DNA of 37,358 nucleotides. It comes from Mycobacteriales bacterium (lineage in GTDB: Bacteria > Actinomycetota > Actinomycetes > Mycobacteriales > SCTD01). This document shows positions 1 to 37,358 of the stretch, piece by piece. Location of the stretch: contig JBBDWV010000045.1 of assembly GCA_040902655.1 (NCBI GenBank), positions 1-37,358 on the forward strand, in the 5' to 3' direction. The notes below the pieces were generated by a model that was not told the DNA's origin, made no database searches, and saw only the letters and a list, made by a program, of their open reading frames with translations. The translations under genes were made by a program, and so were the position numbers. Position 1 is the stretch's first letter. Each line of letters starts with the position of its first letter.

Positions 1-51
1 AGGGGAAAGGGGAAACAGGCCGCCACGGCGGTACTGCGCCCCGGACTACCA

Positions 52-648
52 ATGCTGACGGTGGGGCTGACGGGTGGAATCGGCTCGGGCAAGTCGGCGG
101 TCAGCCGGCTGCTCGCCGCGCACGGGGCCGTGGTCGTCGATGCGGACCTGGTCGCCCGCGAGGTGGTCGAACCAGGGACACCGGGGCTGGCCAGGATCCG
201 CGAGGAGTTCGGCGAGGAGGTGCTGCAGCCGGACGGCTCGCTCGACCGTGCCGCGCTGGGATCGCGCGTCTTTGCCGACCCGGCCGCCCTTGCCCGGCTC
301 AACGCAATCGTGCACCCGCTGGTGGGGGAGCGCACCGCGGAGCTGCTGGAGCAGGCCCGTGCCTCCGGCGCCGAGGTGGTGGTGCACGACGTCCCGCTGC
401 TCGTCGAGAACGACCTCGCCCGGAGGTATCCCGTCGTGGTGGTGGTCGCGGCCGCACCGCAGACCCAACTGGACCGCCTCACCCGTCTGCGCGGCATGTC
501 CGAGCAGGCGGCCCGGCAGCGGATCGCCGCCCAGGCGCCCCTGGAGGACAAGCTGGCGGTCGCCACGCACGTGGTGGGCAACGACGGCTCGATCGAGGAG
601 CTCGCCCTGCAGGTCGACCGGCTCTGGCACCAGTTGAGCGAAAAGTAG
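52..648 (+). CDS. coaE: Dephospho-CoA kinase
   Basis: Dephospho-CoA kinase (198 aa, normal length for the family) phosphorylates the 3'-hydroxyl of the ribose of dephospho-CoA with ATP, the last step of cytosolic coenzyme A synthesis. The N-terminus has the family P-loop GGIGSGKS at about residues 8-15, followed by the [11 protein letters not shown] segment. The stretch [12 protein letters not shown], around residue 80, is typical of the CoA-binding lid region. The ATG at 52 is chosen because the P-loop follows it directly, as in other CoaE proteins. Only 51 bases of upstream sequence are visible, so its promoter cannot be judged. In actinobacteria coaE commonly lies just upstream of uvrB, as here. 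The C-terminal GrpB-like domain found on some mycobacterial CoaE proteins is absent. Identification is secure. Confidence 0.97.
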
Positions 649-715
649 TCGGACTGTCACGGTTCGTTCTTTGGTTTGGCCACGGAACCACCGGGGCACA
701 ACGTACGGTTCGCCA

Positions 716-2005
716 GTGTCTCGTCGTCTCCCGTCCTGTGTCCGCACCGCTGTCACCGTCTGGCAGGTGGCGGCGGTGGTCGAGTGGCTGCGCCTCGTGG
801 CGGATCGCTGCGACGTCCGGGCCCGGGCGGGCCGGTTCACCCGCGAGGTGTCGCTGACCCTCGCGGCGGTGTTGTTGGTCGGCGCCGGTGCCGCCGGTGC
901 GCAGCCGGCCACACCCGTACCCGTGCCGGCGGCGGCCGCGGTGCCGGCCGCGCTGCCGCCCGGGGGCACGACCGCGCCGTCGAGCACGACCGAGGAGCAG
1001 GCCAACCGCGCCCCCGATCTCCCCCCGGCCGAGCCTGCACCAGCCGCCGAGTCGGCGCCGAAGGCGGCACCCGCACCCGTCGAGCGGTGGCTGCCGCGCG
1101 GCACCGGCATGTGGCTGCACGACTGGCGCCGCTCCGAGTCCGGCCATGCGGGTGAAGTGGTCGCGCGGGCGCAGAAGAGCGGCCTGACCCACCTCTACGT
1201 CCAGACCGGCAGCAGCAAGAAGGGCTGGATCGGCAAGGAGGTGCTCAACCAGCTGATGCCCGCGACCGCCGGGACCGACATCAAGGTCATCGCCTGGGAC
1301 TTCCCGAAGCTGGACAACCCGGAGGCCGACGCCCGCCGTCTCGCCCGCGCCGCCTGGTGGAACCGCAAGGGCGCGCCGATGGTCGCGGCGGTCGCCCCCG
1401 ACGTGGAGACGGCTGCCGAGGGCACCGACCTGCGCGGGGACCGGGTCGAGCGCTACTACAAGGAGCTCCGCAAGGCGCTGCCGGAGCGGACGGCGATCCT
1501 CGCCACCGTCCCCTGGCCGAGCGAGAAGCGCACCGGCAGTTACCCGTACGCCACCACCGCGCCGTACGCCGACGCCTTCGTGCCGATGGCCTACTGGTAC
1601 AACCGCTCGCCGTCCGTGGTGACCAAGACCTCCATGCAGTGGCTCAAGAAGTTCGGCAAGCCCGTCATGCCGGTGGGACAGGGGTACGACGGTCGGCTGG
1701 ACGCGCCGTACCTGAAGGCCGACCCGCACCCGGACAAGAGCGTGGCTGCCTTCGTCTACGTCGCGCGCGAGCAGGGGGCGCAGTCGCTGAGCCTGTGGTC
1801 CTGGCAGACCACCGGGCCGCTGCAGTGGGGTGTGCTGACCAAGGCTGCCGGCACGGTCGGACCGCAGCCGGCGCCCGCGCTGCCGGCGGCCGAGGTGCCG
1901 CCGGTGCCGAGTGCGCGGGAGCAGGCCGAGGAGGTGGCCAAGCGGACGGCGCCGGGCCGCAAGCACGACCGCGCCAAGGACGGGTCCGCCTCCGCGCCGG
2001 GCTGA
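716..2005 (+). CDS. Secreted TIM-barrel-like hypothetical protein
   Basis: I do not recognise a named family. After a basic N-terminus there is a signal-like hydrophobic stretch ([17 protein letters not shown], about residues 44-60), then a Pro/Ala-rich linker and a globular domain of about 290 residues starting at GTGMWLHDW. The domain alternates strand-like and helical segments in TIM-barrel fashion ([67 protein letters not shown]). The acidic residues at APDVE and AWDF resemble the layout of glycoside-hydrolase barrels, so an exported glycan-binding or hydrolysing role is possible but inferred. The C-terminal tail is Ala/Pro/Lys-rich. Starts are possible at 671 (TTG), 716 (GTG) and 776 (GTG with a weak purine run). 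I chose 716 because TACGGT lies 6 bases upstream, a leaderless arrangement. Confidence 0.7.
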
Positions 2006-2027
2006 GCCGCCTGACGCGGGGCGGACG

Positions 2028-2033
2028 TACCGT
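2028..2033 (+). promoter_or_regulatory. Candidate -10 box for leaderless uvrB
   Basis: TACCGT matches the actinobacterial TANNNT -10 pattern. It ends 6 bases before GTG 2040, so transcription would begin at the start codon itself. No Shine-Dalgarno sequence precedes either GTG 2040 or the alternative ATG 2085, which fits a leaderless mRNA. No convincing -35 hexamer is visible, and no TCGAAC-N4-GTTCGA SOS box is seen here. Confidence 0.4.
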
Positions 2034-2039
2034 GGTCGG

Positions 2040-4205
<2,166 letters not shown>

Positions 4206-4284
4206 CGGCGACCGGGCCGAGGCTCGCGCAGGCGGCCCTGTAACCGTGGGTAACGTGGGGGGCTCCGTGACCCCGAGGAGCAGT

Positions 4285-5550
4285 GTGGACCGCACAGCGG
4301 CAGACGGCGGGCGGCCGCTGCGGATCGCGCTGACCAGCTACCGGAGCAAGCCGCACTGCGGCGGCCAGGGTGGCTACGTCCGGGCGCTGTCCCGCGAGCT
4401 GGCCGCTCTGGGCCACGACGTGGAGGTGCTGTCCGGCCAGCCCTACCCTGAGCTCGACGCCGGTCCGGTCCTGACCAAGGTGCCGAGCCTGGACCTCTAT
4501 CGCGAGGACGACCCGTTCCGTACGCCGGACTGGCGGGAGCTCCGCGGTCCGGTCGACCTGCTCGAGATCGCGCTGATGTGGACGGCGGCGTTTCCCGAGC
4601 CGCTCACGTTCAGCCTGCGCGTCGACAAGGTCCTGCGCAGCCGGCCGACGCGCCCCGACATCGTGCATGACAACCAGACGCTCGGCTACGGACTGCTGCT
4701 GCTCCAACGGCGCGGCCTGAAGGTCGTCGCCACCGTGCACCACCCGATCACCGAGGACCGCCGGCACGACCTGGCCGCCGCGACCGGCACGAAGCGGCTG
4801 TCCACCCGCCGCTGGTACTCCTTCCTGCGCATGCAGGGCCGCGTGGTCCGGCGGCTGCCGGCCGTCCTGACCGTCAGCCAGAACAGCCTGACCGACATCG
4901 TGCGCGACTTCCGCGTCCCGCGCGAGCGGCTCACCGTCGTGCCGGTGGGCGTGGAGACCGACGTCTTCCGGCCGCCGTCCCTGCCGCGCGTGCCGGGCCG
5001 GATCGTCGCGACCGCCAGCGCCGACGTGCCGCTGAAGGGGCTGGTGCCGCTGCTCGAGGCGGTGGCCAAGCTGCGCACCGAGCGCGACGTCGAGCTCGTC
5101 GTCGTAGGGCGGCCACGCGAGGGCGGCCTGGCCCTCGCTGCGGTCGAGCGGCTCGGTATCGGCGACGCCGTGCGCTTCCTGTCCGGCGTCCCGGAGCGGG
5201 ACCTGGTCGACCTGTTCGGTTCGGCCTGCGTCGGGGTCGTCCCCAGCCTGTACGAAGGCTTCAGCCTGCCGGCGGTCGAGCTGATGTCCTGCGGCACCCC
5301 GTTGGTCGCCACCACCGCCGGTGCCCTTCCGGAGGTGGTCGGCCCCGACGGCGTGACCGCGCTGCACGTGCCGCCCGGCGACCCGGAGGCTCTGGCCGCC
5401 GCCATGGGGCGGCTGCTCGACGACCCGGAGCTGGCCTCGCGGATCGGCGCCGCCGGTCGCGAGCGCGTCGTCGAGCGCTTCACCTGGCGGGCCGTCGCCG
5501 AGCGCACCGTCGCGTGGTACCGCACCGTTCTGAAGGAGAGCCCGTGCTGA
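4285..5550 (+). CDS. GT4-type glycosyltransferase
   Basis: A GT-B fold retaining glycosyltransferase (421 aa), first gene of a three-gene overlapping cassette. The N-terminal acceptor domain begins LRIALTSYRSKPHCGGQGGYVRALS, resembling the Gly-rich loop of GT4 enzymes. The C-terminal nucleotide-sugar domain has VPVGVETDVFRPP, then the donor-binding E-x7-E pair in YEGFSLPAVE (E324 and E332), and the usual GTPLVATTAGALPEVVG stretch. It should transfer a sugar from an NDP-sugar to an unknown acceptor. No signal peptide or membrane segment is seen, so it acts in the cytosol or at the inner membrane face. GTG 4285 is chosen because GAGGAG lies 4 bases upstream. GTG 4246 and GTG 4267 are in frame and possible. 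It overlaps the next gene by 7 bases. Confidence 0.85.
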   Translation: MDRTAADGGRPLRIALTSYRSKPHCGGQGGYVRALSRELAALGHDVEVLSGQPYPELDAGPVLTKVPSLDLYREDDPFRTPDWRELRGPVDLLEIALMWTAAFPEPLTFSLRVDKVLRSRPTRPDIVHDNQTLGYGLLLLQRRGLKVVATVHHPITEDRRHDLAAATGTKRLSTRRWYSFLRMQGRVVRRLPAVLTVSQNSLTDIVRDFRVPRERLTVVPVGVETDVFRPPSLPRVPGRIVATASADVPLKGLVPLLEAVAKLRTERDVELVVVGRPREGGLALAAVERLGIGDAVRFLSGVPERDLVDLFGSACVGVVPSLYEGFSLPAVELMSCGTPLVATTAGALPEVVGPDGVTALHVPPGDPEALAAAMGRLLDDPELASRIGAAGRERVVERFTWRAVAERTVAWYRTVLKESPC

Positions 5551-6275
5551 CCGTCGACTTCGACCGCTTCCCTGTCGGGCCCGGCGACCGCGTCCTGGAC
5601 ATGGGCTGCGGCGGCGGGCGGCACGCCTTCGCCCTCTACCGCCGCGGCGCCGACGTGACCGCGTTCGACATGGACGCCGCCGAGCTCCGGGACGTCACCG
5701 GGATGTTCGCCGCCATGCAGGAGGCGGGAGAGGTCCCGCCGGACGCGCGGGCCCGGGCCGTGCGTGGCACGGCGTACGACCTGCCCTTCGCGGACGCCAG
5801 CTTCGACCGGATCATCGCGGCCGAGGTGCTGGAGCACCTGCCGCAGGACGACCGGGCGATGCGCGAGCTGTTCCGCGTGCTCAAGCCGGGCGGCCGGATC
5901 GCCGTGACGGTCCCGCGCTGGGGGCCGGAGCTGGTCTGCTGGGCGCTGTCCAGCGCCTATCACGAGGTCGAGGGGGGCCATGTCCGGATCTACCGGGGGG
6001 CCGAGCTGCGGCGGCGGCTCACCGCCGCCGGCCTGACGCCCGTCGACGCCCACCACACGCACGCGCTGCACGCGCCCTACTGGTGGCTCAAGTGCGCGGT
6101 CGGTGTCGAGGACGGCGACCACCGGCTCGTCCGGGCGTACCACCGGCTCCTGGTCTGGGACATGATGAAGGCGCCGAAGATCACGCGGGTCCTGGAGCGG
6201 TTCCTCAACCCCGTCGTGGGCAAGAGCCTGGTGGTCTACCTGCGCAAGCCGGAGGCGACCCGTGCCGCTGCGTGA
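5544..6275 (+). CDS. Class I SAM-dependent methyltransferase
   Basis: A Methyltransf_11-type enzyme (243 aa). SAM motif I is VLDMGCGGGRHAFAL (about residues 17-31), followed by the acidic loop AFDMDA, the post-I motif AYDLPFADASFDRIIAAEVLEHL, and VLKPGGRIAVTVP. The C-terminal half (HVRIYRGAELRRRLTAAGL, then an aromatic HAPYWWLKCAV) probably forms the substrate cap. GTG 5544 is preceded by AAGGAGAG and lies within the last codons of the glycosyltransferase, so the two are translationally coupled. It overlaps the next gene by 14 bases. The context suggests it methylates the glycosylated product or its precursor. Whether it targets a sugar hydroxyl, a lipid or a carboxyl group cannot be told from sequence. 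Confidence 0.85.
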   Translation: MLTVDFDRFPVGPGDRVLDMGCGGGRHAFALYRRGADVTAFDMDAAELRDVTGMFAAMQEAGEVPPDARARAVRGTAYDLPFADASFDRIIAAEVLEHLPQDDRAMRELFRVLKPGGRIAVTVPRWGPELVCWALSSAYHEVEGGHVRIYRGAELRRRLTAAGLTPVDAHHTHALHAPYWWLKCAVGVEDGDHRLVRAYHRLLVWDMMKAPKITRVLERFLNPVVGKSLVVYLRKPEATRAAA

Positions 6276-7308
6276 CCTGCCGGGGGTGCTGACGGCCGGC
6301 CAGCTCGAGCGTACGGTCGCGGCCGTCGCCGCGGCGCAGCAGCCGGGCGGGACGCTGCCGTGGCCGGACGGGCACACCGACCCGTGGGACCACGTGGAGT
6401 GCGCGATGGCGCTCACCCTCGGCGGCCGGCTGGCGGAGGTGCGCGCGGCGTACGGCTGGATGCGGCGGACGCAGGAGCCGGACGGCGCGTGGCGGATGAA
6501 GTACGACGGCGAGCGGGTGCTGGACGCCAGCGTCGACACCAACCAGTGCGCCTACGTCGCCGTCGGGGTGTGGCAGTGGTGGACCGTCACCGGGGACCGC
6601 GACCTGGTCGAGACGATGTGGCCGTACGTGCGCCGCGCCCTGGACTTCGTGCTCGACCTGCAGGCACCGGGCGGTCAGCTGCACTGGTCCCGCTCGCCCG
6701 AGGGTGACGTCGACCCGGACGCGCTGCTGACCGGCTCGTCGAGCGCGTACCAGGCGCTGCGCTGCGGCCTCGCGCTGGCGGACCTGCTGGGGGACCCGCA
6801 ACCGGAGTGGGAGCTGGCCGCCGGGCTGCTGCAGCACGCGGTGGCGCACCACCCGGAGGTCTTCCTCGACAAGAGTCGCTTCTCGATGGACTGGTACTAC
6901 CCGGTCCTCGGCGGAGCGGTGCGCGGGGAGGAGGCCCGGCATCGGCTGGCCGAGCGGTGGGACGAGTTCGTCGTGCCGGGGGTCGGCGCGCGCTGCGTCG
7001 CGGACCGTCCGTGGGTGACCGGTGCGGAGACCGCTGAGCTCGTTCTCACGCTGGCCGCGACCGGTGAGGACGAGCGCGGCCGCCGGCTGCTGCGCGACGT
7101 ACAGCACCTGCGCGCATCCGACGGCTCGTACTGGACCGGGCTGGTCTTCGACGAGGGCGTGCGCTGGCCGGTGGAGCGCTCGTCGTGGACGAGCGCGGCC
7201 GTCGTGTTGGCGGCCGACGCGCTGGCCGGCGGGCCGACGCTGGCCTTGTTCGCCGGCGACGGCCTGCCGACCGGAGTGCTGCTCGACGAGTGCACCTGCG
7301 TCGGGTGA
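6262..7308 (+). CDS. Alpha/alpha-toroid protein, prenyltransferase- or glucoamylase-like
   Basis: A 348-residue, mostly helical protein rich in Trp, with repeated helical hairpins. Recognisable segments are GGTLPWPDGHTDPWDHVECAMAL, YGWMRRTQEPDGAW, DTNQCAYVAVGVWQWW, and SSSAYQALRCGLALADLLGD. The W-x-x-x-Q/E-x-PDG-x-W hairpins are typical of alpha/alpha toroids, the fold shared by squalene-cyclase/prenyltransferase repeats and (alpha/alpha)6 glycosidases. Similar proteins are often named prenyltransferase on fold alone. I see neither the DXDD motif of cyclases nor clear protein-prenyltransferase zinc ligands. A glycan-binding or hydrolysing role beside a glycosyltransferase is equally plausible. 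GTG 6262 has GGAGG at 6251-6255, inside the methyltransferase gene. The last gene of the cassette. Confidence 0.7.
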   Translation: MPLRDLPGVLTAGQLERTVAAVAAAQQPGGTLPWPDGHTDPWDHVECAMALTLGGRLAEVRAAYGWMRRTQEPDGAWRMKYDGERVLDASVDTNQCAYVAVGVWQWWTVTGDRDLVETMWPYVRRALDFVLDLQAPGGQLHWSRSPEGDVDPDALLTGSSSAYQALRCGLALADLLGDPQPEWELAAGLLQHAVAHHPEVFLDKSRFSMDWYYPVLGGAVRGEEARHRLAERWDEFVVPGVGARCVADRPWVTGAETAELVLTLAATGEDERGRRLLRDVQHLRASDGSYWTGLVFDEGVRWPVERSSWTSAAVVLAADALAGGPTLALFAGDGLPTGVLLDECTCVG

Positions 7309-7402
7309 CAGGATCGGCCGCACGAGCCGGCCGCGACCGGCCCCGCTCCGCGTCCGTCAACCGCTCGCTCACACGCTCGGCCTGCATCGTGCTCGACGAC
7401 GG

Positions 7403-7419
7403 CGCGACGACGCGTCGCG
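7403..7419. promoter_or_regulatory. GC-rich palindrome upstream of the DUF4242 gene
   Basis: CGCGACG and CGTCGCG form perfect 7-base arms around a 3-base centre, ending 4 bases before the AAGGAGG Shine-Dalgarno sequence of the gene at 7436. It could be an operator for the adjacent BTAD regulator or simply a chance palindrome in GC-rich DNA. The rest of the 127-base gap (7309-7435) has no clear -10 box. Confidence 0.3.
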
Positions 7420-7435
7420 GACGAAGGAGGCAGAC

Positions 7436-7711
7436 ATGCAGAGCTACGTCATCGAGCGCGCCATTCCCGGCATCGGGGGCGCCAGTGCGACCGAGCTGCA
7501 GGCGATCGCGCAGAAGAGCTGCGGGGTGCTCGCCGAGCTGGGGCCTGACGTCAGCTGGAAGCACAGCTACGTCACCGGAGACAAGATCTACTGTGTGTAC
7601 GAGGCGGCCTCCGAGGACATCGTGCGGGAACACGCGCAGCGAGGAGGCTTCCCTGCCGACAGTGTCTCGCCGGTGCTGTCACTGATCGGGCCGGAGACCG
7701 CGAAGGGCTGA
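7436..7711 (+). CDS. DUF4242 family small protein
   Basis: A 91-residue protein of the DUF4242 family, a small ferredoxin-like alpha/beta fold. Family features seen are MQSYVIERAIPG at the N-terminus, the ELQAIAQKSCGVLAELGP helix, the SWKHSYVTGDKIYCVYEA hairpin and the EHAQRGGFPADSVSPV helix. One Streptomyces member of this domain family has been described as nickel-binding. No enzymatic role is established for this subgroup, and metal binding here is only a possibility based on His and Cys near the hairpin. ATG 7436 has an excellent Shine-Dalgarno sequence (AAGGAGG at 7424-7430, 5-base spacer), so it is probably well expressed. A SARP-type regulator gene starts 31 bases after its stop, suggesting a two-gene unit. 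Confidence 0.85.
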   Translation: MQSYVIERAIPGIGGASATELQAIAQKSCGVLAELGPDVSWKHSYVTGDKIYCVYEAASEDIVREHAQRGGFPADSVSPVLSLIGPETAKG

Positions 7712-7742
7712 CGCCCGACCCGGTGAGCGGGAGGATGCCGGG

Positions 7743-9542
7743 GTGGCGTTGCGGATCCACCTCCTCGGAAGTCCTCTCGTCGAGCGCGACGGCGGCCCGG
7801 TGCCCGCCCCGCGCGGACGGAAGGTCTGGGTGCTGCTGGCATATCTGCTGCTGGCCCGCTCACCGGTGACGCGACGCGCACTGACCATGCTGCTCTTCTC
7901 CGATGCCGAGGACCCTTTCGCGGCGCTGCGCTGGAACCTCAGCGAGCTGCGGAAGGTGCTCGGCAGCAGCATCGTGCTCCAAGGGGACCCGCTGCAGCTG
8001 CGGCTCGGACCGGACGATGTCGTGGACGCCTGCTGGCTTGCTGCAGGGCAGTGGCCGCCCGGCGTCGACCTCACGGCCGAGCTCCTCGAGACGTTCTCCT
8101 TCCCGACCTGCCCGTCGCTGGAGGTGTGGCTGGACAGCGAGCGTCGACACCTTCGTGGCGCCGCGGAGGCGCTGCTGCGGGAGCGGGCGCTGGAAGCGCT
8201 GGTCGCCGGCGACGGGCCGGCCGCCGCGGACGTGGCCGGCGCGCTCGTGCGCCTCAACCCCTACGACGAGAACTTCCAGGCGCTGCTGGTGAGGTCGCTG
8301 GCTGCAGCCGGTGACGGCATCGCCGCGGCGCGCCAGGTCGCGGCGTGCCGCGAGCTGTTCCGCCGGGAGCTCGGTGTCGAACCAGGACCGGCGGTGGCGG
8401 CCGCCCTGGCGACGACCGTTGCCGAGCCGGTCGCCTCGGCCAGCACGGGCAGGGGCGGCGTCGTCGCGCAGCTCCAGGCGGGCGAAGCGGCCATCGGAGC
8501 CGGCGCCGTCGACGCCGGCCTGCAGTGCCTGCGTCGGGCCGTGGTCGACGCACGGGCGCTGGCTGACCGGGTACTGGAGGTGCGGGCGCTCACGGCGCTC
8601 GGCACCGCCCTCGTTCACGCCGTGCGCGGGCAGGACGAGGAGGGCGCGACGGCCCTGCACGCGGCGGTCCAGCTCGCCGGTGACCGTCGTGAGCTGTTGG
8701 CCGATGCGACCCGTGAACTGGGCTACATCGAGTTCCTGCGCGGGCGCTACGACCGGGTCGAGCACTGGCTCACGCAGGCTGATCACGCTGCCGCCGGTGA
8801 CGCCGCGCTGCGGGCCCGGGTGCTCTGCGTGCGGGGGAGCGCGTTGAGCGACGTCGGCCGCTACGCCGCGGCGGCCGACGCACTCGAGCAGGCCATGGTT
8901 CTGACGCCCGACCCTCGCCGGCGCAGCTACGCGCTGGCGATGCTGGGCCGGGTCCGCCTGCTGCGCGGTGAGCACACCGAGGCGGCTCGGCTGCTGGATG
9001 CGTCGTACGACCTGGCGCTGGGACACAGCTGGACGTCGTTCCTTCCCTGGCCCGAGGGGCTGCGGGCGGGGGTGCACCTGGCACTCGGAGAGGTGGATGC
9101 GGCGCAGGAGCGCCTGGAGCACGCGTTCGCGCTCGGCTGCCAGGTGGTGGACCCATGCTGGGAGGGCCTGGCGCTGCGCGGTCTGGGGGTGGTCGCGGCC
9201 GACCGCGGCGAGGTCCAGCAAGCCGTGCGCCGGCTGCACGAAGCCCGCGCCAGGTGCACCCGGCTCCCCGACGCGTACCTGTGGGTGGACCTGTACGCCC
9301 TCGAGGCGCTGTGCGAGGTCGCGCGCACGCATGGCCTGCCCCATCTGGGGGCGTGGACCCGCGAGCTCAGCACGCTGGCTTCGCGCGCCGGGATGAGGGA
9401 GTTCGAGGTCCGGGCGCTGCTTCACCGGCACGCCGGCGGCGAGGACGGGATGCTCGAGCTCGCCCGGGTCCTGCTCGCGGAGGTGGAGAATCCGGCGCTC
9501 TCGATGCCCCTTGCTCCGGTCAGCCCCTCCGCAACGCCCTGA
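7743..9542 (+). CDS. SARP-type BTAD transcriptional regulator with TPR-like C-terminus
   Basis: A 599-residue regulator of the AfsR/SARP class. The N-terminal winged helix (about 1-95) reads LRIHLLGSPLVERDGGPVP, then GRKVWVLLAYLLL and DPFAALRWNLSELRKVLG. The BTAD domain (about 100-230) includes VWLDSERRHLRGAAEALL, LVRLNPYDENFQALLVRSLAAAG and CRELFRRELGVEPGPAV. The remaining 350 residues are tandem helical pairs of TPR type, for example LGYIEFLRGRYDRVEHWLTQA and ALEQAMVLTPDPRRRSYALA. No NB-ARC ATPase domain or P-loop is present, unlike AfsR itself. GTG 7743 has GGGAGG 8 bases upstream. The 3' end overlaps the convergent methyltransferase gene by 23 bases. Its target is unknown; the DUF4242 gene directly upstream is the obvious candidate. 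Confidence 0.88.
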   Translation: MALRIHLLGSPLVERDGGPVPAPRGRKVWVLLAYLLLARSPVTRRALTMLLFSDAEDPFAALRWNLSELRKVLGSSIVLQGDPLQLRLGPDDVVDACWLAAGQWPPGVDLTAELLETFSFPTCPSLEVWLDSERRHLRGAAEALLRERALEALVAGDGPAAADVAGALVRLNPYDENFQALLVRSLAAAGDGIAAARQVAACRELFRRELGVEPGPAVAAALATTVAEPVASASTGRGGVVAQLQAGEAAIGAGAVDAGLQCLRRAVVDARALADRVLEVRALTALGTALVHAVRGQDEEGATALHAAVQLAGDRRELLADATRELGYIEFLRGRYDRVEHWLTQADHAAAGDAALRARVLCVRGSALSDVGRYAAAADALEQAMVLTPDPRRRSYALAMLGRVRLLRGEHTEAARLLDASYDLALGHSWTSFLPWPEGLRAGVHLALGEVDAAQERLEHAFALGCQVVDPCWEGLALRGLGVVAADRGEVQQAVRRLHEARARCTRLPDAYLWVDLYALEALCEVARTHGLPHLGAWTRELSTLASRAGMREFEVRALLHRHAGGEDGMLELARVLLAEVENPALSMPLAPVSPSATP

Positions 9543-10134
9543 GCGAGCCGGTGGCGGAGACGTCGCCGAAGCCCTCACGTACAGCGCGCTGGTAGACGTT
9601 CCACGGCGGCCGGCCGCCGTCTTCGGGGCGCTCGAAGACGTCGTGCACCAGCAGCAGCCCACCGGGGACGAGATGCCGGGCGAACGCCGCGTAGTCGTGC
9701 TGGGCCACCTCCTCGGTGTGGTTGCCGTCCAGGAACAGCAGCGTCAGCGGCGTCGTCCACCAGGTGGCGACCTGCTGGGTGCTGCCGACCAGCACGGTGA
9801 CCACGTCGTCCAGGCCGGCGTCCCACAGGGTGTGCCGCAACGAGGGCAGCGTCTCGAGCCGGCCGGTGTGCGGGTCGACCAACGATGCGTCGTGCCACTC
9901 CCAGCCGGGCTGGTTCTCCTCCGAGCCACGGTGGTGGTCGAGGGTCACCAGCTGGGCGCCGGTCCCGCGGGCGGCCGCACCGAGCTGCACGGTGCTCTTG
10001 CCGCAGTAGGTGCCGACCTCGAGCCAGACCCCGGCCGACGCGGACAGTCCGGCCGCGTGCAGGGCGGCGGCCTCGTCCTCGGGCAGGAAGCCCTTGGTAC
10101 GGGCGGCGACAGCGGCGAGATCAGGGGGGAGCAC
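9520..10134 (-). CDS. Small class I SAM-dependent methyltransferase
   Basis: A 204-residue Methyltransf_24-like protein. SAM motif I is GVWLEVGTYCGKSTVQLG (about residues 35-52), followed by the acidic strand QLVTLDHHRGSE. LLFLDGNHTEEVAQHDYAAFARHLVPGGLLLVHDVF is the motif region of this family, with conserved D-x-N-H and the HD of LLVHDVF. Its substrate is unknown. The open frame continues upstream to 10287, but that stretch runs through the terC manganese riboswitch on the other strand and encodes no family-like sequence, so I take GTG 10134 as the start. The Shine-Dalgarno sequence is weak. The gene is divergent from terC and convergent with the BTAD regulator gene. Confidence 0.8.
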   Translation of the reverse strand: MLPPDLAAVAARTKGFLPEDEAAALHAAGLSASAGVWLEVGTYCGKSTVQLGAAARGTGAQLVTLDHHRGSEENQPGWEWHDASLVDPHTGRLETLPSLRHTLWDAGLDDVVTVLVGSTQQVATWWTTPLTLLFLDGNHTEEVAQHDYAAFARHLVPGGLLLVHDVFERPEDGGRPPWNVYQRAVREGFGDVSATGSLRALRRG

Positions 10135-10172
10135 CGGCCCAGTCTGCCGGAGTCGCACAGCGCAACCGCAGG

Positions 10173-10178
10173 TAGCGT
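10173..10178 (+). promoter_or_regulatory. Candidate -10 box for the terC transcript
   Basis: TAGCGT fits the TANNNT -10 pattern and would start transcription just before the P1 stem of the riboswitch at 10187, the expected arrangement. No recognisable -35 hexamer lies 16-18 bases upstream, so confidence is limited. Confidence 0.35.
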
Positions 10179-10184
10179 GTTGCA

Positions 10185-10280
10185 CACGGAGGGGAGTATC
10201 CCCGCACAGGCTCGTCGTCAGCACGGCCGAATCTGGCCCGGCGCGCTTGGCCCACCTCGGGTGGGAGAGACCTCCGGTAG
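10185..10280 (+). ncRNA. yybP-ykoY manganese riboswitch upstream of terC
   Basis: The leader has the hallmarks of the yybP-ykoY Mn2+ aptamer. GGGGAGTA (10191-10198) follows the 5' P1 strand CGGAGG (10187-10192). The internal CGTCGTCAGCACGG (10203-10226 region) matches the conserved GUCGUCA segment. AGAGACCTCCG carries the conserved GACC and the 3' P1 strand CCTCCG (10271-10276). The P1 strands pair perfectly over 6 bases. The central arm is GC-rich, including GGCCGAATCTGGCC and CCCACCTCGGGTGGG. The family typically controls Mn2+ exporters such as TerC/Alx, which is the gene directly downstream. The switch mechanism is described under the adjoining hairpin. Confidence 0.88.
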
Positions 10281-10300
10281 CCCGCACTGACTACCGGAGG
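10271..10300 (+). promoter_or_regulatory. Shine-Dalgarno-sequestering hairpin, riboswitch expression platform
   Basis: CCTCCGGTAG (10271-10280) and CTACCGGAGG (10291-10300) are perfect 10-base complements around a 10-base loop. The 3' arm contains the GGAGG ribosome-binding site for GTG 10305. The 5' arm is also the 3' strand of aptamer P1, and CGGAGG occurs in both P1 and the ribosome-binding site, so the two structures are mutually exclusive. With Mn2+ bound, P1 forms and the site is free; without Mn2+ the hairpin hides it. There is no U-tract, so control is translational. Confidence 0.82.
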
Positions 10301-10304
10301 AACT

Positions 10305-11330
10305 GTGCACGTCGAGACTTGGGTCTGGTTCGCCACCATCGGCGCGCTGGTGGGCCTGCTCCTGATCGACCTGGCGATCGCCGCCCGCAAGGGGCCGCAC
10401 GTCGTCAGCATCCGCGAGGCCACCCGATGGGTGGCCTTCTACGTCAGCCTCGCCGTGCTGTTCGGCATCGGGCTCGGGCTGGTCTCGGGGCAGCAGTACG
10501 GCGCCGAGTTCTTCGCCGGCTACCTGACCGAGTACTCCCTGTCGGTCGACAACCTGTTCGTCTTCGTGATCATCATGTCCAGCTTCGCCGTTCCGGCGGT
10601 GCACCAGCACAAGGTGCTGCTCTTCGGCATCGTGCTCGCGCTGGTGCTGCGCGGCATCTTCATCGCGATCGGTGCGGCGGCCATCGAGCGCTTCGTCGCC
10701 ACCTTCTTCGTCTTCGGCGCGTTCCTCATCTTCACAGCTATCAAGCTGGCCCGTAGCGGCGGCGAGGAGGAGCACGGGGAGACCAACGGTTTCGTGCGGC
10801 TGATGGAGCGCGTCCTGCCGACCACGAAGGAGTACGACGGCGCCAACGTGGTCACCCGCGTGGACGGGAAGCGGGTCGTGACGCCGATGCTGCTGGTGAT
10901 GATCGCGATCGGGTCGACCGACATCCTGTTCGCGCTCGACAGCATCCCTGCGATCTTCGGTCTCACGCAGGAGGCGTACATCGTCTTCACCGCGAACGCG
11001 TTCGCGTTGATGGGTCTGCGCCAGCTCTACTTCCTGCTCGACGGCCTGCTGGACCGGCTGGTCTACCTGTCGAAGGGCCTGTCCGTCATTCTCGGCTTCA
11101 TCGGCGTCAAGCTGATTCTGCACGCCGCCCATGAGTACTCCTGGGGCAAGGACTGGGCGCCCGACATCGGCACCTTCACCTCGCTCGGGGTCATCGTGTC
11201 CGTCCTCGCGGTCACCGTCGTCGCGTCGCTGCTGAAGACCAGGAACGACTCCACGGCCGCCAGGAGGCTGCTGCCGGCCGAGGGCGAGGCACGCGAGCAC
11301 ATCCCGGCCGATGCCGCCCAGCGCGAGTAG
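10305..11330 (+). CDS. TerC family membrane protein, probable Mn2+ exporter
   Basis: A 341-residue integral membrane protein of the TerC/Alx family, whose characterised members export manganese. About eight or nine hydrophobic segments are visible. The two family signatures with metal-binding acids are EYSLSVDNLFVFVIIMSSF (D82 region) and GSTDILFALDSIPAIFGLT. A cytoplasmic loop carries the motif THR-like VVTRVDGKRVVTPM before the second signature. The charged C-terminal tail ends around residue 341. GTG 10305 is set by GGAGG at 10296-10300, which sits in the riboswitch hairpin. The manganese riboswitch strongly supports the Mn2+ role over the older tellurite-resistance label. It is monocistronic; the next gene-like sequence is degenerate. 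Confidence 0.93.
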   Translation: MHVETWVWFATIGALVGLLLIDLAIAARKGPHVVSIREATRWVAFYVSLAVLFGIGLGLVSGQQYGAEFFAGYLTEYSLSVDNLFVFVIIMSSFAVPAVHQHKVLLFGIVLALVLRGIFIAIGAAAIERFVATFFVFGAFLIFTAIKLARSGGEEEHGETNGFVRLMERVLPTTKEYDGANVVTRVDGKRVVTPMLLVMIAIGSTDILFALDSIPAIFGLTQEAYIVFTANAFALMGLRQLYFLLDGLLDRLVYLSKGLSVILGFIGVKLILHAAHEYSWGKDWAPDIGTFTSLGVIVSVLAVTVVASLLKTRNDSTAARRLLPAEGEAREHIPADAAQRE

Positions 11331-11382
11331 CTGTGGGGAACGTCACCCTCAGCTTTGCCGGCTGCACGGGTAAGCATGGAGC

Positions 11383-11496
11383 ATGACGTCCCCGACGACC
11401 GCCCCCTCTCCCCGTAGCAATGAGCAGCAGCGCGAGCAGCGCCCCGAGCGCACCTGGACGCCGCTGGCCAACCCGCGGCGTACCCGTCGCGCCTGA
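11383..11496 (+). CDS. Possible 37-aa ORF, doubtful
   Basis: ATG 11383 opens a 37-codon frame encoding a basic, Pro/Arg/Gln-rich peptide (MTSPTTAPSPRSNEQQREQR and onward, ending NPRRTRRA). GGAG lies just upstream with a short spacer. No family is recognised. It lies between terC and the stranded repeat copy at 11527, so it may be a relic of the old neighbourhood, the truncated start of a lost gene, or noise. Confidence 0.25.
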   Translation: MTSPTTAPSPRSNEQQREQRPERTWTPLANPRRTRRA

Positions 11497-11526
11497 GACC
11501 CCAGGCTCCATTTGTGACGCGCTAGC

Positions 11527-11587
11527 TACCAGCCGCGGGCGCGCCACTCCGGCAGCGAGGGGCGCTCGGCGCCGAGCGTGGTGTCCT
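11527..11587. repeat. Stranded copy of the MBL-gene 3' end, att-like direct repeat A
   Basis: This 61-base stretch matches 14055-14115 at 56 positions: the first 29 bases are identical, then 5 of 7 differ, then 25 are identical. Read on the minus strand it encodes the last residues of the MBL hydrolase (TTLGAERPSLPEWRARGW) with a stop codon at the same place. It has no gene body attached: on the other side is a serine-recombinase fragment. This is the usual look of a gene 3' end displaced when an element integrates there. Confidence 0.8.
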
Positions 11588-11871
11588 CGGCAGCTCTCAG
11601 CGGCTCGGTCGTCGTGGCCGAGCGGTACGACAACGACATCAGCGCCGGCAAGGGCGGTCGTCCCCGTCCTGGCTACTGCGCGCTGCTCGATGACGTCCGT
11701 GGGGACCGCGTGGACCGGGTCGTCGTCTTCCACACGTCGAGGCTGTGGCGCAACCGCGAGGAGCGGGCGCAGGCGCAGCTGCTGGTGCACAGCCCGATGA
11801 TCGTCGGCTGTCCCGACCGGAAGCTGGACCGGCAGGCGGCCGACCGCAGCGACCTGCTCGGGGTCGGCTGA
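11578..11871 (+). pseudogene. Truncated serine recombinase fragment
   Basis: The translation VVVAERYDNDISAGKGGRPRPGY, LLDDVRGDRVDRVVVFHTSRLWRN and REERAQAQLLV matches the second half of the resolvase catalytic domain of large serine recombinases (phage and ICE integrases). The first 35 or so residues, which hold the catalytic serine and the Y-x-R start motif, are missing: the sequence upstream is the repeat copy at 11527. After about residue 72 the frame continues with decayed sequence (CPDRKLDRQAADRSDLLGVG) and stops at 11871. The zinc-ribbon, recombinase and coiled-coil domains are all absent. It cannot be an active enzyme. It is a relic marking an earlier mobile element. Confidence 0.75.
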
Positions 11872-11877
11872 GGCGGT

Positions 11878-12045
11878 CTAGTCGTAGTCGCAGTCGCTGT
11901 CCGCGCCCTTGGCGTTCTTGCTGTTGACGTCCTCGCACGTGTCGTTGAGGGCCGGCTTCGCGGCGTGGGCGGTGCCCGGGACCGCGCCCAGGACGAGGAC
12001 GGACGTCAGGGCTGTGAGGACGACGGCAGCGCGGCGACTGCTCAT
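11878..12045 (-). CDS. Small secreted acidic peptide
   Basis: A 55-residue precursor: MSSRRAAVVLTALTSVLVLG is a classical signal peptide with an AHA-type cleavage site (GTAHA), leaving a mature peptide of about 27 residues. The mature part is acidic and Asn/Asp-rich (LNDTCEDVNSKNAKGADSDC, then DYD), with two cysteines that could form one disulfide. The Asp/Asn-rich spacing suggests calcium binding, faintly recalling excalibur-type motifs, but this is conjecture. ATG 12045 has GAGGG 8 bases upstream on the minus strand. GTG 12078 is possible but lies before the signal peptide. It sits inside the putative element and is divergent from the amidase gene across a 246-base gap with no clear promoter. 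Confidence 0.6.
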   Translation of the reverse strand: MSSRRAAVVLTALTSVLVLGAVPGTAHAAKPALNDTCEDVNSKNAKGADSDCDYD

Positions 12046-12291
12046 AGGAGGCACCCTCGGTAGGTCGGAGCCCGCCACTGTGCGCCCGGATCTCTCGTCC
12101 TGTCACGTCTTTCGCGTGAAGGCGCCGTCGGGTTCGGACACCGGGACACTGCGGACACGAAGCGAACGGCGGCAGGGCTGGGGCGCGCCAGCGCCCGATT
12201 GCTCCGTTCGGCCTACCGCACCGGCCGTCCGGCCGTACCGTCGCACCAGCGTCGTGCGGAGCGGCGACCCTTCACACCTCAGGAGCACGTG

Positions 12292-14049
12292 ATGGCCCAC
12301 GGTTCCCTGCGCCGCCTCGGGCTGCGCGGCCTGCTCGTCGCCGGCCTCACCGCGACCACGCTCGCGCTGCCGGCGCACGCCTACCGGGACGTCGAGCGCC
12401 CGGCGACGTTGCGCGCCGCCGCGCCGGTGTCCGAGGCGGCGGTCGTGCCCGGCTTCCCGATCGACTACGTGGGCGTGATCTGGAGCGAAGAGGAGTCGGC
12501 CCATGCCCATGCCCATGCCGAGGGCGCGGACGAGTCCTTCGGCGAGGTCCGCTTCCGGCACGGCAGCACCTGGGGTGACTGGATCCCGCTCCAGCCGGAC
12601 GGCGCCGACGCGCCCGGCCAGTGGACCTCCGGGCTGCTCGGCGGGCGGGACGCCGACGCCTTCCAGGTGCGCGGCCTGCCAGACCACGCCGGCACGCCGC
12701 GCGCGGTCGCCCTCAACACGACGGACGGGCCGCTCGAAGTCGTGCGCCGCGTGGCGGACGGACCCCAGGCCCTGTCCAGCTGCCGCAGCCGTGCGGAGTG
12801 GGGGGCGGACGAGTCGCTCATGACCTGGGCGCCGGACTTCCACCCGGCCCAGGTCATGACGGTGCACCACACGGCGACGAGCAACGGCGACACCGATCCG
12901 GAGGCCACCGTCCGGGCGATCTACGAGTACCACGCTGTCGACAACGGCTGGGGCGACATCGGCTACCACTACCTGGTCGACCAGTACGGCGTCGTCTACG
13001 AGGGCCGGTGGTCCGGCACTGCGTCCGAGACGTGCACGACCGGTGCCGGGGCCGACTTCGCGCACGAGGCCGGCAGCGACCGCATGGCCACCGCCGCGCA
13101 CACCGGCGGCTACAACTCCGGCAACCTCGGCGTCGCGCTGCTCGGCGACTTCACCTACCACCGCAGGAACGCCAACACCCCGACGAGCGCGGCGACGTCC
13201 TCGCTGACCGATGTGCTGGCCGAGCTCTCCCACCGGCACGGCATCGCCGCGGACGGCACGGTCGCGTACGTCAACCCGGTCGACGGAGGTGCGCGGAGCG
13301 TGGACGCCGTGAGCGGTCACCGCGACTGGGCGTCGACGGAGTGCCCGGGGGACAACCTGTACGCGATGCTGCCCGATCTGCGGGCCGAGGTGGTGGCGAA
13401 GGTCGCCGCGATGGAGACGGGTCCGGGCGTGGCCTTCACGGCGCCCGTCGACGGCTCGACCGTGTCGGCGACCGCACCCGTCGAGGTGACCGCGGAGGAC
13501 GGCGCCGTCTCCGTGGAGTTCGGCGTCGACGGCACGCTGGTGCACACCGACACCGACGCCTCCGACGGCTGGGGCTTCGGCCTGGACACCACGGCGTACG
13601 CCGATGGCACGCACCAGCTCTCGGCGGTCGCCACGGACATCGACGGGGGGACGGGCTCGGCTGCCGTCAGCGTCACGGTCGACAACGTGGCCGACCCGGA
13701 GATCACCGTCTCCGTCGTGGACCTGGACGCGCACACGCACACCAGGGGCGCTCGGTGGGACGCCCACGCCGTCGTGCAGGTGGCCGACTCCGCGGGCAAC
13801 GCGCTGCCCGATGCCTGGGTCTCCGGCACGTTCAGCGGTGACGGGATCTCGCCCACCGACGCCAGCTGTCAGATCGACGCGACCCGGTGCGAGCTGCACC
13901 TCGACGGCCTGGACGAGCGCACCGTGACGTCCGTCACCTTCACCGTGACCGGCGTGCAGGACGACGCAGGGGTCTACGACGCGGCGAAGAACACGGATCC
14001 GGAGACGGACAGCAATCCGCGAGGCACGACGATCCTGATCGCGCTCTGA
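12292..14049 (+). CDS. Secreted N-acetylmuramoyl-L-alanine amidase, PGRP type
   Basis: A 585-residue exported peptidoglycan amidase. The signal peptide MAHGSLRRLGLRGLLVAGLT ends near LPAHA. Residues 40-160 form an N-terminal region with HAHAHA, common in actinobacterial PGRP proteins. The amidase_2/PGRP domain (about 163-370) starts CRSRAEWGADES. It shows the zinc ligands H192 (VHHTA), H343 (SGHRD) and C351 (ECPGD), with the 8-residue H-to-C spacing of T7 lysozyme-type enzymes, plus YHYLVDQYGVVYEGR and HTGGYNSGNLGVALLG. An Ig-like domain (VAFTAPVDGSTVSATAPVEV) and a second beta-rich C-terminal domain follow. ATG 12292 has AGGAG at 12281-12285. It probably cleaves the bond between MurNAc and the stem peptide. 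It lies inside the repeat-bounded region. Confidence 0.9.
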   Translation: MAHGSLRRLGLRGLLVAGLTATTLALPAHAYRDVERPATLRAAAPVSEAAVVPGFPIDYVGVIWSEEESAHAHAHAEGADESFGEVRFRHGSTWGDWIPLQPDGADAPGQWTSGLLGGRDADAFQVRGLPDHAGTPRAVALNTTDGPLEVVRRVADGPQALSSCRSRAEWGADESLMTWAPDFHPAQVMTVHHTATSNGDTDPEATVRAIYEYHAVDNGWGDIGYHYLVDQYGVVYEGRWSGTASETCTTGAGADFAHEAGSDRMATAAHTGGYNSGNLGVALLGDFTYHRRNANTPTSAATSSLTDVLAELSHRHGIAADGTVAYVNPVDGGARSVDAVSGHRDWASTECPGDNLYAMLPDLRAEVVAKVAAMETGPGVAFTAPVDGSTVSATAPVEVTAEDGAVSVEFGVDGTLVHTDTDASDGWGFGLDTTAYADGTHQLSAVATDIDGGTGSAAVSVTVDNVADPEITVSVVDLDAHTHTRGARWDAHAVVQVADSAGNALPDAWVSGTFSGDGISPTDASCQIDATRCELHLDGLDERTVTSVTFTVTGVQDDAGVYDAAKNTDPETDSNPRGTTILIAL

Positions 14050-14053
14050 CGGC

Positions 14054-14707
14054 TTACCAGCCGCGGGCGCGCCACTCCGGCAGGCTCGGCCGCTCGGCGC
14101 CGAGCGTGGTGTCCTTGCCGTGCCCCGGGTAGACCCAGGTGTCGTCCGGGAGCGTGGCGAACACCTTGCGCTCCAGGTCGTCCATCAGTCGGGTGAACCG
14201 CGCGGCGTCCTTGTTCGTGTTCCCGGCCCCGCCGGGGAACAGGCTGTCGCCGCTGAACAGGTGCGGCCGCTCTTCCCCGTCGTACAGCAGCGCGAGGCTG
14301 CCGGGCGTGTGGCCCTCGAGGTGGATGACGGTCAGGCTGGCGTCCCCGACGTTGATCGTGTCCCCGTCGTCGACCAGCCGATCGGCCGGCACCGGCAGGT
14401 CGGCCGCATCGCCGGCGTGGACCAGCACCGGCGCACCGCTGGCCTGCTTGACGTCGGCCAGCGCCTGGACGTGGTCCCAGTGGCCGTGCGTCTCGACGAT
14501 GCCGACCAGCCGGCCGTCGCCGACGAGCGAGAGCAGTTGTGGCGCGTCCCCGGCCGCGTCGATGAGCACCGTGTCGCCGGTCGCCCTGCAGCGCAGCAGG
14601 TAGCAGTTGTTCTCGAACGGCGGCGTGGCCACCTTCGTGATCTGCAGGCCGCCCGCGGTCCGCACGTCGACCGGACCGCCGACCGTCACGTCTCCGGTGT
14701 AGGGCAT
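14054..14707 (-). CDS. MBL-fold metallo-hydrolase, glyoxalase II-like
   Basis: A 217-residue metallo-beta-lactamase-fold hydrolase. The metal site is complete: H74-G-H76-W-D78-H79, H133 in EGHTPG, D154 in SGDSL and H196 in PGHG. This is the set of glyoxalase II/hydroxyacylglutathione-hydrolase-like proteins, which in actinobacteria probably act on mycothiol or other thioesters. M. tuberculosis carries a related gene next to uvrA (Rv1637c-uvrA, as I recall), whereas here 6.6 kb of accessory genes separates it from uvrA. ATG 14707 is preceded by GAGGAGAGGA. It begins 16 bases after the GntR stop on the same strand, so it may now be read through from the GntR promoter. Its last 61 bases are duplicated at 11527. 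Confidence 0.92.
   Translation of the reverse strand: MPYTGDVTVGGPVDVRTAGGLQITKVATPPFENNCYLLRCRATGDTVLIDAAGDAPQLLSLVGDGRLVGIVETHGHWDHVQALADVKQASGAPVLVHAGDAADLPVPADRLVDDGDTINVGDASLTVIHLEGHTPGSLALLYDGEERPHLFSGDSLFPGGAGNTNKDAARFTRLMDDLERKVFATLPDDTWVYPGHGKDTTLGAERPSLPEWRARGW
14055..14115. repeat. Intact-gene copy of the att-like direct repeat (copy B)
   Basis: The 3' end of the MBL-hydrolase gene, including its stop codon, and the partner of 11527-11587 in the same orientation. Copies differ only in a 7-base patch after the first 29 bases. The patch changes no more than one or two codons when read as protein, so either copy could complete the gene. Confidence 0.8.
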
Positions 14708-14723
14708 GGAAGTCGTCCTCTCC

Positions 14724-15443
14724 TCAGGGTGTGCCTGGCGAGCCGGGAACAGGCTGCACCAGACTGCCGACCGCCGGCGCGCTGCCGTCGATCATCGAGT
14801 GGCGCAGGGAGGCGCGTGCGGCCCGCACGTGTGACCGCATGACGGACTCGGCCCACTCGCCGTCCTGCACGAGGATGGCCTCGAGCAGCTCATGATGGTG
14901 CCCGACGCTACGCGCGCGCTCGCGATCGGTGTACCGCTGCATGGTGCGTACGACGAGCGGCCGCTGGATGACCGTCCCGAGCAGTTCCATGACCTGCCGG
15001 TTGCCGGCGGCCTGGTGGACGGCGCTGTGGAACTGCAGATTCAACCTGGTCAGTTCGTTGTAGCTCTCGTCGCCGCCGCGGCGCAGCTGTACGTCCATCG
15101 CTCGGCACAGCTCTTGCAGCGCCGGCACGTCGACGCTGTCCGCGGTGAACCGCTCCGCGGCCCGCCGCGCCGCGTAGCCCTCCAGCAGGCTGCGCATGTC
15201 GTATATCTCGTCCAGCTGCTCGGCACTCCACTCGCTCGCGACGGTCGCGCCGCGGTTGGGCAGGATCTCGACCAGTCCCTCGGCCCGGAGGCGCTGCAGG
15301 GCCTCGCGGACCGGTGTGCGACTCACCCCGGTCGAGGCGGCGATCTCCTCTTCACGCAGCCAGCTTCCGGCGGGGTGCCTGCCCTCCAGGATCTGGCGCC
15401 GGACCGCTGCGTAGGCGGCGTCTGCTGCTCTCGCCATCTCCAT
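14724..15443 (-). CDS. GntR family regulator, FCD (FadR) subfamily
   Basis: A 239-residue repressor-type regulator. The winged helix (about 8-75) has the GntR signature LREEEIAASTGVSRTPVREA followed by LQRLRAEGLVEILPNRGATV. The C-terminal all-helical FCD domain (about 85-220) includes MRSLLEGYAARRAAERF, LNLQFHSAVHQAAGNRQVME and the VGHHHELLEAI segment, whose histidines commonly bind a metal and the effector, usually a small carboxylate. It is transcribed away from the VOC-CoA-ligase-lyase operon. Two GTATAC-centred sites lie in the shared 328-base gap, so it most likely represses that operon until the pathway substrate appears. ATG 15443 is chosen; ATG 15437, two codons later, is equally possible. 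Neither has a strong ribosome-binding site. Confidence 0.92.
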   Translation of the reverse strand: MEMARAADAAYAAVRRQILEGRHPAGSWLREEEIAASTGVSRTPVREALQRLRAEGLVEILPNRGATVASEWSAEQLDEIYDMRSLLEGYAARRAAERFTADSVDVPALQELCRAMDVQLRRGGDESYNELTRLNLQFHSAVHQAAGNRQVMELLGTVIQRPLVVRTMQRYTDRERARSVGHHHELLEAILVQDGEWAESVMRSHVRAARASLRHSMIDGSAPAVGSLVQPVPGSPGTP

Positions 15444-15549
15444 GCTCGCAGTTCTCGAAGGCTCCGGCGTGCCGCGGCTGCCAGTGCGGATCGGGTGCCG
15501 GGAGCGTAGAGGACCCGGCGCGCGCTCGGTTTCCCGCGCCTTTCGGCCA

Positions 15550-15567
15550 CCGGCTCGAACGAGCCGG
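15550..15567. promoter_or_regulatory. 18-bp perfect palindrome in the GntR-VOC gap
   Basis: CCGGCTCG and CGAGCCGG form perfect 8-base arms about an AA centre. It sits between the GntR gene and the first GTATAC site. It may be an operator for another regulator. As RNA it would make a short hairpin with a 2-base loop, which is too tight for a normal terminator. Confidence 0.35.
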
Positions 15568-15578
15568 AATCAGGTCAC

Positions 15579-15588
15579 TTGTATACCG
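15579..15588. promoter_or_regulatory. Candidate GntR operator 1
   Basis: TTGTATACCG holds the GTATAC core with a TT left flank and fits the T-N-GT-NN-AC-N-A type pattern of FCD regulators at all but the last position. It is paired with a second site 123 bases downstream in the opposite orientation, and it lies on the GntR-promoter side of the gap. Confidence 0.45.
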
Positions 15589-15655
15589 GCAGCCCGGTAA
15601 AGCCTGGTGACGCGGGCTCTGGCTAACCCTCTCGATTCTCCCTCCCGGCGGGTCC

Positions 15656-15661
15656 TTGACC
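15656..15661 (+). promoter_or_regulatory. Candidate -35 box of the catabolic operon
   Basis: TTGACC is a good -35 hexamer. A -10 box 17-18 bases downstream would fall at 15679-15685, where only weak matches (AAGTGT or AGTGTT) occur. Transcription would then start just upstream of operator 2 at 15701, a sensible place for repression. The rest of the 328-base gap (15444-15771) holds operator 1, the palindrome and no ORF of note. Confidence 0.35.
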
Positions 15662-15700
15662 AGGGTGTGTGACTGTGCAAGTGTTCTACGTCACAGTCGA

Positions 15701-15710
15701 TCGTATACAA
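15701..15710. promoter_or_regulatory. Candidate GntR operator 2
   Basis: TCGTATACAA fits the T-N-GT-NN-AC-N-A pattern fully and shares the TTGTATAC octamer with operator 1 on the opposite strand. It lies downstream of the presumed -10 region of the VOC operon, where a bound repressor would block RNA polymerase. Confidence 0.5.
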
Positions 15711-15771
15711 CCTGCCCTTTGTGCGCGCGATTGCTGGTCCGCCCGCGGGGGCTCGACGGAAGGACACAGAC

Positions 15772-16257
15772 GTGCCGACGTACCAAGGCGTCAACCATCT
15801 CGCGCTGGTGACCAATGACATGGATGCCACGGTCCGGTTCTACCGGGACGTGCTCGGCATGCGCCTCGTCGGCACCACCGGCGATCCGAAGGCCGACTAT
15901 CCCTACCGCCACTACTTCTTCAGCCTGGGTCCTGGCCACGCCATCGCCTTCTTCGAGTGGCCCGAGGTGCAGCTCCCTGTCCGCAAGGACTCCGGCATCC
16001 CGGCCTCCGGGATCCTGTTCGACCACGTGTCGATCAACGTCTCGTCGGAGGGCGATCTCGACGCACTGCAGGCCTCTCTGCGCGCGGGTGGCTACGACGC
16101 CAGCGACCTCGTCGACCACGGGTTCATCCGCTCGCTCTACTGCACCGATCCCAACGGAATCTCGCTGGAGTTCTCGGTCTCTTCACGTGATCTCGACGAG
16201 GACCCGCTCTTCGAGGACGTCGACCCGGTGCCCGCGGTCGCCGCAGTGGCCCGCTGA
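15772..16257 (+). CDS. VOC family protein, glyoxalase/extradiol-dioxygenase-like
   Basis: A 161-residue vicinal-oxygen-chelate protein with two beta-alpha-beta-beta-beta modules in one chain. Likely metal ligands are H9 (GVNHLAL), H85 (FDHVSI) and E133 (LEFS), with E62 (FFEWPE) as a possible fourth. This set occurs in glyoxalase I, methylmalonyl-CoA epimerase and type I extradiol dioxygenases. The sequence cannot decide between them. GTG 15772 is chosen because the sequence before it is not VOC-like and GGAAGG lies 8 bases upstream. It is the first gene of the presumed operon and likely acts on the pathway substrate or an intermediate: epimerisation, isomerisation or ring opening. Confidence 0.85.
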   Translation: MPTYQGVNHLALVTNDMDATVRFYRDVLGMRLVGTTGDPKADYPYRHYFFSLGPGHAIAFFEWPEVQLPVRKDSGIPASGILFDHVSINVSSEGDLDALQASLRAGGYDASDLVDHGFIRSLYCTDPNGISLEFSVSSRDLDEDPLFEDVDPVPAVAAVAR

Positions 16258-16356
16258 TCTCGTTCCGCCCCGCCCCGGCCTCCTCCCGTGCTGCCGGATG
16301 CCTGTCGCGCCCCCTGTCCTGCGGCGCCCGTCCCGAAGATCCCGATAGGAGCGCAC

Positions 16357-17202
16357 ATGACCATCACGCCGCCTGCACCGACACGCATCGACGTCACGAC
16401 GTTCTCCGGCAAGGACCATCTGCTGGGTCTCATCCGCGAGGAGTACTCGCACACCCTCGAGATGGTGACAGGCACGAGCGAGCAGGAGTGGGACCTGCCC
16501 ACCCCCTGTTCGATGTGGCAGGTCCGGGACCTCGTCGGGCACCTGCTCGACGTCTCCTTCTCCTACATCGGCTACTTCAAGCAGGGCGAGCGGGGCTGGC
16601 CCACCCAGGAGCCCAAGGGCATGCGGGCCTACGGCGCGGGGCTGGGCAAGAGCGCGCTGCTCCACCACGACCTGGACAAGTGGGAGGCGCTCAGCCGGCT
16701 CGACGCCTGCAACGAGCTGCTCTTCGGCTATTTCGACAAGCTGACCGAAGACGAGTGGTCCGGTCGCCTGGTGCCGCACGGCTGGGTGGGTCCCGTCCCC
16801 GCCTTCATGATGGCGGCCTTCCAGCTGATGGACTACTCGGTGCACAACTGGGACTTCCGCAAGGCGCTGGGCCGGGAGGCAACGGTGCACGCGGACTCAG
16901 CGAACACTCTGACGCCCTTCATGTTCGGCCTGATGCAACTGTGCTTCGCCCCCGAGGTGGCCGGCGACCTCGACCTGACCGTCTGCATCGAGATCTCGCC
17001 GGCCGAGGGGGACGTCTGGACGGTGCGGATAGCCGACGGTGCACTCACCTACGAGCCGGGCCGTCCGGCGGCTCCTGACGCCACCTTCACCTTCGGCTGC
17101 GCCGAGTTCTGTCTCGACGTCTACCAGCGGATCCAGGGCGGACAGGCCACCGGCAAGGCGGAGAGCATCGAGGCTTTCCGGAAGCTGTTCTTCACCATCT
17201 GA
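16357..17202 (+). CDS. Maleylpyruvate isomerase family, mycothiol-dependent enzyme
   Basis: A 281-residue protein of the MDMPI/DinB-like family with an SCP2-like C-terminal part. The N-terminal four-helix bundle (about 20-175) carries the signature LPTPCSMWQVRDLVGHLL with metal ligand H62, and SVHNWDFRKALGR with H163. The C-terminal 100 residues (VCIEISPAEGDVWTVRIADG and onward) resemble the sterol-carrier-like domain seen in many members. Characterised relatives use mycothiol to isomerise maleylpyruvate in gentisate breakdown. The family is broad, so this substrate should not be assumed. ATG 16357 follows TAGGAG with a good spacer. The 99 bases before it contain nothing recognisable. The next gene begins 27 bases after its stop. 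Confidence 0.82.
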   Translation: MTITPPAPTRIDVTTFSGKDHLLGLIREEYSHTLEMVTGTSEQEWDLPTPCSMWQVRDLVGHLLDVSFSYIGYFKQGERGWPTQEPKGMRAYGAGLGKSALLHHDLDKWEALSRLDACNELLFGYFDKLTEDEWSGRLVPHGWVGPVPAFMMAAFQLMDYSVHNWDFRKALGREATVHADSANTLTPFMFGLMQLCFAPEVAGDLDLTVCIEISPAEGDVWTVRIADGALTYEPGRPAAPDATFTFGCAEFCLDVYQRIQGGQATGKAESIEAFRKLFFTI

Positions 17203-17229
17203 GGCCCGTACGACCCTCGAGGAGTTCCT

Positions 17230-18468
17230 GTGACGATGACGGCTGCAGACGGCGGTCCACTGCCCGAAGCGGCCGGTCCACTGGGCGGTGTGCGGGTCGT
17301 GGAGGTCGGGAGCCTGATCGCCGGCCCGTTCGCCGGCCGGATGCTCGCGGACTTCGGCGCCGAGGTCGTCAAGGTGGAGAATCCGGCGCGACCGGACCCG
17401 CTCCGGCAGTGGGGGGCACCGGACGAGCACGACCGGACCTCCTGGTGGGCGGTGCAGTCACGGAACAAGAGCTGCGTCACGCTGGACCTGGGCAGCCACC
17501 GCGGGCGAGAGCTGTTCCTGGACCTGGTCGGATCCGCGGACGTGCTGCTGGAAAATCTCCGGCCCGGCAGTCTGGAGGACCTCGGACTGGCTCCGGAGGT
17601 TCTGCTCGAGCGCAACCCCCGGCTCGTCCTGGCCCGGGTTTCCGGCTTCGGCCAGACCGGGCCGGACAGCGGGCGGGCCGGCTACGCCTCCGTGGCCGAA
17701 GCGGTCGGGGGGTTGCGGCATCTCAACGGTTTTCCGGACCTGCCGCCACCCCGGACGGGCCTGTCGCTCGGGGACAGCCTGGGGGCGCTGTTCGCCGTGC
17801 AGGGGATTCTCACCGCCCTGTACTGGAGGGACGCCCGCGGGGGATCCGGCCAGGTGGTGGACTGCTCGCTGGTCGAGGCCTGCTTCGCCATGCTGGAGAG
17901 CGTCGTTCCCGAATACGCCGCCACCGGCAACGTGCGGGGACCCTCGGGGACCCGCCTGGACGGCATCGCGCCCTCCAACATCTTCCGGACAGCCGACGGC
18001 ACCTGGATGGTCGTCGCCGCCAATCAGGACACCGTCTTCACGCGGTTGTGCACCGCCATGGGCCGGCCCGAGCTGGTCGAGGACCCCCGCTTCTCGACGC
18101 ACCAGGCCCGCGGCCGGAACCAGGAGGAGATCGAGGATGTGGTCGCTCAGTGGTGCGCGAGCTACGACAGCGGCGAGTTGAGCAAGCTGCTGGACGAGTG
18201 CGGCGTGCCCTGCGGGCCCGTCAACAGCGTGGCGGACATCTTCGCCGACCCGCTCTTCCGCCAGCGGGGGATGCTGTTGTCGGTCCCGGACGACCAGGGC
18301 GGCGAGGTCGTGATGCCGGGCATCGTGCCCAAGCTGACGCGTAGCCCCGGACACGTGAGGTGGGCCGGGCCCTCGGTCCCCGGACGTGACAACGAGGCGG
18401 TGTTCGGCACCCTCCTGGGCCTGGCAGACCATGAGCTGGCGGACCTGGCCCGCGAGGGGGTCATCTGA
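17230..18468 (+). CDS. Class III CoA-transferase, CaiB/BaiF family
   Basis: A 412-residue member of the formyl-CoA-transferase/CaiB-BaiF family, which moves CoA between carboxylic acids through an aspartyl-CoA thioester. The N-terminus GVRVVEVGSLIAGPFAGRML, DFGAEVVKVENP and NKSCVTLDL are family signatures. The catalytic aspartate is D182 in SLGDSLGAL. LLDECGVPCGPVNSVADIFADP and GGEVVMPGIVPKL mark the C-terminal part of the fold. The protein is full length and appears active. It probably loads the pathway acid with CoA from a downstream product. GTG 17230 has GAGGAG at about 17218-17223. Its TGA overlaps the ATG of a 12-codon mini-ORF leading to the next gene. Confidence 0.93.
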   Translation: MTMTAADGGPLPEAAGPLGGVRVVEVGSLIAGPFAGRMLADFGAEVVKVENPARPDPLRQWGAPDEHDRTSWWAVQSRNKSCVTLDLGSHRGRELFLDLVGSADVLLENLRPGSLEDLGLAPEVLLERNPRLVLARVSGFGQTGPDSGRAGYASVAEAVGGLRHLNGFPDLPPPRTGLSLGDSLGALFAVQGILTALYWRDARGGSGQVVDCSLVEACFAMLESVVPEYAATGNVRGPSGTRLDGIAPSNIFRTADGTWMVVAANQDTVFTRLCTAMGRPELVEDPRFSTHQARGRNQEEIEDVVAQWCASYDSGELSKLLDECGVPCGPVNSVADIFADPLFRQRGMLLSVPDDQGGEVVMPGIVPKLTRSPGHVRWAGPSVPGRDNEAVFGTLLGLADHELADLAREGVI

Positions 18469-18506
18469 TGTGCCCGTTGCGCGCTGACACCTTCCCCGCA
18501 TGGTGA
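18468..18506 (+). other. 12-codon mini-ORF coupling the CoA-transferase and SnoaL genes
   Basis: ATG 18468 overlaps the CoA-transferase TGA and has GAGGGGG about 7 bases upstream. The frame (MCPLRADTFPAW) ends in a TGA that overlaps the GTG at 18503, second codon of the SnoaL-like gene. That gene has no ribosome-binding site of its own. A ribosome reading the mini-ORF would stop exactly at the next start. Coupling is inferred. Confidence 0.35.
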
Positions 18507-18943
18507 CCCGCGCGTCGGCCCTGGACACGTTCTCGGTGTGGCACGTCGCCCACGAACAGCGGGACCTGGACGGGCTCCGGGGCGTCCTGGACGACGACGT
18601 CGAGGTGCACTCCCTGTTCCGACCGGCGCCGGTGCGCGGCCGCGACCTCGCCGTGGACCACTTCTCCCACACGATGCGGACCTTCGCCGACCTCGCCATG
18701 CCTGTCGTGGCCGGGCCGGCCGCTGCCGACAGCGGCGTCGTCTTCGCCGAGGTGGAGTTCGCCGGGACGTTCACCGGGATGTTGCAGTGGGCCGGGACGG
18801 CGCACATCGGCCAGGCCCAGGCCTTCCGGGTCGACGGTGCTGTCGTCCTGCACACGGACGGCGGGCGGGTGTGCTCGGTGCGGACGCTGTTCGACCGGGA
18901 CGCCTGGCTGCGCCAGATCGGCGTGCTGCCGGGCTCCGCATGA
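18500..18943 (+). CDS. SnoaL-like / NTF2-like small protein
   Basis: A 147-residue protein with the cone-shaped alpha+beta pattern of the NTF2/SnoaL superfamily. An N-terminal helix ALDTFSVWHVAHEQRDLDGL is followed by LDDDVEVHSLF, the helix VDHFSHTMRTF, and strands VVFAEVEFAGTF, AQAFRVDGAVV and VCSVRTLFDR. Such proteins are often isomerases, dehydratases or binding proteins. No specific catalytic residue can be assigned, although H36 and several buried acids are candidates. ATG 18500 and GTG 18503 are both possible starts. There is no Shine-Dalgarno sequence, but the preceding mini-ORF ends right here. Same strand and tight spacing place it in the catabolic operon. Confidence 0.75.
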   Translation: MVTRASALDTFSVWHVAHEQRDLDGLRGVLDDDVEVHSLFRPAPVRGRDLAVDHFSHTMRTFADLAMPVVAGPAAADSGVVFAEVEFAGTFTGMLQWAGTAHIGQAQAFRVDGAVVLHTDGGRVCSVRTLFDRDAWLRQIGVLPGSA

Positions 18944-19010
18944 CGCCCCGTGGACCGGGCCCGTCCGGCTCCGGCAGACCGTGCACGCGTCCTCGACCAG
19001 GAAGGCCACC

Positions 19011-20525
19011 ATGGCAGGCGACCTGCTGACGATTCCCGAATTCCTCGAGCAGGGAGCGAACCGCTGGCCCGACGCGCCGTGGTGGCTGGCCGGCGAGCCG
19101 GTCCCGGTCAGCCGGGCAGCGGCGTATGAGTCGGCGCGTCGGGTGGCCGGCGGGCTGCGGGCCCTCGGCGTCGAACCCGGAGACCGCGTCGTGGTCGTGC
19201 TCCCGAACGGCCTGGACTTCGTGCGGGCCTGGTTCGGGACGGTGCTGGCCGGCGGCGTGGTGATCGGTGTGAACCCTGCGGCGGCCGCCGCCGAACTCGC
19301 TGCCGTCGTGGCGAAGGCGGCGGCATCCGTGGTCGTCGCGGACGAGCAGCGTCCGCTGCCGGCCGGCGTCCGGACCGTCGAGGTGGGCGATCTGGACGCG
19401 GCCTCCCCGTTGGCCCCCGTCACCACGTCCCCTGAACAACCGGCATCCTGCATCCAGAGCAGCGGCAGCACCGGGGAGCCGAAGTTCGTCGTCGAGACCC
19501 ATGCCATGTACACGGCGGCGGCCGAGGGGTTCCCGTTCTGGCTGGGGCTGACGGAGGACGACGTGCTGCTCACGACGCTTCCGCTCTCGCACCTGAACGC
19601 GCAGGCGTACTCGACCCTGGGCTCCTACGGCGCCGGTGCGCGGCTCGCCCTGCTGCCGCGCTTCTCGGCAAGCAGCTTCTGGGACCAGGTCCGCCGGTAC
19701 GGCGCGACCCAGTTCAACGCGATCGGGGCCATGGTGGAGATCCTCATGGCGCAGCCGCCTTCGCCGGCGGAGCGGGACCACAGCATGCGGCTGTGCTACT
19801 CCGCGCCGGCCCCGACGGAGCAGCGCCACCGGGAGATCGAGGAGCGGCTCGGTCTCCGCCTCGTCATCGGCTACGCGCTGTCCGAGACGCCGTACGGCCT
19901 CATCTCGCCCGTGGACCGGCCTGCCGTGTACGGCTCGATGGGCCGCCCGCGACAGCATCCGCGGCTCGGTGAGGTCAATCACGCGCGGGTGGTGGATGGG
20001 GTGGGTCGGGACGTCGCCCCTGGGGTCGTGGGGGAGCTCCTGCTGCAGAACCCGTTCACGACACCGGGGTATCTCGACCAGCCCGAGGCCAGCGCACAGA
20101 TCATGCGCGACGGCTGGCTGCGCACCGGTGACCTGGCATCCTGCGACGCCAACGGGGACTACTACTTCGCCGGACGTCTGAAGGAGACGATCCGGCGCCG
20201 TGGGGAGAACCTGTCGCCGGCCGAGGTCGAGAACGTCATCGAGGCGCACCCCGCGGTCACCTCGAGCGCCGTGATCGGGGTGCCGTCGCCGTTGACCGAG
20301 GAGGACATCAAGGCCTTCGTCATGCTGCGGCCGGGCGCCTCCCTGTCCCCCGACGAGCTGGTGAACTGGTGGTCCGACCGCCTGCCGCCCTACAAGCGGC
20401 CGCGGTACCTCGAGTTCGTCGACGGCTGGCCACTGACCGAGACGCAGAAGATCGCCAAGACCAGGCTCCCGCGGGAGCGGACCGCGGCCGAGGCCGACCT
20501 CCAGAAGGGCCCGATCCATGCCTGA
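19011..20525 (+). CDS. Acyl-CoA ligase, AMP-forming
   Basis: A 504-residue ANL-superfamily ligase that activates a carboxylate to its CoA thioester through an acyl-adenylate. The phosphate-binding loop is SSGSTGEPK (150-158). ALSETPYGL is the A5 motif, RTGDLASCDANGDYYFAGRL the A7-A8 hinge region, and GENLSPAEVENVIEAHPAV follows. The C-terminal catalytic lysine is K480 in TQKIAK. It resembles the crotonobetaine/carnitine-CoA and short-to-medium acyl-CoA ligases; the true substrate is unknown. ATG 19011 follows AGGAAGG and matches the normal ANL N-terminus (LTIPEFLEQGANRWPDAPWW). The frame runs open to 18837 but the extra part is not ligase-like. It overlaps the lyase-like gene by 8 bases, so the two are coupled. 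Confidence 0.92.
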   Translation: MAGDLLTIPEFLEQGANRWPDAPWWLAGEPVPVSRAAAYESARRVAGGLRALGVEPGDRVVVVLPNGLDFVRAWFGTVLAGGVVIGVNPAAAAAELAAVVAKAAASVVVADEQRPLPAGVRTVEVGDLDAASPLAPVTTSPEQPASCIQSSGSTGEPKFVVETHAMYTAAAEGFPFWLGLTEDDVLLTTLPLSHLNAQAYSTLGSYGAGARLALLPRFSASSFWDQVRRYGATQFNAIGAMVEILMAQPPSPAERDHSMRLCYSAPAPTEQRHREIEERLGLRLVIGYALSETPYGLISPVDRPAVYGSMGRPRQHPRLGEVNHARVVDGVGRDVAPGVVGELLLQNPFTTPGYLDQPEASAQIMRDGWLRTGDLASCDANGDYYFAGRLKETIRRRGENLSPAEVENVIEAHPAVTSSAVIGVPSPLTEEDIKAFVMLRPGASLSPDELVNWWSDRLPPYKRPRYLEFVDGWPLTETQKIAKTRLPRERTAAEADLQKGPIHA

Positions 20526-21318
20526 GCAGCCGCCGTTCCGCAGCGACATCGCCAGCTCCACCGCTGACACGATCACGGTTCGGGGCTTCGACCTCACCGA
20601 GGAACTGATGGGACACCTCGACTTCGGGTCGATGTGCTTCCTGCTGCTGTCCGGGCGGCAACCCAGTGACGCCGAAGGCCGGCTGTTCAACGCGGTCCTC
20701 GTGGGCCTCGCCGAGCACGGGCTGACGCCCAGCGCGATCGCCACCCGGCTCACCTTCACCGGTGCACCCGAGGCCGTGCAGGGGGCCGTCGCTGCCGGCA
20801 TCCTCGGGGCCGGCTCGGTCTTCCTCGGCGTCGTGGACGACGCGGCGCGGATGCTGCAGTCCGCCGGGCCGGACCCGGCGGCGGACAGCACTTCGCTGCG
20901 CGCCCTGGCGGAGGAGATCGTCGACCGCTTCCTGGCCAGTGGGGCCGAGCGGCTACCCGGGGTGGGTCACCCGATCCACCGCAACGGCGACCCGCGCACG
21001 GTCCGCCTGTTCGGGCTGGCCGACGAACTCGGCGTGGCCGGTCCCCACATCCGCCTGATGGAGGCCGTGGGGCAGGCCATGACCGACCGCAGGGGCGGCT
21101 ATCTGCCGGTGAACGGCGCCGGCGCCTCGGCCGCTGCCCTGTCCGATCTGGGCCTGCACTGGCGGGTGCTGCGCGGTGTCGCCGTCATCGCCCGGACCGG
21201 TGGCCTGGTCGGTCACCTCGAGGAGGAGCGGGTCCGGCCGATCGGGGCGGGTCTGTGGCGGTGGCTGGACGACGTGGCGGTCGCCAACAGCGCTGCTGCC
21301 CACGTGGGGGAGCGTTAG
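20518..21318 (+). CDS. Citryl-CoA lyase-like protein, citrate synthase superfamily
   Basis: A 266-residue short member of the citrate-synthase fold, the size of proteins annotated as citryl-CoA lyase. Two of the three catalytic positions are recognisable: H67 in AEHGLTPSAIATRL (as in citrate synthase D-H-x-x-N) and H151 in GVGHPIHRNGDPRT. The third, the aspartate normally found in a P-N-V-D-type segment, aligns by eye with LPVNGAGA (197-203), where A201 replaces it. The N-terminal domain is also shortened. It may cleave or form a C-C bond on a CoA ester by an altered mechanism, or be a non-catalytic partner. ATG 20518 overlaps the ligase stop by 8 bases. It is the last gene of the island. Confidence 0.82.
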   Translation: MPEQPPFRSDIASSTADTITVRGFDLTEELMGHLDFGSMCFLLLSGRQPSDAEGRLFNAVLVGLAEHGLTPSAIATRLTFTGAPEAVQGAVAAGILGAGSVFLGVVDDAARMLQSAGPDPAADSTSLRALAEEIVDRFLASGAERLPGVGHPIHRNGDPRTVRLFGLADELGVAGPHIRLMEAVGQAMTDRRGGYLPVNGAGASAAALSDLGLHWRVLRGVAVIARTGGLVGHLEEERVRPIGAGLWRWLDDVAVANSAAAHVGER

Positions 21319-21365
21319 CCTTGGAGGAGCCGGGCCCCTCCGGCACTGCCTCCTGATGGGACCCG

Positions 21366-24353
<2,988 letters not shown>

Positions 24354-24467
24354 CGGGGCTCGCCGGCTCTTCCCCTCCGGCGGCCGGCCCGCACGGTCGC
24401 GCAGGAACACCGCCCGTGGCGGCGAACCAGGACCAGAGTCCCGTCCCCTTCCGAGCTGGAGAGCCCC

Positions 24468-25904
24468 GTGTCGCCTGCTTCCCCCGTCCGCCGCTCGCGC
24501 CGCGCGGCGCTGCTCGCCGTGACCGGCCTGCTCCTGAGCGGGGGAGGCGTGCTGGCCTTCTCCGCGATCACTCCGGTCGAGAGCACCGAGGGGGCGCACT
24601 CGAGCAAGGCCGGCACGGTCACCGCCCTGGAGGCCCAGCGTGCAGCCGTGCAGGATGCGATCGGACGCAGCGACAACGGCAGTGGCCCGGGTTACTACGC
24701 CTCGGACAGCGTGCGCTTCGTCAAGAACATCCGGGAGGCCGCCGACGGCGTCGGTGCGCGGGTCGTCGGCGACATGCTCTACGTCACGACGACCAAGGAC
24801 CTGCAGATCTACGACATCTCCGAGCCGACCAACCCGGTCCGGCAGGGGCTGACGACGGTCGATGTCGAGTTCGAGAACGAGCAGGTGCCGACCGACGGGC
24901 GGATCCTGGGCATCTCGGCGCAGACCAGCAGCGTCACCACGCAGGCCGCGCCGTGCCTGGCCGACCTCGAGGCCAGCCGCGGCTGCCTGCTGCTGTTCGA
25001 CGTCCGGGACGCCACCGCCCCGAAGCTGGTCCAGAGCATCAAGAGCGCCGGCGACCACACCTCCACCTGCCTCACGGTCCAGGGCCAGACCTGCGCCTAC
25101 ATGTACGGGTCGTCCGGCAGCATCAGCGACATCCGCGCCGCGCTCACCGACCCGACCCCGATCGTCGAGTCGAAGGTCAACTGGATCACGGCGCTGCACT
25201 CCCAGCTCCGGGAGCAGGGTTGGACCGAGACGCTGCCGACCCGCACCCACCACCAGACCGAGGTCCGCCCCGGGCAGCTGCTGACCGCGTCGGTGCCGCA
25301 GATGCTCATCTCGGTGAACGCCCGGGACGGCGGCTGGCCGGAGGCCCCGAAGCTGCTCGCCTTCGCCAGCCACCTGACGGCGCCGGACGGCCAGAAGCGC
25401 TTCACGCACAGCGTCGAGTGGCCCCAGGCGGGCGCCAGCAAGATCATGATGAGTGGTGGCGAGACGAATGCCCGGCCGACCTGCGGTGAGAACAACGGCG
25501 CGTTCTCGACCTTCACGGTGAAGGGCGGCAACAGCAGCTCGCCGATCTTCACCTACGCCGACCAGTACAAGCTGCAGATGGGCGACTACGAGGACGGCAA
25601 CACGCCGCCCGGCGGCTACAAGCTGGGCTGCTCCGTCCACTGGTTCCAGCAGCAGCCGTCGTTCAAGGACGGCGGCACGGTCGCGCTCGCGGCCTACGAG
25701 AGCGGCACCCGCTTCCTGGACGTCGCGAACAACGGAGCCATCACCGAGCAGGGCTTCTTCCTCCCGCTGGACAGCAGCGCCTCGGCCGTGCACTGGGCGC
25801 CGGACGGCAGGACGCTGTACGTCATCGACTACCTGCGCGGCATCGACGTGATCACCTATGACGGCGCCGCGGGCAGGGGCGGCCGGGCGGTCCTGCAGCG
25901 GTAG
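24468..25904 (+). CDS. Secreted beta-propeller protein, LVIVD-repeat-like
   Basis: A 478-residue exported protein. The N-terminus has a basic region and hydrophobic stretch ([20 protein letters not shown]) typical of a signal peptide. The body has propeller-like blades of the LVIVD type: [60 protein letters not shown] and [21 protein letters not shown] pair of cysteines, [14 protein letters not shown], and [16 protein letters not shown] are further landmarks. The role is unknown; such proteins bind ligands or partners outside the cell. GTG 24468 has GGAGAG 6 bases upstream. The 114-base gap after uvrA has no clear promoter or terminator, so read-through from uvrA is possible. Confidence 0.8.
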
Positions 25905-25936
25905 GCCGCAGGGTCCCCCCGCCGGGCGGCACGCGT

Positions 25937-26383
25937 TCAGGGGCCCGGCGGGGCCTGCCTGCCGAGCAGCCGCAGGAGCAGTGCGTCGATCGCCTCCTCG
26001 CTGCGCTCGGTGCCACACGGCACGGCATGTTCGGTCCGGTCCAGGAAGTCACGGGCCACCGCGCGCGGCACCGACACGCATGCCGCCCGGCCCGGACGTG
26101 CCAGCTCGAACCACACCCGGTCGCGCAGTTCGTCCGGCCGGATCCGCACCGCGCCGTCCCCGGTCGGCTGGTCCAGCCCGTAACGCAGGAAGTCGCGCAG
26201 GACCACCCAGGAGCCGCGGGGAAGGGCCGGGTGGTCCGGCTGCGCCGTCAGCAGCAGCTCGACCGCCAGCGGCTCGGCCGCTGTCCATCGCAGCCGCAGG
26301 ATGGTGCGGCGCCCGCGGCCGGAGTGCCCGCCGTCGAAGATCACCACGTCGGCGGTGACCGGCTCGGACGGCGGCAAGGGCAC
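25937..26383 (-). CDS. SsgA-like sporulation/cell-division protein (SALP)
   Basis: A 148-residue protein matching the SsgA-like family, which in sporulating actinomycetes directs septum site choice and spore-wall synthesis. Family features seen are [21 protein letters not shown], the [24 protein letters not shown] core, [19 protein letters not shown] and [14 protein letters not shown]. The length is normal. The particular SALP subtype cannot be told by eye. GTG 26383 is the farthest start; no Shine-Dalgarno sequence is evident, so it may be shorter. It is divergent from uvrC, with 69 bases between the starts. Its presence supports a sporulating or sporulation-derived lineage. Family assignment is by visible motifs only. 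Confidence 0.75.
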
Positions 26384-26439
26384 CAGGACAGGGTGGCAGC
26401 CGTCACCTCAGGCGGCTCCGCGGGGGTGCCCCGCCGACG

Positions 26440-26445
26440 TAGGCT
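26440..26445 (+). promoter_or_regulatory. Candidate -10 box for leaderless uvrC
   Basis: TAGGCT ends 7 bases before GTG 26453, the same geometry as at uvrB. There is no Shine-Dalgarno sequence. The -35 region is GC-rich without a clear hexamer. Confidence 0.45.
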
Positions 26446-26452
26446 CGCGTAC

Positions 26453-28495
26453 GTGGCAGATCCCGCGTCGTACCGTCCGGCGCCGGGCACGATCCCCGTC
26501 TCGGCGGGTGTCTACCGGTTCCGCGACGCGACCGGCCGGGTCGTCTACGTCGGCAAGGCCAAGAGCCTGCGCAGCCGGCTGAACAGCTACTTCGCCGACC
26601 TCTCGGCGCTGCACCCGAGGACCCGCCAGATGGTCACGACGGCGACCTCGGTCGAGTGGACCGTCGTGCAGACCGAGGTCGAGGCGCTGCAGCTGGAGTA
26701 CTCCTGGATCAAGCAGTACGACCCTCGGTTCAACGTGAAGTACCGCGACGACAAGAGCTACCCGTCGCTGGCCGTGACGCTGCACGAGGACTTCCCGCGG
26801 TTGCAGGTCATGCGCGGCCCGAAGAAGAAGGGCGTGCGGTACTTCGGCCCCTACGCCCACGCGTGGGCGATCCGGGAGACGCTCGACCTGCTGCTGCGCG
26901 TCTTCCCGGCCCGTACCTGCTCCAACGGTGTCTTCCGGCGGGCCGGGCAGGTCGGCCGCCCGTGCCTGCTGGGCTACATCGACAAGTGCTCGGCCCCCTG
27001 CGTCGGCAAGATCGACCGGGAGCAGCACCGGGCGGTCGTCGACGACTTCTGCGACTTCATGGCCGGCCAGTCCGGCCGCTTCGTCAAGCGGCTCGAGCGG
27101 CAGATGGCCGCGGCGGCGGCCGCGCAGGACTACGAGCGGGCGGCCCGGCTCCGCGACGACATCGGTGCCCTGACCCGGGCGACCGAGAAGCAGGCGGTCG
27201 TGCTCGCCGACGGCACCGACGCCGATGTCGTCGCGGTCGCCGAGGACCAGCTCGAGGCGGCGGTGCAGGTCTTCCACGTCCGTGGCGGCCGGGTTCGTGG
27301 CCAGCGCGGCTTCGTTGTGGACAAGGTCGAGGAGCTGACGACCGGCGAGCTGGTGGGGCAGTTCCTGGCCCAGGCGTACGGCGCGGATCCCGACGTCGAG
27401 GAGCTCGAGGTGGATCGGCGGATGACCCCCGGCGGCGGCGTCACGCTGCGGGACATCGACGACGTGCCTCGCGAGGTGCTCGTGCCTGCCCTGCCCCCGG
27501 ACCTGGACGTGCTGCAGTCCTGGCTGTGCGACCTGCGCGGTACCAACGTCCAGATCCGGGTGCCACAGCGGGGCGACAAGCGCGCCCTGCTCGAGACGGT
27601 CGGGCGCAACGCGACACAGGCCTTCGCGCTGCACAAGACCAAGCGGGCCAGCGACCTGACCGCGCGGTCGCTGGCCCTGTCGGAGCTCCAGGAGGCGCTG
27701 GACCTGGCCGAGGCGCCCCTGCGCATCGAGTGCTTTGACGTCTCGCACGTGCAGGGCACGAACGTCGTCGCCTCGATGGTGGTCTTCGAGGACGGGCTGG
27801 CGCGCAAGAGCGAGTACCGCCGCTTCGCCGTGCGCGGCTCCGACGGCATCGACGACACCGCCTCGATGCGGGAGGTGATCCGGCGGCGCTTCGCGCGCTA
27901 CCTCGACGAGCGGTCGGAGACGGGGCAGCTCGACGACACCGGCTCCGAGCGGCCGGGCATCGATCCGGAGACCGGTCGCCCCCGGCGCTTCGCCTACCCC
28001 CCACAGTTGGTCGTCGTCGACGGCGGCCAGCCGCAGGTGGCCGCGGCGCAGAGCGCGCTCGACGAGCTCGGCATCGACGACGTCGCCCTCGTCGGTCTGG
28101 CCAAGCGGCTGGAGGAGGTCTGGGTGCCGGCCTCGCCGGACCCGGTCATCCTGCCGCGCACCAGCGAGGGGCTCTACCTGCTGCAGCGGGTACGCGACGA
28201 GGCACACCGCTTCGCCGTCGCCTACCACCGCCAGAAGCGGTCCAAGGCGATGACCGCGTCGGCGCTGGACGGGATCGCCGGGCTGGGGGACACCCGGCGC
28301 AAGGCGCTGCTGCGACACTTCGGCTCGCTCAAGCGGTTGAAGGCCGCCACGATCGATGAGGTGATGGAGGTACCAGGCATCGGAAAGCGCACCGCAGAGG
28401 CGGTCCTGGCGGCGGTCTGCGCCGCTCCCGAGCCCAGGACGGCGGAGGCCGGGGCGCCGGCGTTCGACCCGGTCACCGGCGAGGTGCTGGCATGA
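26453..28495 (+). CDS. uvrC: Excinuclease ABC subunit C (UvrC)
   Basis: UvrC (680 aa) makes both incisions around the lesion verified by UvrB. The N-terminal GIY-YIG nuclease (about 12-100) has [20 protein letters not shown] and performs the 3' cut. The Cys-rich segment ([14 protein letters not shown]) and UVR domain (about 207-242, [20 protein letters not shown]) follow and bind UvrB. The RNase H-like endonuclease domain has [10 protein letters not shown] (about 426-435, D429) and [10 protein letters not shown] and makes the 5' cut. The C-terminal tandem helix-hairpin-helix ([19 protein letters not shown] and [16 protein letters not shown]) contacts DNA. GTG 26453 follows a likely -10 box, so the mRNA is probably leaderless. 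The stop overlaps a mini-ORF leading into rapZ. Confidence 0.97.
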
Positions 28496-28533
28496 CGGCA
28501 TCACAGGCCGGCACCACCGGGGGCGGCGTATGA
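28492..28533 (+). other. 13-codon mini-ORF bridging uvrC and rapZ
   Basis: ATG 28492 overlaps the uvrC TGA (ATGA). The frame reads [13 protein letters not shown], then TGA 28531-28533, which overlaps the rapZ ATG at 28530 (ATGA again). GAGG lies about 7 bases before the mini-ORF, while rapZ has only a GGGGGCGG-type site. It could act as a relay that passes ribosomes from uvrC to rapZ. This is inference. Confidence 0.35.
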
Positions 28534-29405
28534 CGACGGCCGCGGGCCTGCAGCTCGTCGTCGTCACCGGCCTGTCCGGCGCCGGGCGCTCCACGGCCGC
28601 CAAGTGCCTCGAGGATCTCGGCTGGTTCGTCGTGGACAACCTGCCGCCGTCGCTGCTGCCGACGATGGTCGACCTGGGTTCCCGCTCGCAGGGCGCCGTC
28701 GGCCGGATCGCGGTCGTCGTCGACGTGCGCTCGCGCGCCTTCTCCTCCGATCTGCGCACCGCGCTCGAGGAGATCGAGCGGCACGGCGTCCACGCCCGGG
28801 TGCTCTTCCTCGAGGCCGGCGACGACGTCCTGGTGCGCCGGTTCGAGAGCGTCCGCAGACCGCACCCGCTGCAGGGCGACGGCCGGCTGGTGGACGGGAT
28901 CCTGCGCGAGCGCGGGCTGCTGCGCGACCTGCGCGGCGGCGCCGACCTGGTGCTCGACACCAGCGTACTCAACGTGCACGAGCTCCGCGGGAAGGTCGCG
29001 GCCGCCTTCGGGGACGCCAGCGACGGCACCCGGCTGCACCTGACGGTGCTGTCCTTCGGCTTCAAGTACGGCCTGCCGGTGGACGCCGATCTGGTTGCCG
29101 ACGTCCGCTTCCTGCCGAACCCGCACTGGGTGCCGGAGCTGCGCTCGCACACCGGCAAGGACGCCCCCGTCCGCGAGTTCGTGCTGGCCCAGGCCGGCGC
29201 CACCGAGTTCCTCGACCGGTACGAAGGGCTGCTGCGCCTGGTGTTCGAGGGCTACGAACGCGAGGGCAAGCACTACGCCCTGCTGGCCCTGGGCTGCACG
29301 GGCGGAAAGCACCGCAGCGTCGCGCTGACCGAGCAGCTCGCCGCGCGGCTCGGCGGCGACGGCATCGACGTGCAGGTGGTCCACCGCGACCTGGGACGCG
29401 AGTGA
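28530..29405 (+). CDS. rapZ: RNase adapter protein RapZ
   Basis: RapZ/YvcJ family P-loop protein (291 aa). In enterobacteria RapZ guides RNase E to GlmZ sRNA to tune glucosamine-6-phosphate synthase; the actinobacterial role is less clear. The P-loop reads GLSGAGRS (14-21), with Arg in place of the usual Lys, and is followed by [17 protein letters not shown]. The C-terminal domain shows [25 protein letters not shown], the [24 protein letters not shown] segment with its conserved Cys and His, and VVHRDL. ATG 28530 follows the mini-ORF at 28492. It overlaps yvcK by 4 bases (GTGA). The order rapZ-yvcK-whiA is conserved across Gram-positive bacteria. Confidence 0.96.
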
Positions 29406-30424
29406 GCGGGCGGCACGCGGCCGGTTCGCCCGGCCCCGTCGACGGCCCGCGCGTCGTCGCGCTCGGCGGCGGACACGGCCTGGCCGCGTCACTGCAGGCC
29501 CTTCGACGGGTCACCCCGCACCTGACCGCTGTCGTCACGGTTGCCGACGACGGCGGCTCCAGCGGACGGCTGCGAAGCGAGCTCGGCGTGCTGCCCCCCG
29601 GCGACCTGCGGATGGCGCTCGCCGCGCTGGCCGGCGACGACGACTGGGGCCGCACCTGGGAGACTCTTCTCCAGCACCGGTTCGAGGGCGACGGGCCGCT
29701 GGCCGGGCACGCCGTGGGCAACCTCGTGCTCGCCGGGCTGACGGGCACGACCGGTGACCCGGTGACCGCGCTGGACCTCACCGGGGCGTTGGTCGGCGCG
29801 GTGGGCCGGGTGCTGCCGATGAGCCGCGCACCACTCGAGATCGTCGCCCAGGTGCTGGGTCTGCACCCGGAGGATCCGGGCGAGCCGTCGGAGGTGGTCG
29901 GCCAGGTCGCCGTGGCGACGACCACCGGGACCGTCGCCGCCGTCGAGCTCCGCCCCGCCGACCCGCCGGCCTGCGAGGAGGCGGTGCAGGCCGTGCAGGA
30001 GGCCGACTGGGTCGTCCTCGGCCCCGGGTCCTGGTTCACCAGCGTCCTGCCGCACCTGCTCGTACCGGGCCTGCGGGAGGTGCTGATCACCACCCGCGCC
30101 CGCCGGCTGGTCTGCCTCAACCTGGCCGAGCAGGCCGGAGAAACCGATGGTTTCTCACCCGAGGCACACCTCGACGCGCTGGTCGCTCATGCGCCCGACC
30201 TGCGGCTCGACGTGGTTCTGGGCGACCAGGACGCGGTGGGCGAGCCACATGGTCTGATGTCCGCAGTCGCCGCGGCCGGGGGCCGCCTGGTACTCGCGCC
30301 GGTCGCCCGCGACGACGGCACGCCCCGACACGACCCGGACCGGCTGGCCGCCGCGCTCGGTCACGTCCTGGCGGACGATTCCTCTGCAGACAGTTCGACC
30401 CCGGAGGCACGTGCATGGCGATGA
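29402..30424 (+). CDS. yvcK: Gluconeogenesis factor YvcK/CofD-like protein
   Basis: A 340-residue CofD-like UDP-sugar-binding protein. In Bacillus and mycobacteria the YvcK/CuvA family is needed for normal cell-wall synthesis on gluconeogenic carbon sources. It has the nucleotide-binding start [18 protein letters not shown], the [19 protein letters not shown] loop, [13 protein letters not shown], the [10 protein letters not shown] segment and [18 protein letters not shown] 29402 overlaps the rapZ stop by 4 bases, and the 3' end overlaps whiA by 10 bases, so all three are translationally linked. The C-terminal tail, ending in [15 protein letters not shown], is poorly conserved. Identification is secure from motifs and context. 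Confidence 0.95.
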
Positions 30425-31425
30425 CCGCAGCGGTCAAGGACGAGCTGTCCCGGCTCACCGTGACGCGGCCCTGCTGCCGCAAAGCAGAGATCTCCGCCCT
30501 GCTCCGCTTCGCCGGCGGGCTGCACCTGGTCGGGGGCGGTGGGCCGGGTGGTCCCGGCAGCAGGATCGTGGTGGAGGCCGAGCTGGACACCGGCTCGACG
30601 GCCCGCCGACTGCGCAAGGAGCTGGCCGAGGTCTACGGCCACGCCAGCGACGTCCACGTCGTCGCCGCCGGTGGCCTGCGCAAGGGCAACCGCTATGTCG
30701 TCCGCGTCTCCAAGGACGGCGATGGGTTGGCTCGCCAGGCGGGCCTCGTCGACGGGCACGGCCGCCCGGTGCGTGGCCTGCCGCCACAGGTCGTCAGCGG
30801 TGGCACCTGCGACGCGGCAGCCGCCTGGCGCGCGGCGTTCCTCGCCCACGGCTCGTTGACCGAGCCGGGCCGGTCCTGCTCGCTCGAGATCACCTGCCCC
30901 GGTCCGGAAGCGGCCCTGGCGCTGGTCGGCGCCGCCCGCCGGCTGGGCGTGGCGGCCAAGGCGCGCGAGGTGCGGGGGGTGGACCGCGTCGTCGTCCGTG
31001 ACGGCGACGCGATCGGCGTGTTGCTCACCCGGCTGGGTGCGCACGAAGCGGTGCTCGCCTGGGAGGACCGGCGGATGCGGCGCGAGGTCCGGGCCACCGC
31101 CAACCGACTGGCCAACTTCGACGACGCGAACCTGCGCCGCTCGGCCCGTGCGGCCGTGGCCGCCGGCGCCCGCGCGGAGCGCGCGCTGGCGATCCTCGGC
31201 GACGACGCGCCCGAGCACCTGCTGCTGGCCGGCCGGCTGCGCCGCGAGCACGCCAACGCCTCCCTGGAGGAGCTGGGTGCGCTGGCCGACCCCCCGATGA
31301 CCAAGGACGCCGTGGCCGGACGGATCCGGCGCCTGCTGGCGATGGCCGACAAACGGGCCGCCGAGCTCGGCATCCCCGACACCGAGTCGAGCGTCACGCC
31401 GGAAATGCTCTCCGACAGCCCGTGA
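30415..31425 (+). CDS. whiA: DNA-binding protein WhiA
   Basis: WhiA (336 aa) is the developmental regulator that, with WhiB, switches on sporulation septation genes in streptomycetes and is conserved in most Gram-positives. The N-terminal LAGLIDADG-like domain begins [20 protein letters not shown] and continues [13 protein letters not shown], and has lost nuclease activity throughout the family. The C-terminal helix-turn-helix includes [40 protein letters not shown] and [24 protein letters not shown] 30415 has GGAGG 8 bases upstream, inside yvcK. ATG 30421 is a close alternative. It is followed by an inverted repeat at 31433 and a hypothetical gene. Confidence 0.96.
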
Positions 31426-31432
31426 CGCCTTG

Positions 31433-31487
31433 CCCTTGCGTCCTGCTCAGCGGAGCAGCTCGAGCGGGGCGCAGCATGACGCAAGGG
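31433..31487 (+). repeat. Inverted repeat after whiA
   Basis: The 15-base arms 31433-31447 (CCCTTGCGTCCTGCT) and 31473-31487 (AGCATGACGCAAGGG) pair with one mismatch around a 25-base loop. The loop and left arm also allow a smaller CTGCT/AGCAG hairpin. No U-tract follows, so it is not a standard intrinsic terminator. The right arm runs into the GGGGGAGGGGG ribosome-binding site of the gene at 31496, so it may damp or switch translation of that gene. Confidence 0.55.
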
Positions 31488-31495
31488 GGAGGGGG

Positions 31496-32434
31496 ATGAG
31501 CGCGGCTGCGCGGGCGGCGCGACGGGGCCGCGCCCCCGGCACACCGCCGACCATGGCGCTGGCCGGCCCGGTGGACCCCGCACCGCTGCGCGCCGCCGGT
31601 TGGTCCCTGCGCGGGGTGCTCTCGGCCGACCCGTACCTCGACCGGTGGGACGCCGCCACCTACGTCGAGCCGGCCGAGGTGTCCGGGGACCCGCTGCTGG
31701 ACGGGGTTGCCGTCGACGGCGACGACCGCGACCTCGCGGTGCTGCTGCCCGAGCTCCGTGAGAGCGGGCTGCTGCTGTTCCTGCCGACCGCCGCCCCGCT
31801 CGACCCCGATGTCGTACGCGCCGCGCGGGCCGTTCCGGAGGCTGCCGACGTGGTGGTCGGGCTGGTCGCCCGCTGGGAGCCGTGGGCGCGGGTCGTGGCG
31901 GCCGCGCTGCCGCTCGCGGCCGGGCCGCCGGTGCAGGTGACCGTCCGCGGCTGGCCGCGCGGACGCCAGGCGGCGGCCGAGCTGGTCGACCTGACAGCGT
32001 CCTGGTGCGGCGAGGTGGCCGCGGTGGCCGCGGCACCGGCGCCGCTGCCGGCCGGCGAGCTGCCCGGCGGCACCCCCGTGTCGTGGGCGCTGCTGACCGG
32101 TTCCGGCGCCACCGTGCTGGTCAGTCACGAGGGGCCGGCACCGCTGGTACGGCTGTCCTTCGCCACCGCGCGGCTGGAGGCGGGGCCGGGCGGGGCGTGC
32201 TGGGAAGGCGGCGCCGTGCTCCCGCTGCCGCCGCCGTCGCCGTGGGCGCCCCCCGGGGTGCACCCAGGGCTGGTGGCGGCGGCCGCCGCGCTGGCGCAGG
32301 CCACCGGCGGCCGGGACGTGCCCGCGCAGGTGTGGCCGTGGGCGGCCGATCTCGGTGACCTGCTGGTCGTCGCCCGGGTGCTCGAGGCGCTCCGCACGTC
32401 CGCCCGCACCGAGTCGCTGGTGGCTGTCGCCTGA
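31496..32434 (+). CDS. Hypothetical protein between whiA and gap
   Basis: A 312-residue protein of no family I recognise. It starts with a basic stretch (MSAAARAARRGRAPG), has no signal peptide or membrane segment, and is rich in Ala, Pro and Val. Segments such as RDLAVLLPELRESGLLLFLP, DVVVGLVARWEPWARVVAAA, VSWALLTGSGATVLVSHEG and WPWAADLGDLLVVARVLEAL suggest an alpha/beta fold, but no nucleotide-binding or catalytic motif stands out. ATG 31496 is chosen because it has a very strong GGGGGAGGGGG site immediately upstream. The frame is open back to 31430 through the inverted repeat. Position suggests a lineage-specific gene between the whiA and gap operons; co-expression with whiA depends on the inverted repeat. 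Confidence 0.6.
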   Translation: MSAAARAARRGRAPGTPPTMALAGPVDPAPLRAAGWSLRGVLSADPYLDRWDAATYVEPAEVSGDPLLDGVAVDGDDRDLAVLLPELRESGLLLFLPTAAPLDPDVVRAARAVPEAADVVVGLVARWEPWARVVAAALPLAAGPPVQVTVRGWPRGRQAAAELVDLTASWCGEVAAVAAAPAPLPAGELPGGTPVSWALLTGSGATVLVSHEGPAPLVRLSFATARLEAGPGGACWEGGAVLPLPPPSPWAPPGVHPGLVAAAAALAQATGGRDVPAQVWPWAADLGDLLVVARVLEALRTSARTESLVAVA

Positions 32435-32466
32435 CCGACGCCCGCTCGTCCACCTGCCCGACCCGT

Positions 32467-33545
<1,079 letters not shown>

Positions 33546-33548
33546 CGG

Positions 33549-34751
33549 ATGCGCCAGGCGAAGGACCTCGACGTCCGGGGCCGGCGGGTCCTCGTCCGTT
33601 GCGACCTCAACGTCCCGCTCGAGGACGGCCCGGGGGGCAGCAGGACGATCACCGACGACGGGCGGATCCGGGCCAGCGTCCCGCTGCTGCGGGACCTGCT
33701 GGACCGCGGGGCCAAGGTCGTCGTGGCGGCCCACCTGGGGCGGCCGGACGGCGCGCCCGACCCGGCCTTCAGCCTCGCGCCGGTCGGCGAGCGGCTGCAG
33801 GAGCTGCTGGGCGTCCCCGTCCGCATCGCCGAGGACGTGGTGGGGGAGTCGGCCGCCGAGGCCGTGCGCGCCGCCGAGGCCGACCGCGTCGTCCTGCTCG
33901 AGAACGTTCGCTTCGCGCCGGGCGAGACCAGCAAGGACGAAGCCGAGCGAGGCGCTTTCGCCGACCGGCTGGCCGGCCTGGCCGACCTCTACGTCGACGA
34001 TGCCTTCGGCGCCGTGCACCGCAGGCACGCCAGCGTCTACGACGTCGCGCAGCGCCTCCCGCATGCGGCTGGGCCGCTCGTCGCCGCCGAGGTCGCGGTC
34101 CTCCGGCGGCTGACAGAGACGCCGGCCCGGCCGTACGTCGTGGTGCTCGGCGGGTCGAAGGTGAGCGACAAGCTCACGGTGATCGAGGCGCTGCTGCCCA
34201 AGGTCGACACGCTGCTCGTCGGCGGCGGGATGTGCTTCACCTTCCTCGCGGCACAGGGCCACGACGTCGGTTCGAGCCTGCTCGAGCCCGACCAGCTGGA
34301 CACCTGCCGGGCCTTCCTCGAGACCGGCAAGGTGGTGCTGCCGGTCGACGTGATCGCGGCCGAGCGGTTCGCCGCCGACGCCGCCCACGACGTGGTCGAC
34401 GCGACGGCCATCCCGGGGGACCGGATGGGACTGGACATCGGCCCGAAGAGCGTGCTGGTGTTCGCCGACGCGCTGGCCGGGGCGCAGACCGTCTTCTGGA
34501 ACGGCCCGATGGGGGTGTTCGAGCTGGCGCCGTACGCCGAGGGCACCCGCGGGGTCGCCGAGGCCGTCGCGGCGCTCAGCTCGGGCGGCGAGACCGCGTT
34601 GACCGTCGTGGGCGGGGGCGACAGCGCCGCGGCCGTGCGGGCACTCGGTATCGACGAGGCGCGCTTCACCCACATCAGTACCGGGGGAGGTGCGAGCCTG
34701 GAGTACCTCGAGGGGAAGGCACTGCCAGGCCTCACCGTTCTGGAGGACTAG
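33549..34751 (+). CDS. pgk: Phosphoglycerate kinase
   Basis: Phosphoglycerate kinase (400 aa, normal length) transfers the acyl phosphate of 1,3-bisphosphoglycerate to ADP. The N-terminal substrate domain has [26 protein letters not shown] and [16 protein letters not shown], then [15 protein letters not shown]. The C-terminal nucleotide domain has [39 protein letters not shown] and [15 protein letters not shown]. The stretch [15 protein letters not shown] is the usual C-terminal signature. ATG 33549 follows the gap stop by 3 bases with almost no ribosome-binding site, so translation probably depends on coupling. The GTG start of tpiA abuts its stop codon directly. Confidence 0.98.
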
Positions 34752-35525
34752 GTGGCCCGCGTGCCGCTGATGGCCGGCAACTGGAAGATGAACCTCAATC
34801 ATCTCGAGGCCATCGCGCTGGTGCAGAAACTCGCCTTCAGCCTGACACCGGCCGACCACGACGCGGTCGAGTGCGCGGTCATCCCGCCGTTCGTCGACCT
34901 GCGCAGCGTCCAGACGCTGGTGGACGGCGACAAACTGCGGATCCGGTACGGCGCTCAGGACCTGTCGGTGCACGACGGCGGCGCCTACACCGGCGAGGTC
35001 AGCGGCGCGATGCTAGCCAAGCTCGGCTGCACGTACGTGCTGGTGGGCCACAGCGAGCGTCGGCAATACCACGCCGAGAGCGACGAGGTGGTGGCCGCGA
35101 AGGTGCAGGCGGCTTTGCGGCACGGGCTCACGCCGATCCTGTGCGTCGGTGAGGGCCTGGACGTCCGGCAGCGGGACGGGCAGGTCGAGCACTGCGTCGC
35201 GCAGGTGGCCGCGGCGCTGAAGGGCGTGCCCGCCGAGCAGGCCCGCACCCTGGTGCTGGCCTACGAACCGGTCTGGGCGATCGGCACCGGTGAGGTGGCC
35301 ACCCCGCAGGACGCCCAGGAGGTGTGTGCCGAGGTGCGCCAGACGCTCGCCCGGCTGTACCCGGGCGAGTTGGCGGACGGCGTAAGGGTGCTCTACGGCG
35401 GCTCGGTGAAGTCCTCGAACGTCGAGGCGCTGATGGCCCAGCCGGACGTGGACGGCGCGCTGGTCGGTGGCGCGAGCCTGGATGCCGAGGAGTTCGCCGC
35501 GCTGTGCCGCCTCTCGGCCGGCTGA
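34752..35525 (+). CDS. tpiA: Triosephosphate isomerase
   Basis: TIM (257 aa) interconverts dihydroxyacetone phosphate and glyceraldehyde 3-phosphate. The active-site lysine is in GNWKMN (K13), the histidine in [10 protein letters not shown], and the catalytic glutamate in [16 protein letters not shown], which also forms the start of the mobile loop. [10 protein letters not shown] binds phosphate. GTG 34752 directly follows the pgk TAG and uses GGAGG at about 34742-34746. It is the last gene of the gap-pgk-tpiA unit. secG, which often follows tpiA in actinobacteria, is not found in the window. Confidence 0.98.
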
Positions 35526-35614
35526 GGGATCACACCCCGGCCACTGCGTCACGGCCCCATCACGATTCGGTGCGGGAGTCGGCAGGTCGCCCCGTCGGGT
35601 CACCTGCGGGTGCT

Positions 35615-35620
35615 TAGACT
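35615..35620 (+). promoter_or_regulatory. Candidate -10 box for the ABC lipoprotein gene
   Basis: TAGACT fits the -10 consensus and lies 71 bases before GTG 35692. No good -35 hexamer is found at the right spacing. The 166-base gap 35526-35691 otherwise holds only the strong AAGGAGGA ribosome-binding site near its end. Confidence 0.35.
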
Positions 35621-35691
35621 CCGCCATTCCAGCCGGGCGGTGTGCCCGGACAGATCGGTACTCCCGCGCGCGGGAGAAGGAGGAACAGCCG

Positions 35692-37341
35692 GTGCAGGTC
35701 CACAGGAAGAGAATGCGTGTCAGCGCCTCGCTGCTCGCGCTCGCGCTCGCCGCGACGGCGTGCGGCGGCGGCGGCGGCGGCGAGGGTGAGGATGTCAGCA
35801 GCGACGAGGGCCAGAGCGGCGGCACCTTCTCGATGTACATCGGTGAGCCCGAGAACCCGCTGATCCCGAGCAACACCAGTGAGACCGAGGGCGGCCAGGT
35901 CGTCGACGCGCTCTTCACCGGGCTCGTGACCTACGACGCCGACAGCTCCGAGCAGCAGATGGACGGTGTCGCGGAGTCGATCGAGTCCGAGGACTCCAAG
36001 ACCTGGACGATCAAGCTCAAGGACTGGACGTTCCACGACGGCACCCCTGTCACGTCCGACTCCTTCCTTCAGGCCTGGAACTTCGCGGCCCTGTCGACCA
36101 ACGCGCAGGGCAACTCGTACTTCTTCGGCAACGTCGAGGGCTATGACGACCTGCAGGCCGAGGAGGGCAAGGAGCCGGCGGGCACCGAGTTGTCCGGCCT
36201 GAACAAGGTCGACGACAAGACCTTCGAGGTCACGCTCAAGGAGCCGTTCCGGCAGTACCCGATCACCCTGGGGTACTCAGCGTTCTACCCGCTGCCCGAG
36301 TCGTTTTTCGCCGACAAGGCCGCGCAGGATGCCTTCGGCAAGAAGCCGAACGGCAACGGCCCCTTCAAGGCCGACACCGAGCTCGTGCCGGGGCAGGGCA
36401 TCACCCTGAGCCGCTTCGAGGACTACCCGGAGGACAAGGCCAAGGCCGACTCCGTCGAGATCAAGATCTACACCGAGGTCAACACCGCCTACACCGACGT
36501 GCAGGGCGGCCAGCTCGACATCGTCGACACCATCCCGCCGGACGCCATCAGCACGGCGCCCGACGAGTTCGGCGACCGCTACATCGAGCGGCCCAGCTCC
36601 AGCTTCCAGTACATGGGCTTCCCGACGTACGACCCCCGTTTCGCCGACCCCAAGGTCCGCCAGGCGTTCTCGATGGCGGTCGACCGCAAGGGCATCACGG
36701 AGGCCATCTTCAACGGCACCCGCCAGCCCGCCTACTCCGCCATTTCCCCGGTCGTGGACGGTCACCGCGAGGACGCCTGCAAGTACTGCGAGTACAAGCC
36801 GGACGAGGCCAAGGCGCTGCTCGAGCAGACCGACTTCGACACCAGCAAGCCGGTCGACTTGTGGTTCAACGCCGGCGCCGGCCACGACGAGTGGGTCCAG
36901 GCCGTGGGGAACAACCTGCGCGACAACCTGGGCGTCACCTACAAGCTCCAGGGTGGTTTGCAGTTCGCGGAGTACCTCCCGAAGGCCGATGACAAGGGCT
37001 TCACCGGGCCGTTCCGGCTCGGCTGGGCGATGGACTACCCGAGCCCGCAGAACTACCTCGAGCCCCTCTACAGCACCGGCGCGCTGCCGCCGAACGGCTC
37101 GAACACCGCGTTCTACTCGAACCCGGAGTTCGACAAGCTGGTCAAGGAAGGCAACACGGCCGAGGACAACGACGAGGCCGTGACGAAGTACCAGGAGGCC
37201 GAGGACGTGCTGCTGGAGGACATGCCGATCATGCCGATGTTCTTCGGACTGGTGCAGGGCGTGCACTCCGACAAGGTCAGCAACGTGAAGATCAACGCGT
37301 TCACCCGGGTCGTCCTCGAGGACGTCACGGTCAACCAGTAG
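35692..37341 (+). CDS. ABC transporter substrate-binding lipoprotein, oligopeptide type
   Basis: A 549-residue solute-binding protein of the SBP_bac_5 family (OppA/DppA), which captures peptides or related solutes outside the cell for an ABC importer. The signal peptide ends in a lipobox-like LAATAC with lipidation at C24, then a Gly/Glu/Ser-rich linker. Family segments are GGTFSMYIGEPENPLIPSN, WTIKLKDWTFHDGTPVTSDS, YPLPESFFADKAAQDAFGKK and FADPKVRQAFSMAVDRKGIT, with FRLGWAMDYPSPQNYLEPLY near the C-terminus. GTG 35692 has AAGGAGGA upstream; the longer frame from 35467 overlaps tpiA and is spurious. Permease and ATPase genes, if present, would lie beyond the window end at 37358. Confidence 0.95.
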   Translation: MQVHRKRMRVSASLLALALAATACGGGGGGEGEDVSSDEGQSGGTFSMYIGEPENPLIPSNTSETEGGQVVDALFTGLVTYDADSSEQQMDGVAESIESEDSKTWTIKLKDWTFHDGTPVTSDSFLQAWNFAALSTNAQGNSYFFGNVEGYDDLQAEEGKEPAGTELSGLNKVDDKTFEVTLKEPFRQYPITLGYSAFYPLPESFFADKAAQDAFGKKPNGNGPFKADTELVPGQGITLSRFEDYPEDKAKADSVEIKIYTEVNTAYTDVQGGQLDIVDTIPPDAISTAPDEFGDRYIERPSSSFQYMGFPTYDPRFADPKVRQAFSMAVDRKGITEAIFNGTRQPAYSAISPVVDGHREDACKYCEYKPDEAKALLEQTDFDTSKPVDLWFNAGAGHDEWVQAVGNNLRDNLGVTYKLQGGLQFAEYLPKADDKGFTGPFRLGWAMDYPSPQNYLEPLYSTGALPPNGSNTAFYSNPEFDKLVKEGNTAEDNDEAVTKYQEAEDVLLEDMPIMPMFFGLVQGVHSDKVSNVKINAFTRVVLEDVTVNQ

Positions 37342-37358
37342 TGCGCGGCCGGGGGCGG

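Follow-up and report, generated by a model that had tools for sequence, protein, structure and literature searches.

Why does this actinobacterial genome carry the 3' end of an MBL-fold hydrolase gene twice, once at the gene itself and once with no gene attached? The window, that is the whole stretch of 37,358 nucleotides that was analysed, comes from a 3.56-Mb draft genome in 62 contigs, the nearest named relatives of which are Frankiales/Frankineae MAGs. The first-pass annotation had described a direct repeat here and read it as an attL/attR pair left by integration into the end of the gene. The repeat was borne out by re-alignment: positions 11527-11587 and 14055-14115, read on the same strand, agree at 56 of 61 bases, both consist of the last codons and the stop of the hydrolase gene, and the copy at 11527 was confirmed to have no gene attached to it. 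Both copies (the orphan tail and the attached tail) translate to DTTLGAERPSLPEWRARGW*; the differing codons, CGC CCC TCG versus CGG CCG AGC, give Arg-Pro-Ser either way, and the stops are TAG and TAA. Because these three codon differences are synonymous and the stops differ, the copies diverged while still encoding a working hydrolase end. The best minus-strand match of the MBL tail in the window was 34, and among about 86 related loci the best match of any gene tail, orphan copies aside, was 39/61. Comparison with congeners as a means of telling which of the window's two tails is native was dropped, 61 bp being too little signal. The identities of terC, the MBL gene, the signal-peptide amidase and the Resolvase-domain piece were confirmed by a domain search of the window (Table 1).

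Table 1. Features of the repeat-bounded interval and its flanks, in window coordinates
Feature	Position	Strand	Remarks
terC (left flank)	10305..11330	+	195 bp from its stop to the orphan tail
Orphan MBL 3' end, last 19 codons and stop TAG, gene-less	11526..11587	-	56/61 to 14055-14115
Serine integrase shard from within the catalytic domain, roughly residues 41-96 of the full-length enzyme	11588..11757	+	PF00239
Secreted protein X, last ~30 codons, in-frame fusion to the integrase shard	11758..11871	+	
Small secreted peptide, 66 aa, possible cargo	11878..12078	-	open frame, signal-like N terminus
Secreted Amidase_2 + Big_7 protein, possible cargo	12292..14049	+	stop 4 bp from the MBL stop
Attached repeat copy, the 3' end of the intact MBL gene, stop TAA	14054..14115	-	
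Intact MBL-fold hydrolase gene, proposed target	14054..14707	-	Lactamase_B, E 7e-20
Phe-Pro-Gly-Gly codons (TTCCCCGGCGGG), the attB-core position in intact examples	14228..14239	-	host-type FPGGAGNT

Relatives carry one MBL copy beside uvrA and terC, and the gene end is single-copy in six congeners (G005, G003, G004, G008, G002 and G007). The congeners are ~80% identical to this strain. The terC and MBL stops of G005 are about 30 bp apart, and in the other congeners the gap is small or filled with unrelated genes; the 195 bp between terC and the orphan tail in the window resemble the terC-MBL gaps at such unoccupied sites. The single-copy empty sites that had been expected in related genomes were thus found, and none of the insert-free relatives examined carries two copies. 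No orthologue of the amidase was found at the terC-MBL interval among the congeners examined, and the window's own family yielded no intact element. The inserts of 7-8 kb beside the MBL gene in G004 and G008 contain no second tail and no integrase among their open frames; they were rejected as instances of the same element, their gene content being unrelated. MBL and uvrA are adjacent in most congeners, unlike in the window, where about 6.6 kb of other genes (14708-21366; a GntR-type regulator, a VOC-like protein and a CoA-transferase-like protein) separates them.

The items reported earlier between the copies, namely a recombinase fragment, a secreted peptide and a secreted amidase, were all recovered, as a PF00239 match, a signal-like N terminus and an Amidase_2 domain, respectively. 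The PF00239 (Resolvase) match (E 6e-6) covers the internal part of the domain only: the first ~40 residues of the recombinase are absent, and so is everything beyond about residue 96. The open frame at 11578-11868 is a fusion in which the recombinase residues are followed by the C terminus of an unrelated secreted protein, X, the remnant of which is 69-88% identical to proteins of three other genomes (G009, G010 and G023). Either X is cargo or its presence reflects a more complex course of events. No phage structural or lysis gene was found in the 2.5-kb insert, the only genes of which are the small peptide and the signal-peptide amidase; nor was a tyrosine integrase found there, the recombinase domain being of the Resolvase type. 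A secreted protein designated 'HEERE' (a putative beta-helix by sequence) adjoins terC in several genomes (L098 5011-7430, L100 1528-3956 and L036 2284-5424) and is followed by X in two genomes; the window keeps only the end of X. A second serine-recombinase-like frame, of 350 aa, is present elsewhere in the window's genome (L102 4703-5755, on G000:C61), with no MBL tail adjoining.

Beyond the window's family, at least 16 other actinobacterial genomes also have orphan copies of the MBL gene end. Tail searches spanned the order and the class, selected genomes were followed up, and the counts are those among the matches listed, with no frequency claimed. Besides the window, 17 genomes were counted: 13 with pairs from the tail searches (G344, G261, G372, G348, G186, G138, G173, G454, G660, G628, G667, G713 and G685), Geodermatophilus telluris (L161 = G324), two Modestobacter genomes and Kutzneria; the number is given as at least 16 because the pairs of G348 and G667 are split over contigs. 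The genomes given by handle belong to families f8, f16, f32, f33 and f41, beyond the window's f1, and scars of MBL-site elements are present in at least six actinobacterial families. The orphan tails of G344, G138, G628 and G667 are 180 bp long, G. telluris has an orphan copy of the last ~140 bp at 1.8 kb from its intact MBL gene, and the MBL tails of the two Modestobacter genomes are decayed. In G. telluris and G348, the orphan tail is present, the attached tail is host-type, and the two tails are nearly identical. In G344:C1, G348 and G667, one portion of the attached tail was observed to match the orphan tail exactly and the remainder to diverge from it, a pattern suggestive of gene conversion between direct repeats; the state of G. 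telluris and G348 plausibly arose in the same way. Annotated MBL-fold hydrolase genes with the same C terminus were also observed on plasmids of Rhodococcus, Tsukamurella and Gordonia (hits H15-H25).

What kind of element leaves such a tail? In five genomes (G344, G138, G628, G667 and Kutzneria), a large serine integrase gene adjoins the orphan tail and reads inward. The MBL gene and the orphan tail are 64 kb apart in G344, where a 503-aa serine integrase starts 53 bp from the tail, and 10.9 kb apart in G138, where the integrase lies at 19 bp; the interval is 30.7 kb in G628, again with the integrase near the orphan tail, and in G667 the integrase is 33 bp from the tail and the element is split over two contigs. 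Full-size elements bounded by the same gene end, which the first-pass annotation had proposed to look for, thus occur in other families, with a serine integrase beside the orphan copy. No MBL tail was found near about 29 other integrase loci from the family of G344, and a search for the G344 integrase in viral contigs gave no result.

Alignment of attached and orphan tails showed TTCCCSGGNGG to be common to both; it corresponds to Phe-Pro-Gly-Gly (FPGG) codons about 180 bp before the stop. Upstream of this core, the orphan side is element DNA. Downstream, the attached side has a foreign pattern, FPGGPGRTT, that is common across genera and families, and the orphan side is host-like. Crossover at TTCCCSGGNGG, with foreign attached tails and host-type orphan tails, was observed in at least 10 pairs. 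Across 2.5 Mb of fetched loci, the nucleotide signature TTCCCSGGNGGTCCTGG was found only at MBL genes. At the protein level, FPGGPGRT by itself does not suffice for diagnosis, since two other genomes encode it with different codons. Judged from these junctions, the intact elements join a replacement end of ~60 codons to the host gene, displacing the host end and keeping the gene whole. The attL/attR reading is thus supported overall, with the correction that the 61 bp are not the attachment core, the crossover lying ~180 bp before the stop. A tyrosine-type attL/attR pair with the 61 bp as its core was rejected, the intact cases having an upstream core and a serine recombinase.

The corresponding attP arrangement is found in free phages. 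In the mycobacteriophages Larva, Kratio, Collard and others, the integrase start is followed by 18 bases, the core and a replacement MBL tail, an arrangement that matches attP as reconstructed from the intact elements. The tail is annotated as a 'hydrolase' gene in Larva and Collard, and the announcement of K5 phages notes only that a 43-residue protein is related to the C termini of hydrolases (PMC5679794). The placement of integrase, attP core and replacement tail side by side explains this gene fragment; Larva gp38 (L322 4052-4183), annotated 'hydrolase', is predicted to be a replacement host MBL 3' end and not a separate enzyme. In Kutzneria, the signature TTCCCSGGNGGTCCTGG was seen, yet no orphan tail lay within the first 10 kb. 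The prediction of distant orphan tails and an integrase was tested and held: an integrase and a partial orphan tail were found at ~19.6 kb, and three more tails at ~31, 34 and 35 kb.

Does the window hold a relic of such an element? Its orphan tail and shard adjoin and are divergent, which is the topology of the intact elements, with a shard of only ~55 residues. The shard is 46-56% identical to the MBL-site integrases (SRLWRNREERAQ versus SRLWRNRSERAE in the G667 integrase), and the motif RNRxERA is present in the shard, in five of six MBL-site integrases and in none of 31 others, a non-random sample of 28 relatives of the G344 integrase and 3 integrases from the window's family. A rank test on similarity scores gave p 0.0015. 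The nearest tree neighbours are the G667 and G628 integrases, with support that is not strong, and some integrases that are not from an MBL site are about as similar to the shard as those from MBL sites (L289: 63% over 51 residues). A search of the shard against the phage collection gave no result. The core-proximal ~120 bp of the window's orphan tail are missing, so that only the last 61 bp are left and the FPGG core is not reached, and the attached tail reads FPGGAGNT, which is host-type, with neither the attP-arm signature TTCCCSGGNGGTCCTGG nor FPGGPGRTT. The suggestion that the element brought a replacement end and displaced the old one thus holds for other genomes, and the window's host-type attached tail departs from it.

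Taken together, we estimate a probability of about 70% that positions 11526-14054 are what is left, after decay, of a serine-integrase element, either a prophage or a satellite, integrated in the 3' part of the MBL hydrolase gene. Since the attached tail lacks the attP-arm signature, the window is filed as a probable relic of an MBL-site element and not as a proven member. With an orphan tail shortened to 61 bp, an integrase of which ~55 residues are left and an attached end of host type, integration in the window is inferred, whereas the repeat, the shard and its place, the empty sites of relatives and the anatomy of the mechanism in other genomes and in free phages are shown. In the proposed course of events, the integrase would recombine attP with the Phe-Pro-Gly-Gly codons ~180 bp before the MBL stop; the host gene would be joined to an element-borne end of ~60 codons, and the old end would be moved to the far side, beside the integrase gene. 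A later deletion would have brought the final 61 bp of the orphan end up against an internal part of the integrase gene; one such event, removing ~0.3 kb with the core-side half of the tail and ~40 codons from the integrase start, would account for the junction seen in the window. Most of the element would then have been lost, and the attached end may have become or stayed host-like, perhaps via gene conversion between the copies. One point against integration is that the X remnant sits inside the insert and not outside it; in another genus, X is found between terC and MBL.

An unlikely alternative is illegitimate capture: non-homologous or homology-facilitated recombination would have placed between terC and MBL a fragment of an element, or of another strain's locus, that comprised an MBL tail and an integrase start, in a lineage whose MBL gene was never entered by an element. 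A captured attP piece would look no different, the tail and the integrase being neighbours in free phages as well; the host-type attached tail and the X remnant within the insert also fit such a capture, as do the unrelated genes of congeners at the same place, which indicate that the terC-MBL interval is often rearranged. However, capture needs a coincidence, the piece landing exactly beside its own target gene in an integration-like orientation, and the resulting spacing between terC and the tail must also resemble that of an empty site. It is improbable that the MBL end was partially duplicated in tandem, or that a second MBL gene left a relic, with the recombinase piece present by coincidence: the synonymous-only differences do indicate that the copy descends from a working gene end, but a second MBL gene at the locus, which the first-pass annotation had named as a competing origin, was found in no relative, and orphan tails elsewhere begin at one fixed site and adjoin integrases. 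Chance resemblance, which had been doubted from the start, or an assembly artefact, for which the draft state of the genome could speak, can practically be set aside, given 56/61 against a maximum of 43/61 for the best plus-strand match elsewhere of 300 random 61-mers of the window, and given copies that differ by synonymous changes and sit inside an 89.9-kb contig.

Beyond the reading of the window as a decayed integrated element, it is highly probable that a widespread class of serine-integrase elements, isolated temperate phages included, uses the FPGG codons of the MBL hydrolase gene as attB across Actinomycetes, with a portable end of ~60 codons that keeps the gene whole, tandem stacking, gene-tail scars and possibly the build-up of defence islands (Wadjet and AbiEii in Kutzneria). 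The subcluster K5 mycobacteriophages (genus Kratiovirus: Larva, Kratio, Collard, AlleyCat and Edugator) share the integrase, the attP core and the adjoining MBL tail, and their integrase reads away from the tail. They are full phages of another host family, whereas the window contains no phage structural gene, its integrase piece is only ~51% identical to theirs over 57 residues, and the phage-type signature is absent from its attached gene end.

Islands at tRNA genes likewise carry the 3' end of the target, displace the old end and leave a direct repeat, and e14 at icd is an element that restores the 3' end of its target gene. The best-known restorers of 3' ends use a tyrosine integrase and a long common core, whereas the MBL site has a serine integrase and a short core, located, unlike in the best-known gene-end islands, at the upstream edge of the repeated tail. 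Gene restoration by islands has been described in general (PMC12884075). Serine integrases in protein genes are also known, as for Bxb1 in groEL1, Bxz2 in a DNA glycosylase gene, and the MabI and MabJ prophages (PMC9262239, PMC8092301). These share a large serine recombinase, a very short common core and an attB inside coding sequence, but are described as gene-disrupting, whereas the intact MBL-site elements bring their own gene end; the cited cases disrupt the gene or come without reported restoration (PMC8092301, PMC9262239, PMC10654092). Some actinomycete integrative and conjugative elements with serine integrases enter protein-coding genes, among which no MBL target was seen (PMC3218068). 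In the open-licence literature, the search turned up no report of the MBL gene as a target of serine integrases.

The tiny common core makes it difficult to predict where serine integrases attach. At the MBL site, the displaced and the replacement tails and the short signature of the attP arm serve as a sequence handle for a site that phages and islands use in several actinobacterial families. The MBL-site elements also offer actinobacterial genetics candidate integrases that would preserve the gene they enter, and they show that past integration can be read from the orphan gene tails left as scars. In Kutzneria sp. CA-103260 (L332/L333, G792:C1:11519000-11557500), several orphan tails are stacked in tandem behind one MBL gene. 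The MBL-site interval of Kutzneria is a defence island, in which a Wadjet type III set (JetA-D), an AbiEii-like protein, a kinase-like protein and a PDC-S01 hit were observed.

Follow-up and report, generated by a model that had tools for sequence, protein, structure and literature searches.

Citryl-CoA-lyase-like proteins lacking the catalytic aspartate form a conserved clade that possibly cleaves other CoA thioesters

The last gene of a seven-gene block in the analysed window, a 37,358-nucleotide stretch of contig JBBDWV010000045.1 from a Mycobacteriales bacterium, codes for a citryl-CoA-lyase-like protein, here called P0001, in which both enolate-making residues of the citrate synthase active site are replaced while the residues binding the oxoacid or hydroxyacid are kept. 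Judging from its sequence, P0001 is best explained as an active enzyme of a distinct, old clade, not a citryl-CoA lyase but a C–C lyase working in the cleavage direction on CoA thioesters of the malyl or citramalyl type, a reading which we favour tentatively and with somewhat less than even confidence. The gene and the codons discussed below are as follows.

20518..21318, + strand, Asp-less citryl-CoA-lyase-like protein P0001, 266 aa (NF004868, PF00285; nearest solved relative 6hxp)
20716..20718, + strand, codon of H67 (pig H238, ACLY H900 column), invariant (alignments)
20770..20772, + strand, codon of E85, clade-specific invariant acidic position, candidate substitute acid (column counts)
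20821..20823, + strand, codon of F102, column of the enolate-stabilising His (pig H274, E. coli H264) (alignments)
20968..20970, + strand, codon of H151 (pig H320, ACLY H975 column), invariant (alignments)
20995..20997, + strand, codon of R160 (DPR motif, pig R329 column), invariant (alignments)
21118..21120, + strand, codon of A201, catalytic-Asp column (pig D375, ACLY D1026) (profile alignments)
21193..21195, + strand, codon of R226 (pig R401 column), invariant (alignments)

P0001 matches PF00285 (Citrate_synt) with 77.8 bits against a curated cut-off of 27, which makes it a member of the citrate synthase superfamily, and NCBIfam NF004868 with 311.1 bits against a cut-off of 193, which places it in that subfamily. 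Its best-matching solved structure is 6hxp, the citryl-CoA lyase of Hydrogenobacter. The citrate synthase fold is implied by this homology, and the AlphaFold2 models built with one or three sequences have low mean pLDDT values (38.7 and 43.3). Citrate synthase has three main catalytic residues, H274, H320 and D375 in pig numbering. Deprotonation is performed by Asp375 (PMC5830745), and the active-site histidines of the enzyme are listed in PMC4524684.

The position of A201 was established by hmmsearch with a profile of 30 relatives (A1), in which the motif L-P-[VI]-N-x-[AT]-G aligns on L-V-L-N-V-D-G of 6hxp, and this NxAG/NxTG motif likewise falls on L-I-L-N-V-D-G of 6qcl (ATP-citrate lyase alpha subunit) and on NVDF of citrate synthase 1iom, in every case with no gap. 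N199 occupies the conserved Asn column, and A201 the Asp column of citrate synthases, ATP-citrate lyases and citryl-CoA lyase; the same column for A201 results from hhalign with a profile built on Asp-bearing relatives and from the alignment with the genome's own citrate synthase. An earlier note on this DNA, whose open reading frame, coordinates and residue numbers H67, H151 and A201 were all correct on recheck, had claimed that A201 replaces the general-base Asp, and these alignments bear it out. The trait is clade-wide, with Ala in 30, Thr in 12, Val in one and Asn in one of 44 clade members. That note had also named D210 as a residue that might turn out to be the catalytic acid, which is not supported: D210 was rejected as a shifted substitute because its column is acidic in Asp-less rows (95%) and in most Asp-bearing rows (77%) alike, in the latter beside an intact Asp. 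The assignment of N199 to the Asp column, which would mean a D-to-N change, was rejected as well, since the profile alignments show a two-column offset and A201 is the correct residue. Two divergent relatives (L057:2742-3590 and L072:4473-5318) read N-D-V-G, with Val in the Asp column and an Asp preceding it which could be a shifted acid.

A second catalytic residue is also missing. F102 occupies the column of the enolate-stabilising His (pig H274, HGGAN motif), a position which is Phe in 38 of the 44 clade members and His in 11 of 13 Asp-bearing relatives. H151 is the His of the GHR/GHP motif (pig H320) and H67 that of DHG/DHE, an oxoacid-binding residue (pig H238, ACLY H900), so that of the two histidines previously taken as catalytic only H151 keeps this role in the alignments, H67 corresponding to H238 and not to H274. 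Equating H67 with H274 was rejected on the motif spacings of a Vibrio citrate synthase (35 and 41 residues), which put F102 in the H274 column; the numbering H229, H264 and H305 of the E. coli enzyme matches these spacings. F102 alone was rejected as a diagnostic mark because 6qcl has Phe in the same column. Neither the loss at F102 nor the age and clade-wide spread of the trait is in the earlier note.

Eight residues, H67, H151, H154, D158, R160, N199, G202 and R226, are invariant in the 44 clade members, and the Arg after H151 is replaced in the clade by Pro, His, Asn or Ser. The E85 column holds Asp or Glu in 44/44 clade members and in 0/13 of the Asp-bearing group, the D25 column is acidic in 95% of the clade versus 0% of that group, and P84, Q88, R77 and G97 are further clade-specific positions. 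On these column counts E85 may be regarded as a candidate substitute for the lost Asp, which would agree with the idea of the earlier note that an acid could be borrowed from elsewhere. Where a citryl-CoA lyase would have the Asp of N-V-D-G and, as in 6hxp, the His of the HGG motif, P0001 has A201 and F102, and the two substrate histidines and two arginines (H238, H320, R329 and R401 columns) are present as H67, H151, R160 and R226. Nor is P0001, with 266 aa, F102 and A201, a full-length two-domain citrate synthase with H274, H320 and D375. With A201 and F102 in place of the Asp and the H274-type His, both enolate-making residues are therefore lost and the oxoacid/hydroxyacid-binding set is kept.

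It might still be supposed that P0001 cleaves citryl-CoA or a very close analogue, with E85 or a neighbouring acid replacing the Asp, as the NCBIfam subfamily name and the clade-specific, invariant Glu/Asp at position 85 would suggest. However, neither enolising residue is kept, the Arg that follows H151 has been lost, the residue in the Asp column varies (Ala, Thr, Val or Asn), and the neighbouring genes do not point to citrate, all of which makes this reading very unlikely. Some other chemistry on a bound CoA ester, namely hydration or dehydration, isomerisation or thioester hydrolysis, would agree with a pocket that has kept its ligands and lost its Claisen residues, but a hydratase, MaoC or enoyl-CoA hydratase is often encoded by a gene of its own in the clusters, and this is considered the least probable of the explanations.

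The survey of the class gave a match above the family cut-off in 40 of 297 genomes, and the Asp is absent in 39 of the 40 above-cut-off proteins read, the window included, L061 being the exception. In the plasmid collection, relatives were found in 126 records from Actinobacteria, Alpha- and Betaproteobacteria and haloarchaea, and all 17 of those read lack the Asp; no relative was found in the viral contigs scanned. Of 61 aligned rows, 46, coming from Actinobacteria, Proteobacteria and haloarchaea, have no acid in this column but Ala, Thr, Val or Asn. In a tree of the 61 rows built without the Asp column, a single branch (81/77) sets all 46 Asp-less rows apart, and 44 of these are grouped at 99/93, which corresponds to one change of state for the Asp, with L061 and L054 as the nearest Asp-bearing rows; as several end branches are long, confidence is lower for the deepest join than elsewhere in the tree. 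The simple reading is one early loss of the Asp followed by long conservation. The family as such is known in NCBIfam as citryl-CoA lyase, and the Asp-less clade is apparently new, no description of it having been found in the literature searched, although such an absence weighs little.

The gene neighbourhoods were compared across the clade, the gene calls at unannotated neighbouring loci being our own ORF picks or tblastn matches. A gene for a CaiB transferase or for an AMP-forming or NDP-forming ligase lies no more than 300 bp away in 37 of the first 48 Asp-less loci, mostly directly upstream and on the same strand, about a fifth of these 48 having no recognised activator gene close by, and a CoA-transferase or CoA-ligase gene is within 300 bp in 13 out of 13 loci fetched later. 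The later set includes the nearest relatives elsewhere in the phylum, L137-L140, in which the neighbour is a ligase of the window type (46-58% identity), and the order of ligase followed by lyase-like gene seen in the window recurs in L137-L140, L115, L040 and L052. Since Asp-bearing relatives also adjoin CaiB in most loci, CoA activation beside the lyase-like protein may predate the loss of the Asp. At L034:8566-11564, L048, L086 and L089 the Asp-less gene adjoins an NDP-forming acyl-CoA ligase, a two-gene layout resembling parts fused in ATP-citrate lyase.

A ring-cleaving dioxygenase gene is present within 3 kb in 21 of the 48 loci (LigB type in 15, intradiol type in 6), often together with genes for an amidohydrolase and a regulator of the IclR type. 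In six loci (for example at L041:10225-10590) the LigB-type dioxygenase is followed by a conserved protein of about 120 aa that matches nothing in Pfam or NCBIfam and may be a LigA-like subunit. Members of the Thr type adjoin genes for acyl-CoA dehydrogenases, enoyl-CoA hydratases and MaoC, or for a carboxylase and HMG-CoA lyase, with TRAP or TTT transporters. On pBB2 of Cupriavidus necator N-1, which encodes the Thr-type member WP_013954332.1, the lyase-like gene, CaiB and the large and small subunits of an isopropylmalate-dehydratase-type enzyme stand in a row, and aconitase/isopropylmalate-dehydratase-type genes are found near the lyase-like gene in L036, L042 and L137 as well. Their products can make 2-alkylmalates, which supports the explanation favoured here.

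As the clade is conserved beside genes for CoA attachment and aromatic ring opening and has lost the enolate residues, it probably cleaves a CoA compound other than the one its database name says. The suggestion of the earlier note that P0001 may cleave a different CoA ester thus fits best, the oxoacid/hydroxyacid ligands being invariant and a CoA-activating gene usually adjacent. The data show directly how the residues have changed, how well the changes are conserved, that they are confined to a single branch and which genes lie nearby, whereas the class of substrate, the direction of the reaction and the proton donor are inferred. A malyl/citramalyl-type CoA thioester would be the most economical choice, given the enzymes that make alkylmalates, those that open rings and the CoA-activating functions found around the clade. 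The neighbouring CoA ligase or CaiB transferase would make the substrate, a CoA ester of the malyl, citramalyl or alkylmalyl type that carries a 3-hydroxy-3-carboxy unit. Its one-way cleavage would yield a 2-oxoacid together with an acyl-CoA and would come late in the breakdown of aromatic compounds by ring cleavage. H67, R160 and R226 would hold the carboxylate of the hydroxyacid half, H151 would take the proton of the hydroxyl group, and the enolate left after C–C cleavage may be protonated by water or another acid, for which E85 is a candidate. The Asp and the H274-type His would then be dispensable for cleavage, though needed for condensation, and loss of the Asp would harm a one-way lyase less than a synthase because protonation of the enolate is an easy step. 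It counts against cleavage without the Asp that human ACLY no longer forms acetyl-CoA when D1026A is its sole change (PMC10115795), although the authors of that study regard the module as allosteric. Moreover, given the varied neighbourhoods with dioxygenases, acyl-CoA dehydrogenases or a carboxylase with HMG-CoA lyase, one substrate class may not cover the clade.

In Rhodococcus rhodochrous BX2, beta-ketoadipate-type genes (muconolactone isomerase, dioxygenase, enolase-superfamily protein and PcaD enol-lactonase) are followed by a ligase gene, behind which lies the lyase-like gene, an order that also speaks for the favoured C–C lyase. The annotation shows no thiolase within 8 kb, and a thiolase was found in 0 of the 48 Asp-less loci. 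Such an arrangement would suit an enzyme acting in the thiolase slot on a 3-oxoacyl-CoA such as 3-oxoadipyl-CoA, in which H151 would activate water or CoA for an attack on the 3-oxo group, giving a tetrahedral adduct that resembles the alkoxide of citryl-CoA and would collapse into acetyl-CoA and an acid or acyl-CoA. Nevertheless, the absence of thiolase from about 15 kb is of little weight, being near the chance expectation (5 matches in 3.56 Mb), and 2 of the 13 later loci do have one; P0001 has no equivalent of the catalytic Cys, and we know of no such chemistry for the citrate synthase fold, so this role is judged unlikely.

The seven-gene block, of which the lyase-like gene is the last, comprises the following features besides that gene.

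14708..21365, strand (.), seven-gene block between the metallo-beta-lactamase (MBL)-fold gene and uvrA (same-genus comparison)
14724..15443, - strand, GntR/FCD regulator, probable regulator of the block (PF07729, PF00392)
15721..16257, + strand, VOC (glyoxalase / extradiol dioxygenase superfamily) protein (PF00903; weak matches to extradiol dioxygenases)
16357..17202, + strand, mycothiol maleylpyruvate isomerase / DinB-like protein (PF11716, TIGR03083)
17230..18468, + strand, CaiB/BaiF (class III) CoA-transferase (PF02515, 409 bits)
18500..18943, + strand, SnoaL-like protein (PF07366)
19011..20525, + strand, AMP-forming acyl-CoA ligase (PF00501, PF13193; translation)

In L109, L110, L112 and L113 from the same genus the MBL-fold gene directly adjoins uvrA, with about 110-230 bp between them, and the lyase-like gene was found in none of eight other genomes of the genus, several of which are incomplete drafts. 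The seven genes inserted between these two neighbours would therefore represent one acquired catabolic unit. Neither an aconitase-family gene nor a certain ring-cleaving dioxygenase is part of it, a search of the window for tRNA genes found none, and the GC content along 14708-21365 shows no clear shift except for slightly lower values at 15000-17000. A conserved GTTCTGTCGG...GTTAGCCT element precedes uvrA in L109, L110 and L112, and at 21300-21370 of the window only GTTAGCCT is left, overlapping the stop codon of the lyase-like gene, whose coding sequence replaces the TTCTGTCGG half; the insertion may have changed the regulation of uvrA.

The end of the ligase gene and the start of the lyase-like gene overlap by 8 bp, which would agree with P0001 being no lyase at all but a structural or allosteric partner that binds or shuttles CoA esters for the adjacent ligase or transferase. 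The citrate-synthase-like module of ACLY offers a parallel, for which an allosteric and not a catalytic function has been argued (PMC10115795), and in the ATP-citrate lyase subunit 6qcl the H274 column is likewise occupied by Phe. A partner role for P0001, which the earlier note had also suggested, is made less likely by a hydroxyacid pocket whose His, Arg and Asn do not vary across a deep clade, and three unrelated kinds of enzyme as partners would ill suit one conserved protein interface, hence we think it quite unlikely, and a cleavage-direction lyase is still preferred.

The branch is large, old and probably mislabelled as citryl-CoA lyase: genes of that name in many genomes, and on most annotated records among the 126 matching plasmids, belong to it. 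Since the members read lack residues required by the name, metabolic models may be in error where they take these genes as evidence of citrate cleavage or of reverse TCA steps. Should the clade be active, what a citrate synthase active site needs for cleavage becomes directly testable, a point disputed for ACLY with regard to D1026, and an unassigned step of aromatic catabolism would be indicated. It is possible, though rather doubtful, that the clade cleaves C–C bonds by a mechanism undescribed for the citrate synthase fold, one in which the Asp/His pair has no part, and that it acts as lyase, or in place of a thiolase, in an unrecognised CoA-dependent route for degrading aromatic compounds in Actinobacteria, Proteobacteria and haloarchaea.

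Among the known systems, 6hxp resembles P0001 in being a short single-domain relative of citrate synthase with the DHG, GxGH..DPR and N-x-x-G motifs common to both, and differs in having NVDG and AHGG where P0001 has NGAG and VFLG. The citrate-synthase-like module of ATP-citrate lyase (human ACLY; 6qcl) shares the kept H900 and H975 columns, the Phe at the H274 column in 6qcl and the coupling to CoA activation; unlike P0001, ACLY keeps the Asp, being inactive with Ala in place of D1026 (PMC10115795). By score P0001 is a member of NF004868 (PRK06224.1-5, the "citryl-CoA lyase" subfamily), but most of the members read lack the residues for the chemistry named, and one Asp-bearing row, L061, is above the cut-off too. 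The actinobacterial NF004864 group (PRK06224.1-1) also stands beside CaiB in most loci read and, in contrast to P0001, keeps NIDG and HGG. The reaction proposed for P0001 is one that CitE-type citramalyl-CoA lyases and HMG-CoA-lyase-type enzymes would perform with unrelated TIM-barrel folds.
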